Both the position numbers and the translations under genes were made by a program. A stretch of DNA of 64,000 nucleotides from Ureibacillus acetophenoni (GTDB lineage: Bacteria; Bacillota; Bacilli; Bacillales_A; Planococcaceae), in the NCBI RefSeq assembly GCF_900220965.1, contig NZ_OBQC01000003.1, forward strand, positions 186,001 through 250,000. Reading direction: 5' to 3'. Below are positions 1 through 64,000 of the stretch, in pieces; positions within the stretch are counted from its first letter, which is position 1, and the number at the start of each line of letters is the position of its first letter. Below the pieces are notes generated by a model that had not been told where the DNA came from, did no database searches, and saw only the letters and a program-made list of their open reading frames with translations.

Positions 1-155
1 TAGCGTGTGCAGAACCATTGTCAGCTGTATTAACAACAGTAATCTTTTTAAGTGTATCCTTTGGATGGATTGATTGGATAGGCACACTTTGTATTTTAAC
101 GACGATCTTAATATTATCTAATAAGAAAAAACAGCAAATGCAAACCAACAATTAA
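1..155 (+). CDS. EamA/DMT-family permease, C-terminal fragment
   Basis: Only the last 50 codons are inside the window; the reading frame starts at base 3 and ends at TAA 153-155. The fragment begins ACAEPLSAVL and continues through a hydrophobic helix with FGWIDWIGTLC before a Lys/Gln-rich tail. The EPLSAV turn followed by a last membrane helix is typical of the end of ten-helix drug/metabolite (EamA) transporters. The substrate cannot be told from this piece. A strong hairpin terminator follows 28 bases later. Confidence 0.7.
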   Translation, partial: ACAEPLSAVLTTVIFLSVSFGWIDWIGTLCILTTILILSNKKKQQMQTNN

Positions 156-182
156 TCAATAGTAAGTAGGGAAGTATAAGCA

Positions 183-213
183 AAAAACCTCGAGTAAGAA
201 ACTCGAGGTTTTT
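183..213. terminator. Bidirectional intrinsic terminator
   Basis: A perfect 12-bp stem (183-194 with 202-213) and a 7-base loop, with A-runs on the left arm and T-runs on the right. It can end both the plus-strand EamA gene and the minus-strand symporter gene that converge here. Confidence 0.9.
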
Positions 214-217
214 GTTA

Positions 218-1762
218 TTAGTGAGAAACATCTTGTACTGAAATACCAGTTTGAGCTTTAACTTCAACTTCACGGTATTTTGCTTCGTCAACTTCTTTAG
301 AAAGCAATGTTCCAATGAAACCACCTAAGAATCCAAGTGGTACAGAAATGATAGCTGGGTTTGTTAAGAACACTAATGGATCCCCAACAAAGATTGCTTT
401 ACCTTCAACTGGATTCCAAACGTTTGGAGAAAGTGCCACAAGGATTAATGCTGAGATTAAACCTGTTAGAGTAGCAGTTACCGCACCATTTGAATTGAAA
501 CGTTTCCAGTAAATTGTATAGATAATAACTGGTAAGTTTGCAGAAGCTGCAATACAGAATGCAAGTGATACTAAGAATGCAACGTTTAATGTTTGAGCTC
601 CTAATGCTAATAAAATTGAAACTACAGAAATGATTAAAGATCCTACACGAGCAGCAACAACTTGCTCTCTTTCAGAAACTTTACCTTTTTTAATAATTTG
701 ACCATAAATGTCATGAGATAATGCAGAAGCACCAGAAAGTACTAAACCTGCCACTACTGCTAGGATAGTCGCAAATGCAACCGCAGATACGAATGAGAAT
801 AATAAATCTCCACCTAATGCTTCAGCTAAAAGTGGGGCAGCCATGTTACCAGCAGGGTTTGCTGCAACAATTTCAGAAGCACCAACGAATGCAGCAGCTC
901 CGAAACCTAAGAAAATTGTTAATACATAGAATAAACCTACAATCCAAGTTGCCCAAATTACAGATGAACGTGCTGTTTTTGCATCTTTAACAGTGAAGAA
1001 ACGCATTAAAATATGCGGAAGACCAGCTGTTCCTAATACTAATGCTAATAACATAGAAATAGTATCAATACCGTCTGTATAACGTAATCCCGGATTTAAA
1101 TATGCTTGTCCGTGTTCAGTAGCTGTTGTCATTGTTTCAAACATAAATAAAATATTGAAATTGAATTTTGCTAAAACTAAGAATGAAATAACGATTGTAC
1201 CGAACATAAGAAGAACGGCTTTAATAATTTGTACCCAAGATGTAGCTGTCATACCTCCGAATAATACGTAGACTGTCATCATAACACCTACGATTAAAAC
1301 AGAAACCCAATATTCAAGACCGAATAATAATTGAATAAGTGCACCTGCACCAACAAGTTGTGCAATCATGTAGAATAAAACGATAACGATAGAACTTAAT
1401 GCAGCAGCTCCGCGAACTTTCGGTACATTAAAGCGAGCTGTAATCATATCGGCTAATGTAAATTTACCAAGGTTACGTAATGGTTCAGCCACAATGTATA
1501 ATACGACTAAATATGCTGTTAAGTAACCAAGAGAGAAGTAGAAACCATCAAATCCAGTTAATGCAACTGCTCCAGCGATCCCTAAGAAAGACGCAGCAGA
1601 TAGATAGTCTCCACCGATAGCTAGTCCGTTTTGCCAGCCTTTTAAACCTCCGCCAGCAGTATAGAAGTCCTTAGCTGTACTCGTTCTTTTTGATGCCCAC
1701 CAAGTAATGTATAATGTAATACCTACAATTCCTAAAAACATTGTTATTGCTATTGGACTCAT
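218..1762 (-). CDS. ywcA: Cation/acetate symporter (SSS family, ActP/YwcA-like)
   Basis: The 514-residue product is a polytopic membrane protein of the sodium/solute symporter family, with about 13 hydrophobic helices. The early GGDYLSAASFLGIAG segment (residues about 50-64) is characteristic of the ActP branch, which takes up acetate and other short monocarboxylates with a cation. The length fits the family. The ATG at 1760-1762 overlaps the stop of the upstream gene (ATGA), with AGAGGTG as ribosome site, so the two are translationally coupled. The upstream partner is a DUF485 protein, the standard neighbour of ActP in bacilli and enterics. Acetate is inferred from family and neighbour. Confidence 0.88.
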   Translation of the reverse strand: MSPIAITMFLGIVGITLYITWWASKRTSTAKDFYTAGGGLKGWQNGLAIGGDYLSAASFLGIAGAVALTGFDGFYFSLGYLTAYLVVLYIVAEPLRNLGKFTLADMITARFNVPKVRGAAALSSIVIVLFYMIAQLVGAGALIQLLFGLEYWVSVLIVGVMMTVYVLFGGMTATSWVQIIKAVLLMFGTIVISFLVLAKFNFNILFMFETMTTATEHGQAYLNPGLRYTDGIDTISMLLALVLGTAGLPHILMRFFTVKDAKTARSSVIWATWIVGLFYVLTIFLGFGAAAFVGASEIVAANPAGNMAAPLLAEALGGDLLFSFVSAVAFATILAVVAGLVLSGASALSHDIYGQIIKKGKVSEREQVVAARVGSLIISVVSILLALGAQTLNVAFLVSLAFCIAASANLPVIIYTIYWKRFNSNGAVTATLTGLISALILVALSPNVWNPVEGKAIFVGDPLVFLTNPAIISVPLGFLGGFIGTLLSKEVDEAKYREVEVKAQTGISVQDVSH

Positions 1763-2046
1763 TTGCTAGCACCTCTTTCGTACTCATCTATAACTTCTTG
1801 CGCATCTCTATCAAAGCCGTTAGCTCTCGATACGTAGAAGTGAGCAAGACCCCATACCATAATGAATAATCCTGCTGAATACAACCATACCCACGTAATT
1901 TCTCCAATTGCTTTTTGGTGTAGCAGGTTAGTGTATGAAGTTAGAATAGGTAACATCATATAAACTACAAAGAAAATAACTGCTACCGTCCAAAGAAATT
2001 TGTTTTTCTTTTTCGTTAATTTTTTGAACGATTCCAATTCTGTCAT
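1759..2046 (-). CDS. ywcB: DUF485 family membrane protein (YwcB-like), apparent N-terminal frameshift
   Basis: A small protein with two membrane helices (FLWTVAVIFFVVYMMLP and TWVWLYSAGLFIMVWGLAHFYV), the DUF485 partner of ActP-type symporters. The readable frame starts at ATG 2046 or TTG 2052, but neither has a good ribosome site. A much better start, ATG 2074 with GGGGGG 6 bases upstream, reads MANNQKVIDYDRIG in another frame. Removing one base of the CC pair at 2034-2035 would fuse this to ESFKKLTKKKN and give a family-like N-terminus, DYDRIESFKK. Either the gene carries a 1-base insertion or the sequence has an error there. A restart at 2046 could still give a protein with both helices. 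Confidence 0.75.
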   Translation of the reverse strand: MTELESFKKLTKKKNKFLWTVAVIFFVVYMMLPILTSYTNLLHQKAIGEITWVWLYSAGLFIMVWGLAHFYVSRANGFDRDAQEVIDEYERGASK

Positions 2047-2149
2047 AATCAATCACTTTTTGATTGTTTGCCATGAACATCCCCCCAATTTTGAATAAAT
2101 TTGCTGCTTTGTGTTTGTAAAATTCTAGTTAATAGACTTTACAGTTTCC

Positions 2150-2178
2150 ATTTTATTTATTTGTTCACAAAATTGCAA
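2150..2178 (-). promoter_or_regulatory. Candidate SigA promoter of ywcB-ywcA
   Basis: On the minus strand a TTGCAA box (2173-2178) and a TAAAAT box (2150-2155) are separated by 17 bases, about 75 bases upstream of the probable ATG at 2074. I looked for a CcpA cre site, expected for acetate transport genes, and found no convincing match. Confidence 0.45.
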
Positions 2179-2683
2179 TAGTTTTTGAGAAAATAAATAT
2201 TAAAATATATTAAAAAATATGATTTTTATAGAAATATATGATTTAAACGATAATTTTTTCGATAATTGATGGCATTCAGAGCCTTATCACACCTGGCGTT
2301 AAGCAGAAAAATAGGGCATTTTTAGGTATTGACAAGTATTATTAAACTCAAAATACAAAAATATAATAATAGGGATTAATATTTTTTTGGAATTGCATTT
2401 TAAGCGATTTGAATAATAACTTGCTATAGGATTAATAAAAATTATTATATTTAAGAATAGAAAAGATCCATTAAACAGAGGGAAATTCCGTTAATAAACT
2501 GGAAGGAGATTGTTGTTGAAATAAATCGAATGTGCGAATCTAATTAAAGCAGCATAAAAAATCTATAAATTGTGAAAAAATCAATTTCGTCTCACTGTTA
2601 TAAGTATTCTTTTGGGATGAGATTCAACTGATGATAATTTATATTATGTAAACTAGAAAAATTCGAAGAAAAAAGAGAATGAA
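2179..2683. other. AT-rich intergenic region, no gene seen
   Basis: About 500 bases between the ywcB promoter and the endonuclease gene. A TTGACA at 2329-2334 on the plus strand has no good -10 box at the usual distance. An AAGGAG near 2502 is followed by a TTG that reaches a stop after two codons. No reading frame, RNA gene or clear repeat was recognised. Confidence 0.5.
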
Positions 2684-3847
2684 TTAATGCAATAATCCGT
2701 TCTCTTCTAAACACTGTCTCATGCAATATTCGATTATAGCATTCATTTTAATATTATTTTCTGATCCATACGCTTTAATCCTGTTTAGTAATGATTCATC
2801 AAACGTCGTTCGAAATTCTCTCCGATCATTTACACTTTTTAAACTTATAAATTTAAAATCTGTCTCAACTAATTGTTCCATGTATGGTTCAATTAAATAA
2901 TTAATGCTCTTATTTTTGATTTTTGCCAGGTGTCTTAAATTCTCTATTAATGAATTACTAATATATGTTTTTAAGGATCTTCTATTATTTGTAGTTATTA
3001 ATATTGTATTATTTTCAGTAATGCTCCAAGCTTTATGTTTTCGTCTATCTTTAGCAATAAATGGCTTCTCAGTGTGTTGTGATAAATAAACCCTTTTATG
3101 AATTATAAAATTCTGATCCGTGTTTACGTTTTTATAAATTATTTTTGCTAGTCTTATTAAGTCATTTTTTCCAGAAATAACAACTCTATAGATCACTGAA
3201 CCATTTTTGTTTTTTGCACTTCTAACTTTTACATTTATTTCCCATTTTTGAAATACCTTTAATAAACCCTGTGCAAATGACAGACTACCAGTTGTTATTG
3301 TGACAACATACCCTTTTTTATCAACATAGCCATCTCCATCAATCACCCCTCTTATAAACGAAGGTAAATACTCTTCTGGGACATTTGGAAATGGTAATGT
3401 CATAGATTTGTTGTGCGTAATGCCCATCATTTCTAAATCCATTTTAATCTCTTTAGAGTTGATCACAATGGATGGAGTAGTTTTTGTTTTACCAAACGGC
3501 ATAAGAACATAATCAGATTCCATATACTTTGCAATTAACTTTAAAATTCTTTCGTCACTTTGAGCAAATGTTATGGAATGACTGGATTTACTTACGGCTC
3601 CATCAGTAACAAACATCCCTAACACCCAAGCCATTTCGTGAGTCCAAACTTTAAAGAAATTCTCATTCACTTTATGCTTTCTCGGCTGTCCTGACGTACG
3701 TATTGCTTTAATACCGTGTTTCTTTCTTATATACCCTACTCCAGTTGGTGTAATCCCAGCTTTTTTGGTGATCTCATTTACAGATACACCACTTAAATAC
3801 ATTTCAATAATCATTTCATCAGTAATGGATTTATTTCTCTTTGACAT
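2684..3847 (-). CDS. Free-standing LAGLIDADG homing endonuclease with HTH and two ribbon-helix-helix-like repeats
   Basis: The 387-residue protein has four visible parts. Residues 8-45 look like a resolvase-type helix-turn-helix (DEMIIEMYLSGVSVNEITKK). Residues about 70-240 form a single-chain LAGLIDADG nuclease with both signature helices, WVLGMFVTDGAV (74-85) and FIRGVIDGDGYV (164-175); the acidic catalytic positions D82 and D172 are kept. Residues 291-325 and 343-380 are two similar segments (SLKTYISNSLIENL and EFRTTFDESLLNRI, each followed by a helix with an Ile/Asn-rich turn) that resemble ribbon-helix-helix DNA-binding units. Start ATG 3847 has GGAGGG upstream. It stands between unrelated genes, not inside a coding sequence or recognisable intron. 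The target site is unknown. Confidence 0.85.
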   Translation of the reverse strand: MSKRNKSITDEMIIEMYLSGVSVNEITKKAGITPTGVGYIRKKHGIKAIRTSGQPRKHKVNENFFKVWTHEMAWVLGMFVTDGAVSKSSHSITFAQSDERILKLIAKYMESDYVLMPFGKTKTTPSIVINSKEIKMDLEMMGITHNKSMTLPFPNVPEEYLPSFIRGVIDGDGYVDKKGYVVTITTGSLSFAQGLLKVFQKWEINVKVRSAKNKNGSVIYRVVISGKNDLIRLAKIIYKNVNTDQNFIIHKRVYLSQHTEKPFIAKDRRKHKAWSITENNTILITTNNRRSLKTYISNSLIENLRHLAKIKNKSINYLIEPYMEQLVETDFKFISLKSVNDRREFRTTFDESLLNRIKAYGSENNIKMNAIIEYCMRQCLEENGLLH

Positions 3848-4108
3848 ATAAATCCCTCCACTAAAGATTTGAATATTACTATAAATACATTATAAGAACA
3901 TTTGTTCCATACCTCAAATAATAACACTTATAACAGTAACCCTCCGACAAACCAGTTCTTATTTATACATAATTCGCTATATTATTATATTATTTTATCA
4001 ACCTGGTTTACAAAAAACTGCCTATTTAGGCTTTATACACCGAGCTTTTTTGACATTATATTTTCCATACTCCTTAATTTTTACTCTATTGTACAATTTG
4101 AGAGACAT
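3848..4108. other. AT-rich intergenic region, no gene seen
   Basis: Separates the endonuclease gene from the GrpB-family gene. Plus-strand reading frames here are Phe/Tyr/Asn-rich, have no ribosome site and continue into the antisense of the neighbouring gene, so I do not call them genes. Confidence 0.5.
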
Positions 4109-4139
4109 AAAAAAGCATCAACCTCAAGTAGATCGATGC
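4109..4139 (-). terminator. Intrinsic terminator of the GrpB-family gene
   Basis: On the minus strand a 9-bp stem with G-U pairs (4131-4139 with 4115-4123) and a 7-base loop is followed by six U residues, 25 bases past the stop codon of the gene at 4164-4694. Confidence 0.75.
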
Positions 4140-4163
4140 CCGCGCAAGTATATAAAAACATGC

Positions 4164-4694
4164 TTATACTCTTTTACTATAAACTTCCCTTACAAACTGT
4201 TCTTTATAATCCGTATATTCAACAATTCCACTATTAACTTCTTCAATAAACTTCAATTTAATCTTTTTATATTGATTCCGCGCTGTCTCATCTGTATTTA
4301 AATAATCCCTAAAAAAGATTAAATTATTCCAAAGTTCTTGATTATAATCAACTAAATGAACATAGTGTGTTTTGATTTGATAGGTTTCATCTGTAAACTT
4401 TGCAAGAATGATTTCATTTGGACGCTGTACACGCAGCCTTAAAAATCCGGCCTGTTTTAACCCTTGATAAATGCTTTGATCAACAGTTGCAAGATCATCT
4501 ACACCAATAACTAAATCTATAATCGGTTTTGCTGGCATTTCTTTAATCGCTGTACTCCCAATATGTTCAATTTGGTTTTCTTCAAAAGCAGTAAAGTTTA
4601 AGATTTCTTGCTTCACCTTCAAAAATTCGTTCTTCCATTCATCAATGCTATACTCTACAAGTCTAACTTCTTCTCTTAATAAACCTAATTTCAT
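4164..4694 (-). CDS. GrpB family protein (nucleotidyltransferase-like fold)
   Basis: A 176-residue cytosolic protein of the GrpB/UPF0157 family. The hallmark segment is IEHIGSTAIKEMPAKPIIDL at residues about 43-62. HIGS(T/S)A and the Asp of PIIDL match the nucleotidyltransferase-like core. Family members are often annotated as related to dephospho-CoA kinase C-terminal domains, but the substrate is not established. Start ATG 4694 has AGAGGAG 6 bases upstream. It is probably co-transcribed with the small membrane-protein gene upstream (39-base gap) and ends at its own terminator. Confidence 0.85.
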   Translation of the reverse strand: MKLGLLREEVRLVEYSIDEWKNEFLKVKQEILNFTAFEENQIEHIGSTAIKEMPAKPIIDLVIGVDDLATVDQSIYQGLKQAGFLRLRVQRPNEIILAKFTDETYQIKTHYVHLVDYNQELWNNLIFFRDYLNTDETARNQYKKIKLKFIEEVNSGIVEYTDYKEQFVREVYSKRV

Positions 4695-4733
4695 AAGATC
4701 TCCTCTTATAAGTTATTAAGTAACCTATAGCCA

Positions 4734-4916
4734 TTAATTAATAGATTGCTCACTTCCCTTTTTAGCATTCTTTTTAATTTTTAATAAATCAACAAGTATT
4801 CCAAACAATCCAATCATTAATATTAGAATGCTATATACATTCACCTTTCCTGAAAAGATATAAAAACATCCAATTCCCGCAACAATATAACTAATCGGTA
4901 TTAAAAATTTTAACAT
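4734..4916 (-). CDS. Small two-helix membrane protein
   Basis: A 60-residue protein with two hydrophobic segments (FLIPISYIVAGIGCFYIFSG and VYSILILMIGLFGILVDLL) and a Lys-rich tail. AAGGAG lies 10 bases before ATG 4916. I do not recognise a family. It lies 39 bases upstream of the GrpB-family gene on the same strand and downstream of a terminator, so the two probably form their own short transcript. Confidence 0.6.
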   Translation of the reverse strand: MLKFLIPISYIVAGIGCFYIFSGKVNVYSILILMIGLFGILVDLLKIKKNAKKGSEQSIN

Positions 4917-4956
4917 GCCATCACTCTCCTTATCTTAATCTTACAATAAAATTGGA

Positions 4957-4992
4957 AAAAGAGCACAGTTTCATATAAACCGCGCTCTTTTG
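4957..4992 (-). terminator. Intrinsic terminator of the ABC exporter operon
   Basis: On the minus strand AAAGAGC pairs with GCTCTTT around a longer, partly paired loop and is followed by a U-run. It lies about 45 bases past the stop of the ATPase gene. Confidence 0.75.
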
Positions 4993-5038
4993 TATACTCT
5001 TGCACATGCACTAGTGACTATTGCTGTTATTCCACTAC

Positions 5039-6058
5039 TTATTTTCTCGCGACAATCGTCATTGCTTTTTTAACAATGTCAAGTTCCTGTTTTAAACGAA
5101 GATACTCCTCTTGCAGGTCTTGAATATTCGCGGAATTACTATATTCAGTAGCATCCTTTAAATAATACATGGAATAAAGATCATTTAACGTTACATTACC
5201 AAAACTAAAATCTGTTAATTTATTATCATGTAAAAAAACGACGATTTGTGATAACTCCTCAACCGAGAAGCTACTTACATCAACTAGGGAGACACCATTT
5301 GACAGAGACAGAACGTTTGTTCTAGGGAATGCATTTGTAAGTTTTTCACTCACTTCATTTGTTAACCCTTTAACACGTACAGTTGATATTTCACTTTTCC
5401 CAAATCCATTCGTAACTAAAGCAGCGTTTATTAAATTTCCGTCTTTAAATAGAAATATACGGTCAGCGATCTGTTCTAAATTATCAAGTAAGTGGGAAGC
5501 AATTATAATAATCTTCCCTTCCTGTTTCTTCTTAAGAAGAATATTAGAAATTATATTTACATTGTTTGGGTCCAAACCATTCATTACTTCATCCATTAAC
5601 ATAATTGGCGTATTCGATACAATTTGCATCGCAAAGCATAGGCGTTGTCTCATACCTAATGAATAGGTCCCTGTTTTCTTTTTTACATAGGATTCCATCC
5701 CAAGATCAGCAATAGTCTTGTCTATCAAATCAGGATCACTATTCCACATTGAACAGTAAATATTTAAATGTTCTCTTCCCGATAGATGATTATATAGATC
5801 ACTTTGATCAGGCATCATTGAGACGATTTGGTGTATTTTCACTTCATCTTTTTTGCTCGTATAAAATAACTTTTCCTGTACAACAACTTTCCCACTGTTT
5901 GGTTTAACGTAATTCATTATTACATTCATAAGCGTAGATTTCCCTGTACCATTTGGAGCAACTAAACCTATGATCTCACCAGGATGAAAGGTTTCATTAA
6001 TATCTTTTAATATATCTCTACCACTAAATTGAACATTAATATTTCGTAATTCAAGCAT
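5039..6058 (-). CDS. ABC transporter ATP-binding protein (ABC-2 exporter type)
   Basis: A 339-residue ATPase of the drug/lantibiotic-export (ABC-2) class. It has Walker A APNGTGKST (residues about 34-42), a degenerate signature YSLGMRQR, Walker B IMLMDE followed by VMNGLDP, and a switch His in IASH. The C-terminal about 110 residues are an accessory region ending in a predicted coiled coil (LQEEYLRLKQELDIVKKAM). I chose ATG 6058 because GGAGG sits 7 bases before it; the upstream TTG at 6079 lies before that ribosome site. It is last in an operon with the two permease genes, but a 209-base gap with a structured repeat separates it from them. The substrate is unknown. Confidence 0.88.
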   Translation of the reverse strand: MLELRNINVQFSGRDILKDINETFHPGEIIGLVAPNGTGKSTLMNVIMNYVKPNSGKVVVQEKLFYTSKKDEVKIHQIVSMMPDQSDLYNHLSGREHLNIYCSMWNSDPDLIDKTIADLGMESYVKKKTGTYSLGMRQRLCFAMQIVSNTPIMLMDEVMNGLDPNNVNIISNILLKKKQEGKIIIIASHLLDNLEQIADRIFLFKDGNLINAALVTNGFGKSEISTVRVKGLTNEVSEKLTNAFPRTNVLSLSNGVSLVDVSSFSVEELSQIVVFLHDNKLTDFSFGNVTLNDLYSMYYLKDATEYSNSANIQDLQEEYLRLKQELDIVKKAMTIVARK

Positions 6059-6081
6059 AATTATCCTCCAATTTATCAAAT

Positions 6082-6266
6082 TCGCCTTGGCTTATTTGCG
6101 CCCAGATTTTATCCAGTTTGCTGGGTAAATTACCTTTTAAAAATCTGTGGCATCCGCCAGAGGCTTTAACTTCATTCAGTCAGAGTTTGAATCCCTATTA
6201 AATGATTTAATATTTTAATTCATAGAACACTTTTAAATGTGGGAGACCTTTGCTGAATGAAGTTAA
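6082..6266 (-). repeat. Structured inverted-repeat element inside the ABC operon
   Basis: This roughly 185-base block between the second permease and the ATPase is rich in self-complementary segments. There is a perfect 14-base inverted repeat (6166-6179 with 6253-6266) around 73 bases, an 8-bp pair (6103-6110 with 6140-6147), a smaller CCAG/CTGG pair (6113-6116 with 6121-6124) and a palindrome at 6124-6134. The block starts one base after the permease stop codon and ends just before the ATPase ribosome site. No reading frame fits it and I see no target-site duplication. It may be a dispersed miniature element or an RNA processing/stabilising structure. No second copy was found in this window. 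Confidence 0.55.
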
Positions 6267-6267
6267 T

Positions 6268-7476
6268 TTAGACTAATTTATAACGCTTATATTTACTAAT
6301 TAAGAAAATGAGCAACAATAGAACCCCTGTTCCCATCCCTAAAGCAGTTAGCCCGTTCCCAAGGTTTAGCGCACTTGAATTATATATATAGTTTCGGTAG
6401 CCTGATAAAATCTGTCCGACTTGCACATAATTCGTTGGATAATTTTCGACTTCATAGAAGAATCCAATACCACGCTTAAAGTAGAAAATTTCATTGAAAA
6501 TAAAAATAGCTGCTACTAGCAAGTTGGCAAACTCATTCTTAATAATCATACTAACTAGTAATACTAAAGAGATTAAGAACATAAAACAGAAAATTAGAAG
6601 GATAAAGTTTTCTAGTAAGTAGGATCCCATCGTTATATTGATAAACTCGCCTTTATTAAAATAGGACGGTTCTCCACTATATGAATAAATGGGAACTGGT
6701 AACTGAAAATCTCCAAAACCATAACGAATCCCAATAAGTAATAATCCTACCGATAGAGGTACTATGACACCAATACTACCTATTAATGAGACAGCACCTT
6801 TAATGATAAGTTTTTTCCAATCTGAAATTGGAAAACCTTTTAATAAAGATGGATTCAATCGATCTTTTAATACAACATCTACCGTTAAAAATACACAACA
6901 AATCATTAAAATCATTGGTAAATAAGAATGAAGTAAACGTTGCAATGTTTGCAATGCAGTTCTTTCTTCAAATACATTTATAGATAGCTTTGATTTCCCC
7001 TCTGCATATCCTTGATATCGGCTTGCAGAATATAAATATCCGTAATACCCATCCTCAGAAGCATATAAATTACCATGAGTGTAGTATCCAGGACTATAAA
7101 AAAAATGTTCACTACCATAGGTTATATTATTAGAGTAGATATACCATTCGGAGGTGAATTTTGAATACTGTTTCAACTTATTGTCGTTTAATGCATCTAA
7201 ACGTGATTTATCAAGCCAATTCCACTTTGGATAAATAGCTAATCCATATCCAGCCATACCAGTAAAACGATTTTCGTTTGTAAAATTCGACAAAAATGCT
7301 TCTCTAGATAAATACCTTGCCTCGATCTCTTTTGCATCGACTTTCTCAATTGGTTTATAGGAAGGTGCAATATTTAATGCATAAAAACATGCTAGAAATA
7401 GTAGTAAAACATATATTGCAATATTCTTTTTACTTTTTATAAATTGAGACAATTCAAATTTGAAATATGCCTTCAT
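6268..7476 (-). CDS. ABC-2 type exporter permease
   Basis: A 402-residue membrane protein. After an N-terminal anchor (KNIAIYVLLLFLACFYALNI) comes a large extracytoplasmic region of about 150 residues, then a cluster of about five helices (LLHSYLPMILMICCVFLTVDVVL to LGMGTGVLLLLIFLIS). This layout, one helix, a big outside loop, then five helices, is that of ABC-2 permeases of bacteriocin/antibiotic exporters. Start ATG 7476 has AAGGGGTGAG upstream. It follows the other permease gene by 11 bases, so the two probably form a heterodimer served by the downstream ATPase. Confidence 0.8.
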   Translation of the reverse strand: MKAYFKFELSQFIKSKKNIAIYVLLLFLACFYALNIAPSYKPIEKVDAKEIEARYLSREAFLSNFTNENRFTGMAGYGLAIYPKWNWLDKSRLDALNDNKLKQYSKFTSEWYIYSNNITYGSEHFFYSPGYYTHGNLYASEDGYYGYLYSASRYQGYAEGKSKLSINVFEERTALQTLQRLLHSYLPMILMICCVFLTVDVVLKDRLNPSLLKGFPISDWKKLIIKGAVSLIGSIGVIVPLSVGLLLIGIRYGFGDFQLPVPIYSYSGEPSYFNKGEFINITMGSYLLENFILLIFCFMFLISLVLLVSMIIKNEFANLLVAAIFIFNEIFYFKRGIGFFYEVENYPTNYVQVGQILSGYRNYIYNSSALNLGNGLTALGMGTGVLLLLIFLISKYKRYKLV

Positions 7477-7487
7477 ACTCTCACCCC

Positions 7488-8606
7488 TTATACTCTTTTT
7501 AACTTACCAGTTGATAAAAATAGATTAGCCACTACAATCAGGACCACGATGCTTAATCCAATGGATATAAGCCCATAAGTACTATTTAATGCAACTGGAT
7601 GAGCTAGGTCGAGACTTACACCATTTAATAAATTCGTAAAATTCATATAGTTAAATGGATTGTAAGGAAACAGACTAATCATTCTCGGGAATAAAGTTGG
7701 TAAAGCAAATAATAATAATTCAACAAATAATGTTAAATACATATTTTTTAATAGTACATTTAAAATGATAGATAGTAGAATAACAAAAACAGCAATACTA
7801 ATCATATAAAGCAAACATATTCCAATGTATTGAGCTATGGAGTAAATTTCATAATTACCATCAAATACAGCAACCGGATATGTTGGATCCCCTAACCCTC
7901 TATAATAAATAAGTAGCAAACTGCAAAGGAATAATTCCACTATAAAAATAAGGATTATAGACATTGTTGATATACCTTTTGCAGCAACATATTGATCAAA
8001 AGGTATTGGATACCCTTTTATTAAAGATGTATGTCGGAAATCCTCAATCATAATTCCACATGTATAGAATGCTAAGAAAATAAACCATATCGAACCTAAA
8101 ATTCCAAAAAGAAAAATAAGAAATTGATAGAATGATAGATTATCTTTAAAAATAGGTATATCTAATGTCTTTAATGTTTCATAAAAGATAGATTCAAGTT
8201 TATTTACAGTATAAGTTGGCAAATAGACTGCAACTTCCTCATAACCTTCCAACGTAAATGCATCTTCTCTTAGGTTTGCTAACTCAATAGCAGAATTAGC
8301 AAAGAGATCAGGTTTGTCTAATTTAGCTGCGACTCTTTGTAGTGATATTAGACGTTGCTGTTCGTTAAGATTTTTATAAAGTTCATTACTATCACCATCT
8401 TTACTGGCATCCATCACTTGGAATTGACTTAATGCAGAGGTAATATTTTGATGTTCACTAGTTTTCAGTGCAACCAAATTTCCAACATCTTCATTTTCCA
8501 TATAAAATGCCAGTCCAATAATAAATAACGCAACAAAGATAAAAGCAAAAATATTCTTTTTACTAGATTTCTCAATAATGAGATTTGTTTTCAACAACTT
8601 CCACAT
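7488..8606 (-). CDS. ABC-2 type exporter permease, first gene of operon
   Basis: A 372-residue membrane protein with the same layout as its neighbour: an N-terminal helix (NIFAFIFVALFIIGLAFYM), an outside domain to residue about 150, then helices starting at FYQFLIFLFGILGSIWFIFLA. ATG 8606 was chosen because GGAGGTCGCCT directly precedes it; starts further upstream lie before this ribosome site. It heads a permease-permease-ATPase operon. The two permeases look like diverged paralogues. The cargo is unknown; peptides or antimicrobials are usual for this family. Confidence 0.8.
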   Translation of the reverse strand: MWKLLKTNLIIEKSSKKNIFAFIFVALFIIGLAFYMENEDVGNLVALKTSEHQNITSALSQFQVMDASKDGDSNELYKNLNEQQRLISLQRVAAKLDKPDLFANSAIELANLREDAFTLEGYEEVAVYLPTYTVNKLESIFYETLKTLDIPIFKDNLSFYQFLIFLFGILGSIWFIFLAFYTCGIMIEDFRHTSLIKGYPIPFDQYVAAKGISTMSIILIFIVELFLCSLLLIYYRGLGDPTYPVAVFDGNYEIYSIAQYIGICLLYMISIAVFVILLSIILNVLLKNMYLTLFVELLLFALPTLFPRMISLFPYNPFNYMNFTNLLNGVSLDLAHPVALNSTYGLISIGLSIVVLIVVANLFLSTGKLKRV

Positions 8607-9023
8607 AGGCGACCTCCAACTTATAAATTGCAATAAAGCATAAATGTTGAATTAAAAGTAACTTTTTGTAGTTCTAAACAATTCTTCCCTATAGATTTTT
8701 AAGCCAATGTCATCGATACAAATATGTCGATGAATTTTTGGTAAAAGTTACATAATTTCAAAATTAGCGATTTGTTATTTTAGAATAATTGTTGACATAT
8801 TTGTAAATTATTTCAACTTTTACAATTATAATATTGTTAATGAATTATTGAAAGATTATTTTCGAATATTTTAGAAAGTTCTGTCTTCAGAGCGGGATAT
8901 TCATTATATTTATATAATATCTATACCCTTTCAGAAAAAACTATTGAGATTTATTAGACGCTATAACCCTCTAATTTCCTCCAAACTATTAAGAAAAAAA
9001 TAAAATTAAAAAATTATAGAGTC
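8607..9023. other. Divergent intergenic region between exporter operon and SigI island
   Basis: About 420 bases of very AT-rich sequence with no gene seen. A 7-bp inverted repeat (TCATCGA at 8710-8716, TCGATGA at 8727-8733) about 100 bases upstream of the exporter operon could be an operator. A TTGACA at 8793-8798 has no -10 box at normal distance. Confidence 0.4.
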
Positions 9024-9053
9024 GACCCCCACAAAAAATTCTTTAATTACGAA
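9024..9053 (+). promoter_or_regulatory. SigI-type promoter
   Basis: GACCCCCAC (9024-9032) followed after 19 bases by CGAA (9050-9053) matches the ACCCCC / CGAA consensus of Bacillus sigma-I promoters. It lies about 55 bases upstream of the secreted repeat-protein gene, and sigI itself is the next gene. C-runs are rare in this AT-rich gap, so chance is an unlikely explanation. The assignment is by consensus only. Confidence 0.75.
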
Positions 9054-9107
9054 TAATATATTGTCCGAGAAAAATAGGATAAAAAATTTACTAGAGGTGT
9101 ATAACTT

Positions 9108-9923
9108 ATGAAATTAAAGAAAACAACTGCAGCAATATTAGTAGCAGGATTAACAGTAGCAGGTTCTAGCCTAGCATTTGCAAACGACACAATATTCAAG
9201 GCTGATGAAGAGAAAGAGGAAATTTCAGCTGAAGTAACTACTGCAGCAGATATCCAACCGGGTGTTATAATGGATCCTTCAGAAGTATTAAAAGATTCAA
9301 CTCAAAAAGATGACTCTACAAATGATGAAACTTTAGAAGTTACAACTAAAGACGATTCGACTAAAGACGATTCGACTGAAGAAGCTACAGAAGATAATAA
9401 AGAAACTGATGTTGTAAAAGAGACTGACAAAGAAGACGAAGATCATAAAAACGAAACATCGAAATCAGAATTCCCTGAAATTCCTGAAGGCTATACAGCT
9501 GGGAACTTAGTTGCTCTTAAACAAGCTTACGAAAATGCAGGAAATGAAAATGCAAAACAAGCAATCTTAAATAATGCCAAAAGAGCAATTGCTAAATTTA
9601 AAGAAAAACACGATTCTAAAGAAGTAGCTGATTTAAAAGTCAAATTAGAACTTGTAGGAATTCAAAAACCTGGTGAAACTATAATCGAACCTGTAAAGCA
9701 AGAAACTGTGATACCATCTCAGGAGACTACTAAAACAGAAAACGAGATTATTAGTAAAGAAGAACAAAAAATCGAGAAAAAAGAGTTAAAAGAACAACAA
9801 AAAGCTGAGAAAAAAGAGCTAAAAGAACAACAAAAAGCCGAGAAAAAAGAACTGAAAGAACAACAAAAAGCCGAGAAGAAAGCTGCAAAAGCTGAGAAAA
9901 ATAACGGAAAAGATAAAGAATAA
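9108..9923 (+). CDS. Secreted acidic/basic low-complexity protein, putative SigI target
   Basis: The 271-residue product has a clear signal peptide (MKLKKTTAAILVAGLTVAG through ALAFA-like cleavage near residue 25). Next comes an Asp/Thr/Lys-rich acidic stretch (about 60-125) with a short internal duplication. A folded-looking helical segment at about 130-185 (GYTAGNLVALKQAY, then NAKQAILNNAKRAIAKF) resembles DUF5667-like helices. The C-terminal tail is highly charged and contains three 11-residue repeats EKKELKEQQKA. It has no anchor motif or membrane helix. The Lys/Glu tail could bind cell-wall polyanions, but that is inference. ATG 9108 has AGAGGTG upstream. A SigI-type promoter precedes it and sigI-rsgI follow. 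Confidence 0.75.
   Translation: MKLKKTTAAILVAGLTVAGSSLAFANDTIFKADEEKEEISAEVTTAADIQPGVIMDPSEVLKDSTQKDDSTNDETLEVTTKDDSTKDDSTEEATEDNKETDVVKETDKEDEDHKNETSKSEFPEIPEGYTAGNLVALKQAYENAGNENAKQAILNNAKRAIAKFKEKHDSKEVADLKVKLELVGIQKPGETIIEPVKQETVIPSQETTKTENEIISKEEQKIEKKELKEQQKAEKKELKEQQKAEKKELKEQQKAEKKAAKAEKNNGKDKE
9774..9872 (+). repeat. Three tandem 33-bp coding repeats
   Basis: Units 9774-9806, 9807-9839 and 9840-9872 each encode EKKELKEQQKA and differ at only a few synonymous bases. Near-identity at DNA level points to recent expansion, so copy number may vary between strains. Confidence 0.9.
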
Positions 9924-10109
9924 TAGTTCTATAAAATAATTACCAAATATCTATCATTCATAAAAACTAACAATTCTATTAGAAAATATTTAAACTTAAC
10001 TACCAAAATATCATTAAATTATTATTTCAATTCAATTAAAACCCTTTTCATTTTTCATAATTCCATATAAAATCAATAGCGTTGGAAACTTGAGTCCGGA
10101 GGGTATGTT

Positions 10110-10853
10110 ATGCTTTTGTCTATTATACAAGGATTATTTAAGCCAAAATTAAATATAACCGAACTTGCGAAAAAGGCAAAAGCTGGAAATGAGGAGGTCA
10201 TGAACGACCTCCTCTCTTTTAGTAAACCGTTTATGAAAAAAACTGCGTCGTATATTTGTAAACGTCCTATCGATGAACACGATGAGGAATACAGTATAAC
10301 GATTCTTGGCTTTCATGAAGCAGTTATGTCCTTTAATCCTGAAGAAAATGCTTCATTCCAAACTTTTGCCCATTTAATCATTAAGAGAAGATTGATAGAT
10401 TATATTCGTAAAGAGACTGCTAGAAAAGATCAATTATTATCCCTTGAACCAAACGAAGATGATTCTTCTGAACAACATTTTTTATTCAATGAAAAATCAA
10501 TTTATACATATGAAGAAAAACAACGATCCGCAACTAGGAAAGAAGAACTCTTAATATATCGTGAGTTATTATCTGGATTCAATTTATCTTTTGAAGATTT
10601 AACAAAAACTTCACCAAAACATGTGGATGCACGAAAAACTGCGTTTCATATTGCACAAATCGTAGCAGATCACGAAGAATTCTATAACTATTTGTTAAAG
10701 AATAAAAGATTACCTTTAAAAGAAATTGAATCATTAGTTGAGGTTTCAAGAAAGACGTTAGAACGTCATCGTAAATATATCATCGCCGTCGTTTTGTTAT
10801 TAAACAGTGACTTTATCTATTTAAAAGATTATGTAAAAGGAGAAATCATATAA
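10110..10853 (+). CDS. sigI: RNA polymerase sigma factor SigI
   Basis: A 247-residue sigma-70-like factor with region 2 near residues 15-110 (FMKKTASYICKRPIDEHDEE, then ASFQTFAHLIIKRRLIDYIRK) and a C-terminal DNA-binding part (PLKEIESLVEVSRKTLERHR). The ETARKDQLLSLEP type linker and the lack of a standard region 3 fit SigI, the heat- and envelope-stress sigma factor of bacilli and clostridia. GGAGGG lies 7 bases before ATG 10110. The stop codon overlaps the ATG of rsgI by one base, so sigma and anti-sigma are translationally coupled. I see no convincing SigI promoter directly in front of sigI, although one lies upstream of the preceding gene. Confidence 0.92.
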   Translation: MLLSIIQGLFKPKLNITELAKKAKAGNEEVMNDLLSFSKPFMKKTASYICKRPIDEHDEEYSITILGFHEAVMSFNPEENASFQTFAHLIIKRRLIDYIRKETARKDQLLSLEPNEDDSSEQHFLFNEKSIYTYEEKQRSATRKEELLIYRELLSGFNLSFEDLTKTSPKHVDARKTAFHIAQIVADHEEFYNYLLKNKRLPLKEIESLVEVSRKTLERHRKYIIAVVLLLNSDFIYLKDYVKGEII

Positions 10854-11749
10854 TGCGTACTTATAAAGGGATTGTTTGTGAAATTAATAAAAACTATATG
10901 ATTTTTATGACGGCTGATGGCGAATTTCTGCGTGGTACACCCCTTGTAACGAACGCACAAATCGGTGATGATGTGGAATTTCAATTATTTGCCACTTCTT
11001 TCCTTTCAAAGAAACGGAAATCTTTTATTATTGCACCAGCTTTAGTTGCAGCTGTAATTATGATTTTCTTAGTCACTGCTTTATTCCCTTCCACAAATAG
11101 TGCTTATGCATTTGTACAAATTGGAAATGAACTTGAATTAGGTATTGATGAAGAAGGCACTGTTATTTCTGTTAAACCTATCAATAATGAACCAACGTAT
11201 GCATTAGATACAAAATTAGAAGGACTTCCTATAGATCTTGCACTAACAAAAGCTATTACTCAGATAGAAAAACATAATGAGACTGTACCGATTACAACTA
11301 AATTTAACGATGATCAACCATCGAAGGCGAAAGAAAAGATTTTAAATACTGTCAATAAAGCAAAAAATAAACAATCGCTTGATGGACCAATCAGGAAGAA
11401 AAATTTAGAGGATAATAAAAATAACAACAAGCAAAATTCAAATACTCATAATTCAAATAACGGGCAAAAACAGAACAATTCAAATTCTTCATCAAACAAA
11501 CAAAACCATCAACTAAAAAATGAAGAACAATTAAAGCAAAATAAATCTTCAAATTACAATAATGAAAATCATAATGGTAATAAAGATAAACAAAACCCTG
11601 AAAAGAATAATAATGGAAAAAATAATATGAACGAAAACAATAGTCAAAACAATAAAAACAGTAATAATCAAAATAATGTGAACCCAAATAATAATCAAAA
11701 CAACGGAAACCCAAATAAAAATAACCAAAACAAAGGGACGTCTGAATAG
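10853..11749 (+). CDS. rsgI: Anti-sigma-I factor RsgI with Asn-rich disordered tail
   Basis: A 298-residue membrane anti-sigma factor. Residues 1-55 form the cytosolic RsgI_N domain that holds SigI. One membrane helix follows at about 60-82 (IIAPALVAAVIMIFLVTALF), then a conserved juxtamembrane domain (AYAFVQIGNELELGIDEEG to about residue 145). The rest is Asn/Lys/Gln/Ser-rich and plainly disordered, as in B. subtilis RsgI, where a disordered extracytoplasmic region is thought to sense the envelope. RsgI proteins normally carry an Asn-Pro pair (DxNPS) in the juxtamembrane domain; here the matching stretch reads QIGNELELG with no Pro. The last codons form one arm of the terminator. The gene overlaps sigI by one base. 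Confidence 0.9.
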   Translation: MRTYKGIVCEINKNYMIFMTADGEFLRGTPLVTNAQIGDDVEFQLFATSFLSKKRKSFIIAPALVAAVIMIFLVTALFPSTNSAYAFVQIGNELELGIDEEGTVISVKPINNEPTYALDTKLEGLPIDLALTKAITQIEKHNETVPITTKFNDDQPSKAKEKILNTVNKAKNKQSLDGPIRKKNLEDNKNNNKQNSNTHNSNNGQKQNNSNSSSNKQNHQLKNEEQLKQNKSSNYNNENHNGNKDKQNPEKNNNGKNNMNENNSQNNKNSNNQNNVNPNNNQNNGNPNKNNQNKGTSE

Positions 11750-11776
11750 TGACGTCCCTTTGTTTTGGTTATTTTT
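11717..11776 (+). terminator. Intrinsic terminator overlapping the rsgI coding end
   Basis: A perfect 26-bp stem (11717-11742 with 11751-11776) with an 8-base loop holding the stop codon, ending in a T-run. The left arm encodes the last residues of RsgI (NKNNQNKGTS), so coding and termination functions share the same bases. Confidence 0.93.
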
Positions 11777-12047
11777 GCTCAATTTTAATTAAAAAGTTAC
11801 ATATTAGTGGACGAATTCGAATTTTTTCTGTTATTAATACTTTTTTAGAATTAATATGCATAAGTATCAATACATCGCCAATTCATACCTTATTATAAAA
11901 TAGCGATTTTACTCTAAATAATTATATTATGTAAACTAATTAGAATACTATTATATATACTTCACTCTATTAATCTCCTAAAAACCAACACTTTTCGCTA
12001 TGGTTTTTTAATAAAAAGTATATAATAGTAATATATGGAGGTACAAA

Positions 12048-13439
12048 ATGCTTAAAATTAAAAATATTGAGTTTATCAAGGCAGTTTATGATGATTCTCT
12101 TTCACATAATATCTTTTCTATCGCAAATATAGAATTCTCAAACTATCCTCCAATTAATGGTGCCCTTTTATATTGGAGAAAAAATTATAATACAAAATCT
12201 GAATATACTCCTGAAGGTGATTATAAGTTCTACTATGATATGGCAAATGGAAATTATTTTGCATCGGTTAAATTTCCAAAAAACGTAAAACTAACTCGAG
12301 ATCAAAAACAAGAACTTGCCTTTATCTTATTAGATGAACGGGGCTCAATTGGATCCTACAGTTTAAAAACTCATAAAAACCGTAAAAATCATTTTAATCC
12401 AAAGAACTCACTGGAAAGTTTAGATTTTCCGGAGGATTTTCAACCAAAACAAATACCTTCATATGTTGGGCCTTTAGTAGAAGAAAAAGAAATTGAAGCA
12501 ATAATTAAAACAAATCCGACTTTAACTAAAGAATTTATTGAAGACTATTGTTACTTCCGTTATCAATTAGCTCGATTACATCCTTCTGAGTTTGAAGCTT
12601 ATTTAGAATATGTGGACTTTTCATATATTTGTTATGCTTGCGACCAATTATCTGAAAAATATTTAATAGAGCATTTAGATCAAGTGGATGTAGCAACATT
12701 GCAATACAACTACCCTGTTCTTTCAAGATTATCTGCCTCTTTCAAAAGATATATGGTAAACGAACTTAAGCGATTGAATGAGACAGTTAATCAGCATTTT
12801 GAACATGAAATTGATTTATTTATAGAAGATGAAACATACTTCAGCGAGTATGGATATATCGATTTAATGGATGAAAATATTGAGATCGAAGAAGAAGAAA
12901 TTGAATATCTGTTTTTTGAATATGATCGTGGACCTAACAAATGGTATGGCAGTGAACATCTAATCAAAGGAATCCCTTCTTTTAGAAGCCAAGTTTACGA
13001 TGATTTAGGCTATAAAAAGCCGACAAATAAGGAAATGGATGTTGCAATCAATTCCTATACACCTTTGCAAATTTCACTTCTTAGTGCAATATTGGAACCC
13101 CATTGGCTCCACAGGTACCGTGAAATAATAGATTGGAAGGCTGCCTGTTTATATAATCAATATTTAACAGATGACTTCTTAATTGCTCATATGAATTATG
13201 TTCAATTTGAAGCACTAGGTCAAAATTTATGGTGTGAAGTATCGGAACAGTTCATTGAAACATATATGAATTGTTTCAATCATAATCAACCAGTTCCTTT
13301 CATCATTAGACATTTAACGGAACAAATTTATTTAAATCATAAAGATACAATACAAGTGGATAGTGATTTACTATATCAATATTATCCTTCTATTGGTGAC
13401 GATGAATATGAAAAAATTCAAAGTCTTTTAGAAGATTAA
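12048..13439 (+). CDS. Uncharacterised protein with degenerate helical repeats
   Basis: A 463-residue soluble, acidic, aromatic-rich protein with no signal peptide or membrane helix; I do not recognise the family. The N-terminal about 130 residues look beta-rich. The remainder carries loosely repeated units of about 20-40 residues of the form LSEKYLIEHLDQVD, LTDDFLIAHMNYVQF, VSEQFIETYMNCF, LTEQIYLNHKDTIQ. Similar 'LSE-F-I-x-H-x-D-x-V' repeats occur in scaffold-like phage and bacterial proteins of unknown role. ATG 12048 has GGAGG 7 bases upstream. It is a single-gene transcript, with the rsgI terminator before it and its own terminator after it. Confidence 0.7.
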   Translation: MLKIKNIEFIKAVYDDSLSHNIFSIANIEFSNYPPINGALLYWRKNYNTKSEYTPEGDYKFYYDMANGNYFASVKFPKNVKLTRDQKQELAFILLDERGSIGSYSLKTHKNRKNHFNPKNSLESLDFPEDFQPKQIPSYVGPLVEEKEIEAIIKTNPTLTKEFIEDYCYFRYQLARLHPSEFEAYLEYVDFSYICYACDQLSEKYLIEHLDQVDVATLQYNYPVLSRLSASFKRYMVNELKRLNETVNQHFEHEIDLFIEDETYFSEYGYIDLMDENIEIEEEEIEYLFFEYDRGPNKWYGSEHLIKGIPSFRSQVYDDLGYKKPTNKEMDVAINSYTPLQISLLSAILEPHWLHRYREIIDWKAACLYNQYLTDDFLIAHMNYVQFEALGQNLWCEVSEQFIETYMNCFNHNQPVPFIIRHLTEQIYLNHKDTIQVDSDLLYQYYPSIGDDEYEKIQSLLED

Positions 13440-13445
13440 TTTAAA

Positions 13446-13490
13446 AGGTTACCTTAAACTTTTGAATAAAGTTAAGGGTAACCTCTTTTT
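13446..13490 (+). terminator. Intrinsic terminator
   Basis: AGGTTACCTTAAAC (13446-13459) pairs with GTTAAGGGTAACCT (13471-13484) and is followed by a T-run. It lies just past the stop of the 463-residue protein gene. Confidence 0.9.
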
Positions 13491-13531
13491 TCATGTATTT
13501 AGCTTCTAATTTAATTTTTTACCAAAACCTA

Positions 13532-13672
13532 TTACCTATCAGCTCGATCGTTATAGGCAGCTAATTGTTCTTCGGATAGGCTTTTTAAATAATGATACAA
13601 ATTAATTGGTTCAATACCAAATTCTTTACATTTTAAAACGTAATAATCATATCCTTCTTGATAATTTGACAT
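13532..13672 (-). CDS. Small soluble protein, 46 residues
   Basis: The product starts MSNYQEGYDYYVLKCKEFG, contains EPINLYHYLKSLSEEQLAAY and ends NDRADR. It is amphipathic, has no membrane helix, and its codons look protein-coding. AGGGG lies about 10 bases before ATG 13672. It sits alone between two terminators. I do not recognise a family; its size and Tyr-rich helical character recall small sporulation or phosphorelay-associated peptides, but nothing here proves that. Confidence 0.6.
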   Translation of the reverse strand: MSNYQEGYDYYVLKCKEFGIEPINLYHYLKSLSEEQLAAYNDRADR

Positions 13673-13770
13673 TGAAATCAACCCCTACTCTGTATTATAA
13701 CAGTTAAAATATTTATAAATTAATATAGTACAGATGAATTGAGTTGTCAATAAAATTTTTCAGAAAATTA

Positions 13771-13809
13771 AAAAAGGATGACTTTCTCTGGCATAAAAGA
13801 ATGTCATCC
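13771..13809 (-). terminator. Intrinsic terminator of yqeY
   Basis: On the minus strand GGGATGAC and GTCATCC flank a 23-base loop and are followed by a U-run, 10 bases past the yqeY stop codon. Confidence 0.85.
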
Positions 13810-13818
13810 CGTTAATTA

Positions 13819-14244
13819 TTAGATTAATGATTTTACAACTTTTGAAATTGTTGCACCATCAGCTTTTCCAGTAAGAAGAGGTTTTGCAATTTTCATTGCA
13901 TCTCCCATATTCATACCTTTTGTAATTCCAGCTTCCGTTAGAATAGGAATGATTTCTTCTTCTGTTAATTGCTTTGGTAAAAAGCTTGTTAAAAGAGCTA
14001 ATTTCGCTTCTTCTTTTTCGATTAAATCTTCACGATTAGCCTGTTTTGCACCATCTAATGATTGATTTGTTTGCTTTATTTCACGATTGACAATGGCGAT
14101 TTCTTCTTCAAAAGTCAGTTCCGCGCCCTTTTCCTTTACCGCGCTATCAAGAGCTGATTTTAATAAAGTTAAGACACCTTTTGCCACTGTATCTTTGTTC
14201 TTCATTGCTTGTTTTAATTGATCAAATACTTGTGTTTTTAACAT
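13819..14244 (-). CDS. yqeY: GatB/YqeY domain-containing protein
   Basis: A 141-residue cytosolic protein matching YqeY over its full length. The N-terminal helical part (KTQVFDQLKQAMKNKDTVAKG) and the C-terminal GADGATISKVVK-like end (KADGATISKVVKSLI) are typical. YqeY resembles the tail domain of GatB, the amidotransferase that turns Glu-tRNA(Gln) into Gln-tRNA(Gln), and is thought to bind tRNA; its precise role is not settled. ATG 14244 has GAGGAG upstream. In B. subtilis yqeY follows rpsU; here rpsU is not next to it. Confidence 0.9.
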   Translation of the reverse strand: MLKTQVFDQLKQAMKNKDTVAKGVLTLLKSALDSAVKEKGAELTFEEEIAIVNREIKQTNQSLDGAKQANREDLIEKEEAKLALLTSFLPKQLTEEEIIPILTEAGITKGMNMGDAMKIAKPLLTGKADGATISKVVKSLI

Positions 14245-14342
14245 ATTTACTATACTCTCCTCATTGTACTTATTTTACTTTATTGTTTCCAACAGACTGT
14301 GCTAATTTACATCTGGCTTGTCAAATCATTCAAAGCCTAAAA

Positions 14343-15203
14343 TTAAATCCCTAAAAATTGTTTAAATTCTTCCATTCTTTCGATAGCTTGTTTATATCCA
14401 AGTTCATAATTTTTACGCATCACATTCACGTCTTTTTCTAAACTTTGGAGTGCATGCAGAGGTCTAAATATGAATACCTTACCTTGTTCTTCTAATTTCT
14501 CAATATAACGAAGGGTTTCATTGTAACGTATTACTCTTCTTTTCATCGTTTCAACTAGCTTTGGATATCTTTTACTTAGTAGTTTCATCGTAAATTTACT
14601 TTGACGATCTGTATGTTTACGATACCCTAAAGGTCTAGTTAAAATAAGAACATGTTTTTCATATCCATCATTTATTGCTTTTTGAATAGGTATTGGATCT
14701 GCTAGCCCTCCATCAAAATATGGTTCTTCTCCTAACTTTATTTCAGGAAACATAATTGGAATAGCACAAGTTGCACGTAATAGAGTACAACTTGTATCCA
14801 TTTCCAAAGCATTCTTATATTCAACTTGACCAGTTTTTGCATTAGTTACTCCAAATTTTACAGTTCCCTTATAGGCGCGGAAAGTTTCCCAGTCAAATAA
14901 ATCTAATTGATTTGGAACAACATCATAAGCAAAATTTAAACCAAACAAACTTTTTTCTTTAAGGAAATTTCTAAAACCCATATAACGTTTATCGTGACGG
15001 TATTCCGATAAAACTCTAAAAGTTCTTTCTTTTTGTTCCGAGACATACGAACAAGCATTAATCGCACCTGCTGAAATACCGACTATATACGGCATCAACA
15101 TTTCATGATCTAAAAATGCATCTAAAATACCTGAAGTAAAAACTGTGCGAAACGATCCGCCTTCTAAGATTAGGCTCGTGTCTTTCACGTTTAATAGTTC
15201 CAT
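14343..15203 (-). CDS. Patatin-like phospholipase
   Basis: A 286-residue serine hydrolase of the patatin family (YjjU-like). It carries the glycine-rich oxyanion segment LEGGSFRTVF (about residues 13-22), the nucleophile elbow GISAG (Ser about 44) and the catalytic-dyad Asp in FDGGLADPIP. No signal peptide is present, so it should act in the cytosol or at the inner face of the membrane on acyl esters. ATG 15203 with GGGGAAG upstream is preferred over GTG 15215, which overlaps the ribosome site. A small membrane-protein gene lies 50 bases upstream on the same strand and is likely co-transcribed. Confidence 0.87.
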   Translation of the reverse strand: MELLNVKDTSLILEGGSFRTVFTSGILDAFLDHEMLMPYIVGISAGAINACSYVSEQKERTFRVLSEYRHDKRYMGFRNFLKEKSLFGLNFAYDVVPNQLDLFDWETFRAYKGTVKFGVTNAKTGQVEYKNALEMDTSCTLLRATCAIPIMFPEIKLGEEPYFDGGLADPIPIQKAINDGYEKHVLILTRPLGYRKHTDRQSKFTMKLLSKRYPKLVETMKRRVIRYNETLRYIEKLEEQGKVFIFRPLHALQSLEKDVNVMRKNYELGYKQAIERMEEFKQFLGI

Positions 15204-15252
15204 TAGCTTCCCCACTTAATTTTATATTTATATTAATAATTTTACTATAATT

Positions 15253-15408
15253 TTACCATTCAATGGGAAGTAAAGCCTTGATGGAATCAAAATTTATATA
15301 GATGAAATAAACTAATAAAACAATTAATGCAAGTGAAAGCAGTTTCTTTGTTAGTTTCCATAATATTATTATCCCTATGACTAGTAGAATAATGACTAGA
15401 TAATCCAC
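15253..15408 (-). CDS. Small membrane protein, 51 residues, GTG start
   Basis: A perfect AGGAGG lies 7 bases before GTG 15408. The product begins MDYLVIILLVIGIIILWKL, has a second hydrophobic run (LLSLALIVLLVYFIYI) and ends with a soluble tail KALLPIEW. A strong ribosome site, a complete reading frame and the two-helix pattern support a real gene although it is short. It is first in a probable two-gene unit with the patatin-like hydrolase. Function unknown. Confidence 0.72.
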   Translation of the reverse strand: MDYLVIILLVIGIIILWKLTKKLLSLALIVLLVYFIYINFDSIKALLPIEW

Positions 15409-15558
15409 GAAATTCCTCCTAACCACTATTAAAATATTCCCTTATACTACAATTGTCCATTATGCGTACCCCAATAGCATACTAGATTACCATTTAAAGT
15501 ATAACAATTTATGATAGAATATAAGAAAAATGTTGTTCAATATAAGGAGTGTGCAAAT

Positions 15559-16725
15559 TTGAATATTATTCCTTCAAAGAAAATGTCATTATATAAACCT
15601 GCGATTTTTTCTTCACTTAAAAGTTTTGCAAAGAAACAGCAACAAGAAAAAGGGATGGAACTGATTGATTTAAGTTTAGGTAGTCCGGATATCCCTCCCC
15701 ATGAAATGTTACGTGAACATATGGCAAAGTTAAGCTTACTTCCTACATCTTATGGATATACACTGGCAGCTTCCACACAATTTAAAGAATCTGTTGCTAG
15801 TTATTATGAAAGGGTAAATGGTGTTGAATTAAACCCATCTACAGAAGTAATACAAACGATAGGCTCACAAGAAGGGTTAGTTCATCTACCTGTAGCTTTC
15901 TGTGATCCTGGTGATATTGTTTTAACAACTAACCCTTCATATGTTGCTTATGATGCCGGTATTAAACTAGCTGGGGCAACAAGCTATTATATACCTCTTG
16001 ATGAAAAAAGAGGATTTGTGCCAAATCTCCAAGCAATACCAGAAGAAATTGCACAAAAAGCGAAGCTATTAATTATCAATATGCCAGGTAATCCTGTCCC
16101 TACAACTCCTTCTATTGAATACTTTACGGAAGTAGTAGAATTCGCTAAAAAATATAACATTATTGTATTACATGATGCTGCTTATTCAGAATTTTACTTT
16201 ACAGGTGATCGACCTATTTCGTTTTTAGCTACTCCTGGTGCAAAGGAAGTTGGCTTAGAAATTAACTCACTTTCTAAAAGTTTTAGTTTAGCCGGTGCTC
16301 GTGTCGCTTACATAGTTGGAAATGCTGAAATGATTAAAATTATTAGTCAATTAAAATCAAATTTAGACTTTGGTATTTTTGACCCAATCCAATCTACTGC
16401 TGCTCTTGCATTAGATAATGCAGAAGAGATAACAAAAAGTTTACGTGAAATTTTTTCTGAACGCCATAAAGTTTTGACAAAAGGTGTGCAAGAACTTGGT
16501 TGGGAAGTTGCTCCATCTAACGGAGGGATGTTTGTTTGGGCGAAATATCCATATGGTCTAGATAGTGTCTCATTTACTTTTAAAGTAATTGAAGAAGTTG
16601 GTGTTATAATGGTCCCTGGTACAGAGTTCGGTACTGAAGGTGAAGGTTATGTTCGTCTTGCATTAGTACAACCTGTAGAACAATTAGAAAAAGCAATTGA
16701 GAAACTAAAAACTTTCACTCTATAA
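15559..16725 (+). CDS. PLP-dependent class I/II aminotransferase
   Basis: A 388-residue fold-type I aminotransferase. The lysine that binds pyridoxal phosphate is in SLSKSFSLAGAR (about residue 235); the Asn of MPGNPVPT, the DAAYSEF aspartate and the C-terminal Arg of GYVRLALV are the other expected PLP/substrate contacts. It resembles the LL-diaminopimelate aminotransferase/PatA branch, but the amino donor cannot be fixed from sequence. TTG 15559 was chosen because AAGGAG (15544-15549) lies 9 bases before it; ATG 15511 lies upstream of that site. It forms a single-gene transcript ending at the terminator at 16730. Confidence 0.87.
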   Translation: MNIIPSKKMSLYKPAIFSSLKSFAKKQQQEKGMELIDLSLGSPDIPPHEMLREHMAKLSLLPTSYGYTLAASTQFKESVASYYERVNGVELNPSTEVIQTIGSQEGLVHLPVAFCDPGDIVLTTNPSYVAYDAGIKLAGATSYYIPLDEKRGFVPNLQAIPEEIAQKAKLLIINMPGNPVPTTPSIEYFTEVVEFAKKYNIIVLHDAAYSEFYFTGDRPISFLATPGAKEVGLEINSLSKSFSLAGARVAYIVGNAEMIKIISQLKSNLDFGIFDPIQSTAALALDNAEEITKSLREIFSERHKVLTKGVQELGWEVAPSNGGMFVWAKYPYGLDSVSFTFKVIEEVGVIMVPGTEFGTEGEGYVRLALVQPVEQLEKAIEKLKTFTL

Positions 16726-16729
16726 AATA

Positions 16730-16769
16730 AAAACTGGATGTCCAACACTCTGATTGGACATCCAGTTTT
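16730..16769. terminator. Bidirectional intrinsic terminator
   Basis: A 15-bp perfect stem (16730-16744 with 16755-16769) with a 10-base loop and A/T runs on both sides serves the converging aminotransferase and AI-2E genes. Confidence 0.92.
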
Positions 16770-16782
16770 ATATTGTAATAAC

Positions 16783-18006
16783 TTAAACTTCGAATTTTTT
16801 CGTAGAATCTGTCTCGAATCGGTTATAGCGTCTTTTAAATAAACGATACACATGTGAAACGACAACTTTTAAAATAGCATAACCTGGTATCCCGAGAATT
16901 ACTCCTGCTACGCCAAATAATGAACCAGCCGTTAATAATACGAATATGATCGTAATGGGATGGATCGATAAGGATTTTCCCATAATATTCGGTGTAATAA
17001 GCTTTCCTTCAATAAGTTGAACAATCGTCCAAACAATTACAAGTGACACAAGCATAAGTGGAGAGTTTACTAATGCAATAATAATAGCCGGAGTAATCGC
17101 AATTGCAGGTCCTAAATATGGGACGACACTTGTAATCATTGCTAAGAATCCTAAAACAAATGCGTAATCTAAGCCAATTATTAAGAACCCAATGGTCATC
17201 ATTACACCAATACAAATTGATACTAAAATTTGACCTTGAATGTAAGAACTAACTTGTTTATCAACTTCTTTCATAACTTCACTTACTTCACCTCTTGCGC
17301 GGGGAGGTAAAATACTTAGTATGAATTTTGGAAGTTTCTCACCTTCATATAATAAGTAAAATAATATGAAAGGAACTGTTACAAGTGATAATACAATACC
17401 TGTCAATGTTGAAACAAATCCAGTTATACCTGAAGCAACACTTTTAGCAACATTTGTAAATGTATCTTGAACGGTTGTAGCAACATTACTTGTAATATCA
17501 GTCATCACTTTTTCATAATTAAAATTATATTCTCTAAATATATCTCTAAAACTCGAATTATTTAAAAATGAAATAATATTTTCACTTACAGCCATAAAAT
17601 AAATCGGGAACTCTTCTATTAAGTTTTTAAATTGGTCCCGTAAAAATGGATAGACAGCAACAACTAGTAAAGTAATTAACCCTAACACGATTAAATACAG
17701 TATTAATATTGCCCAAACTTTAGGAACCTTCCAATTTACTAAAATTCGTAAAAATGGTCTTAGTAAATAATAAGCTATCACAGCAAGAACACCTGGTAAT
17801 ATGACCACTTCAAACAGAACTTGTAGTGGGTAAAAAATAAACGATATTTTGTCATACACAAAAATAACGCAACCTAATAGCAATAATGCAATTAGAGTAA
17901 ATAATAGATTTTTACCACCTAAAAATCTTATAAATTTCGTTGAAAAAGTATTTGATAATTTATTACCATTACCATTTTCCTTTCCATTTTCTCTTTCTCT
18001 TTCCAA
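16783..18006 (-). CDS. AI-2E family transporter
   Basis: A 407-residue membrane protein with eight helices and the large helical cytosolic insert of the AI-2E (UPF0118) family. Diagnostic stretches are PFILFYLLYEGEKLP, the GQILVSICIGVMMTIGF helix and the C-terminal PNIMGKSLSIHPITIIFVLL. Family members include TqsA and Na+/H+ antiporters, so an AI-2 role should not be assumed. TTG 18006 is preferred because GAGGTGG lies just upstream; the TTG at 18021 lies before that site. The N-terminus is very Glu/Asn/Lys-rich (ENGKENGNGNK). Confidence 0.85.
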   Translation of the reverse strand: MERERENGKENGNGNKLSNTFSTKFIRFLGGKNLLFTLIALLLLGCVIFVYDKISFIFYPLQVLFEVVILPGVLAVIAYYLLRPFLRILVNWKVPKVWAILILYLIVLGLITLLVVAVYPFLRDQFKNLIEEFPIYFMAVSENIISFLNNSSFRDIFREYNFNYEKVMTDITSNVATTVQDTFTNVAKSVASGITGFVSTLTGIVLSLVTVPFILFYLLYEGEKLPKFILSILPPRARGEVSEVMKEVDKQVSSYIQGQILVSICIGVMMTIGFLIIGLDYAFVLGFLAMITSVVPYLGPAIAITPAIIIALVNSPLMLVSLVIVWTIVQLIEGKLITPNIMGKSLSIHPITIIFVLLTAGSLFGVAGVILGIPGYAILKVVVSHVYRLFKRRYNRFETDSTKKFEV

Positions 18007-18072
18007 AGAACCACCTCGCAAAACAATTCATTCTAAATTTATTTCATCATTTTAATCTAACAGAATTCACCT

Positions 18073-19026
18073 TTACTCCCCATCTAATTTGATAAATTCA
18101 TGTAAATATTGTGTATTTAATTCTCGGTCAATCTCTATTACTGATCCAGCATGACTATAATCTGCATATCTATAAGTTCCCTCAACAGGAATAGTCATCT
18201 TATCTATTTCAACTTTTCCCTTCAATGTTACGGAGATCACTGTATTAATTTCTTCTGAGGTAGTCATATCTGTAGAAACATATCCTTGTAAAGCTCCAAT
18301 TAATCTTGGCAATTTCGTCATATTTTGGGGAGATAAAAATTCATCTTTAATTGCTTCTATTACCTTTTGTTGACGTTCAACTCGACCAAAGTCCCCTGCT
18401 TCATCATGTCTAAATCTTGCATATCCTAACAATTCTTTACCATTCAATTTGTGGACACCTTTAGTAAGTGTCACATCAATGAAGGCAGACATATCTTTTT
18501 CTACATCAATTTCAATACCATTTGGTGCAATTATATCAATCAAGGATTCGAAACTCTTAAAATCAATTACTACATAATGGTGGATGGGAATATCAAACAT
18601 GTTCGTAATTGTATCTTTTAATAGCTGAACACCACCTAAAAAATATGCTGTATTTAATTTGTAAGATTGATAACCTGGAATTTCAGCATATATATCTCTC
18701 ATAAATGAGACAAGTTTCAATTCATTTGTTGAATGATTTCTAGATAGGACCATCATCGTATCCGATCGAGATTTCTCTTCGCCTCTACTATCTATCCCAA
18801 CAATCAAATAATTTGTTATATTTTCTGTTGGTTCGTCAGCTACAAAAGCTTGTACTGGTAATTTCGTTTCACTCGCTAATTCTAGTCCTGCTCTATACTC
18901 TAAAACAATATATACTCCAGTTGTAACAATAAGTATCAAAATAAGGATAAGAAATAATCTACCTTTTCTTAACTTTTTCCGAGTATTTCTAGAACTTCTC
19001 GTTTCATGAAATTGATTTTCTTCCAT
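18073..19026 (-). CDS. LytR-CpsA-Psr (LCP) family wall-polymer ligase
   Basis: A 317-residue protein with a basic cytosolic N-terminus, a single signal-anchor helix (LFLILILILIVTTGVYIVL) and an extracytoplasmic LCP domain. The domain shows the family residues for pyrophosphate-lipid binding: DSRGEEKSRSDTMMV, FMRDIYAEIPGY, LNTAYFLGG, RFRHDEAGDFGRVERQQ. LCP enzymes transfer teichoic acids or other polymers from undecaprenyl carrier to peptidoglycan. ATG 19026 has a G-run ribosome site. A clean SigA promoter lies about 70 bases upstream. Which B. subtilis paralogue (TagT/U/V) it matches best cannot be decided by eye. Confidence 0.9.
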   Translation of the reverse strand: MEENQFHETRSSRNTRKKLRKGRLFLILILILIVTTGVYIVLEYRAGLELASETKLPVQAFVADEPTENITNYLIVGIDSRGEEKSRSDTMMVLSRNHSTNELKLVSFMRDIYAEIPGYQSYKLNTAYFLGGVQLLKDTITNMFDIPIHHYVVIDFKSFESLIDIIAPNGIEIDVEKDMSAFIDVTLTKGVHKLNGKELLGYARFRHDEAGDFGRVERQQKVIEAIKDEFLSPQNMTKLPRLIGALQGYVSTDMTTSEEINTVISVTLKGKVEIDKMTIPVEGTYRYADYSHAGSVIEIDRELNTQYLHEFIKLDGE

Positions 19027-19094
19027 ATTAACCCCCCAATTTAAGAGTGCAACTATTATATCTTTTATGTTTGAAAGTTTTATACTATTATCAT

Positions 19095-19123
19095 CTTATA
19101 AGATTAATCATTAGTGCTGTCAA
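19095..19123 (-). promoter_or_regulatory. SigA promoter of the LCP gene
   Basis: On the minus strand TTGACA (19118-19123) and TATAAG (19095-19100) are separated by 17 bases, about 70 bases upstream of the start codon. Confidence 0.75.
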
Positions 19124-19173
19124 ATTTAACATGATACAATTCTAGTTGTTTTAATCATAGAGGAGGAAAAAAT

Positions 19174-19689
19174 TTGGAAAAAGCTACATTTGCAGGTGGA
19201 TGTTTTTGGTGTATGGTTAAACCATTTGACCAATGGGATGGTATACATAAAGTGACATCAGGATATATGGGTGGAACAATTAAAAACCCAACATATGAGC
19301 AAGTTAAAACAGGAACTACTGGTCATTATGAAGTTGTCGAAATCGAATTTGATTCTTCAGTGTTCCCTTACGATCAACTATTAGAGATTTTTTGGATGCA
19401 AATCGACCCTACAGACGACGGTGGGCAATTCCACGACCGTGGAGATCAATACAGAACAGCCATTTTCTATTATAATGATGAACAACGTTTGATTGCTGAA
19501 CAATCTAAGAAAAAACTTGAAGAAAGTAAAAAGTTTACTAAACCGATTGTAACAGAAATTTTACAAGCAAGTGAATTTTACACTGCTGAAGATTATCATC
19601 AAGATTACTATAAAAAAGAACCTGAACATTATAAAGAAGATCGTAAAAAATCAGGGCGCGATGAATTTATTACAAATCATTGGGATTAA
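19174..19689 (+). CDS. msrA: Peptide methionine (S)-S-oxide reductase MsrA, stand-alone copy
   Basis: A 171-residue MsrA with the catalytic GCFWC motif (Cys of GGCFWCM near residue 10) and the conserved [17 protein letters not shown] block. It reduces the S-epimer of methionine sulfoxide in proteins. TTG 19174 has AGGAGG 8 bases upstream. A second msrA, overlapping msrB, lies at 44002-44535; both begin [19 protein letters not shown], so they are paralogues. This copy stands alone with its own terminator. Confidence 0.93.
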
Positions 19690-19694
19690 ATATT

Positions 19695-19740
19695 TAGCGA
19701 CTGGAGAATTATATCTCTGGTCGCTATTATTTTGTTTTTC
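19695..19740 (+). terminator. Intrinsic terminator of stand-alone msrA
   Basis: TAGCGACTGGAGA (19695-19707) pairs with TCTCTGGTCGCTA (19714-19726), followed by T-rich sequence. Confidence 0.8.
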
Positions 19741-19862
19741 CTTTATACAATTGAGATAGTTTAAATTCTAATATCTACATGCTATAATAGTAATTATGTG
19801 TATATAAGAGTATCTCCATTATTTGGGGATTTTTATGCTTATAAGAAAACTGACATAGTTAA

Positions 19863-21479
<1,617 letters not shown>

Positions 21480-21484
21480 AATCA

Positions 21485-21530
21485 AAATCCGGTAGGGAGA
21501 TCGTTTCAAGTCCCCTACCGGTTTTATTTT
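21485..21530 (+). terminator. Intrinsic terminator of the ABC-F gene
   Basis: CCGGTAGGG and CCCTACCGG form the stem core, followed by TTTTATTTTT. Confidence 0.9.
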
Positions 21531-21641
21531 TGATTGCAATTTTAGTTTACATAATAATATTATTTCTTTGAAAAGTTTATGTTTTGAATAGTCGATACTT
21601 TGTTTAATATTTGGATATATTATTAGTAAGGAGGCAGTATT

Positions 21642-22349
21642 ATGAAACATTTTCTATTTATTACTTTTATACTCTTACTTACAGCATGTACAAATGTGCA
21701 AAATCATTCTTCTGAACAAAGTGATCCTCAAGTAATCACATCAAGTGAAACAAAAAATGAAGATAAAACGAATGAGCCAAATGTTGCAAACGAACAAGAA
21801 GCTGTTGACGAAGACATTGACTATACTAAATTTTTCATGCCTAATGAATCAACTGCATACTTTTTAGGTGAAGGGAATGAATTTGCAACTTTCACTATCC
21901 ATACAAAGTGGTTGTCAGAACGTTACGTTGCTCTAGTAGAAAATAATGGTGGCGCAGTGACGCTAAAAATCTATCGAGTAATGGATGAATACAATAAAAT
22001 TGATAAAGTTTACGACCAAGTCATTGAAGAATTACCTAACAATGTAGAATACCCTTCGATTAGTGAACTAGATAGTCTACCTATGTTAGAAACCTATTTA
22101 ACCGGTCCAATTGAAGTGGGAACGGTTATCAATGGATGGGAAATTGTTCAAGTAGATGTAACACTTGATACTCCATATCAAACTTTTGACCATGTATTTG
22201 TATTGGAAGAAACTTCAGAAGATTTTATTAATCGAAAGTATTTTGCCCTTGGTTATGGTGAAGTGAAACGTGAATCCATCATGAAAATTGATGGTGAAGA
22301 GGATTTTGTAGTAACTTCTGTTCTTGAAAAAATTGAAACAGCAAAATAA
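21642..22349 (+). CDS. Predicted lipoprotein of unknown function
   Basis: A 235-residue protein with a lipoprotein signal: a short hydrophobic stretch then LLTAC (Cys at residue 16). An Asn/Glu/Ser-rich linker reaches to about residue 60, and a compact acidic domain follows (FTIHTKWLSERYVALVENNGG to the C-terminus). I do not recognise the domain. It should be anchored to the outer face of the membrane. AAGGAGG lies 7 bases before ATG 21642. It is monocistronic between the ABC-F terminator and a hairpin shared with the cold-shock gene. Confidence 0.8.
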   Translation: MKHFLFITFILLLTACTNVQNHSSEQSDPQVITSSETKNEDKTNEPNVANEQEAVDEDIDYTKFFMPNESTAYFLGEGNEFATFTIHTKWLSERYVALVENNGGAVTLKIYRVMDEYNKIDKVYDQVIEELPNNVEYPSISELDSLPMLETYLTGPIEVGTVINGWEIVQVDVTLDTPYQTFDHVFVLEETSEDFINRKYFALGYGEVKRESIMKIDGEEDFVVTSVLEKIETAK

Positions 22350-22356
22350 ATGTAAA

Positions 22357-22382
22357 AGAGGCATTCAATAATGAATGCCTCT
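22357..22382. terminator. Bidirectional terminator between lipoprotein and cold-shock genes
   Basis: AGAGGCATTCA (22357-22367) and TGAATGCCTCT (22372-22382) form an 11-bp stem with a 4-base loop. The T-tract is better on the minus strand, so it also serves the cold-shock gene. Confidence 0.8.
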
Positions 22383-22416
22383 GAATTAACGGTTATAATT
22401 TTTTAATTTTTAAAAA

Positions 22417-22617
22417 TTAAAGTTTTACAACGTTAGCAGCTTGTGGTCCACGGTTGCCATCTACAACTTCGAATTCCACTTTTTGACCTTCGTCAAGAGT
22501 TTTGAAACCTTCGCCTTGGATAGCTGAGAAGTGTACGAATACGTCGTTTTCGCCTTCTACTTCGATGAATCCAAAACCTTTTTCTGAATTAAACCATTTT
22601 ACTGTACCTTGTTTCAT
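22417..22617 (-). CDS. csp: Cold-shock protein (CspA/CspB family)
   Basis: A 66-residue single cold-shock domain with both RNA-binding motifs, KGFGFIEV (RNP1) and VFVHFSAI (RNP2), and the usual start [11 protein letters not shown]. Csp proteins bind single-stranded RNA or DNA, melt secondary structure and can act as antiterminators. GGAGG lies 9 bases before ATG 22617. The mRNA should have a leader of about 150 bases that contains a complete terminator-like hairpin, so expression is likely controlled after initiation. Confidence 0.95.
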
Positions 22618-22674
22618 TTAAAAAAACCTCCAAAAAGAAATTAAAGTTAACAATAAATCCACCATTTTCCGTAT

Positions 22675-22736
22675 AAAAAAAATCACATATTACAAGAGTA
22701 CCGACATAACACCGATCACTCTTTCGTAATATGTGA
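22675..22736 (-). terminator. Terminator-like hairpin in the csp leader (possible attenuator)
   Basis: On the minus strand an 11-bp perfect stem (22736-22726 with 22693-22683) continues with 6 more pairs (AAGAGT with ACTCTT) and is followed directly by eight U residues (22682-22675). It lies about 60 bases before the csp start codon and downstream of the csp promoter. Transcripts should stop here unless something melts the hairpin; Csp protein itself is a candidate. Confidence 0.8.
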
Positions 22737-22775
22737 ATCATTTGTATCCGGTCTAGCAATTTTATTGTTATAATC

Positions 22776-22803
22776 ATTATACCATCATTTTATACCCTGT
22801 CAA
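22776..22803 (-). promoter_or_regulatory. SigA promoter of csp
   Basis: On the minus strand TTGACA (22798-22803), 16 bases, then a perfect TATAAT (22776-22781). Predicted transcription start near 22769, giving a leader of about 150 bases. Confidence 0.85.
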
Positions 22804-22870
22804 AGGAAATTATTCAAAATTGTAGTAAATTTTCAATTATTTCTGTAAATTGAATGTAAATTTTTATTTA

Positions 22871-23146
22871 CTATTCTCTTTCAATTATGATTCCATGGTA
22901 TATTTGAATATCTTCATCACAGGCATCACAATATTCACTTTCCTCATCTGACCAAAAAGCATAATATTGATGGCCTTTTGTTTTTTCGTTTGGAAACTTT
23001 TCTCTAAATAGTTTTAGCTTATTTTCTAATGCTTTTTCTAGAGCTTCCTCTGAATCAAATAGATCAGTTGAAACGATATGATCTTGCCATCCATCAAACT
23101 GCCACCACGGTTCATAATCTGCTTTCATATAGATTAATTTAAACAT
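22871..23146 (-). CDS. DUF1033 family protein
   Basis: A 91-residue soluble, acidic, Trp/Tyr-rich protein. MKADYEPWWQFDGWQDHI near the N-terminus and the CDACDEDIQIYHG stretch match the DUF1033 family of Firmicutes, whose function is unknown. ATG 23146 is chosen because GAGGGAAGTG lies just upstream; the frame is open further upstream but without a ribosome site. Confidence 0.75.
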   Translation of the reverse strand: MFKLIYMKADYEPWWQFDGWQDHIVSTDLFDSEEALEKALENKLKLFREKFPNEKTKGHQYYAFWSDEESEYCDACDEDIQIYHGIIIERE

Positions 23147-23234
23147 TAATATTACACTTCCCTCTTTACCTACGTTGTAAGTAATCATCAATCCTCTTAT
23201 GTTAATTCAATTATTATTAATAGAATGTTATTTA

Positions 23235-23351
23235 TTAATTTAATACATTTTCCAAATTACCGCTCATATTTTGACTCGCACGTTTCGGTTGTGCACCATA
23301 TGCTCGAGACGAAGTTCCAATCTTTGCAATGAAATGGCCTAATTTAAACAT
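23235..23351 (-). CDS. Possible 38-residue protein
   Basis: The frame reads MFKLGHFIAKIGTSSRAYG, then AQPKRASQNMSGNLENVLN. Composition looks protein-like (Gly, Ala, Arg, Ser balanced, unlike translated AT-rich spacer), but the ribosome site before ATG 23351 is weak. Similarity searching of related genomes would be needed to confirm it. Confidence 0.35.
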   Translation of the reverse strand: MFKLGHFIAKIGTSSRAYGAQPKRASQNMSGNLENVLN

Positions 23352-23434
23352 TATTTTATATGACCAATTTATACAAAATGTTTTAAAATGCATTATAAAA
23401 GATGTAACATATACTTATAAATAATGAAAACGAT

Positions 23435-23463
23435 TGAAACTTTTTGTTTTGCTAATTCGTATA
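23435..23463 (+). promoter_or_regulatory. SigW-type ECF promoter of xpaC-telA
   Basis: TGAAAC (23435-23440), 17 bases, CGTATA (23458-23463): a full match to the SigW consensus with the typical T-rich spacer, 28 bases before the xpaC start codon. telA-like genes of bacilli are known envelope-stress genes. Confidence 0.85.
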
Positions 23464-23491
23464 TAAAATTATAATGTAAGGGGGTACAATT

Positions 23492-24142
23492 ATGTTAGGT
23501 GCAATGAATTTTATAACAAGACATGCGTTGAGCTTTGTAATTAGTTTAACTGTATTTATATTAACTGTAGTTAATTTTGATTTAGGCATTGTTATCGTGC
23601 CGATAATCACAATTTTAACATATTATGTAAGTAGTAAAGCGATTAAATTAATACAGAAATCAAAGAAGAGTAAAGAAATCGGTTTAACAAGGTCTGAATA
23701 TAGTCATATTGAAGAACAGTTAAAATTAGCAAGAGGCCATATTTTATCCTTAACACAACAGTATATTAAAGTTCGTTCCATTAGTTCATTTAAAATTTTA
23801 AATGAAATGACTAAATTAGCCCGTAGAATTTTGAATATTGTTCAAACAAATCCTACAAAATTTTATAATGTGCAAGATTTCTTTTATTCGCATTTACCGT
23901 CAGCCGTTGAACTTACAAGTAAATATACTTTACTCACACAACAGCAATTAAAGGATATGGAAATTCAACTGGCACTTGAAGATACTCGTAAAACGTTAAA
24001 AGACCTTCATGAAACGATGGAAGGTGATTTGAAAGCAGCATTAGAATCAGATTTAGAACATCTAAAAATGGAAATTGACTATGCAAGATTATCAAATGAT
24101 AAAAATCGTAAGCAAATAAATTATCGAGGTGACAATGAATGA
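23492..24142 (+). CDS. xpaC: XpaC-like protein (5-bromo-4-chloroindolyl phosphate hydrolysis family)
   Basis: A 216-residue protein with two N-terminal membrane helices (LSFVISLTVFILTVVNF and GIVIVPIITILTYYVSS) and a long helical cytosolic domain (about 60-210), as in XpaC. The family name comes from a colour phenotype; its molecular activity is not established. GGGGGT lies 8 bases before ATG 23492. The stop overlaps the telA start (ATGA at 24139-24142), so the two are coupled. A SigW-type promoter precedes the pair. Confidence 0.88.
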   Translation: MLGAMNFITRHALSFVISLTVFILTVVNFDLGIVIVPIITILTYYVSSKAIKLIQKSKKSKEIGLTRSEYSHIEEQLKLARGHILSLTQQYIKVRSISSFKILNEMTKLARRILNIVQTNPTKFYNVQDFFYSHLPSAVELTSKYTLLTQQQLKDMEIQLALEDTRKTLKDLHETMEGDLKAALESDLEHLKMEIDYARLSNDKNRKQINYRGDNE

Positions 24143-25257
24143 CACTAGAAAAGAGCTCCAATCAAAATTCTATACTGAATAGTACGAGCTCTTTTTTTGA
24201 TGTACCTAATGGAGAGGTGATAGCGACGGATCAGTCCCCTTCTATATTCTCCTCATTATCCGAAGAAAATCAAAAAAACGCATTGTATCTTGCGAGTACA
24301 ATTAATACTGACAATTATAATGCAGTGCTCCAGTTCGGTGTGGAAGCTCAACATAATTTAAAACACTTTACGAACAATTTACTCATTCAAGTACAACGAA
24401 ATGATACATCACCTATTCGTGAGGTACTTTTTAGATTAATGGAACAACTAGAGAAAATAGATCCAGATGCTCTAGTTGAAAACAATAAAGGCTTTTTTTC
24501 GAAGTTATTTAATCGTTCAAAAACGACGATCCAAGAACAAATATCTCATTATAAAAGATTAAGTGTACAAATCGATCGACTAAGTATCCAATTATTACAT
24601 GCCCAAAAAGGGCTATTATCTGATATTAATATGTTAGAAGAATTATATCGTTTAAATGAAGAATATTACCATAACATTAATGTTTACATTGCTGCTGGGC
24701 AATTGAAAAAACAGGATATGATGTCAAATCAACTTCCAAAACTACAAAATGAAGCCATCGAACAGAATGATATGATTAGTAAACAAAAGTTAAATGACTT
24801 TTTACAAGCAATTGAATGGTTAGATAAACGTATTTATGATTTACAAATATCACGTGAAATTGCCATTCAATCAGCTCCGCAAATTCGACTCATTCAACAA
24901 ACGAATCGAATGTTAGTAGAAAAAATTCAATCATCTGTTTTAACAACAATTCCATTGTGGCAAACACAAATTTCAATGCTTGTGAATATTAACAACCAAC
25001 GCCGCATTAATATGGCTGGTCAGAGGTTAATGGACGTATCAGATGACATGATTCGGAAGAATGCTAAAATGATTGAAACTACTGCGCGGGATTCAAAACG
25101 ACATAAATCCATTTCCCATGCGGATATTGATAACTTTAAACAAACACAATTACAGTTAATTGAATCTATTGAAGAAACTTTAAGGGTTCAAGCAGAAAGT
25201 AATGTTCAACATGCTGAAATTGAAGCGAAAATGGAGTCACTTTCAAAGAATAAATAA
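24139..25257 (+). CDS. telA: Toxic anion resistance protein TelA family (YaaN/YceH-like)
   Basis: A 372-residue, almost wholly helical cytosolic protein of the TelA (tellurite resistance) family. Segments such as FFSKLFNRSKTTIQEQISHYKRL, QIDRLSIQLLHAQKGL and LVEKIQSSVLTTIPLWQTQISM are characteristic. Partnered with XpaC, it is associated in bacilli with tolerance of toxic anions and cell-wall antimicrobials; the mechanism is unknown. GAGGTG lies within the xpaC end, 7 bases before ATG 24139. A terminator follows directly. Confidence 0.9.
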   Translation: MTLEKSSNQNSILNSTSSFFDVPNGEVIATDQSPSIFSSLSEENQKNALYLASTINTDNYNAVLQFGVEAQHNLKHFTNNLLIQVQRNDTSPIREVLFRLMEQLEKIDPDALVENNKGFFSKLFNRSKTTIQEQISHYKRLSVQIDRLSIQLLHAQKGLLSDINMLEELYRLNEEYYHNINVYIAAGQLKKQDMMSNQLPKLQNEAIEQNDMISKQKLNDFLQAIEWLDKRIYDLQISREIAIQSAPQIRLIQQTNRMLVEKIQSSVLTTIPLWQTQISMLVNINNQRRINMAGQRLMDVSDDMIRKNAKMIETTARDSKRHKSISHADIDNFKQTQLQLIESIEETLRVQAESNVQHAEIEAKMESLSKNK

Positions 25258-25302
25258 AAAACCACGCCCGAAAGCTTTTTTACTTTCAGTCGTGGTTTTA
25301 GT
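25256..25302 (+). terminator. Intrinsic terminator of xpaC-telA
   Basis: AAACCACG (25259-25266) pairs with CGTGGTTT (25291-25298), with an inner GAAAG/CTTTC pair, followed by a T-rich run. Confidence 0.85.
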
Positions 25303-25343
25303 TTTGATTTAAAAGGTAAAATCAATAATGACTATATTGCTCA

Positions 25344-25550
25344 TTATTCAACTGATTCAAAGTAATCTTTATAATATCCGCCAACTTTTCCTGTGTTGTC
25401 TACTACAAAGATAAATTCTTGAGTTTCATTTTTTACTTCGTATTCTTTGCCTACAGTCAAAACATTTGATACTAGGTACTTTTCAGCATTCGTATTCACA
25501 CATTTAACTTTTCTAATTGTTGGAGCATCTTTCCATTTTAAATTTAACAT
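25344..25550 (-). CDS. Small conserved protein (DUF6501-like)
   Basis: A 68-residue soluble protein starting MLNLKWKDAPTIRKVKCVN, with a beta-rich middle (KYLVSNVLTVGKEYEVKNET) and ending VGGYYKDYFESVE. The 'VGKEYEV ... GYYKDYF' pattern matches small Bacillus proteins grouped as DUF6501; the family call is from memory and tentative. GTGAGGT lies upstream of ATG 25550. Function unknown. Confidence 0.65.
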   Translation of the reverse strand: MLNLKWKDAPTIRKVKCVNTNAEKYLVSNVLTVGKEYEVKNETQEFIFVVDNTGKVGGYYKDYFESVE

Positions 25551-25697
25551 AAAATTTACCTCACTTTAACTTTTCACATATATAATTCTATTTCATATTT
25601 TATCCGATTTCCACAAATTTGTGAAATTATATCTAGTATGACCTATTTGAAACGGTATCTATTTCATGTTACCATTATCGTAAAGAGGTGTTTACAT

Positions 25698-25793
25698 ATG
25701 TCTTTCGGAGCAGTTCCAACATGGTTTTATGTCATTGCATTCATTTTTGCAATTGGGTTTATAATTATCGCTGAATGGAATTCAAGAAGTTAA
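25698..25793 (+). CDS. 31-residue single-helix membrane protein
   Basis: GAGGTG lies 6 bases before ATG 25698. The product is MSFGAVPTWFYVIAFIFAIG followed by FIIIAEWNSRS: one membrane helix with a short charged tail. Its stop codon overlaps the stop of the convergent minus-strand gene by three bases. Size and layout recall the many small membrane peptides of bacilli. Function unknown. Confidence 0.65.
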   Translation: MSFGAVPTWFYVIAFIFAIGFIIIAEWNSRS

Positions 25794-26620
25794 ATTAGTA
25801 TTATAAATGTAATTATTAATATATTGAACAAAGACTTGTCTATGATCATATAGTATAGGCTAGGTTTACCACTACCATACTTCCATTCAAGTAGAACTCC
25901 AACTATCGTTAGTATGAGCAATATTAAAATGATCCAACCAATATGAACCACTATCCTAAAGAACACAATGGCTAATAGTAAAATAATAAATGATAACAAT
26001 AAAATATAATAACAAACTTTTGCTATTTTATTCTTTTCAATTTTTCTAATCTTATCAATATCATATTTTCTTTTTATTAATTTTTCACTAATAAATAGTA
26101 CGATTGAACATATGAATAGTAAAATTGAAATCCATTTTGTTCCACCATTACGAATTGTATCGTATAAAACATATTCATTAATATCCAATCTTCTTAATTC
26201 TAGAGAATCCCTCGTATACCATTGCTCTTCATTAATATTATAAATATATCCGATTGGTAATAATTTGTAGTTATTAATAGTACCGTCTTTATAAACTAAG
26301 GACAAATTAAAAAATATTTTTTCACTTTCATGAAATTCTGGAGGATCAATAGGATCCATGTGTGTTATATACTTTTCAGAATTCCCTAATACATATTCAT
26401 CATGAATGCTATTTACATTTGTATATAAACTGGATGGAATCACATTAAAATCAGTAAAATTAGAATAGCCCATGTAATATATTGATTGTAAGCTATTACC
26501 ATTTTCAGACTGGCCAGGTTCAATTTCGTGTTTGCTATTTAATTGAATCATTATTAAACATATTATTAAAAAGAAAACAGTACCTGTTAAAATCCATTTC
26601 AAAAGTTTGTATTGCTTCAT
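25790..26620 (-). CDS. Polytopic membrane protein of unknown function
   Basis: A 276-residue protein: an N-terminal helix (WILTGTVFFLIICLIMIQL), an extracytoplasmic domain of about 130 residues (ENGNSLQSIYYMGYSNF to YDTIRNGG), then about four helices with a basic loop (EKLIKRKYDIDKIRKIEKNK). I do not recognise the family. ATG 26620 is preferred, with GGAAGGGG upstream, over in-frame codons further out. AT-rich even for this genome, and with no clear partner gene. Confidence 0.65.
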   Translation of the reverse strand: MKQYKLLKWILTGTVFFLIICLIMIQLNSKHEIEPGQSENGNSLQSIYYMGYSNFTDFNVIPSSLYTNVNSIHDEYVLGNSEKYITHMDPIDPPEFHESEKIFFNLSLVYKDGTINNYKLLPIGYIYNINEEQWYTRDSLELRRLDINEYVLYDTIRNGGTKWISILLFICSIVLFISEKLIKRKYDIDKIRKIEKNKIAKVCYYILLLSFIILLLAIVFFRIVVHIGWIILILLILTIVGVLLEWKYGSGKPSLYYMIIDKSLFNILIITFIILI

Positions 26621-26692
26621 TTCCCAGCCCCTTCCAAAATCCCCTCTCCTACTACTATAAACGAACAACATTACTAAAGATGTAAGAAAATG

Positions 26693-26730
26693 AAAAAAAG
26701 ACAAATTCCTTATAATTTGGAATCTGTCTT
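26693..26730 (-). terminator. Intrinsic terminator of the lysine ABC operon
   Basis: On the minus strand AAGACAGATTCC pairs with GGAATTTGTCTT (one wobble) and is followed by seven U residues, just past the ATPase stop codon. Confidence 0.88.
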
Positions 26731-26738
26731 TCTTAGTA

Positions 26739-27473
26739 TTATTTTAACGTTCGTTTTAAGAATTCTTTCGTTCGATCATGTTGTGGATTAACCAATACTT
26801 GACTAGGCGGTCCTTCCTCAACAATTACCCCTTTATCCATGAATACGATTCGGTCTGCAACTTCTTTTGCGAATTCCATCTCATGAGTTACGATTAACAT
26901 TGTATTTCCTTCTTCGGCCAGTCTTCGCATAACTTTTAAAACTTCCCCAACCATCTCAGGGTCTAATGCCGATGTAGGTTCATCAAAAAGCATTACATCA
27001 GGATCCATAGCTAATGCACGGGCAATTGCTACACGTTGTTTTTGTCCACCAGATAACTGACTTGGTTTTGCACTAACATATTTATCCATACCGACAATTT
27101 CTAAATATTTTAACGCGTTACTTTCAGCTTCTTGCTTTGATCGTTTTAACACTTTTTGTTGTCCAACAACACAGTTTTTCAAAACATTATGATTGTTAAA
27201 CAGGTTAAAACTTTGGAATACCATACCTAAATGTGTTCGGTGCTTTCTTATATCATGATTTTTATCTAGAATGTTTTCGCCATTATAAATTATTTCTCCA
27301 CCTGTAGGAGTCTCTAATAAATTTATACAACGCAATAAAGTGGATTTTCCTGAACCAGATGATCCGATTAAACAAACGACTTCTCCTTTGGCTACTGAAA
27401 AGTTCACATCGCGTAATACTTCATGGTTTCCAAATGATTTGTTTAAATGTCTAATATCTATTACCTTTTCCAT
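26739..27473 (-). CDS. Amino acid ABC transporter ATP-binding protein (lysine, by riboswitch)
   Basis: A 244-residue polar-amino-acid uptake ATPase. It has Walker [10 protein letters not shown] (about 37-45), signature LSGGQKQR, Walker [15 protein letters not shown], switch His in VTHEM, and the family-typical [12 protein letters not shown]. It energises the permease encoded 13 bases upstream. It is last of three genes (binding protein, permease, ATPase) under one lysine riboswitch, so lysine or a close relative is the likely cargo. Confidence 0.92.
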
Positions 27474-27486
27474 TCATTATTCCCCC

Positions 27487-28209
27487 TTACGCGCTCTTTT
27501 CTGGTTGAAAATTGTAGTCTTTCGGACCATCAAGTTTCTTTTCAAATAATCGTAATAATTGTGAAGCTGTGAATGTCATAATTAGATACATCACACATGC
27601 GATCAAATAAGTCTCTGCTGTTTTGTAATTAATACTTGCAATCGTTTGAGTAACAAAGAACAACTCAGTTACACTAATTACACTTAATACCGCTGAATCT
27701 TTAATATTCATAATTAGCTGGTTACCAGTAGCAGGTAAAATATTTCTAATTACCTGTGGTAGTATTACATGAATCATTGTTTGGAAATGACTCATCCCAA
27801 TAGCTTCTGCAGCTTCATATTGACCTTTTTCAATCGAAACAATTCCACCACGAACATATTCAGCCATATACGCACCAGTATTCAATGAAACTACTAAAAC
27901 AGCTGCTACAAAGCGATCCATTACAAATCCATAAGCAGCAATACCATAAAATACTACCATCGCTTGTACAATCATTGGTGTACCACGGAATATTTCTACA
28001 TAAACCGATAATATAAAGTTAACGATTTTTAATAAAAACGATTTAAAGGATTTTTCACGTAATGGAATCGTATGCATTACTCCGATAAATAATCCGATAA
28101 GAGCACCAATAATTGTACTAAAGATTGCAATTAACAGTGTTATATATGCACCTTTTAAATAACTTGGCCAATTTTGTTCTAAAATTGAGAGTATAGACTC
28201 TAAACTCAT
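27487..28209 (-). CDS. Amino acid ABC transporter permease (lysine, by riboswitch)
   Basis: A 240-residue HisM/GlnP-type permease with about five helices and the coupling loop EAAEAIGMSHFQTMIHVILPQ, which docks on the ATPase. ATG 28209 follows AGGAGG by 7 bases; in-frame starts further upstream lie before this site. The EIFRGTPMIVQAMVV segment is typical of polar amino acid permeases. Second gene of the riboswitch-controlled operon. Confidence 0.92.
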   Translation of the reverse strand: MSLESILSILEQNWPSYLKGAYITLLIAIFSTIIGALIGLFIGVMHTIPLREKSFKSFLLKIVNFILSVYVEIFRGTPMIVQAMVVFYGIAAYGFVMDRFVAAVLVVSLNTGAYMAEYVRGGIVSIEKGQYEAAEAIGMSHFQTMIHVILPQVIRNILPATGNQLIMNIKDSAVLSVISVTELFFVTQTIASINYKTAETYLIACVMYLIMTFTASQLLRLFEKKLDGPKDYNFQPEKSA

Positions 28210-28294
28210 AAATATCCTCCTAACAACATACTGTTGTATTAAAGTGGACACTGACTACTAGAAAGTAGTCAGTGTCTTGTTTAATTTACTTATT

Positions 28295-29131
28295 TTATTT
28301 TGGTTGATTTTGAATAACTGTGTCCATTAATTGTTGACGTTCTTCTTCTGAAATCTCTGCTAATGCAGCGTTAATTTTTTCTTGGTTTTCGTCACCTTTA
28401 CGAAGACCGATTGCTACAGCAGCATCTGCTTCACTAATTTCAAAACCATCTTCTAATTCAATGAATGTAAATTTAGAATTTGCAGATGTAGAAGAGATCG
28501 CTTCTGGTCTTTCTGCCACATATGCGTCAATTACTCCAGAGTCTAATGCAACTCTCATTTCTGTAAAGTTGTTCATAGCTACTTCTTTTTGTACATTCGG
28601 AATTTGGTCAATAACATTATAATTTGTAGTACCTAATTGAGAAGTAACTTTTGCGCCAGCAAAATCAGCTAAAGTTTTTGCATTTGCATATTTACTATCT
28701 GCTTTTGTTACAATTACAAATTCACTTAAATAGTAGTTTTCAGTAAAATCAATTGCTTGTTTTCTTTCATCAGTTGGACTCATACCAGCAATAACTGCAT
28801 CAATTACATTTGTTTGTAATGCAGGAATTAAACCGTCCCAATCTGTTTTTACAATAACTAATTCTTTTCCTAAAGCATCTGCTACACGTTTTGCAATTTC
28901 AACGTCGTAACCACCAGCATACTCATCAGATCCTTCAATTTTAACAGCACCATTAGAGTCATCTTGCTGTGTCCAGTTAAATGGAGGGTAAGCAGCTTCT
29001 AAACCAACTTTAAATACTTCTTTTTCTCCTGTAGATTCGTTTGAAGACGTACTTTGTTCAGCAGAACCACAAGCTGCTAAAACTAGAATTGCAAAAATTG
29101 TAGTTAACATAAAGACTAAATTTTTTCTCAT
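28295..29131 (-). CDS. Amino acid ABC transporter substrate-binding lipoprotein (lysine, by riboswitch)
   Basis: A 278-residue family-3 binding protein with a lipoprotein signal (LVLAACGS, Cys about 21). Ligand-site blocks are visible: VGLEAAYPPFNW, GYDVEIAKRVADALG, DAVIAGMSPTDERKQAIDF and SQLGTTNYN. The Asp/Arg pair in this fold binds the amino group and carboxylate of the amino acid. AAGGAG lies 8 bases before ATG 29131. It is the first gene after a lysine riboswitch and terminator, which is better evidence for lysine than the protein sequence alone. Confidence 0.93.
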   Translation of the reverse strand: MRKNLVFMLTTIFAILVLAACGSAEQSTSSNESTGEKEVFKVGLEAAYPPFNWTQQDDSNGAVKIEGSDEYAGGYDVEIAKRVADALGKELVIVKTDWDGLIPALQTNVIDAVIAGMSPTDERKQAIDFTENYYLSEFVIVTKADSKYANAKTLADFAGAKVTSQLGTTNYNVIDQIPNVQKEVAMNNFTEMRVALDSGVIDAYVAERPEAISSTSANSKFTFIELEDGFEISEADAAVAIGLRKGDENQEKINAALAEISEEERQQLMDTVIQNQPK

Positions 29132-29169
29132 ATTTTTTCTCTCCTTAAATATATTTATAGGTATATATG

Positions 29170-29197
29170 AAAAAACGACCTAGAAGATTCTAGGTCG
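29170..29197 (-). terminator. Riboswitch-controlled terminator
   Basis: On the minus strand CGACCTAGA (29197-29189) pairs with TCTAGGTCG (29184-29176), followed by six U residues. It lies between the lysine aptamer and the binding-protein gene and is the expression platform. Confidence 0.88.
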
Positions 29198-29238
29198 CGT
29201 GTATGTAATATACCCAAATCCTCAATTATTCCCGTTTA

Positions 29239-29417
29239 GAGATAGCACAACTCAAGTTAGTTGGGAAAACTATACTTGAGACAGTCCTGCAATTATTCAC
29301 TGCAGACCCAGCATAAAGCATTGAGCATACCTTACACTTCGGCGATATTTCCTTCTTTTTCATTTCATCGTTTGCTCGAACTCTATGAAAAACTAATAAA
29401 TATCGCGCCTCTACCTC
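29239..29417 (-). promoter_or_regulatory. Lysine riboswitch (L-box)
   Basis: Reading the minus strand, the aptamer starts GAGGTAGAGGCGCG and contains GCCGAAG, the GCTGGGTCTGCA arm, GGACTGTC and a closing TGCTATCTC. GAGGTAG and CTATCTC can form the P1 helix. These are the conserved L-box landmarks, in order and at the right spacing. When lysine binds, the downstream terminator should form and shut off the ABC uptake operon. Confidence 0.93.
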
Positions 29418-29456
29418 ACAACAAATAAGTGAGGTTATATATTAAATTATATTAAT

Positions 29457-29485
29457 ATGTTACGATACAGTATTCCTAATGTCAA
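29457..29485 (-). promoter_or_regulatory. SigA promoter of the lysine transport operon
   Basis: On the minus strand TTGACA (29480-29485), 17 bases, TAACAT (29457-29462), about 40 bases upstream of the riboswitch aptamer. Confidence 0.8.
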
Positions 29486-29582
29486 TAGGTTGTCATCAGA
29501 TAAGTATCCAAAATATCAGAATAATGTATTGTTAGAATATTCTAAATAGATATTTTTACACTATTTTCAAAAATTTATGATG

Positions 29583-29619
29583 AAAAAAGCTCTAGCGAGA
29601 TAACAATATCTGCTAGAGC
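29583..29619 (-). terminator. Intrinsic terminator of odhAB
   Basis: On the minus strand GCTCTAGC pairs with GCTAGAGC, with an inner AGATA/TATCT pair and a six-U tail, 10 bases past the odhB stop. Confidence 0.92.
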
Positions 29620-29628
29620 CAACACTTA

Positions 29629-30876
29629 TTAAGAATTTAATAATAAATCTTCTGGATTTTCAATAAGTTCTTTTACTGTTTTTAAGAATCCTACTGAATC
29701 TTTACCATCAATAATTCTGTGGTCATAAGATAACGCAACGTACATCATCGGACGGATCTCAACTTGACCATCAATAGCTACTGGACGGTTTACAATTGAG
29801 TGCATTCCAAGGATACCAGCTTGTGTTCCGTTCATAATTGGTGTAGACATTAACGAACCGAATACTCCACCATTTGTAATAGTGAATGATCCACCAGCCA
29901 TATCGTTTAATCCTAATTTTTTGTCACGAGCTTTTTTAGCTAAGTTTGCGATATCTTTTTCAATTTCAGCAAAGTTTTTGCTATTAGCATCACGTACTAC
30001 TGGAACTACTAAACCTTCTTCTGTAGATACAGCAATACCGATATCAAAGAAGTTGTTTAAGTGAATTTCATCGCCAACGATTTGAGCATTAACGTATGGA
30101 TATTTTTTAAGTGCCGCTACTACAGCTTTTGTAAAGAATGACATAAAGCCAAGTTTAATATCGTTTGCTTTTACGAATTCTTCTTGTTTACGTTTACGTA
30201 AGGCCATAATGTTTGTCATATCAATTTCGTTAAAAGTAGTTAACATTGCTGTAGATTGTTTAACTTCTAGTAAACGTTTTGCAATTGTTTGACGACGACG
30301 GCTCATTTTTTCAATCGTTACACGGTCAGATTGTGCTGCAGGAGTAAATACTACAGGACCATTAGCTGCTGCTACAGGTGCTGCTTGTGCTGCTACTGGA
30401 GCAGTTCCGTGAGCTGCAACATCTTGAACTCTTACACGACCTTGTGGATCTACTGGAGAGATTGCACTTAAGTCAATTCCTTTTTCACGAGCTAATTTAC
30501 GAGCTGCAGGTGAAGCCACTACACGATCATTTGAAGTTTCTTCAGGTGCTGCTACTGGAGTTGCAGGTTGAGCTGCAGTAACTGGTGCTGGTGCCGCCTC
30601 TGCTTTTGGTGCTTCAGCTGCTGGCGCTGCTGGAGCGCCTTCGCCAGCTTCTACTACTGCTATTACTTGACCTACTAATACTGTATCCCCTTCTTCAGCT
30701 AGGATTTGTGTTAATACTCCTGCTTCTTCGGAAATAATTTCAGCATTTACTTTATCAGTTTCTAGTTCAACGATGAATTCGCCTTTTTCAACACGATCTC
30801 CAACTTTTCTAACCCACTGGGCAATTGTTCCTTCTGTAATCGATTCTGCTAATTCAGGGACTTTAATTTCAGCCAC
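29629..30876 (-). CDS. odhB: Dihydrolipoyl succinyltransferase, E2 of 2-oxoglutarate dehydrogenase
   Basis: A 415-residue E2 enzyme. The N-terminal lipoyl domain carries the lipoylated Lys in [10 protein letters not shown] (about 42). An Ala/Pro linker follows, then the E1/E3-binding domain ([18 protein letters not shown]) and the catalytic domain with the C-terminal [11 protein letters not shown] (active His/Asp). It transfers the succinyl group to CoA in the TCA cycle. GTG 30876 follows AGGAGG by 7 bases; the ATG at 30900 lies before that site. It is co-transcribed with odhA, 96 bases upstream. Confidence 0.96.
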
Positions 30877-30972
30877 AATAATATCCTCCTTTAATATCAT
30901 GCATGTTTACATAAACATACATTCTTCACTACTAATATCTAGTAGCTAAATTACCTTTATGATCATATTTTT

Positions 30973-33780
30973 TTACGCGAAAGCGTCTTCAATTATTTTA
31001 GCTTGAGCAATTTTATGAGAATCTGCGTCACCTTCAGATGTTGATGACATTTCTGGTCGACCTACATATTTTACTTTTTTACCTTCTGCTAAATCTAATA
31101 AATATTCTAATGCGTATTTCCAAGGTCCTTGGTTTTTAGGTTCTTCTTGTACCCATCGAATTTCTTTTACATTTGGATATCTTGAAATAATTTCAGATAA
31201 CTTTTCAGATGGGAATGGATATAATTGTTCCACACGTAAAATGTGTGTATTATCAAAGCCTTCCCCGTCTTTTACATGTTCTGCTAAGTCAATTGTGACA
31301 CGTCCAGAACCTAATAAGATACGTTCAACCTTTTTCGGTTTAGTACCTAATCCAGGTTGTTCGAATACTTCTTGGAAAGTGCCTTCAGACAGATCTTCAA
31401 TTGATGCTGCTGCTAATGGGTGGCGAAGTAATGATTTAGGTGTACCTACAACTAATGGACGAATTGCATCTGTTTCTAACATTTTTGCTTGTCGGCGTAA
31501 TAAGTGGAAGTAGTTACCTGCATTTGAACAGTTTGCTACAGTCCAGTTATTTTCAGCTGATAATTGTAAATATCTTTCAATACGAGCTGAAGAGTGTTCT
31601 GGACCTTGACCTTCCATACCCGTTGGTAATAACATAACTAATCCTGTTTTTTGACCCCATTTAGAACGTGCAGCAGAAATGAAATTATCAAACATTACTT
31701 GAGCCATGTTTGCAAAGTCACCAAATTGCCCTTCCCAAAGCGTTAGAGCCTTTTTATGTTCTAAATTGTATCCGTATTCAAAACCAACAATAGCAGTTTC
31801 TGTCAATGGTGAGTTATGCACCGCAAACGAAGCTTTCGAATCAGAAATGTTGTGTAATGGAACAAATTCCGTACCGCTGTTTTTATCGTGTAAAACTAAA
31901 TGGCGTTGAGAGAAAGTTCCTCGCTCAGCATCTTGACCAGTAATTCGAACTGGGTTACCGTCGCGTAAAATTGCAGCAAATGCTAATGTTTCTGCGTGAC
32001 CCCAATCAATTTTTCCAGTTTCAATTGCTTCAACTCGCTTGTTTAGAATTCTCGCAAGTTTATTTTGTGGCTCGAAGTTTTCCGGCCAAGCTAATAATTC
32101 GTTATTAATTTGTAGTAAATCTTCTTTAGGTACAGAAGTATCAACAGCTGGGAAGTCATTTTTCACTGCATCAGGCATTTCGATGTCTAAGTGATGACCT
32201 TTTTCTTCTCCAACTTGTTTTACATGGTCATAAGAAGTTTGCATTCCTGCATAAATTTCTTCATCCAGTGTTTTTACTTCTTCTGCTGTAACAATACCTT
32301 CGTTTACTAGCTTTTCCCCGTAAATTGTACGTACTGTCGGGTGTTTTGAAACAATTAAATAAGTTAATGGATTTGTTACAGTTGGATCATCAGTTTCATT
32401 ATGACCAAAACGACGATATCCGATTAAGTCTATTAAAATGTCTTTACCAAAAATTTGACGATATTCAAACGCAAATTTAGCCACGTTCACTACAGCTTCT
32501 GGATCATCTGCATTCACGTGAATAATTGGAACTCCATAACCTTTCGCAACATCAGAAGAGTAACGTGTTGAACGTGAATCGTAATGTTCTGTTGTAAATC
32601 CAATCATATTGTTTGAAATAATATGAACAGAACCACCTGTACTGAAACCTTTTGTATTTGCATAGTTGAATGTTTCTTGTACAATTCCCTCACCTGCAAA
32701 GGCAGCATCACCGTGGATTAGTACCGCTAACGCTTTCTTCGGATCATACGTAGGATAACCTGGTTTTGATGCATCTTCTTGTGCAGCACGTGTAGCACCT
32801 GTAACTACAGGGCTTACTACTTCTAAGTGTGAAGGGTTATAAGCTAATTTAACTTTTAAACCTGATTTTTTTGTATGTGTAGCACCCATATGGTACTTCA
32901 CGTCACCAGTCCAACCTTTTGTTATTTCTAAACTACCGTCTTCAGGTAAGAAATAATCATTTGGAACATGGGCGAAGTCCGCAAACATCATGTCATAAGG
33001 TTTGTTTACAACATGTGTTAATACATTTAAACGTCCTCGGTGTGCCATACCGATTTGTAGTTGATTCATTTTTTCTACTTCAGCTTGTTTCACTAACTCA
33101 TCTAATAGAATAACTAGTGTATCTAAACCTTCAATAGAGAAACGTTTTTGACCTACAAAAGTTTTATGAATAAATTTTTCAAAATCTTCAACTCTTGTTA
33201 ATCTTTCTAGAATTGCTTTTTTCTCTTCATTAGTTAAGCTCTGTTTTAATGTACCAGATTCGATTTTTGATTGAATCCAGTCACGTTCATTTTTATCATC
33301 TATATGAGAATATTCGAAACCGATTTTTTCAGTATAAATTGAACGTAAATAATCGATTGCCTGTTTCCCATTGGAAACGTTTGCAGGCGTGATCGTAAAG
33401 AATAGTGACGCAGGCATTGCACTTAAATCTGCATCAGTTAAACCATAATAATTCAAATCTATTTTAGTAGTATCTAATTTACGATCCTTTAAAGGATATA
33501 AATCAGCAGCTAAATGACCGAATGAACGAATCGCATCCGCTAATTGCACAGCCGCAAACACTTTTGTCATATTATTAGGTTGTACATTCGCTACTCCCTC
33601 TGTAGCAACGTACTCCTCATCCACAATTGGAGCACCAAATTGTTGGAATAATGCTACTAATTCTCGATCAACTTCTTCAGGTGACTGTAAGTACAATTCA
33701 TATTGTTCCATTACATAGCCTAAGTTAGGACCTGCAAACGCTGACCAAGGAGAACCAACAGCTAAAACATTGTTCGACAT
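30973..33780 (-). CDS. odhA: 2-oxoglutarate dehydrogenase E1 component
   Basis: A 935-residue thiamine-diphosphate enzyme that decarboxylates 2-oxoglutarate. Visible blocks include GMAHRGRLNVL, HGDAAFAGEGIVQETFN (ThDP/Mg site), GYRRFGHNETDDP, and ERGTFSQRH with GFEYGYN in the transketolase-like domain. Length equals the Bacillus OdhA. ATG 33780 is chosen because TTGGAGG precedes it by 8 bases; upstream in-frame codons precede that ribosome site. Operon odhA-odhB, ending at the terminator at 29583. Confidence 0.96.
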   Translation of the reverse strand: MSNNVLAVGSPWSAFAGPNLGYVMEQYELYLQSPEEVDRELVALFQQFGAPIVDEEYVATEGVANVQPNNMTKVFAAVQLADAIRSFGHLAADLYPLKDRKLDTTKIDLNYYGLTDADLSAMPASLFFTITPANVSNGKQAIDYLRSIYTEKIGFEYSHIDDKNERDWIQSKIESGTLKQSLTNEEKKAILERLTRVEDFEKFIHKTFVGQKRFSIEGLDTLVILLDELVKQAEVEKMNQLQIGMAHRGRLNVLTHVVNKPYDMMFADFAHVPNDYFLPEDGSLEITKGWTGDVKYHMGATHTKKSGLKVKLAYNPSHLEVVSPVVTGATRAAQEDASKPGYPTYDPKKALAVLIHGDAAFAGEGIVQETFNYANTKGFSTGGSVHIISNNMIGFTTEHYDSRSTRYSSDVAKGYGVPIIHVNADDPEAVVNVAKFAFEYRQIFGKDILIDLIGYRRFGHNETDDPTVTNPLTYLIVSKHPTVRTIYGEKLVNEGIVTAEEVKTLDEEIYAGMQTSYDHVKQVGEEKGHHLDIEMPDAVKNDFPAVDTSVPKEDLLQINNELLAWPENFEPQNKLARILNKRVEAIETGKIDWGHAETLAFAAILRDGNPVRITGQDAERGTFSQRHLVLHDKNSGTEFVPLHNISDSKASFAVHNSPLTETAIVGFEYGYNLEHKKALTLWEGQFGDFANMAQVMFDNFISAARSKWGQKTGLVMLLPTGMEGQGPEHSSARIERYLQLSAENNWTVANCSNAGNYFHLLRRQAKMLETDAIRPLVVGTPKSLLRHPLAAASIEDLSEGTFQEVFEQPGLGTKPKKVERILLGSGRVTIDLAEHVKDGEGFDNTHILRVEQLYPFPSEKLSEIISRYPNVKEIRWVQEEPKNQGPWKYALEYLLDLAEGKKVKYVGRPEMSSTSEGDADSHKIAQAKIIEDAFA

Positions 33781-34006
33781 GAGAATAACCTCCAAATTTG
33801 CCATGTGGCAATTCCTTGTTTCAATATTATTTATAACAAATTTCACCATGTTTCAACAATCGATATTTTCAATCAATTTGATAATTAATTGGAATCGGTT
33901 TATGATGAACGTTATTTTTCAATTCAATCTTACTACTCTTCACAAAAAATACAACTCTTTTTGAATAAATATTGTTATTTTTTACATAAGAACTAATATT
34001 ACAGTA

Positions 34007-35401
34007 CTAAAGCGGGAACCTTAATGTAAATACTGTCCCTTCGTCTATTTTACTAGAGACTTCGATCTCTACATTATATTTTTCTGCCAACATTTTAGTA
34101 ATGCTCAATCCTAAACCAGTTCCTCCTCCAGTATGTTCTCTGGAATCGTCAACCCGATAAAAACGATCGAAAATTTTATTTAAATTCTCTTGATGAATTC
34201 CAATCCCATTATCTTTTATTGTTATAAAAATATTTTCTGTTAAATAATGAACTTTTACTTCAATAATTGGTTTTTTTATATTATAGCGAATTCCGTTTTC
34301 AATGATATTTCGAACAATTTGGGCGAGGGCATTTTCCGTAATATGTGCTTGTATCACTTCTCCAGTAGAATGTATGTTTATTTCTGCCTCACTGTTAATC
34401 ATCTGAAGTTCATTTTTCACAGATGTCAATACTCGCTCTACATTTGCATAGCTATGTTCGTCTCGTTTTTCTCTCCTAGCCAAATGGAGGAGTTCCTCAA
34501 TCATTTTTTTCATTCTACGTACTTCTATAATTGATGTGTTTAAAGATTCTTCTAACACTTCAGGATTTTTTTTACCCCATCTTTGAATAAGAGATAGATG
34601 GCCTTCAATTGCCTGAATTGGTGTACGAAGCTCATGGGATGCATCTGAAACAAATTGTTGTTGTTTTGCAAAAGATTGTTGCAATTCATCCATCATTGCT
34701 AAATACATTTTTAATAAATCTCCAATTTCATCGTCCGCTTTATAACTAAATTTAATAGGCTTTTCAAACCCCTTTTCTTTTACCGTGATCATAGAATCTC
34801 TTAAGTCTTCTAATGGCTTCATTAGTAAATTTGACAAATGGAAACTGATAATACCTGCTAGTAAAATTGCACCAATCCCAGCAATTAACATTGCTGTTAA
34901 CATATATTGCATCATTGAATGAAATGTAGTTAATGGATGAATCAATTGCATATACCCTTGAAATAGACCAATTTGGACAAATCGACTAACTACAATTACA
35001 TCTTCTCCATCAACTGTTTCTTTTGAAACGTTTGTATTTAATAATTCATCTAATGTAAGTGTAATATTAACTACTGGCGAGTGATTATTTATTCTTAAAA
35101 CTTCGTAACCGTCCATATTAAATATTCGGACCGTTTGATTTTGGTTAATTATTGACTTCATTAATCCATTATTATCTTGTAATTCCCTTAAGCTCATCGG
35201 CCCATCTTGTGAATTAAAAAAAGAGCTTAAATCATCAACCGTGCGAATAGCACCGTTTTGTTCGTTATTGTATAACCAATTGTACAATGCAAAATAAATT
35301 ACTATACAAATCGCTGCATAGCTAATAGACAATACAAGCGCTGTAGAAAATGACCATTTCTTTTTTAAGGAAAGGTTAATAAAATAATCTCTAAGTTTCA
35401 T
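34007..35401 (-). CDS. arlS: Sensor histidine kinase, ArlS/YkoH-like
   Basis: A 464-residue membrane kinase with two helices (about 16-38 and 168-190) around an extracytoplasmic domain of about 130 residues. HAMP, HisKA (phospho-His in [10 protein letters not shown], about 250) and HATPase ([23 protein letters not shown]) domains follow. The stretch [23 protein letters not shown] is very close to ArlS of staphylococci. The start overlaps the response-regulator stop by 4 bases. The signal is unknown; ArlRS in Staphylococcus controls adhesion and autolysis. Confidence 0.88.
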
Positions 35402-36072
35402 TCTCTCACCACATAACCAACACCACGTATTGTCTCAATAAGTGGTTCACCATCCGTTTTTATTTTTGAACGTAGATGTCGAATATAAACGTCAACAACG
35501 TTCGTTTCCACCTCAGTTTCATAACCCCATACAGATTGTAAGATCATATCTCTTGAACATACCCGATTTTTGTTTTCACATAAAAGTTTTAATAAGTCAT
35601 ACTCTGTTTTTGTTAGTTCAACTTTTTCGTTTTTAAAGAACACTTCATATGAATTCGGGTTAATAACGATTTCACGAACTTCTATTAAATCGTCTTTCCC
35701 ATTATTCGTTTTTACTCTTCTAAGAATTGAACGAATTCTAGCAAGTAATTCTTCAATAGCAAAAGGTTTAACTATATAATCATCTGCCCCTGCATCTAAA
35801 CCCGCAACTCGATCCATTATTTCGTCCCGTGCAGTAATTAGAATTATTGGTACATCGGATTGAGCGCGAATTCTCCTACAAACTTCGATTCCGTTTAATT
35901 TCGGTAACATGACATCAAGTAAAATACAATCATAGTTCTCACTTAATGCTCTTTCAAGTCCATCCCTTCCATTAAATGATACTGTTACATCAAATTGCTC
36001 ATATTGCAATTCTAGTTCAATGAAACGGGAAATTGTTTTTTCATCTTCTACTAATAAGATTTTTCTATTCAT
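35398..36072 (-). CDS. arlR: OmpR-family response regulator, ArlR-like
   Basis: A 224-residue regulator. The receiver domain has Asp pair LVEDE, phospho-Asp in [10 protein letters not shown] (about 52) and Lys in IVKPF. The winged-helix DNA-binding domain (about 128-224) ends RGVGYVVRE. It forms a two-gene operon with the kinase, with which it overlaps by 4 bases. GGAAGGTG lies upstream of ATG 36072. Confidence 0.9.
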
Positions 36073-36130
36073 ATAAGTTCACCTTCCGCCTATATAGAAT
36101 GCTTGGTAAACAAACATTGTAATAAGAGTT

Positions 36131-36170
36131 AAAAAGCCACATTTTAAGTTTAACTTAAAATGTGACTCTT
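36131..36170 (-). terminator. Hairpin terminator downstream of arlRS promoter region/upstream of dapF end
   Basis: A nearly perfect palindrome, CACATTTTAAGTT with AACTTAAAATGTG, and an A/T-run on the left that gives the minus strand a U-tail. It lies between the dapF stop (36191) and the arlR start (36072), so it should terminate dapF. Confidence 0.8.
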
Positions 36171-36190
36171 TACATTTTGAAACACCTACT

Positions 36191-37156
36191 CTATAAAATA
36201 AAGGATGCTGATTCTTCTCTAACGACCTTTACACATTTCTTATACTCTTTTTGTTCATCAGTGTCTTTTCTACTAATAAACTTATAATTATTTTGTTCTA
36301 TATCAATCTCATACGAGGCAATAACTGTTGCGTTTCCAATAAGAGTTAATTGATATTCGCCATTATCTTCAATAACTTTGCATTTAACAAAACCACCTGG
36401 GTTAAGAACAGTTATAGTTTCATTTTGAACAATATTATTTATTTTTGCAACTAAAGCAGATGCAGTCATTGCAGTTCCGCATGCATTTGTAAACCCTACT
36501 CCCCGTTCAAACGTTCTTACGAAAATAGTGTCATTTTTTAGAGGTAGTGCATAACTTACATTTATGCCGTCCGAACAATAATCATTTTCCACGTTTAAAA
36601 ATTGAGCAAGTGATGTTTGATGAGCATCATTAGTAATATATTGCTCACCTACAATTCCTATTAAATGAGGATTAGGTACAGATACAGCAGTATATTTTAT
36701 ATCTTGTGAAAATTCCGGTATTAATTGATAGTTAATTTCCGATTGATTATTATACTTCATAGGTAAACTTTCTAAATTAAAGGAAACCGGCGATATTTCT
36801 ACTGCATACGTAGGTACACCTTCATATATTGGTTCCTCTCTTTTAACTTTTAAATTTGCTTTCATAGTTTCAATGATCGCTTCATCTTTTTTTAGCTTTT
36901 CACACACATATCTTGCGACACAACGCAAGCCATTTCCACACATCGATGCTTCAGACCCGTCAGCATTGATGACTCTCATTTTAGCGTCTGCAACTGTAGA
37001 TGGTAACACTAATAATAAACCGTCTGCCCCACCTTCATTTTCTACTTTGCATAGCCATTTTGTTAAACTTACCCAATCATGTTCTGTTTCTTGATCGGAT
37101 TCAAATAAATAAAATGTATTTCCAGAACCGTGTACTTTAAAAATCGTTCTTTCCAT
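36191..37156 (-). CDS. dapF: Diaminopimelate epimerase, divergent
   Basis: A 321-residue DapF-family epimerase. It converts LL- to meso-diaminopimelate for lysine and peptidoglycan synthesis. Both catalytic cysteines are present: MCGNGLRCVARY (about 73) and TNACGTAMTASA (about 226). The second block differs slightly from the usual ACGTG. The C-terminal about 35 residues (NNYKFISRKDTDEQKEYKK) extend beyond the usual 275-290 residues. ATG 37156 has GAGGAG upstream. Monocistronic. Confidence 0.88.
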   Translation of the reverse strand: MERTIFKVHGSGNTFYLFESDQETEHDWVSLTKWLCKVENEGGADGLLLVLPSTVADAKMRVINADGSEASMCGNGLRCVARYVCEKLKKDEAIIETMKANLKVKREEPIYEGVPTYAVEISPVSFNLESLPMKYNNQSEINYQLIPEFSQDIKYTAVSVPNPHLIGIVGEQYITNDAHQTSLAQFLNVENDYCSDGINVSYALPLKNDTIFVRTFERGVGFTNACGTAMTASALVAKINNIVQNETITVLNPGGFVKCKVIEDNGEYQLTLIGNATVIASYEIDIEQNNYKFISRKDTDEQKEYKKCVKVVREESASFIL

Positions 37157-37393
37157 ACAACATCACTCCTCAAAATTGGGATTGTAAATCATAATGATTA
37201 ATAATAATTGAACCACCTATTAAATGGCAATATTTTTATTTTACAAAGTTAATATTTGTTAACAAATATTTCACAACTTATTATAAAAATTCTTATTGCA
37301 AAAGAATAATTTTTTATTATATGATACTTCTACAAAATACTTATTTTAATGGATAAAAACTCTAGGGAAACGATGGATGACTATTTTGCCATA
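37157..37393. other. AT-rich divergent intergenic region
   Basis: Lies between the divergent dapF and acetyltransferase genes. No gene seen. Promoters for both directions must lie here, but none stands out by consensus. Confidence 0.4.
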
Positions 37394-37480
37394 GTTTAAC
37401 GCCTAGTTTTTTTTAGGCAATTTTGTCGTAACTGTTGCCCTGTGATTTTTTAGCAACTTTCCTAAAAGGAGGCGTAAAAC
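37394..37480 (+). promoter_or_regulatory. Structured 5' leader of the acetyltransferase gene
   Basis: Several competing pairings are visible. GTTTAACGCCT (37394-37404) can pair, with one mismatch, to AGGCGTAAAAC (37470-37480), which includes part of the AGGAGG ribosome site. Alternatively GCCTA pairs with TAGGC around a T-loop (37401-37418), GGCAA with TTGCC (37416-37439), and GTTGC with GCAAC. The set looks like a switchable leader. I cannot match it to a known riboswitch class. Confidence 0.35.
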
Positions 37481-38029
37481 ATGTTAAAACATCGTGATTT
37501 AAATGAAACGAATGAACTTTTTCATTTATTAAGTCATCCATCAGTGTTCCCCTATGTTCGTCAAAAGGCAACTTCTGCAGAAGAATATTTGTTCATGACG
37601 AAACAGATAATGGAAGAGGAACAACTTGGTTTAACAATCTCTAGAACAATTATTGACGATTATGGTCAACCAATTGGTACAATTAACTTATATGATATAC
37701 AAGATGGAGCAGGGTTTTTAGGTACATGGATTGGTGTTCCATATCAAGGAATGGGGTATAACCAAACAGCAAAAAAGGAGTTTTTAACTGAACTCTTCTT
37801 CCAATGCGATATTCATACTGTATTTTTAAGAATTCGTAAAGGAAACGAAAGATCTAAACGCGCCTCCTTAAAATTACCTTATGTAATCGAAGCAAGTGAA
37901 ACTCACCAAGCATTATATGAAGAAATTAATGCAGGTGATGTAAAATTTGATTTGTATCGTATTCCTAAAGATCTATTTTATTTAGTTACTGCACATGAAA
38001 ATAACGAAGAAGAAGAACAAGCAATGTAA
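37481..38029 (+). CDS. GNAT family N-acetyltransferase
   Basis: A 182-residue protein with a RimJ/RimL-like (Acetyltransf_3) GNAT fold. GTWIGVPYQGMGYNQTAKK (about 87-105) holds the acetyl-CoA pyrophosphate loop, and NERSKRASLKL is the usual Asn-helix. N- and C-terminal parts are acidic (ENNEEEEQAM). The substrate is unknown. AAGGAGG lies 8 bases before ATG 37481, and the leader can fold over it. Confidence 0.82.
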   Translation: MLKHRDLNETNELFHLLSHPSVFPYVRQKATSAEEYLFMTKQIMEEEQLGLTISRTIIDDYGQPIGTINLYDIQDGAGFLGTWIGVPYQGMGYNQTAKKEFLTELFFQCDIHTVFLRIRKGNERSKRASLKLPYVIEASETHQALYEEINAGDVKFDLYRIPKDLFYLVTAHENNEEEEQAM

Positions 38030-38032
38030 ATC

Positions 38033-38071
38033 AAAGGGTGTATTGAAAGTTTATATTTCAATACACCCTTT
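38033..38071. terminator. Bidirectional intrinsic terminator
   Basis: A 16-bp perfect stem (38033-38048 with 38056-38071) with a 7-base loop and A/T flanks, between converging acetyltransferase and MurG-type genes. Confidence 0.92.
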
Positions 38072-38078
38072 TAGCTTT

Positions 38079-39155
38079 TTATTTTTTATATTGTAGTATT
38101 AGTTGCACCATTTCATCCGGTGTTTTTGGAGTTTCAGCAGCAGACATTGATTGAATCATTTTCGGCCTTTGTTCAATTAGTCTTTTAATTGATTTATAAA
38201 ATGTATTCTTTGTCAGCGCTTCTTCCTCTAAAACTAATGCAAACCCTTGTTTTTCAAAAATATTTGCATTTAATATTTGATCTCCTCGGCTTTTAGATGC
38301 AGACAATGGAATAAGTAACATCGGTTTTTTTAATGCTAAAAACTCGTAAATAGAGTTTGATCCCGCACGAGAAACAACATAGTCACTAAGTTGTAATAAA
38401 TCAGGAAGTTCACTTGTTACATAGTCAAATTGTTTATAACCTTTTAAACTACTTAATGAATGGTCGACATTTCCTTTTCCACATAAGTGAACAATATTAA
38501 AATCAACAAGTAATTCTGGTAAATTACTTCGAAGTGCATCGTTAAGTACAACCGAACCTTGACTGCCTCCCATTACTAGGAGTACTTGTTTATTATCATC
38601 AAATCCACAAATTCGAAGCCCTTTATTTTTTTTACCTTCAAATAATTCCTGTCTAACAATTGAACCAGTACAAGTTGCTTTTTCGCTAGGTAAGTATTTA
38701 AGTGTATCTTCAAAAATTGTAAAGATATGAGAAGCAAAAGGTAGTGCTATTTTATTTGCTAAACCAGGAGTAACATCTGATTCATGTATTACTACTGGTA
38801 CTTTTGCCATTTTTGCTGCAATGACAACTGGAACCGATACGAATCCACCTTTAGAAAAAATCATAACTGGTTTAACCTTACGAATAACCGATAAAGCTTG
38901 CATTATTCCTGCCATAACTTTAAATGGATCTGTAAAGTTTTTCATTGAAAAATATCTACGAAGCTTCCCACTTGAAATTCCATGGTATGGGATTTTAGGA
39001 AAACTTCCTGTTATCAACTCTTTTTCGATCCCATCGTGTGATCCTATATAGTGTACATCATAGCCCTCTTTCAACAATGAAGGGATAATTGCCTGGTTTA
39101 ATGAAACATGGCCTGCAGTTCCGCCACCTGTTAATATAATTGAATTTTGATTCAC
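38079..39155 (-). CDS. murG: MurG-type UDP-GlcNAc : lipid I N-acetylglucosaminyltransferase
   Basis: A 358-residue GT28 glycosyltransferase. The N-terminal GGGTAGHVSLNQAI is the G-loop that binds lipid I phosphates. HESDVTPGLANK, VMGGSQGS and SRAGSNSIYEFLALKKPMLLIPL form the donor site. MurG makes lipid II at the inner membrane face. The gene is alone, outside any division/cell-wall cluster, so it could be a second MurG, as some bacilli carry. The GTG start at 39155 has AGGAGAA upstream. It ends on the shared terminator. Confidence 0.88.
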   Translation of the reverse strand: MNQNSIILTGGGTAGHVSLNQAIIPSLLKEGYDVHYIGSHDGIEKELITGSFPKIPYHGISSGKLRRYFSMKNFTDPFKVMAGIMQALSVIRKVKPVMIFSKGGFVSVPVVIAAKMAKVPVVIHESDVTPGLANKIALPFASHIFTIFEDTLKYLPSEKATCTGSIVRQELFEGKKNKGLRICGFDDNKQVLLVMGGSQGSVVLNDALRSNLPELLVDFNIVHLCGKGNVDHSLSSLKGYKQFDYVTSELPDLLQLSDYVVSRAGSNSIYEFLALKKPMLLIPLSASKSRGDQILNANIFEKQGFALVLEEEALTKNTFYKSIKRLIEQRPKMIQSMSAAETPKTPDEMVQLILQYKK

Positions 39156-39449
39156 AATAATTCTCCTATCCTATGTGAAAATTCACTTTAACTTTTAAGT
39201 TACAAATAAACACGCCATTGAATATTCACTTATAGATTACAATTATGTATTTAAATTTCCGCTCGAGTATTTCTACAATTTTCTTTTATAACTAATGTAG
39301 CCGAGTCAAAATAAAAATGAACAACATCGATAAACAAAACACTATAGTTATCTATGCTAATAACTAATCATCCATGCCGCAATATCCTCTGTCGATTTTA
39401 ACATATATAAGTCATTTAAAATAGATTTTTACCATTCAAATTAAACAAC
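39156..39449. other. AT-rich intergenic region, no gene seen
   Basis: Upstream region of the MurG-type gene. No reading frame with a ribosome site on either strand and no convincing promoter pair were found. Confidence 0.4.
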
Positions 39450-39478
39450 AAAAGCCCCCAAGTCAAAACTTGAGGGCC
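39450..39478 (-). terminator. Intrinsic terminator, minus strand
   Basis: On the minus strand GGCCCTCAAGT and ACTTGGGGGC form a G-rich stem with a short loop, followed by CTTTTG. It lies about 165 bases past the CobW-family gene. A weaker hairpin (ACCATTTAG with CTAATGGT, near 39542-39574) followed by seven U residues lies between, so the gene may have two terminators. Confidence 0.7.
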
Positions 39479-39641
39479 AAATTAACTTTCAAAAGGATAA
39501 ATCGGTGTGTCCAGAAATAGCCACCCTTAAAAAAACCCTACACCATTAGGTCTATATTACGGAGACTAAATGGTTTAGTTGTAAACGATATTGATAGTTT
39601 TATAGAGTTACAATTTTAATAATACAGTCCCATTATTACTT

Positions 39642-40544
39642 CTAAATTTCCCCAATTAGATTAATTTGGTTTAAATTTTCACCTATAATGACCATTTTCG
39701 GTTCCATTTTTACATATTCAGGTAACCATTGTACTAATCCATACGCATATTGAAATAGCATTGGATTTTTCATCCCTTCAATAGGCACATATCCTTTCAT
39801 TCGATAAACGGAGCTCGGTAGTGTGCGAATCCATTCTTCAAATTGTTCTTGGGTAAAGCTTTCTTTAAATTCAACTAAACGAGAAGTTAAGTGGAGATGA
39901 ACTCCTATTTTCGCTGGTTGAATACCGTCATTTTTACCACTGATAGTTGATTGTAATTTCTCTAGTAAGTTTAATGGAACGCGTCCATTAGTAGTTTGTA
40001 AAATAAATGCATTAGAATTAATACTTTGGATTTCAAAAACCACTTTCGATTGTTCAGCTTCTGATAACAAATCCATTTTGTTTGCTAATAACAGATGGGC
40101 ATGACGAATTTGTTCTAAAAATAAGCTTCTTACCTGTGGTGTTAACCGATTTCTATCTAGCCATAGTTTACTATCTGCTACCGTCACAATTCCCTTAATG
40201 TTTAACCGTTCAGCAAATAAAGGTGAATATACTGCATCTAATGCCTCTACAGGATGTGCTGCACCAGTCGTTTCTATAATTAATACATCAAATTGTTCAT
40301 TAGCAAGTAAGGACTGAATTTGCGCTTCAGTTTTTTCACTACCAGAACAACAAATGCACCCTTCTAGCATTTCTTTTAATGGAATATCTTCTTCGACAGC
40401 TTGGGAGTCAAAGTTTAACTGTCCAAATTCATTCATGATAATAGCTGGTTTAAGTCCTTTTTCTTTTAATTGTCGAATGACATCCGTTAACATAGAAGTT
40501 TTTCCACTACCTAAAAACCCGCTAAATAAATACACATCGATCAA
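39642..40544 (-). CDS. CobW/COG0523 metal-chaperone GTPase
   Basis: A 300-residue G3E GTPase. P-loop FLGSGKTSML (about 8-17), the metal-binding CxCC motif in EGCICCSG (about 61-68), Walker B-like IETTGAAHP, and NKMD for guanine. COG0523 proteins deliver zinc or other metals to client enzymes under limitation. TTG 40544 is preferred: GGAGAGG lies 6 bases before it, and the protein then begins MIDVYLFSGFLGSGKT as relatives do. No Zur site was recognised. Monocistronic. Confidence 0.87.
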   Translation of the reverse strand: MIDVYLFSGFLGSGKTSMLTDVIRQLKEKGLKPAIIMNEFGQLNFDSQAVEEDIPLKEMLEGCICCSGSEKTEAQIQSLLANEQFDVLIIETTGAAHPVEALDAVYSPLFAERLNIKGIVTVADSKLWLDRNRLTPQVRSLFLEQIRHAHLLLANKMDLLSEAEQSKVVFEIQSINSNAFILQTTNGRVPLNLLEKLQSTISGKNDGIQPAKIGVHLHLTSRLVEFKESFTQEQFEEWIRTLPSSVYRMKGYVPIEGMKNPMLFQYAYGLVQWLPEYVKMEPKMVIIGENLNQINLIGEI

Positions 40545-40574
40545 TGAGATCCTCTCCATTTCCATTTTTACAAA

Positions 40575-40619
40575 GAAAGAGCTGATTTTTGTTCATGTAC
40601 CGAACAACTCAGCTCTTTC
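40575..40619 (-). terminator. Hairpin terminator of the Ctp protease gene
   Basis: On the minus strand GAAAGAGCTGA pairs with TCAGCTCTTTC (40619-40609 with 40585-40575), with an inner GTTC/GAAC pair. The U-tail is weak. Confidence 0.7.
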
Positions 40620-40630
40620 AATATGACTAA

Positions 40631-42157
40631 TTATTCGTTTTGCGTAGTAGTTGCCTGTTCTTCTAACAATTCAAGTGCTTTTAAAACATGTGGATCTTCA
40701 TCTCTAATTTTTTGTCTAAGAGCATCCATAATTGCATAAGTAGTATCACCAACGATAACACCAGTTTGTTCTAATTCATGATCTGCTTGGAATGCTTTAA
40801 CAGCATTGGCTGTAGACTCATCAAATTCATTATCAACTTCATCTACACTATATCCTAATACTTCTAGCATTTTTTCCGCATTGTTTACAGTCGTAGAAAG
40901 AATTCCTACTTTCAACTCTGAATTTGGATCGATGAATGTAAGTTTTGCATATTCAGGGTATTGAACTTCAAAATCAGGCTTGATCCCTGTTTCATTTATC
41001 CAATTTCCGTTAGGAGTTAACCATTTCCCTGTAGTATATTTTAAATTTGAACCATCCGGTAAGTAACTGACAGTTTGTACAGTTCCTTTCCCAAATGAAG
41101 TTAAACCAACTATTTTAGCATTACTTGACTCACGAAGGGCAGCTGCTAATATTTCAGAAGATGAAGCACTACCGTTGTCTATTAATACTACGATTGGTAG
41201 ATTATATTTTTTTCCACCATCTGCAACGTATTGTTCAGGTTCACCATCACGTTCTTGTACTTTAACGATTGGTTTTCCTTTTTCAACAAATAAATTTGCA
41301 ATATCAAGAGCGGATGATAAATAACCACCCGGATTTTGACGGAGATCTAGAATTATACTTTTCATACCGTCTTTTTCGTATTGTTCGAGTAAGACTCTTA
41401 AATCTGCAAAAGTTTTATCACTAAATGATGAGATTTGGATTTTAGCAATTTTGTCTTCTCCCATTTCACCATAAACAGTTTCAATAGGAATTTCATCTCT
41501 AACAATTGTAATTTCTTGTAGATTTTCATTATTTCCACGTTGAATCGTTAAAGTAACAGGAGTTCCCTTTTCACCACGAATTAACAATACCGCTTCCGTG
41601 GCACTCATACCCTGAATACTTTCACCATCTACAAGTAAGATAATATCTTCTGGAAGTAAACCTGCTTTTTCAGCGGGTGAATTTTTAATTGGAGAAACAA
41701 CAACGATATTTCCATTTCGTTCTTGAATTTCAGCACCAATTCCCTCAAAACTTGCTGATAAGTCTGAATTGAACTGCGCTGCTTCTTCCTTATTCATATA
41801 ATCTGAATACGGATCTCCTAATGCATCAAACATTCCGTTGATTGCACCGTAAATGATTTTTTCATCATCTACTTCAATATAGTACTTTTCCTTTAGTTCA
41901 TCGTAAGCCTCAAAAAGCTTTTTAAATTCTTTTCTCTCATTCTGCTGACTCGTTTCCACAACTTCGACAACTTTTTTATCTCCAAAAGTTAATGCGAAAA
42001 TTGTCAAACCCGCAGTTAAAATAATCGTTAAAAACATTACCATTATTAATGTGAATGGTTTTATGCGTAGATAGTTTTTTGCAGGCTTGTTTTGCTGCTC
42101 TAGTTTCTCTCTATTAGTCTCTAACTGGTTTTGTTCTTGTTGATTTTGTTCATCCAT
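40631..42157 (-). CDS. ctpA: C-terminal processing protease (S41, CtpA/CtpB family)
   Basis: A 508-residue protease. It has a Gln/Asn-rich cytosolic N-terminus, one membrane helix (FTLIMVMFLTIILTAGLTIFAL), a PDZ domain (about 115-205), the S41 catalytic core with Ser in GSASSSEILAAAL and Lys in TSFGKGTVQ, and a C-terminal peptidoglycan-binding domain (VDEVDNEFDESTANAVKAFQ). It cleaves C-terminal tails of proteins outside the membrane; B. subtilis CtpB does this in sporulation signalling. A weak ribosome site (GGTGAATTGAAG) precedes ATG 42157. An imperfect ECF-like promoter (AGAAAC, 17 bases, CGTCTT) lies just upstream, not strong enough to call. Confidence 0.9.
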   Translation of the reverse strand: MDEQNQQEQNQLETNREKLEQQNKPAKNYLRIKPFTLIMVMFLTIILTAGLTIFALTFGDKKVVEVVETSQQNERKEFKKLFEAYDELKEKYYIEVDDEKIIYGAINGMFDALGDPYSDYMNKEEAAQFNSDLSASFEGIGAEIQERNGNIVVVSPIKNSPAEKAGLLPEDIILLVDGESIQGMSATEAVLLIRGEKGTPVTLTIQRGNNENLQEITIVRDEIPIETVYGEMGEDKIAKIQISSFSDKTFADLRVLLEQYEKDGMKSIILDLRQNPGGYLSSALDIANLFVEKGKPIVKVQERDGEPEQYVADGGKKYNLPIVVLIDNGSASSSEILAAALRESSNAKIVGLTSFGKGTVQTVSYLPDGSNLKYTTGKWLTPNGNWINETGIKPDFEVQYPEYAKLTFIDPNSELKVGILSTTVNNAEKMLEVLGYSVDEVDNEFDESTANAVKAFQADHELEQTGVIVGDTTYAIMDALRQKIRDEDPHVLKALELLEEQATTTQNE

Positions 42158-42231
42158 TCTTCAATTCACCACTCTCATTTACACTTAAACGTAAAGACGT
42201 TATTACCATATTAACAGTTTCTATTCATTCC

Positions 42232-42265
42232 GAAAAGAAAAGACTGTCAATTTATAGACAGTCTT
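42232..42265 (-). terminator. Intrinsic terminator of deoD
   Basis: On the minus strand AAGACTGTC pairs with GACAGTCTT (42265-42257 with 42248-42240), followed by a U-rich run. Confidence 0.88.
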
Positions 42266-42327
42266 GTACCATTTGATTAAATAATAGTGTTATCTCGTAT
42301 AAAAATCAATGGTAAGTAAACGCACCA

Positions 42328-43032
42328 TTAATCTTGGATTGCAGCCTCTAACGCTACTACGATCATATCTTTGAAAGTAGTTTGTCTTTCTTCAGCTGTT
42401 GTTACTTCCCCAGTAATAATATGATCTGATACCGTTAATACAGATAACGCTTGACGTCCAAATTTAGCAGCAAGTGTATAAAGGGCAGCAGATTCCATTT
42501 CCACAGCTAGAACACCATATTGAGCTAATTTTTCATTTTGATTTTCATCTGAGTAGAACATATCTGCAGTCATAACGTTACCAACTTTTAAGTTCAGACC
42601 TGCAGCTTTACCTGCATTGTAAGCTTTTAATAATAAATCAAAGTCTGCAATTGGAGCATAGTCAATTCCATTAAAGATGATTTCGTTCATTTTAGAATCA
42701 GTTGTTGCACCTTGACCTAAAATAACATCTCGAACTTTTACATCCTTTTGGATAGCACCACAAGTACCTACACGAATTAATTTTTGTACACCATATTCTT
42801 GCATTAACTCAGTAACATAAATTGAAATAGATGGAACACCCATACCAGTTCCTTGTACAGATACTCGTTTACCTTTATATGTTCCAGTAAAACCAAGCAT
42901 GTTACGAACCTCGTTGTAACATGTTACGTCTTCTAAAAACGTTTCAGCAATATACTTTGCACGTAATGGATCTCCTGGTAAAAGAATAATATCTGCAATA
43001 TCACCTTGTTTTGCGTTTATATGAATACTCAT
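42328..43032 (-). CDS. deoD: Purine-nucleoside phosphorylase DeoD type
   Basis: A 234-residue hexameric-type nucleoside phosphorylase. [14 protein letters not shown] (phosphate site), [21 protein letters not shown] and [14 protein letters not shown] (ribose/purine site) are all present. It splits purine (deoxy)nucleosides to base and ribose-1-phosphate for salvage. GAGGG lies 6 bases before ATG 43032; the preceding TTG is not needed. Monocistronic. Confidence 0.95.
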
Positions 43033-43201
43033 CAAATCCCTCTTTCTTCTGAAATTTTCTCATGCTGTTTCATTTTACTTCTATTTGTTGTTTAAAATGA
43101 AAGAATTTCTCTCATTTTACAATATACTTTCTTTTATCTTTTTGTGCAATGTATAGCACTTAGTAATATAAACTAGCACACATTTTAGGTTGCAACAGTC
43201 A

Positions 43202-43426
43202 TTAATTATCATACTTCAATCGATAAATTTCCCAAAGTTCATCAAAGGCTGATGTCGATAGCTCATCATCAGCTTTTGTTTCAAAATAACTAGATAATTC
43301 TTCGAAGGATGTACTTGTTTTTGGAAAGCCATGATCATGAAAAGCACTTTCAGCAAACCTAGATTTTTGATCTGACCAATCGCCACCTCTATATGTAAGA
43401 ACAAAATGATAAAAACTTTTTTTCAT
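43202..43426 (-). CDS. yozE: YozE family protein (UPF0346)
   Basis: A 74-residue acidic helical protein matching Yoz[36 protein letters not shown] and a C-terminal LWEIYRLKY. The family has a SAM-like helical fold; function unknown. AGAAGGAG lies 7 bases before ATG 43426. It follows the msrB-msrA-ypmS block, as in B. subtilis. Confidence 0.9.
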
Positions 43427-43530
43427 ACGAATTTCTCCTTCTATGTTCCCTATATAATCGGTAATTTTACATAACTTTTAATCGATGAACAAGTGACGAA
43501 CAATTTTAGGAGTTAAAATCGCAAATATAA

Positions 43531-43565
43531 AAAAGCTAACTAGAAAGTTTGAATTTCTAGTTAGC
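43531..43565 (-). terminator. Intrinsic terminator of ypmS-msrA-msrB
   Basis: GCTAACTAGAAA (43535-43546) pairs with TTTCTAGTTAGC (43554-43565); the left flank gives a U-run on the minus strand. Confidence 0.9.
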
Positions 43566-43577
43566 CCGATAAATCCT

Positions 43578-44009
43578 TTATTTTTCAAAAAGCTTTACAT
43601 ATTCTCCGTAACCTTCTTCTTCTAACTTATCTTTTGGAATAAATCTTAAAGAAGCAGAATTAATACAATAGCGTAATCCACCTAATTCTCTTGGACCATC
43701 AGGAAATACATGACCTAAATGTGAATCTGCTGTTTTACTTCTAACTTCGATTCGACGCATACCATGAGATGTATCAAATCGTTCTTCAATTTCTTCACTT
43801 TCAATTGGTTTAGCAAAACTTGGCCATCCACAACCAGCATCGAATTTATCATATGAGCTAAATAATGGTTTCCCAGACACAATATCAACGTAAATTCCTT
43901 CTTCAAAATGCTGATCGTATTCATTTTGGTATGGTGGTTCTGTTCCATTTTGTTGAGTAACATAATATTGCATTTCAGTTAGTTTTTTTAAACGTTCTTC
44001 CTTATTCAT
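43578..44009 (-). CDS. msrB: Peptide methionine (R)-S-oxide reductase MsrB
   Basis: A 143-residue MsrB that reduces the R-epimer of methionine sulfoxide. [15 protein letters not shown], the [13 protein letters not shown] block and the catalytic Cys in [12 protein letters not shown] are present. The CxxC zinc pairs of many MsrB are absent (KFDAGCGWP has no second Cys two positions away), as in the zinc-free type. ATG 44009 has GGGGGAAG upstream and overlaps the msrA stop by 8 bases. Confidence 0.94.
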
Positions 44010-44535
44010 GTTTCTTCCCCCAATGGTGTTGTATAAATGCAGCTCTACCTGATCCAATATGATATCTTTCATAGTGTAATGGATTTTTCTTATAGTATTG
44101 TTGGTGATAATCTTCTGCAGGGTAAAAAGTTTTAGCAGGAATAATTTTTACTGCAATGGGTTTATTAAATTTACCTGATTTCTCCAGAAGATCTTTTGAT
44201 TCTTCAGCGATTCTTTTTTGCTCTTCATTATGATAAAAGATGGCAGTTGTATACGATTCACCACGGTCATAAAATTGACCTCCAGGATCAGTTGGATCAA
44301 TTAATGTCCAATATAGATCAACTAATTTCTCATAAGGGTAAATTTCTGGATTAAATGTAATTTGGACAGCTTCTAAATGGCCAGTCTTTTCCGAACATAC
44401 TTGTTCGTAAGTAGGATTTTCCACATGTCCGCCAGTGTAACCTGAGACCACTGAGTCAATCCCTTCTTGTTGGTCAAAAGGTTTAACCATACACCAAAAA
44501 CAACCACCTGCAAATGTTGCTTTTTCTATAGTCAT
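44002..44535 (-). CDS. msrA: Peptide methionine (S)-S-oxide reductase MsrA, paired with MsrB
   Basis: A 177-residue MsrA with [13 protein letters not shown] (catalytic Cys about 13), [16 protein letters not shown] and a C-terminal HHWGKKHE. Paralogue of the gene at 19174. It is coupled to msrB by an 8-base overlap, so the two epimer-specific repair enzymes are made together. GGGG lies 9 bases before ATG 44535. ypmS lies 11 bases upstream. Confidence 0.94.
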
Positions 44536-44546
44536 TCTATAACCCC

Positions 44547-45116
44547 CTATTCATTTGGCACTATGAGTTCTAATACTATTTTATCATTTCTTAGATCAAT
44601 TTCTTTTGCACGAACTTTCGACCCATCTGCGACAGTCAATTTAGATAGGTCTACAAAAATTTCTTCCTCATTCGGTCGAATGAGCACCCAATCGGGAAAT
44701 TCAACTGTTTCTTCTAAAATCATTAATACCATAGATGGCTTTATATCTAGTTTTCCTACATATATTTTCGAGTATTTTAAATGTAAGTTACCATCTTCAT
44801 TAACTATTGGTTCAAAGTCAATCTGAACTGGGACTACCATACCGAATGCAATGATTTCACTGAAAATTTGTATTTGATCATTCATTGTAATAGCGACAGG
44901 TAACGTTTCGGTATTCAAAGCTTCTCGTAAATATTTTAAGGCAAGCTTTTCAAAATCTTTTGTAGTTGTTTCCACTAAGAGGACACTACCTTTTGCCTCT
45001 TTAACAGGAGGAAGTGGCACATCATTTCTCGGTGAAGTCGCCATTATTAGAATAGTAGTAATTATTGCAATGATTGCACCCGCTAACACAAAGAAGGCGA
45101 CTTTCCATTTATTCAT
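44547..45116 (-). CDS. ypmS: YpmS family membrane-anchored protein (DUF2140)
   Basis: A 189-residue protein with one N-terminal signal-anchor helix ([20 protein letters not shown]) and an extracytoplasmic beta-rich domain matching Ypm[47 protein letters not shown]. Function unknown; lipid-binding folds are suspected for the family. It heads the ypmS-msrA-msrB operon, the same order as in B. subtilis. Confidence 0.87.
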
Positions 45117-45427
45117 CCTAATTCACTCCCATATTTTTTACAACAAATAAGCTTTGGTTAAGGACTTTATAACTGGTATAGCTTTTAGCTAGAACAATGA
45201 CTATGAATATTATAATTATATGTATAAAACTCTCAACTAATCTCTTAGTATTCCCAAGTTTCTATGTTTCATTCCTATAAGCACTTTATAATCTGGTGGA
45301 AAATTGGATAAATTTTAGCGTAATCCTTTGCTCTTAATTAACGCATCTGTACTTTTAACGTTCCATTCATTTTACTTTATAATATAATGAACTTTATCAT
45401 ATACCTATTTTTAATTTAGTATATAAA
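45117..45427. other. Intergenic region upstream of ypmS, no gene seen
   Basis: About 310 AT-rich bases between ypmS and the degV terminator. It should hold the ypmS promoter on the minus strand, but no box pair stands out. No riboswitch landmarks. Confidence 0.4.
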
Positions 45428-45465
45428 TAAAAAATGTCAGTCCATATACTAGGAATCTGACATTT
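45428..45465 (-). terminator. Intrinsic terminator of degV
   Basis: AAATGTCAG (45432-45440) and CTGACATTT (45457-45465); the minus strand reads into a U-run. Confidence 0.88.
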
Positions 45466-45500
45466 CTTTTATGTGCGTTATATATTAGCAATGATAATAC

Positions 45501-46343
45501 TTATTCTGCGAAGTAGATAAAGCCTAAGGCACCAGGACCTGTGTGAGTACTAATGATTGGCGAAGTGAATTTAACTTCTACGTTATCAAAGCCAGTTTCT
45601 TTAATTTTTTCAATTAGGGCATTCCCCATAGTATCTAAACCATCTGCATGAGAAATTCCCACCGCTTTTACGGTTTTACCTTTTGTGTCTTCTAAAAACT
45701 GCTCAAATAAATGCTTTACCACTTGTTTATGGCTTCTTGCTTTTGCAACAGGTGTATAGGCTCCGTCATCTAAAGTAGCAATTGGTTTAATATTTAATAA
45801 TGAACCAATCATACCAGTACCTTTACCAATACGACCACCTTTTATTAGATTTTCTAATGTATCAACTACTACGAATAATCGTGAATTTTTACGGACTTCT
45901 TCTAATCTATTAACTATTTGTTCAACAGTGGCACCTTCATCACGTAATCGTATAGCTTCACGAATTTGAATTGCTAAAGCAATGGCAATATAACGAGAGT
46001 CAATGACTGTCACATCTGAATCTGACATACTCGCTGCTTGTCTTGCTGATTCTACAGTTCCGCTCATAGAACCTGTCATGTGTATAGAAATAATTTGATC
46101 TCCATCTTTACCAAGTTCATCATAAAGCTCTTTAAATTGACCTGGAGCTGGTTGTGAGCTTTTTGGAAGCGTTTTCGATTCTTTCATTAATTGTAAAAAA
46201 GATTTTGGTTCAACGTCGACGCCATCTGTATAAGTTCGATCTCCAATTTGAATCGTAAGTGGTACCACATGAATATTCGATTCTAATAACTCTTCTTTTG
46301 TTAAATCACAAGTAGAGTCAGTAACAATATGAATTTTTTTCAA
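45501..46343 (-). CDS. degV: DegV family fatty-acid-binding protein
   Basis: A 280-residue DegV/FakB-type protein. VTDSTCDLT at the N-terminus, SSQPAPGQFKELYDEL, IHMTGSMSGTVESAR and the C-terminal SPIISTHTGPGALGF match the family. FakB-like proteins hold a fatty acid for phosphorylation by FakA. The TTG start at 46343 has AAAGGATGTG upstream. Confidence 0.92.
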   Translation of the reverse strand: MKKIHIVTDSTCDLTKEELLESNIHVVPLTIQIGDRTYTDGVDVEPKSFLQLMKESKTLPKSSQPAPGQFKELYDELGKDGDQIISIHMTGSMSGTVESARQAASMSDSDVTVIDSRYIAIALAIQIREAIRLRDEGATVEQIVNRLEEVRKNSRLFVVVDTLENLIKGGRIGKGTGMIGSLLNIKPIATLDDGAYTPVAKARSHKQVVKHLFEQFLEDTKGKTVKAVGISHADGLDTMGNALIEKIKETGFDNVEVKFTSPIISTHTGPGALGFIYFAE

Positions 46344-46551
46344 TATGACACATCCTTTAATAGCTTCTCTATATTATAATTTCCCCATTTTATCTATGTA
46401 AATATGACAAATGTAATCACATTCGCAAATTTTAAGGAGAAATAAACATATAATTGAAAATTTGATGACAAACCTAATTACACATATGTGACAAATGATA
46501 GTACGAATGCAATTAGTATTCCAGTATAGTTACATCAACGGAGGAGATCGA

Positions 46552-47193
46552 ATGAATAATAGTAACGCTTTTGATTATAAAAATTTTACGGAAGAGCTTT
46601 GGAATGCAATTACCCATGGGATTGGATTCATTATTAGTATTCCAACATGTATTGCACTTATATTAGTCGCAGTCCAATCAGGTAGTTCTATTCAAATCGT
46701 TTCAAATAGTGTATTTGGCGCCTCTCTAGTATTACTTTTTTTAATGTCTACACTTCTACATAGCATGCCTGAAAAATATAAAAGAATCTTTTCAATATTA
46801 GACCATTCTTCAATTTATGTATTAATCGCGGGAACATATACACCCTTCTTACTTGTTGCAATTGGTGGAACATTAGGTATCGTTCTATTATGTATTGTTT
46901 GGGGAATCGCACTATTTGGTATCGTTTTTAAATGTTTATTTATCCATAAATTTGAAACGATATCTTTAATCTTATATATAACAATGGGTTGGTTAATCAT
47001 TTTTGCCATTAAACCTTTATACCAATTTTTACAGTTTGATGGATTTACGGTTTTACTAGCGGGTGGATTATTGTTTACATTTGGTGCAATCTTTTACGCT
47101 TGGAGGAAGTTACCTTATAACCATGCAATATGGCATTTATTCGTAATTGCTGGTTGTGCGTGTATGGTTACGTGTGTGATTTTTTATTTATAA
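46552..47193 (+). CDS. yplQ: Hemolysin III family membrane protein (YplQ-like)
   Basis: A 213-residue seven-helix protein of the HlyIII/PAQR family. The zinc-ligand landmarks are present: NAITHGIGF near the N-terminus, LLHSMPEKYKRIFSILDHSSIYVLIAGTYTPF, and the C-terminal NHAIWHLFVIAGC with its two His. Despite the name, such proteins in bacilli relate to membrane lipid homeostasis. ATG 46552 follows GGAGGAGATC; upstream in-frame codons precede that site. Convergent with floT through a shared terminator. Confidence 0.9.
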   Translation: MNNSNAFDYKNFTEELWNAITHGIGFIISIPTCIALILVAVQSGSSIQIVSNSVFGASLVLLFLMSTLLHSMPEKYKRIFSILDHSSIYVLIAGTYTPFLLVAIGGTLGIVLLCIVWGIALFGIVFKCLFIHKFETISLILYITMGWLIIFAIKPLYQFLQFDGFTVLLAGGLLFTFGAIFYAWRKLPYNHAIWHLFVIAGCACMVTCVIFYL

Positions 47194-47199
47194 ACATAT

Positions 47200-47230
47200 A
47201 AAGCCACGGCAGATGCCGTGGCTTTGTTGT
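47200..47230. terminator. Bidirectional intrinsic terminator
   Basis: AAAGCCACGGC (47200-47210) and GCCGTGGCTTT (47215-47225) with a 4-base loop; serves yplQ and floT. Confidence 0.93.
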
Positions 47231-47249
47231 ATTTTTATAAGATTTGTGA

Positions 47250-48764
47250 TTAGACTTCTACTTTCTCTTTCTCTTTTTCTACTTCTTCTTGCTTAACCTC
47301 AATTGTATCAAAAGTACGCTTTCCTGCGAAATTCTCAATTAGTTCTTTAACATCAATTCCAGAAGAAGCTTTTAAAGTCTCTTGTAGTGTTGACATTAAA
47401 TTTGTTGCATATGAAGTTACACGATTTGCACCGCCACCTTCTCCGTTACCTGTGTCAACAACTGTAATTTTATCGATATTAGATAGTGGACTCGCAACTT
47501 CTTTCGCATATTGAGGTAACATACGAACTAACATATCAAGAACTGCCGCTTGACCGTATTGTTCAAATGCTTCTGCGATTTTACGTTTCGCTTCCGCTTC
47601 TGCAAGACCTTTTAATCGAATAATTTCTGCTTCAGTTTCCCCTTGGGCTTTTTCAGCATCAGCCTTTGCAAGACCATCTAATCTAATTTTTTCTGCTTCA
47701 GCTTTTGCTCTTGCCTCAATACGATATTTCTCAGCATCTGCTTGTGCTAACTCTTTCATTTTTTGAGCAGCTGCATTTTGTTCAATTGCATAACGATCAG
47801 CATCAGCCTTTTTCTTAACTTCTGAATCGTATTGTCTTTCACGACGTAAGATTTCTTTTTCTTCTAATTCAATTTGTTTTTGACGCTCAATAATTTGTAC
47901 TTGCATTTCTTGCTCAGTAACTTCTTGTTTTGCTCTTGCTGTTTCTAATTCATAGGCTTGGTCCGCACGAGCTTTTGCAATGTCTTGTTCACGGCGAAAT
48001 TCCGCTACTTTTAGTTGATTTTCTTTTTCTGCTTCTGCGATTTCAGTTGCACGTAATAATTCAGCTTTTTGAGCTTCTTTTTCTGCTTCGGCTTTCTTAA
48101 TACGTGTTTCCTTTTCTGCTTCTGCAGTGGCAATATCAGCATCACGTTTCACTTGTGCAATTCTTGGTTTCCCTAGAGAATCTAAGTAACCATTTTTATC
48201 ACGTACGTCTTTTATAGTAAATGATACGATTATTAATCCCATTTTCGCTAAATCTTGAGAGGCAACACGTTGAACTTCTTGTGAGAACTTGTCACGGTTT
48301 TTATAAATTTCTTCTACCGTCATCGAACCTAGGATTGAACGTAAGTGCCCTTCTAGTACCTCTTTTGCTTCGTTTTCACGATCTTGTACTTTTTTACCTA
48401 AAAACTGTTCCGCAGCTGTTGCAATTTCAGTAATGGAACCACCGATTTTAATAATAGCTGTTCCATCTGCCATTACTGGTACACCTTGCTCTGTATATAC
48501 TTCAGGTGTTGTAACTTCTAATTTACTAGATAATAAACTTAAATATTCAGCCTGTTGGAATACCGGAAATACAAATGTACCTCCACCACGAATGATTTTT
48601 ACACGATTTCCCGAATCGTCTTTATGAACATTTTTAGATCCTAGGAAACTACCTGTTACAATAAGCGCTTCATCTGGACCGACTGTTTTATATCTTGCAA
48701 TATAAATCCCAATGATTGCTAGAATGACAAAAACAACAATCCCAATAACAATTAACAAATCCAT
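47250..48764 (-). CDS. floT: Flotillin (FloT/YuaG)
   Basis: A 504-residue flotillin. It has an N-terminal membrane segment (VIGIVVFVILAIIGIYIA), an SPFH domain (about 30-190), then a long Ala/Glu/Lys coiled coil (about 220-420, rich in AEAEKE repeats). It organises membrane microdomains. ATG 48764 has AAAGGGG upstream. It is second in an operon with the NfeD-type gene 19 bases upstream, under a SigW-type promoter, the arrangement of B. subtilis yuaF-floT. Confidence 0.95.
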   Translation of the reverse strand: MDLLIVIGIVVFVILAIIGIYIARYKTVGPDEALIVTGSFLGSKNVHKDDSGNRVKIIRGGGTFVFPVFQQAEYLSLLSSKLEVTTPEVYTEQGVPVMADGTAIIKIGGSITEIATAAEQFLGKKVQDRENEAKEVLEGHLRSILGSMTVEEIYKNRDKFSQEVQRVASQDLAKMGLIIVSFTIKDVRDKNGYLDSLGKPRIAQVKRDADIATAEAEKETRIKKAEAEKEAQKAELLRATEIAEAEKENQLKVAEFRREQDIAKARADQAYELETARAKQEVTEQEMQVQIIERQKQIELEEKEILRRERQYDSEVKKKADADRYAIEQNAAAQKMKELAQADAEKYRIEARAKAEAEKIRLDGLAKADAEKAQGETEAEIIRLKGLAEAEAKRKIAEAFEQYGQAAVLDMLVRMLPQYAKEVASPLSNIDKITVVDTGNGEGGGANRVTSYATNLMSTLQETLKASSGIDVKELIENFAGKRTFDTIEVKQEEVEKEKEKVEV

Positions 48765-48783
48765 AAGTTTACCCCTTTACTTT

Positions 48784-49311
48784 TTATTTGAATGGCGATT
48801 GGTATTTTTTTACATGAAGCGTTCCTTCTTTTACTTCGATTATTAGTATTTCATCATCATAATCGATCGCTTCGTTATCAAAACCAGTAGCTCGTTTTGA
48901 TATAATACCTGCTGCCGTTTCAATCACTACTTCACCAAATCCATCTTTCGGAATTGGCACAATCACTTTCCCTATTTGACCTTCTAATGATTGATCTGTG
49001 TACGCCAATGAGACTTCTGCTGATTTTAAAGGAACTAATATAAAGAAATATAGCAAACTACTTAATATTGCAGATAGAATACATGAGATAATAAATACGA
49101 GTACACTAGTCATTGGACTAAACTGCTCAAGTAGATAACCACTTGCAGATGCAATTGTTATAAATGCCAAAATCACAGCTGGATTTAAGAAGAAAAATCC
49201 ATCTACTATTCCATCTAAGAAGTCAGAGAATAGTATATAAACTACAGTTATACATCCAGCTACAATTAAAGTAACTAAATAAACTGTTTGTATTTCTACA
49301 CCGAAGATCAT
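48784..49311 (-). CDS. yuaF: NfeD family membrane protein (YuaF)
   Basis: A 175-residue protein with about four helices (VYLVTLIVAGCITVVYILF, AVILAFITIASASGYLL, MTSVLVFIISCILSAILSSLLYFFI) and a C-terminal OB-fold NfeD domain (LEGQIGKVIVPIPKDGFGEVV). NfeD proteins partner SPFH proteins. ATG 49311 lies 8 bases after GGAGG; the ATG at 49317 is too close to it. Length matches YuaF (about 174). Confidence 0.9.
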   Translation of the reverse strand: MIFGVEIQTVYLVTLIVAGCITVVYILFSDFLDGIVDGFFFLNPAVILAFITIASASGYLLEQFSPMTSVLVFIISCILSAILSSLLYFFILVPLKSAEVSLAYTDQSLEGQIGKVIVPIPKDGFGEVVIETAAGIISKRATGFDNEAIDYDDEILIIEVKEGTLHVKKYQSPFK

Positions 49312-49351
49312 TTTCATCACCTCCACACTTGTTTTAGCATTTGTTACCATA

Positions 49352-49380
49352 TATACGGACTAAGTTTCACGAAAGTTTCA
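49352..49380 (-). promoter_or_regulatory. SigW-type ECF promoter of yuaF-floT
   Basis: On the minus strand TGAAAC (49380-49375), 17 bases, CGTATA (49357-49352). Identical boxes and spacing to the xpaC-telA promoter at 23435. B. subtilis yuaF-floT is a known SigW operon. A second TGAAAC inside the spacer is too close to the -10 box to be the working one. Confidence 0.9.
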
Positions 49381-49401
49381 ATATTTTAAAAATTCTTTCA
49401 C

Positions 49402-49435
49402 AAAAAAATGCACTTACTGATTTTTAGTAAATGCA
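49402..49435 (-). terminator. Intrinsic terminator of dfrA
   Basis: On the minus strand TGCATTTACT pairs with AGTAAGTGCA (49435-49426 with 49418-49409; one wobble), followed by seven U residues, 17 bases past the dfrA stop. Confidence 0.85.
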
Positions 49436-49452
49436 CTTTATTCATAGTCATA

Positions 49453-49935
49453 TTAAAATTTTTTTCTGTCAAAAACTAAATATTTATAGGTAAATCCTTG
49501 ATTTGTATCTACAGGGTCGCTTGAATAAGTGAGTGACCATTCATCATCATATAATGGGAAAAATGTATCTCCATTAAATACATAATCAATCTCAGTTATG
49601 TAGAGTCGATCAGCTATAGGTAATGCTAATTTGAAAATCTCCTCCCCACCAATAATCATAATTTCTTCAACATCGCCAGCAATTTTAATTGCTTCATCTA
49701 AACTATTGGCTACTTCGATTCCTTCGTGTCGATAGTCACTGTTACGTGTTACAATAATATTTTTTCTTCCCGGTAAAGGTCTACCTATAGATTCAAATGT
49801 TTTTCTTCCCATGATCATCGGTTTTCCCATTGTTGTTTCTTTAAAATATTTTAATTCTCCTGGTAAATGCCAGGGCATTTTGTTCTCGTATCCAATTACT
49901 CGATTTTTATCGTGAGCTACAATTAGTGAAATCAT
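49453..49935 (-). CDS. dfrA: Dihydrofolate reductase
   Basis: A 160-residue DHFR: MISLIVAHDKNRVIGYENKMPWHLPGEL (substrate Asp is replaced in position by Glu/Asp of the PGELKYFK helix), GRKTFESIGRPLPGR and VEEIMIIGGEEIF for NADPH. It supplies tetrahydrofolate, consumed by thymidylate synthase encoded upstream. GAAAGGAA lies before ATG 49935. thyA and dfrA are separated by a terminator and about 230 bases, so each may have its own promoter. Confidence 0.95.
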   Translation of the reverse strand: MISLIVAHDKNRVIGYENKMPWHLPGELKYFKETTMGKPMIMGRKTFESIGRPLPGRKNIIVTRNSDYRHEGIEVANSLDEAIKIAGDVEEIMIIGGEEIFKLALPIADRLYITEIDYVFNGDTFFPLYDDEWSLTYSSDPVDTNQGFTYKYLVFDRKKF

Positions 49936-50131
49936 TTGTATGTTCCTTTCTTCGATTCGAAATTAAGTTAATTATAGTATAAACTTATTACTTTTTTTAG
50001 TTTCGGTTTTATATTACCCATTTTTCGTAAAGCATCGATTCATATATACGACATATTCAAAGTTATGTGAAATTACACATAACATTAATTATGTCCTATG
50101 TACAATGCGGTAAATGTGTATTTCAACAATT

Positions 50132-50161
50132 TAAAAAATGACCTCCTAAAAGAAGGTCATT
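50132..50161 (-). terminator. Intrinsic terminator of thyA
   Basis: AATGACCT (50137-50144) with AGGTCATT (50154-50161); the left flank gives a U-run on the minus strand, 7 bases past the thyA stop. Confidence 0.85.
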
Positions 50162-50167
50162 TGTTTT

Positions 50168-51130
50168 TTATACAGCTACCGGAGCTTTAATCGTTGGATG
50201 TGGGTTGTATCCTTCCATAGTTAGATCACTTAATTCAATATCAAAAATAGATTTCTTTTCAGGATTTATAACAAGCTTTGGTAGATTACGTGGTTCACGA
50301 GACAATTGTTCATTTACTTGATCTAAATGATTTAAATAAATATGAGCATCACCGAAGCTATGGACAAATTCTCCTACTCCTAATCCACATTCATGAGCAA
50401 TTAAGTGAGTTAACAATGCGTATGAGGCAATGTTAAACGGAACGCCTAAAAAAACATCCGCACTACGTTGGTATAACTGGCATGATAGTTTCCCATCAGC
50501 TACATAAAATTGGAAAAGTGTATGACAAGGTGGTAAAGCCATATCATCAACTTCAGCTGGGTTCCATGCAGAAACAATTAACCTTCTAGAATTAGGGTTT
50601 GTTTTAATCATATCTATTACCTTTTTTAATTGGTCAATTGTTTCTCCACCATTTTCAGTTGGCCAAGAACGCCATTGCTTACCATATACAGGACCTAAAT
50701 CACCGAACTTTAAGGCAAACTCGTCGTCCGATAGAATTTTTTCAGTAAATACTTTCATTTGCTCGTCTAATACTTTTGCGAAATCTTCATCGTTTGCAGC
50801 ACGCAAACCAAAGTTTTTCATATCAGGACCTTCATAGTCATCTGATTTCACCCATTTTTCAAAAGCCCACTCATCCCAAATATGGTTATTATGTTGTAAA
50901 AGGTATCGAATGTTCGTATCACCTTTTATAAACCATAATAATTCACTTGCAACTAACATTTTAAAAGGAACTCGTTTAGTTGTTAATAAGGGGAATCCTT
51001 CATTCAAATCAAAACGCATTTGATAGCCAAATACACTAATTGTCCCTGTCCCAGTTCGATCTTCTTTTTTTACTCCATTATCTAAAATGTGCGTTAATAA
51101 ATTTAAATAAGCCATTTCAGGATGTGCCAT
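50168..51130 (-). CDS. thyA: Thymidylate synthase (long form)
   Basis: A 320-residue ThyA that methylates dUMP using methylene-tetrahydrofolate. Catalytic Cys in [11 protein letters not shown] (about 200), the Arg pair in NSRRLIV, and DRTGTGT at the N-terminus. Compared with the 264-residue E. coli type it has an insertion of about 50 residues after the WDEWAFEKW segment, as in lactobacilli and staphylococci. AGGAGTG lies before ATG 51130. Confidence 0.95.
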
Positions 51131-51190
51131 AGTATCACTCCTAGTACAATTACTTTTTATATTAATATATTATTCTTATATTAATTTTTA

Positions 51191-51225
51191 CAAAATAATT
51201 GCTCATCCAAATAAGATAGATGAGC
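51191..51225 (-). terminator. Hairpin terminator of the GGDEF gene
   Basis: GCTCATC (51201-51207) with GATGAGC (51219-51225); the U-tail on the minus strand is interrupted (AATTATTTT). Confidence 0.65.
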
Positions 51226-51227
51226 CT

Positions 51228-52421
51228 TTAAATATTTACAAATTGTCGATGTTCGTAATAATTTCTTCCATTTTCTTTAACAAAATAAAGTGCTTCATCA
51301 GCCTTATGGATACAAGATTTAATCTCACTTGGGTACTGAATATACGCAGTACTTGCACCTACACTGACTGTAACGTATGGATCAATAAGAGAAGAACTAT
51401 GATCTATTTTTAATTCATTCACTTTACTAATAATTTCTTCACATATTTCTTTTGCCTTTTCCTCTGTATGGTTGATGAGTAAAATTGTAAATTCTTCTCC
51501 ACCCCATCTTGAAGCGAAACAACCATATTTGTAAGCCAAATCATATAATTGTCGGCCAATATTTGCTAATACGAAGTCACCTTCACTATGACCATACGTA
51601 TCATTATACAATTTAAAACAATCTACATCTACCATTATTGCAGTAAATAAGAATGACTCGTACTTAGACTTCTTCTCAAGTTCAGAAATATAGCTATCAA
51701 AGGCTCTTCGGTTAAATAAATTCGTTAAAGGATCTAAATTAGCTTGTAACTCTAATTTTCGATTCGCTTCCCTCAACTTCTTAGTTAAATCCCGGGTAAT
51801 ATGGGCTTCTTTAATAAGTTCGGATTGAAAACTTAATGATCTGTGGAATGAATAATAAAATGACCTGGATATAAAAAATGTGATTGGAATTAGTGAGAGT
51901 AAGTAAAGGACCTGTTGCCTTAATAATTCGGTATCATTATGTTGCATAATAAGACCTATTAATAGGGTTAAACTAGAAAAAAGCAATGAAATAATAAGTT
52001 GTTTCAATCGCAATACGATGACTGAACACGTTATACATAATGTTAAAGTATAAATCATGAGTTGGTTATAGTAACCGAAGTCACTTATTGTAATAATGGA
52101 TCCAAGAAAAGTTAAGGCAACTACATAAAAACTAATAAAAAAATCCACTTTCCTACCATTTTTCTCTGTAATACGTATTTTTTTAATATCAGTAATAAAA
52201 TATACAAACAAGTTGAAAATAACTAAAATTGTGTATGAAATTATTTGAAAGGATTTGTTTCCAAATATAGTAGACAATGATTGGTTAGATAAAAATGCCA
52301 TAATTACTAATAAAAACACTATGATAATAGTAGTAACTTTGCTAATTAAACTAATTTTTTGTATATTATGCTTAAGGATTTCTAGCTCCGTTAAACTTTT
52401 TTGTTCAAAAAAATCCCCCAA
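51228..52421 (-). CDS. Membrane diguanylate cyclase (GGDEF domain)
   Basis: A 397-residue protein with about six N-terminal helices (residues 25-195, starting VTTIIIVFLLVIMAFL), a short coiled coil (LTKKLREANRKLELQ) and a GGDEF domain (about 225-390). The active loop reads RWGGEEFTILL, an intact GG(D/E)EF, so c-di-GMP synthesis is likely. The preceding NLDPLTNLFNRRAF is also conserved. No RxxD inhibitory site was noticed at the usual place. TTG 52421 has GAGG about 10 bases upstream; no better start is in frame. Confidence 0.88.
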   Translation of the reverse strand: MGDFFEQKSLTELEILKHNIQKISLISKVTTIIIVFLLVIMAFLSNQSLSTIFGNKSFQIISYTILVIFNLFVYFITDIKKIRITEKNGRKVDFFISFYVVALTFLGSIITISDFGYYNQLMIYTLTLCITCSVIVLRLKQLIISLLFSSLTLLIGLIMQHNDTELLRQQVLYLLSLIPITFFISRSFYYSFHRSLSFQSELIKEAHITRDLTKKLREANRKLELQANLDPLTNLFNRRAFDSYISELEKKSKYESFLFTAIMVDVDCFKLYNDTYGHSEGDFVLANIGRQLYDLAYKYGCFASRWGGEEFTILLINHTEEKAKEICEEIISKVNELKIDHSSSLIDPYVTVSVGASTAYIQYPSEIKSCIHKADEALYFVKENGRNYYEHRQFVNI

Positions 52422-52654
52422 AGTAAACTAACCTCATTTCAAAAAATCATAAATTATATTTTCCTGCATATAACAATAATATAGTTTTTAAAATTACTTA
52501 AATTAATTTTACAATAAATCACATAGTAAATAAACACTTTTTTACTATTTTATAGTAAATTAATCACAATAAATTTTAGAAAAACGAGGTATATTTACTT
52601 ATATGCAAAATAGTATAATAGAACTATACACCTCTATTACTATGGAAAAATCAA

Positions 52655-52695
52655 AATAAAAAAGCTACCGCTCTAAATATTTAAGCGGTAGCTTT
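52655..52695 (-). terminator. Intrinsic terminator of ypjP
   Basis: AAAGCTACCGCT (52661-52672) with AGCGGTAGCTTT (52684-52695), with an A-run on the left that gives a U-tail on the minus strand. Confidence 0.92.
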
Positions 52696-52703
52696 AACTA
52701 GTT

Positions 52704-53300
52704 TTATGACAACCATTTCGGTGGTGTATTTTTTGAGTAGTAAATATCGCCTACGTTATGATGGGTAACAAATCGATCCTCATAAGTATGGTAATGGAAA
52801 TTATAATAATATCCTTCTAACGGTCTTTTTTCTGTTCGTACATGAAATCGAATTAAATCTTTGCCTGTAGCAACATCAATTAAGTTAAATATCTTCTCAC
52901 TATAATTACCACTTGGTTGTTCAGTTATTTTTATGTACTTTAAGGAATTGGAATCCAATTTTGCCAATTCAATACCAATAATTTCTTCCATTTTTGGGAA
53001 AATGGAGTATTCAAATTCATCACCAATTACAGGAGCAATTCTTGTCCCAAATTTTATAAAGGACTGTTCTTTTGCATCATCAATAATCGTATCGATATAC
53101 GATTCATTACTACTATCTGAATGATTATCACGTTGATCGGCAATACTACGTTCAACAACTGCCGAATCAGGGAGATTACTTTTAGAATTTTCAGACTGGT
53201 CATAATCTAAATGTTCCCATATTTCATGATTGGGTGAAATAATCCCAAATGTTATGAATGCAACGAATATGACGATTAATCTTTGTAACCATTTCTTCAT
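52704..53300 (-). CDS. ypjP: YpjP family protein
   Basis: A 198-residue protein with an N-terminal membrane segment/signal (WLQRLIVIFVAFITFGIISP), a Ser/Asp/Asn-rich linker and a conserved domain (FIKFGTRIAPVIGDEFEYSIFPKMEE to EGYYYNFHYHTYEDRFVTHH). This matches Bacillus YpjP, encoded next to thyA/dfrA as here. Function unknown. ATG 53300 follows GAGGTAATGT by a few bases. A candidate ECF-type promoter lies about 50 bases upstream. Confidence 0.82.
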   Translation of the reverse strand: MKKWLQRLIVIFVAFITFGIISPNHEIWEHLDYDQSENSKSNLPDSAVVERSIADQRDNHSDSSNESYIDTIIDDAKEQSFIKFGTRIAPVIGDEFEYSIFPKMEEIIGIELAKLDSNSLKYIKITEQPSGNYSEKIFNLIDVATGKDLIRFHVRTEKRPLEGYYYNFHYHTYEDRFVTHHNVGDIYYSKNTPPKWLS

Positions 53301-53348
53301 ATACATTACCTCGAATCCTAAATTATTCAAAAATTAGACTTATATATA

Positions 53349-53376
53349 GGTACGATTATATCATTAAAAGGTTTCA
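53349..53376 (-). promoter_or_regulatory. Candidate ECF-type promoter of ypjP
   Basis: On the minus strand TGAAAC (53376-53371), 16 bases, CGTACC (53354-53349). The match is weaker than at xpaC and yuaF. A TATAAT in the spacer offers an alternative SigA -10 box. Confidence 0.4.
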
Positions 53377-53444
53377 TCTTTTAGTGTTTCATTGTAAAAT
53401 AATAGATGTAAATACAATTGTACTATAAAGGGAGGTCCACTTCT

Positions 53445-53531
53445 ATGGAATTATTTGAAGTCGCAGCAGGTATTGGATTTGCTTTAGTAATTGCTTACTT
53501 AACGTCTTTATGCTTTACAGAAAATAGCTAA
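53445..53531 (+). CDS. 28-residue single-helix membrane peptide
   Basis: GGGAGG lies 8 bases before ATG 53445. The product is MELFEVAAGIGFALVIAYLT followed by SLCFTENS: one helix, acidic N-terminus. It is followed by its own strong terminator, which supports a real transcript. Function unknown. Confidence 0.65.
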   Translation: MELFEVAAGIGFALVIAYLTSLCFTENS

Positions 53532-53577
53532 TTTCCGTTATTATTCATACAATTATTTTTTAATAAAGCAATTAGAC

Positions 53578-53612
53578 AAGGGGTGCCCGATTTCTCGAGC
53601 ACCCCTTTAGTA
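53578..53612 (+). terminator. Intrinsic terminator of the 28-residue peptide gene
   Basis: AAGGGGTGC (53578-53586) with GCACCCCTT (53599-53607), followed by TTTAG. Confidence 0.85.
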
Positions 53613-53670
53613 TTTTGCGTAACATTATAAATAAATGAAGTATCAACCCTATCATCAGGGGAATTTTATA

Positions 53671-53820
53671 TTAAAAGACTATACCGCGGTAAAATCCCAC
53701 TAAAACGCTCTCTAACTTAAGCAATGCAAACCCAACCTACTTTTGCATCCTCGCAAGCCTATACTTGCTCCAGTATGAATAAGTGTCTTCAAAAACATTA
53801 GCGAAACGCCAATTTATTTA
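53671..53820 (-). other. Anomalous intergenic block with remnant reading frame
   Basis: This block is richer in G and C than the spacers around it. On the minus strand one frame is open from about 53820 to 53671 apart from a single TAG; it reads WRFANVFEDTYSYWSKYRLA, then RMQK, stop, then VGFALLKLESVLVGFYRGIV. There is no start codon or ribosome site. It may be a degraded gene fragment, part of an old mobile element, or a structured RNA (GCAAG/CTTGC and TGCAAA/TTTGCA pairs). I cannot assign it. Confidence 0.35.
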
Positions 53821-53987
53821 TATGCTACACAAAAATAGCACCTAATAACTATAACACACTTTCATAAAAAGGTAAAACTAACATGGATATCAAGTTAAAA
53901 ATAGTTTAATAAACAATTATGAATTGGTTATATATTTCATCTACAATCATAAAATTTATCATACTAAATGATAAGGAGAATAGTAGA

Positions 53988-54203
53988 ATGTATAATGTAA
54001 CTTTTTATGAAAATAGGGCGTTAGTCATGAGTAAATTAACATCATCGATTCCATCAGAAAATGAGAATATTCAGCTAAAAGGACGTAAAGCGACTGTTAC
54101 TAACGTTGAAAAGCTAGATGAAAGGAATGTTCATGTTCATATCGCTTTTGAAAAAATAGTTAAAAAAGCCGCTGTCCTGGATACAAAGAAGAAAAGAAAA
54201 TAA
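53988..54203 (+). CDS. Small basic protein, 71 residues
   Basis: MYNVTFYENRALVMSKLTSS leads into a beta-rich middle (NIQLKGRKATVTNVEKLDE, NVHVHIAFEKI) and a Lys-rich tail (KKAAVLDTKKKRK). AAGGAG lies 9 bases before ATG 53988, so in-frame codons upstream are not used. The pattern suggests a small beta-barrel or nucleic-acid-binding protein, an inference. Family not recognised. Convergent with ypiP. Confidence 0.65.
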   Translation: MYNVTFYENRALVMSKLTSSIPSENENIQLKGRKATVTNVEKLDERNVHVHIAFEKIVKKAAVLDTKKKRK

Positions 54204-54212
54204 GTTAATCAT

Positions 54213-55001
54213 TTAACTTTTTTCAATTATACCGTAATGGAATTTTGAAGATAGTCGGATATCCCGCAAAAAACCAAAGTCATCAAAATAAGTAGTTTTA
54301 TAATGGGCTTTTAATACTACCCTTTTTCTTGCAACCCTAATAGCTTCTTGAACCCATTGTTTTGTAAGTCGAGTATGACTACCTGCATCTCGAAGCGGTT
54401 CGAAATTATTAGATTCTTCTATTACTTCTTCAAACATCGGATCCATATAAATAACATCTACCGAATCATTTTCAAGTTTACTTAAAAAATCAACTGCTTC
54501 TGCATGAACGACTTCAATTTGACGCATACATGAAGTTAAAGGTATATCGGAATAATCATATCTTTTCATACCTTGTTGAACTATAAACGCAACATTGCGA
54601 TTTTCTTCTAAACCAATCACCTTACCATCAATACCCACAATATACGCAGCAACGATTGCATCTGAACCTAGTCCTAAAGTACAGTCTAGGTATGAATCAC
54701 CCTGTACAAGTTTGCAAGCTTCTAAAAAAGGATCATTTTCACCTCTTGCAATACGTTTTAATCGAAAAGATGCAGAATTTGGATGGAAAAAGAAAGCGTT
54801 GTTAGCGCCTTTTGGATAATATTCAAATCGATTTTTCCCTGCAACAATAATATTAGCGTTCAGTAGCTCACTAATTTTAGCTACTGAACGCTTTTTTCTT
54901 GGCTCAAATGGAAGTCCCAGTTGTTGACAAGCAAAATCTGCTAATCTTAATGATTCCTCATCTGGTCTTCCAGCAGTTGTAACTACGGTTACTCCGCACA
55001 T
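54213..55001 (-). CDS. ypiP: Class I SAM-dependent methyltransferase (YpiP)
   Basis: A 262-residue protein resembling B. subtilis YpiP and the RsmJ family of 16S rRNA methyltransferases. SAM-binding motif I is DCTLGLGSDAIVAA (about 106-119), the motif II acid is in GLEENRNV, and motif IV is YMDPMFEE. The GRPD near the N-terminus is typical. An rRNA guanine is a likely substrate by analogy, not proven. ATG 55001 lies within the end of brxA (13-base overlap), so the two are coupled. Confidence 0.82.
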   Translation of the reverse strand: MCGVTVVTTAGRPDEESLRLADFACQQLGLPFEPRKKRSVAKISELLNANIIVAGKNRFEYYPKGANNAFFFHPNSASFRLKRIARGENDPFLEACKLVQGDSYLDCTLGLGSDAIVAAYIVGIDGKVIGLEENRNVAFIVQQGMKRYDYSDIPLTSCMRQIEVVHAEAVDFLSKLENDSVDVIYMDPMFEEVIEESNNFEPLRDAGSHTRLTKQWVQEAIRVARKRVVLKAHYKTTYFDDFGFLRDIRLSSKFHYGIIEKS

Positions 55002-55420
55002 GTTTGTTTTAAAACACCTGTTAAATGATCCGTAATTTGTTCAACTGGATGACCTTCAATTTGATCGCGTGGGATAAAATATTCTAATTGACCATCTCTA
55101 AGTATTGCAATTGACGGAGAACTTGGTGGAACTTCTTCAAAATATCCGCGCATTGCAGCCGTTGCTTCACGATCCTGACCTGCAAAAACTGTCACTAAAT
55201 GGTCTGGTTTAACTTCGGCAATAGCTTCGCGTACAGCTGGTCTAGCTAGTCCAGCAGCACAACCACATACTGAGTTTATGACAACTAATGAAACTCCCTT
55301 AGCTGTAGCCATAAATTCATTTACATCTTCTGGTGTCGTTAACTCCGAAAAGCCTGCATCTACTAACTCTTGACGCATCGGTTGAACAATACCTCTCATA
55401 TACTCATCGTAAGCGTTCAT
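54989..55420 (-). CDS. brxA: Bacilliredoxin BrxA (YphP)
   Basis: A 143-residue bacilliredoxin with the CGC redox motif in VVINSVCGCAAGLARP (about 53-55) and FAGQDREATAAMRGYF. BrxA removes bacillithiol from oxidised protein thiols, so the host probably makes bacillithiol. The start MNAYDEYMRGIVQPMR fits BrxA better than BrxB. ATG 55420 lies 8 bases after GAGG; ATG 55423 is nearly as good. Coupled to ypiP. Confidence 0.9.
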   Translation of the reverse strand: MNAYDEYMRGIVQPMRQELVDAGFSELTTPEDVNEFMATAKGVSLVVINSVCGCAAGLARPAVREAIAEVKPDHLVTVFAGQDREATAAMRGYFEEVPPSSPSIAILRDGQLEYFIPRDQIEGHPVEQITDHLTGVLKQTCAE

Positions 55421-55615
55421 CATATCTACCTCTTTCATAATTACTCGCATCCAAATTATATCAATATTTCCTTATGAAGTACAAAAGATTAAATTTTAAT
55501 ATGCTAAAAAGTAGCTAAAAGTCACTATTCACAAAAATCTTTAATAATTGAAAGGAAATTTATTAGCTAATCACTAATAAATATAAAAAGATCGATTTAA
55601 GGAGAGCTTAACTAT

Positions 55616-56077
55616 ATGGAAAAACGGCATGAAATTTTGTTTAATCAATTAAAAAACTACCGTGATTATGTATTGTATTTATTAGAGGATGTATCAGAAA
55701 TTGAAGCAGAATTGATTCCAACAGGATTTAATAATAATATTCGCTGGAACGCTGGGCATATTTATTTAGACCAATATTTATGGATTGAACATTTAACAAA
55801 AGAAAAAATGGGGATTCCTGAAGAGTTTCGTGCGTGGTTTGGTTATGGAACTTCTCCAAAAGATTTTACTAATGATACTCCGTCATTAAAGGAATTAATT
55901 AAATTATTAAAATCTCAACCTGAAAAAATTAAAGAAAAGTATGGTCTTAGATTAGAGGAAGAATTCCCTCCTACAGAAATGGGAATGTTCACAATTGAGC
56001 AAGTATTAATTCGTACTATTTTCCATGAAGGGATGCATATCCAAACAATTATAGACATAAAGAAATTATTGAAATAA
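55616..56077 (+). CDS. DinB family protein
   Basis: A 153-residue four-helix-bundle protein of the DinB/YfiT superfamily. The likely metal-binding His residues lie in WNAGHIYLDQ (about 49) and IFHEGMHIQTI (about 138 and 142). Related proteins are thiol-dependent (bacillithiol) transferases or damage-inducible proteins; the reaction is unknown. AAGGAG lies upstream of ATG 55616. Monocistronic. Confidence 0.87.
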   Translation: MEKRHEILFNQLKNYRDYVLYLLEDVSEIEAELIPTGFNNNIRWNAGHIYLDQYLWIEHLTKEKMGIPEEFRAWFGYGTSPKDFTNDTPSLKELIKLLKSQPEKIKEKYGLRLEEEFPPTEMGMFTIEQVLIRTIFHEGMHIQTIIDIKKLLK

Positions 56078-56126
56078 ATTAATCAAATTAAAACCGATTT
56101 TACAACAGTTCCATTTTGCCAACAGA

Positions 56127-56354
56127 TTAAAAAATTGAAGAAAAAAAGTCTTTTATTAATACAATAACCGTACCAAGCATCATAGCGAATACGCGAATTA
56201 AACCTGATTTAATGACTATAACAATGATAATAAGCGTAACTATTAAAGTATTTATTATTGGCATTGCATTAGTTATTCTATTAGAAATTCGAAGTTTAGC
56301 AAGAATATTAAAAGCGATATATAGAATAATTCCGATAAGTAATAAATGTACCAA
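56127..56354 (-). CDS. Small membrane protein, 75 residues
   Basis: Hydrophobic over most of its length, with two or three helices (LLLIGIILYIAFNILA, IINTLIVTLIIIVIVI, VFAMMLGTVIVLI). The start at 56354 is TTG or ATG context with a weak ribosome site, and I do not recognise the family. A terminator upstream (56390) separates it from the 68-residue protein gene. Confidence 0.5.
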   Translation of the reverse strand: MVHLLLIGIILYIAFNILAKLRISNRITNAMPIINTLIVTLIIIVIVIKSGLIRVFAMMLGTVIVLIKDFFSSIF

Positions 56355-56389
56355 AAGATTACCTCAATTCTAAAAGTTCTGATAGAACA

Positions 56390-56420
56390 AACACGTTGTG
56401 TGAAATTTGCACAACGTGTT
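56390..56420 (-). terminator. Hairpin terminator
   Basis: AACACGTTGTG (56390-56400) with CACAACGTGTT (56410-56420), 5 bases past the stop of the gene at 56425; the U-tail is weak. Confidence 0.75.
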
Positions 56421-56424
56421 ATGG

Positions 56425-56631
56425 TTATTCTTCTTTTAAATAAATGACTAGTTCTTGACGATAGACCTCATTTTCTAAATAATGGTCTAATGTATGAAAA
56501 TCGTATTTATAACTCCCAAATGGAAATGTAACATTTTCACCTTTTACTGCAGCAAGTAACCCTGCTACATCATTTGACACCATTTCTAAAACTTCCTCAC
56601 CTGTTTGAGTTAGTACAAATATTACATTCAA
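56425..56631 (-). CDS. Small soluble protein, 68 residues
   Basis: MNVIFVLTQTGEEVLEMVSN, then DVAGLLAAVKGENVTFPFGS, ending VYRQELVIYLKEE. Acidic, with an alpha/beta look. The ribosome site before ATG 56631 is AAGGTG-like. Family not recognised. Its own terminator follows. Confidence 0.6.
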   Translation of the reverse strand: MNVIFVLTQTGEEVLEMVSNDVAGLLAAVKGENVTFPFGSYKYDFHTLDHYLENEVYRQELVIYLKEE

Positions 56632-56749
56632 TGCTTTTCACCTTCTATTACGTTTTACACTATTTTAATACATTAACATGAATAAAATGTAAAATCAAAA
56701 TACTCTTTCTTTCTCTTCAAGTAAATCCCAATCATTATCTAAAACATAA

Positions 56750-56782
56750 AAAAACTCTGTATGAACTGTGTCATACAGAGTT
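56750..56782 (-). terminator. Intrinsic terminator of the aspartokinase gene
   Basis: AACTCTGTATGA (56753-56764) with TCATACAGAGTT (56771-56782); the A-run on the left gives a U-tail on the minus strand. Confidence 0.92.
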
Positions 56783-56792
56783 GCTTTGGAAA

Positions 56793-58157
56793 TTAGTATA
56801 CAGTTATTGGTGTGAAGAACTCTTCGTATAAAGCAGTTAACACTTGATTTTCTACTTCAGATAAAACACCGAACACTAAACTTACTTCTGAAGAACCTTG
56901 GTTAATCATTTCAATATTTGAGCCTGTTTTTGAAATAGCTGAGGCAGCACGGGCAGCAAGGCCAGTATTATTTCTCATACCTTCTCCAACAATTACAATC
57001 ATTGAGAACCCATGACGGAAATATACATCATCCGCATGAAGTTCTTCTTTAACTCTTTTTACGATTCTTTCTTCTGCTTCAGGTGTAATTTGATTTGAAC
57101 GGATGATTACAGAAATATCATCAACACCAGATGGCGTATGATCATAAGAAATATGTTCATCTTCAATAATATGAAGTAATTTACGTCCAAAACCAATTTC
57201 ACGATTCATTAAATATTTTGAAACATATAAAGTTGAAAAACCACTATCAGCAGAAATCCCAGTAACAGGACGACTAGAAGATGTTGTTCTAGCAGGTAAT
57301 ATTCTTGTTCCTGGTGCTGATGGATTATTCGTATTTTTCACAGTTACTGGAATACCTAATTTAAATACTGGCATAAGTGCCTCATCGTGAAATACAGAAA
57401 AACCTGAGTATGAAAGTTCACGCATTTCGCGATAAGTAATTTCTTCTATTCCTACTGGATCTTTTACAACTTTTGGATTTGCGGAAAATACACAGTCCAC
57501 ATCTGTAAAGTTCTCATATAAATCTGCTTTAACTGCTGCAGCTAAGATAGAACCTGTAATATCTGAACCACCACGGTCAAAAGTACGTAATGTTCCTTCT
57601 TCTGTATAGCCGAAGAAACCAGGGAAAACAACAATTTCATCGTAATTTTTTAAATTATTTAGCTTTTCAAATGCTTCAGGTAACGCGACTGTACGTTCTG
57701 GTGGATTATTTACAATTAAACCCTCTTTTGGACTTACATATTTGGCAGAAAGTCCAATTGAGTTAAAGTAAGCAGCAATTAATTTTGCATTATTGTCTTC
57801 ACCACTTGCCTTTAAGCTATCAACAAACAAATCAATAGATGATCTATCTGATTCAACTCGTTCACGTAAATCTTGCGCAATGATATTTGAAATAGATTGA
57901 TCTAAACCTAGATCATCTGCTATTGTCTTATATCGCTCGACAACATTTTGAAGCTTTCCTTCAACATCTCCATTTTTAATAACGGCATTTGCTAAATCGA
58001 TTAACATATCAGTTACTTTAATGTCATCGCTATAACGCTTGCCCGGAGCAGATACTACAATTAATCTTCTTTCAGGATTAGACTTCACAATGTTTGCGAC
58101 TTTTTTGATTTGCTCAGCACTCGCAACTGAAGTACCACCAAATTTACATACTATCAT
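56793..58157 (-). CDS. yclM: Aspartate kinase (YclM/ThrD type)
   Basis: A 454-residue aspartokinase, first step of the lysine/threonine/methionine pathway. KFGGTSVA at the N-terminus binds ATP/Asp; FDRGGSDITGS and TDVDCVFSANP are in the catalytic core; two ACT domains follow (about 300-454, with VGEGMRNNTGLAARA). Length equals the B. subtilis third isozyme (YclM). No lysine riboswitch precedes it, unlike the transporter at 26739-29131. GGATCTGGTG lies before ATG 58157. Confidence 0.93.
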   Translation of the reverse strand: MIVCKFGGTSVASAEQIKKVANIVKSNPERRLIVVSAPGKRYSDDIKVTDMLIDLANAVIKNGDVEGKLQNVVERYKTIADDLGLDQSISNIIAQDLRERVESDRSSIDLFVDSLKASGEDNNAKLIAAYFNSIGLSAKYVSPKEGLIVNNPPERTVALPEAFEKLNNLKNYDEIVVFPGFFGYTEEGTLRTFDRGGSDITGSILAAAVKADLYENFTDVDCVFSANPKVVKDPVGIEEITYREMRELSYSGFSVFHDEALMPVFKLGIPVTVKNTNNPSAPGTRILPARTTSSSRPVTGISADSGFSTLYVSKYLMNREIGFGRKLLHIIEDEHISYDHTPSGVDDISVIIRSNQITPEAEERIVKRVKEELHADDVYFRHGFSMIVIVGEGMRNNTGLAARAASAISKTGSNIEMINQGSSEVSLVFGVLSEVENQVLTALYEEFFTPITVY

Positions 58158-58215
58158 TTCACCAGATCCTTACTATAAAATATTGTATTTTCAGAAAAAA
58201 CAATTGACTTATCCC

Positions 58216-58244
58216 AGTGTACAAACTTTATAATCTTACGTCAA
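58216..58244 (-). promoter_or_regulatory. Candidate SigA promoter of the aspartokinase gene
   Basis: On the minus strand TTGACG (58244-58239), 17 bases, TACACT (58221-58216), about 60 bases before the start codon. Confidence 0.5.
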
Positions 58245-58501
58245 TAGTTCAAGAAAAAATAATTAAAATCTTATCACACTTCACAATTTTGTTTCAAGTC
58301 ACACTATTATATGTAGTATCGTCCATTCCGAACAGCATGTTTGCCTATATCAATTTTCAGAAAAGAAAACCGTGTACATCTATAGTGGTATGTACACGAT
58401 TTTTCAATTATACCTTGCAATTGACAAGATATTTTCTAAATTCATTATATATATTTTTCGCAATATTACTAGATTGAAATTATTGTTAATTGTACACAAA
58501 T
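58245..58501. other. Intergenic region with terminator, no gene seen
   Basis: The plus-strand frames here are Ile/Phe/Tyr-rich spacer translations without a ribosome site. The only recognised feature is the hairpin at 58371-58398. Confidence 0.45.
58371..58398. terminator. Terminator downstream of the mnx-like operon
   Basis: CGTGTACAT (58371-58379) with ATGTACACG (58390-58398), T-rich on both strands. It should end the minus-strand mnxEFG-plus-one operon, about 100 bases past the last stop codon. Confidence 0.8.
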
Positions 58502-59323
58502 TTATTTTAAATTTAATACTTGTATATAACAAATTGTGTTTATATCGATTTCTTGTTTCTTCTTTTTATTTTGAATTTGAATTTTGCCATCTCTAGTTTC
58601 TATTAATGTCCCGAAATGACGCTCTTTGTCAGTTCTTATTTTTACTTCTTTACCTTCGTACTTCTTTAACGCTTTGTGTAATGGAATTCCAAAAAACAGA
58701 TTTTCAATATCTGCATTTTTTGAAACAAATTCACCAAAATTGAACGCCAATTCTCGTCTTGTATCCTGATCAGCGTTAATAAATTTAGGCTCACGTTCTT
58801 CTTCTACACTGTCTATTCTTGAAATAGATAGAAGATTATTATATAGAATAAATAATGCACTACCTATTGGATTTATTTGAATAAAATCTCGACCAGCATT
58901 TGCCAATTTACCAATTTTTCGAATTAATTTGACAGTTTCTGCTTCACCTTCATTATTTCCATTTATCGAATTATTCACTAGTATTTCATTAACATCTTCA
59001 TCATCTTCTTGAATATCTAATCCACATAATATATTGGCCTTCACTTTGATCCCTTTTATATCAAGAAAATGTAGTTGTAGTTGTCTAGTATTATTCGCAT
59101 CCACTTCAGAACCTAATGACCTCAATAAGTCATTGATCGTTTCGATACAAATTTGTAAATCATCTAGCTCTTCTTGAGAAAGCGGGCTATTTAGAGAAGA
59201 AAAACGACGTGTTCTAATTTGTTTTTTACAATCAAATGGTGAACCGAATAAGTTAACGGGGTTTTGAGGAACTAATTGATTACATTTACAAGGATAGTGT
59301 TCGCATAAATTACAGTTATTCAT
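58502..59323 (-). CDS. Unknown protein coupled to MnxG: Cys-cluster N-terminus, Sm-like C-terminus
   Basis: A 273-residue protein I cannot name. The N-terminus has a C-x2-C-x4-C-x-C cluster (CNLCEHYPCKC, residues 3-13), a candidate metal site. A helical middle follows (LDDLQICIETINDLLRSLG; AETVKLIRKIGKLANAGRDF). The last about 55 residues (KKYEGKEVKIRTDKERHFG, then TLIETRDGKIQIQ) look like a five-strand Sm-like barrel, as the MnxE/F-like proteins do. ATG 59323 has AAGGTG 7 bases upstream and overlaps the mnxG stop by 8 bases, so expression is tied to the oxidase. No signal peptide. A spore-layer or maturation partner of the oxidase is my inference. Confidence 0.7.
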   Translation of the reverse strand: MNNCNLCEHYPCKCNQLVPQNPVNLFGSPFDCKKQIRTRRFSSLNSPLSQEELDDLQICIETINDLLRSLGSEVDANNTRQLQLHFLDIKGIKVKANILCGLDIQEDDEDVNEILVNNSINGNNEGEAETVKLIRKIGKLANAGRDFIQINPIGSALFILYNNLLSISRIDSVEEEREPKFINADQDTRRELAFNFGEFVSKNADIENLFFGIPLHKALKKYEGKEVKIRTDKERHFGTLIETRDGKIQIQNKKKKQEIDINTICYIQVLNLK

Positions 59324-62300
59324 AAAGAACACCTTCATCTTTTTTCTTTTTTGTAGTTTCCAACAATAACAAACCTGATACATATTCTTCAAGTTCATCT
59401 ACATCTACAGTTTTTGATGGCTCATCGTTTTGCAAAGTTACTTTACTAAACGAGTTATTTAAAGGTGCTAATAATTTTGATTTTCTTTTTAAAACTCTTA
59501 GAATTCCCCACATTCCTAATTCAATATCCCATCTAATATTACCTGAACGATATAAATAGTCACCTGGTTTATCTAATAGTCCTCCGGCACCATATAAGAT
59601 ATGAAAATCATCAGATGACCCTACTGTCCTTTGTGGCGCTGCGGAAATAATAGAGGAATTAAAATCATCTTCGCTTCTAAAGAACTTGTGCCCATGAATA
59701 ACAAAGGTACGTGTTCTCGGTTTATCTGCAGGTTGTGTTAATCGGATTGTAATTGGATCACCAGGATAAGCAAGTAAAAGAGGTGTACTAGGATCACCAA
59801 AGGCTTTAGAACTAAATACTTTATGGATGTCTTTAAATTTCTTTACCCGGTTTCTAAATGGTTCATAGCGATAGTTAAAAGCTTTTGATCCTGCATCTTC
59901 AAAGTCTGGTTCTTCTTCCTCTTCAACTTCAACATTTCCAAATACCAGTGGTTCTGGGTCAAGGATTAGATTGCCGTTTTTATCAAGCAATCGTATACCA
60001 TCATGCATGATAAGGGCAAATTCTCTAGTCTCAGGTAGTAGAGGATTTTTTATAATTACTTGTTCACCTGTACTTACTTCTTTTCTCGTTTTTGAGTCGA
60101 GGAATTTTGACCCTCTTGGTTCGGCTATAAGCATTCCAAATGCACCATGATGTCTATGGTTTCGAAGATCTGCCATATCCACTAAATTAGCTGTACCAAT
60201 ATCTTGATCTATATACCAGCTATAAGTGATTGTTTCTCCAGGACCAATTGTTTGATCTTTATTGAAACCTACTGTCGCTCCATCTGAATTTCGAACATCG
60301 TAAACAACTAAATGAGCATGTAGGGAAATTCGATCCGAGGTTGGGAAGAATGCTTCTACAGGCACTTGTGGATATCCATGAATACCATCATGATGATCTT
60401 TCCCATTTAATAAGTTTGTAAGTCTAATTTCTACATATTCACCAACGTTCGCTCGAATAATTAACGGCTTTGGATTTTTCTTTCCACATAGAATATCATC
60501 CACATCTTCTTTTAACGCATAGACAATACCAAATGGGTCATGGTCACCATTCTTATGATATTCAATACATGCATTTAACGCATATACATCGTATTTTCGA
60601 ACGACTTTATCATCAGGATATGAATAATGATCTATTTTTACTTGTGGTGGTATCTTTCCAGTTGGTTTTGGTAATGGCTCTTTTCTCATTGGCGGTTTTT
60701 TTCTATCCTTTAAAGGCATTAGGTGATGAACCCGTTTCTCGTAAGTACGGAAAATCCCCCAATTCCCTAACCAAATATCATCGATTGAACCAAAATGGTA
60801 AAGCATATCGAAGTCTCCTTCACCTTCTACGTTAAATTCAAACGTAAAGGTTTCAGCGATAGCGATATGTTGTTGCTGATCGAGTTCCGAATCCAAATCT
60901 GGTCGCTCCCGATGCCATCGTTGACGGTGTAAGTTAAAACTATGAGATTCTTCATGTGCACCTTGGATTAATCGAACACGAACAGGGTCACCGTTATAGG
61001 TTTCTAGAAGTGGCGTAACTGGATCTCCATGTACCCATGAGCTGAATACATATGCTGGGTCACAATCAGGTTCTTTCAAACGAAACTGTAATGGTTCACA
61101 TCGATAATTGACACCCATTACTCCTGGATCATCAGGAGAACTTGGAAATGGTGGTGGATTTAGTGGATTTCCTTCTTTATCAAACAATAAAGCGAAGTCA
61201 TGTACAAATAAGTTAATTTCTCGGAAATCTGGAATTAATGGATTTTCAATTCTTGCTTGAGTTCCTGATAGAATCTCTTTTTCTTCATATGGACTTAAAT
61301 ACTTAGAGCCCCTTGGTTCAATATTAATCGCAGCAAACACACCATGCTGTTGATGCTCATTAGCAAATAAATGGTCGTGCCAAAATGTTGATTTTAACTC
61401 TACATCCGCATACCAGGCGTATTCTATTGTTTCATTTGGTGTAATTCCTGAATCATAATTCCAACCAACATTAGCACCATCCGAACATAAAACGTCAAAT
61501 TTTACGAAGTGTACATGCATACCCGCCTCATATGTTCGATTGACTAATTGGAAGGCGTTTCCACCTATTGTTTCAGGCAATTTATTCGTATATTTAAACT
61601 TAACTAAATCCCCTGCATTTGCTCTAATTACAAATGGTTCTGGATTTTTCTTACCTGCAAGTATATCTTCGTAATCTTCTGCTAAAACATAAAAACGCCC
61701 TTCAGGATCATGCCATCCTTGCTTGTTATACACAATAGGCGCTTGCATAATGATGACATGATATTCTCGAACAGGTGCATCTGGAGGCGCTGGGTTTACA
61801 AATGCTGCACCTGGAATGGGTCGTTCAGCAAAGTGATTTTTTTCAATTTTTGTTGGTTCTCTACCGTTTACGATTCCAAGTGGTGGACGGGGTGCTTTAA
61901 ATCCAGGAATTCCCGGAACAAAGTTAGGATATCCAGGTCTTTCTGGCGTAGGCTTTGGTGGTAATGGTCGATCAGGAAGCGGTTGGAGTGGCTTAATTTG
62001 AACTCCATTTGGATAACACATACTTCCATCCTGTAAAGTATCAAAATTACGTTGAATCCCCCACATTCCTTCTCCAAAATGCGGATAAAGGTGACAGTGA
62101 ATAATTGCATCTCCAATGGCACCATGTAAGCTTCCAGCACCATACATTGGAGAAACTGTATACTGCGCTTGAGGTGAAATTGCTTGAACATCCAAAATTT
62201 CAGAATCCATATCATTATGTTCAAATAGCCATTGGTGAACATGATAGTGGAATGAATGGGTTTCTTGAACTCCAGCATGAACAAGTCGAATTTTGATTGG

Positions 62301-63095
62301 ATCACCAACATAACATTTTAATATCGGCGTATCTGGGTCACCAAATACCCAAGAGTCATGGTGCACTTCCTCACCTTCACAATCTGGACAAACGACTCCT
62401 TCTTGTATTAATCTCAATCGATTTCTCATCGGCTCTGCACGGTAGTTAATTAGGTGAGTTGCTTCAGGTTGGAGTGTATGCGGACTAATCGGTGATTGCC
62501 CTGTTAAATCATCAACTTCCTGTTCATCATGGAAGAACCAACCAAATTCGCGAAACGATGGCAACAGTGGATTATGAACATCCGCAAAATTACCGCTGTT
62601 AATCGGTTTACCTGTTTCAGGATGTGTCCACCAAGAACCTCTTGGCTCAACGAATAATGCACCAAATAATCCATGAACATTACTACCTTGTTCACTAGAT
62701 AACGCATTTCCTAAATCTGAAAAGAAATTAACCCCTTCATCAAATACTTTCCATTTATATAATATTTTCTCGCCTTTTTTCACTGTCGTATTACGGTTTA
62801 AACCAACAAATGCCCCATCAGCAGTCATGACATCATATTCGGCATCTTGAATGTGAATCCCCGTATTGAATGGAAGTTGGTTTTCGAACAATACTTCAAC
62901 TTCGTCACCGACACACGCTCTAATCACTAATGGTTCTACTAAATCTACTGGTGTAAAAGGGTTCTTTTCAACTTGTTTTTTCACTAAACTTTCGTTTTCT
63001 TTTAGTACATACATCATTCCATCAGGGTCGTGATCACCAAATCTGTTTACAACGATTCTTATGGGTATTGCAACTATATGATATCTTCTAATCAT
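59316..63095 (-). CDS. mnxG: Giant multicopper oxidase, MnxG-like (Mn(II) oxidase)
   Basis: A 1259-residue protein built of three homologous repeats of about 400 residues, each two cupredoxin domains; every repeat carries EPRGS and GDP-TP-L motifs. A full copper set is visible: HYHVH (283-287), IIHCHLYPHFGEGMWG (Cys 334, His 339, Met 344: type 1 site), MHVHF (527-529) and FWHDHLF (573-575) for the trinuclear centre. The third repeat has only remnants (HAHLVVYD, HGHKFF). This ceruloplasmin-like size and layout is that of MnxG, which with MnxE/F oxidises Mn(II) to MnO2 on Bacillus spores. No signal peptide, as in MnxG. ATG 63095 overlaps the mnxF stop by 8 bases. Confidence 0.88.
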   Translation of the reverse strand: MIRRYHIVAIPIRIVVNRFGDHDPDGMMYVLKENESLVKKQVEKNPFTPVDLVEPLVIRACVGDEVEVLFENQLPFNTGIHIQDAEYDVMTADGAFVGLNRNTTVKKGEKILYKWKVFDEGVNFFSDLGNALSSEQGSNVHGLFGALFVEPRGSWWTHPETGKPINSGNFADVHNPLLPSFREFGWFFHDEQEVDDLTGQSPISPHTLQPEATHLINYRAEPMRNRLRLIQEGVVCPDCEGEEVHHDSWVFGDPDTPILKCYVGDPIKIRLVHAGVQETHSFHYHVHQWLFEHNDMDSEILDVQAISPQAQYTVSPMYGAGSLHGAIGDAIIHCHLYPHFGEGMWGIQRNFDTLQDGSMCYPNGVQIKPLQPLPDRPLPPKPTPERPGYPNFVPGIPGFKAPRPPLGIVNGREPTKIEKNHFAERPIPGAAFVNPAPPDAPVREYHVIIMQAPIVYNKQGWHDPEGRFYVLAEDYEDILAGKKNPEPFVIRANAGDLVKFKYTNKLPETIGGNAFQLVNRTYEAGMHVHFVKFDVLCSDGANVGWNYDSGITPNETIEYAWYADVELKSTFWHDHLFANEHQQHGVFAAINIEPRGSKYLSPYEEKEILSGTQARIENPLIPDFREINLFVHDFALLFDKEGNPLNPPPFPSSPDDPGVMGVNYRCEPLQFRLKEPDCDPAYVFSSWVHGDPVTPLLETYNGDPVRVRLIQGAHEESHSFNLHRQRWHRERPDLDSELDQQQHIAIAETFTFEFNVEGEGDFDMLYHFGSIDDIWLGNWGIFRTYEKRVHHLMPLKDRKKPPMRKEPLPKPTGKIPPQVKIDHYSYPDDKVVRKYDVYALNACIEYHKNGDHDPFGIVYALKEDVDDILCGKKNPKPLIIRANVGEYVEIRLTNLLNGKDHHDGIHGYPQVPVEAFFPTSDRISLHAHLVVYDVRNSDGATVGFNKDQTIGPGETITYSWYIDQDIGTANLVDMADLRNHRHHGAFGMLIAEPRGSKFLDSKTRKEVSTGEQVIIKNPLLPETREFALIMHDGIRLLDKNGNLILDPEPLVFGNVEVEEEEEPDFEDAGSKAFNYRYEPFRNRVKKFKDIHKVFSSKAFGDPSTPLLLAYPGDPITIRLTQPADKPRTRTFVIHGHKFFRSEDDFNSSIISAAPQRTVGSSDDFHILYGAGGLLDKPGDYLYRSGNIRWDIELGMWGILRVLKRKSKLLAPLNNSFSKVTLQNDEPSKTVDVDELEEYVSGLLLLETTKKKKDEGVLYE

Positions 63096-63429
63096 GTTCA
63101 TCATTCCTATGCCGTATATCTGGTATTTCTGGTTTACCAGGTTGTTCAATATAGAATACTTCAATTTCATCAATATGGATTCGGAAGATTTCATCATCAA
63201 GTTCATTTACATTCGTTACATCAGCTTTTATGATTAAAAAATCACCATTCACAGCTTTAATCGTTCCAATAATTAAAAATGGAAATGGGGCGATGAGAAT
63301 TAATGCTTTTTTTCCCACATTTACTCGGAACTCTTCAGTAACTACAAATTCACGAACTGTATTAATATCAGGTCTTCCAACTCCGTTAATATTAAAATCA
63401 AAGTTATCAAATTGAAATTGATCTCTCAC
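63088..63429 (-). CDS. mnxF: MnxF-like small subunit
   Basis: A 113-residue beta-rich protein: VREFVVTEEFRVNVGKKALI, LIAPFPFLIIGTIKAVNGDF, RIHIDEIEVFYIEQPGK. The central part fits an Sm-like barrel. In the known Mn oxidase complex, two small proteins (MnxE and MnxF, about 100 residues each) copurify with MnxG, and their genes lie directly upstream, as here. GTG 63429 is preferred over ATG 63438 because AAAGG lies directly against the ATG but 8 bases before the GTG. The stop overlaps mnxG by 8 bases. Confidence 0.78.
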   Translation of the reverse strand: MRDQFQFDNFDFNINGVGRPDINTVREFVVTEEFRVNVGKKALILIAPFPFLIIGTIKAVNGDFLIIKADVTNVNELDDEIFRIHIDEIEVFYIEQPGKPEIPDIRHRNDEHD

Positions 63430-63462
63430 TTTTTTCATCCTTTCTAAAGATGTTTAAAAACC

Positions 63463-63750
63463 CTATATTAGAGGTATTTTTCTGTTCGGATCAAAAGGTG
63501 TAAAAATAGCTATTTTTTCAATTGGAAAACTTAATGGCGTTGGAAATTTATAAAACGGCGCATTATGCATTTTAATAATCACTGGAAATAAAGTAATAAA
63601 ACCATTGGTAACTTCAGTTACTCGACCACTAAAAATCGGTCGAAATGTTTGCCCTAAAATACTTAATTGCTTACTTTCAGTTACAAGTAAAATATCTTTA
63701 TTCAATACATCAAGGAATACTGCGTTTTCCTCAAGGATTGGACTTTCCAT
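63463..63750 (-). CDS. mnxE: MnxE-like small subunit
   Basis: A 95-residue protein: MESPILEENAVFLDVLNKDI, LLVTESKQLSILGQTFRPIF, SGRVTEVTNGFITLFPVIIK, ending FPIEKIAIFTPFDPN. Strand pattern and the SGxVxxVxxGFI stretch fit an Sm-like barrel. It is the first gene of the operon; GGAGGTGATT lies before ATG 63750. In published complexes the E and F proteins bind copper and assemble with MnxG. I looked for a SigK promoter, expected for mnx genes, upstream; AATATAGTA near 63790 is only a partial match. Confidence 0.78.
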   Translation of the reverse strand: MESPILEENAVFLDVLNKDILLVTESKQLSILGQTFRPIFSGRVTEVTNGFITLFPVIIKMHNAPFYKFPTPLSFPIEKIAIFTPFDPNRKIPLI

Positions 63751-63870
63751 CCTAAATCACCTCCGATATTTCATTCGGTTACTATATTGTATAAACATTT
63801 ACTACTATTGGTTAAACGAACGCACAATTTCCAGTCAATTTCCAATCACAATCTTAAATTTTTACAATTG

Positions 63871-63897
63871 AAAAAGAGTTTCCAAAATGAAAACTCT
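63871..63897 (-). terminator. Intrinsic terminator before the mnx-like operon
   Basis: On the minus strand AGAGTTT pairs with AAACTCT (63897-63891 with 63881-63875), followed by five U residues, two bases past the stop of the partial gene at the window edge. It separates that gene from mnxE. Confidence 0.85.
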
Positions 63898-63898
63898 G

Positions 63899-64000
63899 TT
63901 AATTCGACTTATTTAACATCTTTGAAATAACTCGTTGCCAGAAAGAGCTAAACCTTGACTGTTTAATGTAATTAATTTTTGTAAGTAGAATTTCTTTACC
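63899..64000 (-). CDS. Unidentified protein, C-terminal fragment at window edge
   Basis: Thirty-three codons open from the edge to TAA 63901-63899: GKEILLTKINYIKQSRFSSF, then WQRVISKMLNKSN. Basic and helical; too short to assign. The terminator directly after the stop supports a real gene end. It does not look like the end of MnxD. Confidence 0.55.
   Translation of the reverse strand, partial: GKEILLTKINYIKQSRFSSFWQRVISKMLNKSN

Follow-up and report, generated by a model that had tools for sequence, protein, structure and literature searches.

We describe a well-supported Mn(II) oxidase operon of the Mnx type, predicted from sequence, in Ureibacillus acetophenoni. The window that we analyzed, a 64,000-nucleotide stretch of contig NZ_OBQC01000003.1, carries mnxE and mnxF directly upstream of mnxG, and mnxD lies upstream of mnxE across the window edge (Table 1). 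We place a probability of roughly 0.85 on the reading that these genes encode an Mnx-type Mn(II) oxidase with an MnxE/F assembly, MnxD and MnxH as partners, copper supply by CopCD, and expression at the time of sporulation. By sequence comparison, the enzyme itself appears to be a known one, and what appears new is the operon arrangement, with an added partner gene and a copper-transport gene in place of a copper-delivery gene.

Table 1. Features of the mnx region, in window coordinates unless stated otherwise
Feature	Position	Strand	Size or product	Evidence or remark
lysC-like aspartate kinase	56793-58157	minus		Pfam AA_kinase/ACT; site marker, outside operon
mnxH (name coined here)	58502-59323	minus	273 aa	MnxD paralogue
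mnxG	59316-63095	minus	1259-aa multicopper oxidase	phmmer to 9BXA chain A; Pfam Cu-oxidase_3, Cu-oxidase_2
MnxG ligand motifs	H280/H283/H285; H333/C334/H335/H339/M344; H527/H529; H573/H575			window numbering of residues
mnxF	63088-63438	minus	116 aa	phmmer to 9BXA chain E (MnxF), E = 4.3e-18
mnxE	63463-63750	minus	95 aa	phmmer to 9BXA chain B (MnxE), E = 1.7e-26
Candidate -10 TATACAATA	63785-63793	minus		one mismatch from sigmaK-type CATANNNTA; near sigmaE CATACAAT
Conserved upstream block TTGTGCGTTCGTTTA	63813-63827	minus		mnxD-mnxE spacer alignment; 19 bases before the -10-like site
mnxD 3' end	63899-64000	minus		cut by window edge; whole gene 1899-2597 in L081, 249899-250597 in C24

All three open reading frames of mnxEFG are intact, and the best match of each product is the solved Mnx complex 9BXA. 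Residues 1 to 1208 of the 1259 in MnxG aligned by phmmer (E = 0, 1664 bits) to chain A, which has 1227 residues, 32 fewer than the window protein, and the E values of all three proteins rule out chance matches and point to homology far beyond chance. The original prediction of an mnxEFG operon was therefore right in its identity and in the strand, order, sizes, and coordinates of the three genes, but it missed mnxD past the edge and left the downstream gene without a name. The copCD gene and the absence of mnxB and mnxC, described below, were not visible to it.

The motifs HxH, HxH, HxxHxH, and HCHxxxHxxxxM are all present in the window MnxG. The residues, which we take to be type 1 and trinuclear copper ligands following multicopper-oxidase motifs, are invariant in 77 of 77 aligned rows (alignment numbering is window numbering plus 2, and some species are entered more than once), which bears out the earlier claim of intact copper sites. 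At the type 1 His position, 9BXA has an Ala, which is presumably engineered, whereas His occupies this position in all 77 rows. A laccase or CotA-type oxidase is unsupported as an alternative, as the best full-length match is MnxG, the next PDB match is a small laccase at 0.00015, and both neighboring gene products match 9BXA. The NCBIfam MnxG equivalog NF041487, which we take to represent the Pseudomonas-type MnxG, is likewise a multicopper oxidase with a Mn-oxidase name; its profile spans 1894 positions, and the 298 bits reached by the window MnxG are far below its cut-off of 3100. The type 1 copper of MnxG would accept electrons from Mn(II), and then from Mn(III), and relay them to the trinuclear cluster, where they pass to O2, and MnxE and MnxF would form a hexameric accessory assembly. 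The two small proteins had been called Sm-like, which the profiles do not bear out: a PDB profile search returned no significant Sm-protein match for either one, the sole significant match of both being 9BXA. Other matches of MnxF were weak (e.g., RimP at E = 0.017), and comparison of the MnxE and MnxF profiles with each other gave a probability of 38.8%.

A tree of 48 MnxG rows resolves two clades, an SG-1 type and a window type; four loci with mnxG broken into pieces of less than 1000 aa (L011, L031, L038, and L050) were excluded from both the tree and the 77-row alignment. The two 8-base gene overlaps reported earlier, at mnxF/mnxG (63088-63095) and between mnxG and the next gene (59316-59323), are both correct, the second one provided that mnxH starts at the ATG at 59323, as its in-frame start choices give overlaps of 8, 17, or 23 bases. 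Across 34 window-clade rows, many of them two copies of one species, the mnxF/mnxG overlap is 8 bases in 24, 14 in 2, 4 in 3, absent in 3, and unmeasured in 2. The two 14-base rows are the window and L052, and in both an inner ATG gives 8; for the window, a start at the ATG at 63095 gives the 1259 aa, and the longest frame (1296 aa) opens further upstream. Because the 8-base overlap recurs in 24 of 34 rows, this geometry is mostly inherited. At mnxG/mnxH, an overlap of exactly 8 is not general within the clade and many rows have 4. Such overlaps are ordinary translational-coupling geometry.

The gene downstream of mnxG, mnxH, encodes a paralogue of MnxD by profile comparison (hhalign, 99.9%, E = 1.8e-32 over 210 columns). 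Among 261 genomes searched, MnxH was detected at an E value below 1e-50 in 42 of 44 mnxG-bearing genomes (the exceptions being G060 and G151) and in none of the 217 that lack mnxG. MnxD is present in 43 of the 44, plus one broken remnant in an mnxG-less genome. Among 50 contig loci, MnxH was not found in 9, some of which are truncated by contig ends. It has no significant match in Pfam, NCBIfam, or the PDB, as might be expected were it an unrelated coat-protein gene overlapping mnxG by chance, but both its match to MnxD and its near-perfect co-occurrence with mnxG make that explanation highly improbable. The MnxD profile itself matches 1YCY (E = 0.009), and SG-1 MnxD matches DUF6897; comparison of the MnxD and MnxF profiles gave a probability of 3.3% and showed no relation. 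MnxD and MnxH would be dedicated partners, paralogues encoded at either end of the transcribed block, most likely with a structural or anchoring role in retaining Mnx within the coat or exosporium of the spore.

The locus of Bacillus sp. SG-1 (L030), whose mnxA to mnxG we name on the assumption that they follow the published order, shares with the window's genome mnxD, mnxE, mnxF, mnxG, a downstream mnxH homologue, and a gene for a His/Cys-rich protein. In SG-1, mnxA, mnxB, and an SCO1-like mnxC stand in front of these genes on the same strand, whereas in the window's genome mnxA is divergent and copCD lies nearby. Neither mnxB nor an SCO1-like gene was found in the 14 kb examined around the U. 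acetophenoni mnx genes. As contiguous mnxEFG is the minimal set for activity in Bacillus sp. PL-12, according to a published study (PMC5622069), the lack of mnxB and mnxC and the divergent mnxA would mark only an operon variant.

The copper-related genes follow the two MnxG clades. A strong match to SCO1-like mnxC (E up to 3.3e-44; only strong matches were counted) occurs within 6 kb of mnx in 24 of 25 SG-1-type genomes and in none of 19 window-clade genomes, and a CopC-CopD fusion occurs within the same distance in 16 of the 19 and in none of the 25. The 16 include G061, added by hand, in which mnxG is at a contig start and copCD and mnxD are on another contig. The three window-clade genomes without copCD are G237, G238, and G151, the last retaining a 42-residue remnant, and the copCD match of a fourth member (G047) contains three stops; copCD is therefore not strictly required. 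Strong mnxC-like SCO matches were also found in six mnxG-less genomes (G002, G005, G006, G077, G173, and G207). Mature CopC starts with His, and a His directly follows the hydrophobic leader of CopCD in 10 of 11 mnx-linked frames. In place of the SG-1-type SCO1-like MnxC, CopC-CopD would most likely supply the copper of Mnx, put at about 10 to 15 ions per complex for PL-12 (PMC5622069).

The genomic site offers another explanation for this association. In all 14 mnxG-bearing genomes of the window's genus, the mnx block sits beside lysC, with about 510 bases at most between lysC and mnxH; in some other genomes of the genus, the site is empty or holds copD or copCD alone. Ureibacillus manganicus DSM 26584 (L024), whose MnxG is 84% identical to that of the window, also has this block. 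Since copD or copCD occupies the site in four mnxG-less genomes, the linkage of mnx and copCD may partly reflect shared location, and copCD could be a resident of the lysC-topB site that adjoins mnx by chance and has no part in loading the oxidase, a possibility to which the window-clade members without copCD also lend some weight. However, the CopC part is unmatched in three of the four mnxG-less site copies and present in 10 of the 11 mnx-linked frames. Moreover, copCD adjoins mnx in inverted orientation in Peribacillus glennii and Bacillus sp. V5-8f, where the available flanks contain no lysC or topB match, and a Priestia megaterium plasmid (NZ_CP085418.1, L103) carries the entire block, copCD included. 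We thus regard a chance neighbor as rather unlikely, though deserving of attention, and favor copper supply by CopCD.

The plasmid, of 140 kb, agrees with the window's genome in all eight genes, their order, and their relative strands, and neither lysC nor topB is named among 17 listed neighbors. Its proteins share 74.5% (MnxG), 60% (MnxD), 41% (MnxH), and 41% (CopCD) identity with those of the window's genome, its CopCD also has the His after the leader, and its MnxE, unlike that of the window, retains two cysteines. This single plasmid copy indicates that the block can move as a unit. We tentatively propose, at somewhat less than even odds, that a second type of mnx module is a transferable eight-gene unit (a gene for a His/Cys-rich coat-like protein, copCD, divergent mnxA, and mnxDEFGH) with its own copper transporter replacing the SCO1-like MnxC, and that MnxH is an overlooked oxidase partner pairing with MnxD to cap or anchor MnxEFG in the spore surface.

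The resemblance to the PL-12 complex and to the 9BXA structure extends over full-length MnxE, MnxF, and MnxG, the ligand motifs, and the contiguous mnxEFG, but PL-12 MnxE is described as having a disulfide (PMC5622069), and the cysteine pair is absent from window MnxE. Together with an MnxG identity to SG-1 of just 59%, this could mean that the enzyme, a spore multicopper oxidase, acts physiologically on something other than Mn(II), such as Fe(II), Cu(I), or phenolics, with Mn oxidation incidental or lost. The pair, however, is likewise missing from 23 of 43 SG-1-clade MnxE rows and present in 5 of 33 window-clade rows (many rows being the same species from two collections), the two cysteines nearly always being gained or lost together. 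With the copper motifs fully conserved, dedicated MnxE and MnxF partners retained, and full-length MnxG identity of 73 to 85% among clade members in the order, we consider a different substrate quite improbable and retain Mn(II) oxidation as the predicted activity. A tie between loss of the SCO1-like MnxC and loss of the cysteine pair was considered and rejected, as the pair is absent from SCO-bearing SG-1-clade loci (e.g., L019, L021, L025, and L039) as well as present in the five window-clade rows.

The spacer between mnxD and mnxE contains a candidate promoter. With CATANNNTA taken as the sigmaK-type -10 consensus and CATACAAT as that of sigmaE, exact CATANNNTA occurs in 9 of 18 distinct spacers, compared with a mean of 1.3 and a maximum of 5 in 300 single-base shuffles. 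The pattern of the upstream block, itself derived from the same spacer alignment, is positioned 19 bases ahead of the -10-like site in 9 of the 18 spacers and 20 bases ahead in one, lies elsewhere in one, and is missing from seven. A search for a sporulation-type promoter before mnxA of SG-1-type operons found no exact site shared among 12 loci. Expression of the U. acetophenoni operon would probably begin in the mother cell during late sporulation. Given that known strains use the mnx operon in their spores (PMC5622069) and that mnxE is preceded by a sigmaK/sigmaE-like site, the predicted oxidation of Mn(II) by U. acetophenoni spores is plausible.

Mnx is a well-studied enzyme of Mn oxidation. 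Bacteria are considered responsible for much of the Mn(II) oxidation at Earth's surface (PMC5622069). The co-occurrence of MnxH with mnxG makes it a candidate missing subunit of Mnx, and the exchange of SCO1 for CopCD suggests a testable route by which copper may be supplied to the complex. Both the role of MnxH and the copper route would be open to experiment, since a number of strains in the clade are named and deposited and the block is also known from a plasmid.

The original prediction of a manganese oxidase operon holds for its core, as mnxE, mnxF and mnxG lie on the minus strand where it placed them, and the best PDB match of all three products by phmmer is the Mnx complex, 9BXA. A laccase-type protein appears only as the second PDB match of MnxG (a small laccase, 0.00015). 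The 8-base overlaps are also present, at mnxF/mnxG (63088-63095) and between mnxG and the next gene (59316-59323), the size of the latter being set by the choice among three in-frame starts. The type 1 and trinuclear copper motifs, described beforehand as intact, could be recovered in full: all four, assigned from the motifs of multicopper oxidases, are present (H280, H283, H285, H333, C334, H335, H339, M344, H527, H529, H573, and H575 in window numbering). No ligand varies in any of the 77 aligned MnxG rows, which include repeat copies of some species and are numbered from two residues earlier than the window protein. Because His occupies the type 1 position in all 77 rows, the Ala found there in 9BXA is probably an engineered site. 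The oxidase enzyme itself is already known.

Genes of the mnx region in the window and in its own contig locus beyond the window edge (L081)
Gene	Position	Strand	Remarks
mnxH	window 58502-59323	-	downstream of mnxG
mnxG	window 59316-63095	-	9BXA, 1664 bits, residues 1-1208
mnxF	window 63088-63438	-	9BXA, 4.3e-18
mnxE	window 63463-63750	-	9BXA, 1.7e-26
mnxD	L081 1899-2597	-	beyond window edge
mnxA homologue	L081 2664-3080	+	divergent; beyond window edge
copCD (CopC-CopD fusion)	L081 3082-4242, plus leader upstream	-	Pfam CopC 7.7e-13, CopD 1.1e-08
His/Cys-rich protein gene	L081 4427-5509	-	14% His, 10% Cys
topB			beyond the His/Cys-rich gene, on the far side of the window edge

In the 3.98-Mb genome, whose contig 24 supplies the window (bases 186001-250000), mnxG is single-copy. 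Judged by MnxG identity, the closest named relative is Ureibacillus manganicus (84-85%), which makes Ureibacillus the probable genus. The region read beyond the window edge yielded no homologue of mnxB or of the SCO1-like mnxC that Bacillus sp. SG-1 carries (Pfam SCO1-SenC, 3.1e-28). The His/Cys-rich protein, which may be a coat-like metal binder, has a conserved C-terminal stretch, and many loci of the two MnxG clades have a related gene close to mnx.

For the product of the gene downstream of mnxG, here named mnxH, neither Pfam nor NCBIfam nor the PDB gave a significant family match. Its profile matches that of MnxD with 99.9% probability (E=1.8e-32, 210 columns), so that mnxDEFGH begins and ends with paralogous genes. 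Across an order-wide search of 261 genomes (G numbers), those listed all being from one family, mnxG was found at E <= 1e-30 in 44, with only a partial copy in G191. MnxH was detected at E < 1e-50 in 42 of these (missing from G060 and G151) and in 0 of the 217 genomes without mnxG, a co-occurrence with a Fisher's exact test value of 1.4e-46 when shared descent is ignored. Among the 217, the best match (G173, 1.3e-31) comes from a disrupted mnxD; all others are 1.2e-4 or weaker. MnxD occurs in 43 of the 44 (not in G191), plus the remnant in G173, where a decayed SG-1-type operon (L099, 5807-7475) comprises a fragment of the SCO gene, an mnxD interrupted by a stop, and the His/Cys-rich gene, with no mnxE, F, G, or H match in the 15 kb read. 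In a search of genome contigs, 41 of 50 loci contain MnxH; some of the other nine end at contig ends, and three Jeotgalibacillus loci have a SCO gene in its place. In Halalkalibacter alkaliphilus (L016, 7423-15728), a mnxH homologue lies between two tandem mnxG copies.

A tree of 48 MnxG sequences, built by a quick method with SH-aLRT support only, divides into clades of 16 and 32 rows (support of 100 each). Within the stretches covered, the clade including the window has copCD in 10 rows and a SCO gene in 0, the clade including SG-1 has SCO in 18 and copCD in 0, and the other 20 rows have neither. Taking genomes with MnxG at least 73% identical to that of the window as its clade (n=19, against 25 others), copCD was found within 6 kb in 16/19 versus 0/25, including G061, assigned by hand across two contigs, and G047, in which the match is interrupted by three stops. 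Strong SCO matches, the only ones tabulated (the list of weak ones being truncated), occur in 0/19 versus 24/25, and also in six genomes without mnxG (G002, G005, G006, G077, G173, and G207). The copCD/SCO split is one change on the MnxG tree, so the clade counts are not independent events.

From the chromosomal setting, copCD could simply be resident at the lysC-topB site rather than part of the mnx unit. Among 25 genomes of the genus, all 14 with mnxG have lysC within about 510 bases of mnxH, and 13 have topB near on the far side of the block (partial matches in G248 and G249; about 18 kb off in G234). Of the 11 without mnxG, four hold copD or copCD at the lysC site (G236, G240, G247, and G254, with G247 and G254 beside a more distant topB-like gene), as residency would predict, although the CopC part was matched only in G240. 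Three others (G239, G241, and G242) have a lysC-topB gap of 640-710 bases in which neither mnx nor cop genes were found, in three (G250, G252, and G253) lysC is accompanied only by a topB-like gene lying farther off, and G244 has no lysC at E <= 1e-100. However, a Priestia megaterium plasmid (NZ_CP085418.1) carries all eight genes, from the His/Cys-rich gene to mnxH, in the same order and strands, and in Peribacillus glennii and Bacillus sp. V5-8f the D-A-copCD block follows mnxH in inverted orientation, and the flanks covered gave no match to lysC or topB. Mature CopC is expected to begin with His after its leader, and His directly follows the hydrophobic leader in the plasmid copy and in 10 of 11 mnx-linked frames examined, the exception being a remnant of 42 residues (L098). 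On balance, we favor copCD as a member of the mnx module, with a probability of roughly 0.6 to 0.7. It would be a dispensable member, an intact copy not being found in G237, G238, and G151.

At the upstream end of copCD (L081 4353-4242, minus strand), the stretch from the upstream stop to the hydrophobic leader contains no ATG, GTG, or TTG, and the same start-less frame recurs in L024, L002, L005, L092, and L093 (6 of 9 frames examined, L081 included). These frames have ATT, ATA, or ATC as the fourth codon past a GAAAGG stretch, against ATG in L003, which makes it a candidate conserved non-AUG start codon. On the Priestia plasmid (L103), mnxA, D, E, F, and H are annotated as hypothetical proteins; MnxG is 74% identical to that of the window both there and on three further P. 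megaterium plasmids. Multicopper oxidases as long as MnxG, sharing about 36% identity with the window protein, occur on a Halalkalicoccus jeotgali plasmid (L104) and other haloarchaeal and actinobacterial plasmids; L104 lists no small genes directly upstream, in a gene table that is possibly incomplete. Our search of open-access literature, which does not settle priority, found no MnxH or CopCD-type mnx operon in print; the one match for mnxG with CopC was an Arthrobacter genome paper.

Most mnxD-mnxE spacers of the clade share two blocks, a TTGTGCTTTTGTTTA-like one and CCATANAATA about 19 bases on, whereas L035, L067, and L068 have shorter spacers with neither. Of 18 distinct spacers, 9 contain an exact CATANNNTA, compared with 1.3 in single-base shuffles (maximum of 5, 300 runs); it is a predicted sigmaK-type -10 element that also lies near the sigmaE consensus. 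The two-block pattern, drawn from the spacer alignment itself, has the 19-base distance in 9/18 and a 20-base one in a single spacer. At 63785-63793 the window reads TATACAATA, a single mismatch away; at that tolerance the site is found in 18/18 spacers, which says little since shuffles give 13.3. The plasmid spacer holds exact CATAAAATA. The sigma factor genes of the genome fall just under the sigmaK model cutoff (292 versus 298.65 bits), a cutoff that none of the control genomes, among them B. subtilis, reached either.

The main text of PMC5622069 names mnxD but, by term search, neither mnxH nor mnxC, and its expression construct is mnxDEFG. According to that paper, activity requires at least MnxE, F, and G, one MnxG is carried by a hexamer that is mostly E3F3, about 10-15 Cu are bound per complex, and the enzyme oxidizes Mn(III) as well as Mn(II). 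The window proteins fit this picture, and the roles of MnxD, MnxH, and CopCD are ones that we infer. PL-12 MnxE is described there with a disulfide, whereas the window MnxE lacks the cysteine pair; of 76 MnxE rows, 25 have both cysteines, 3 have one alone, and 48 have neither. Because PL-12 and similar strains oxidize Mn as spores (PMC5622069), spores would be the likely site of Mn oxidation in U. acetophenoni as well.
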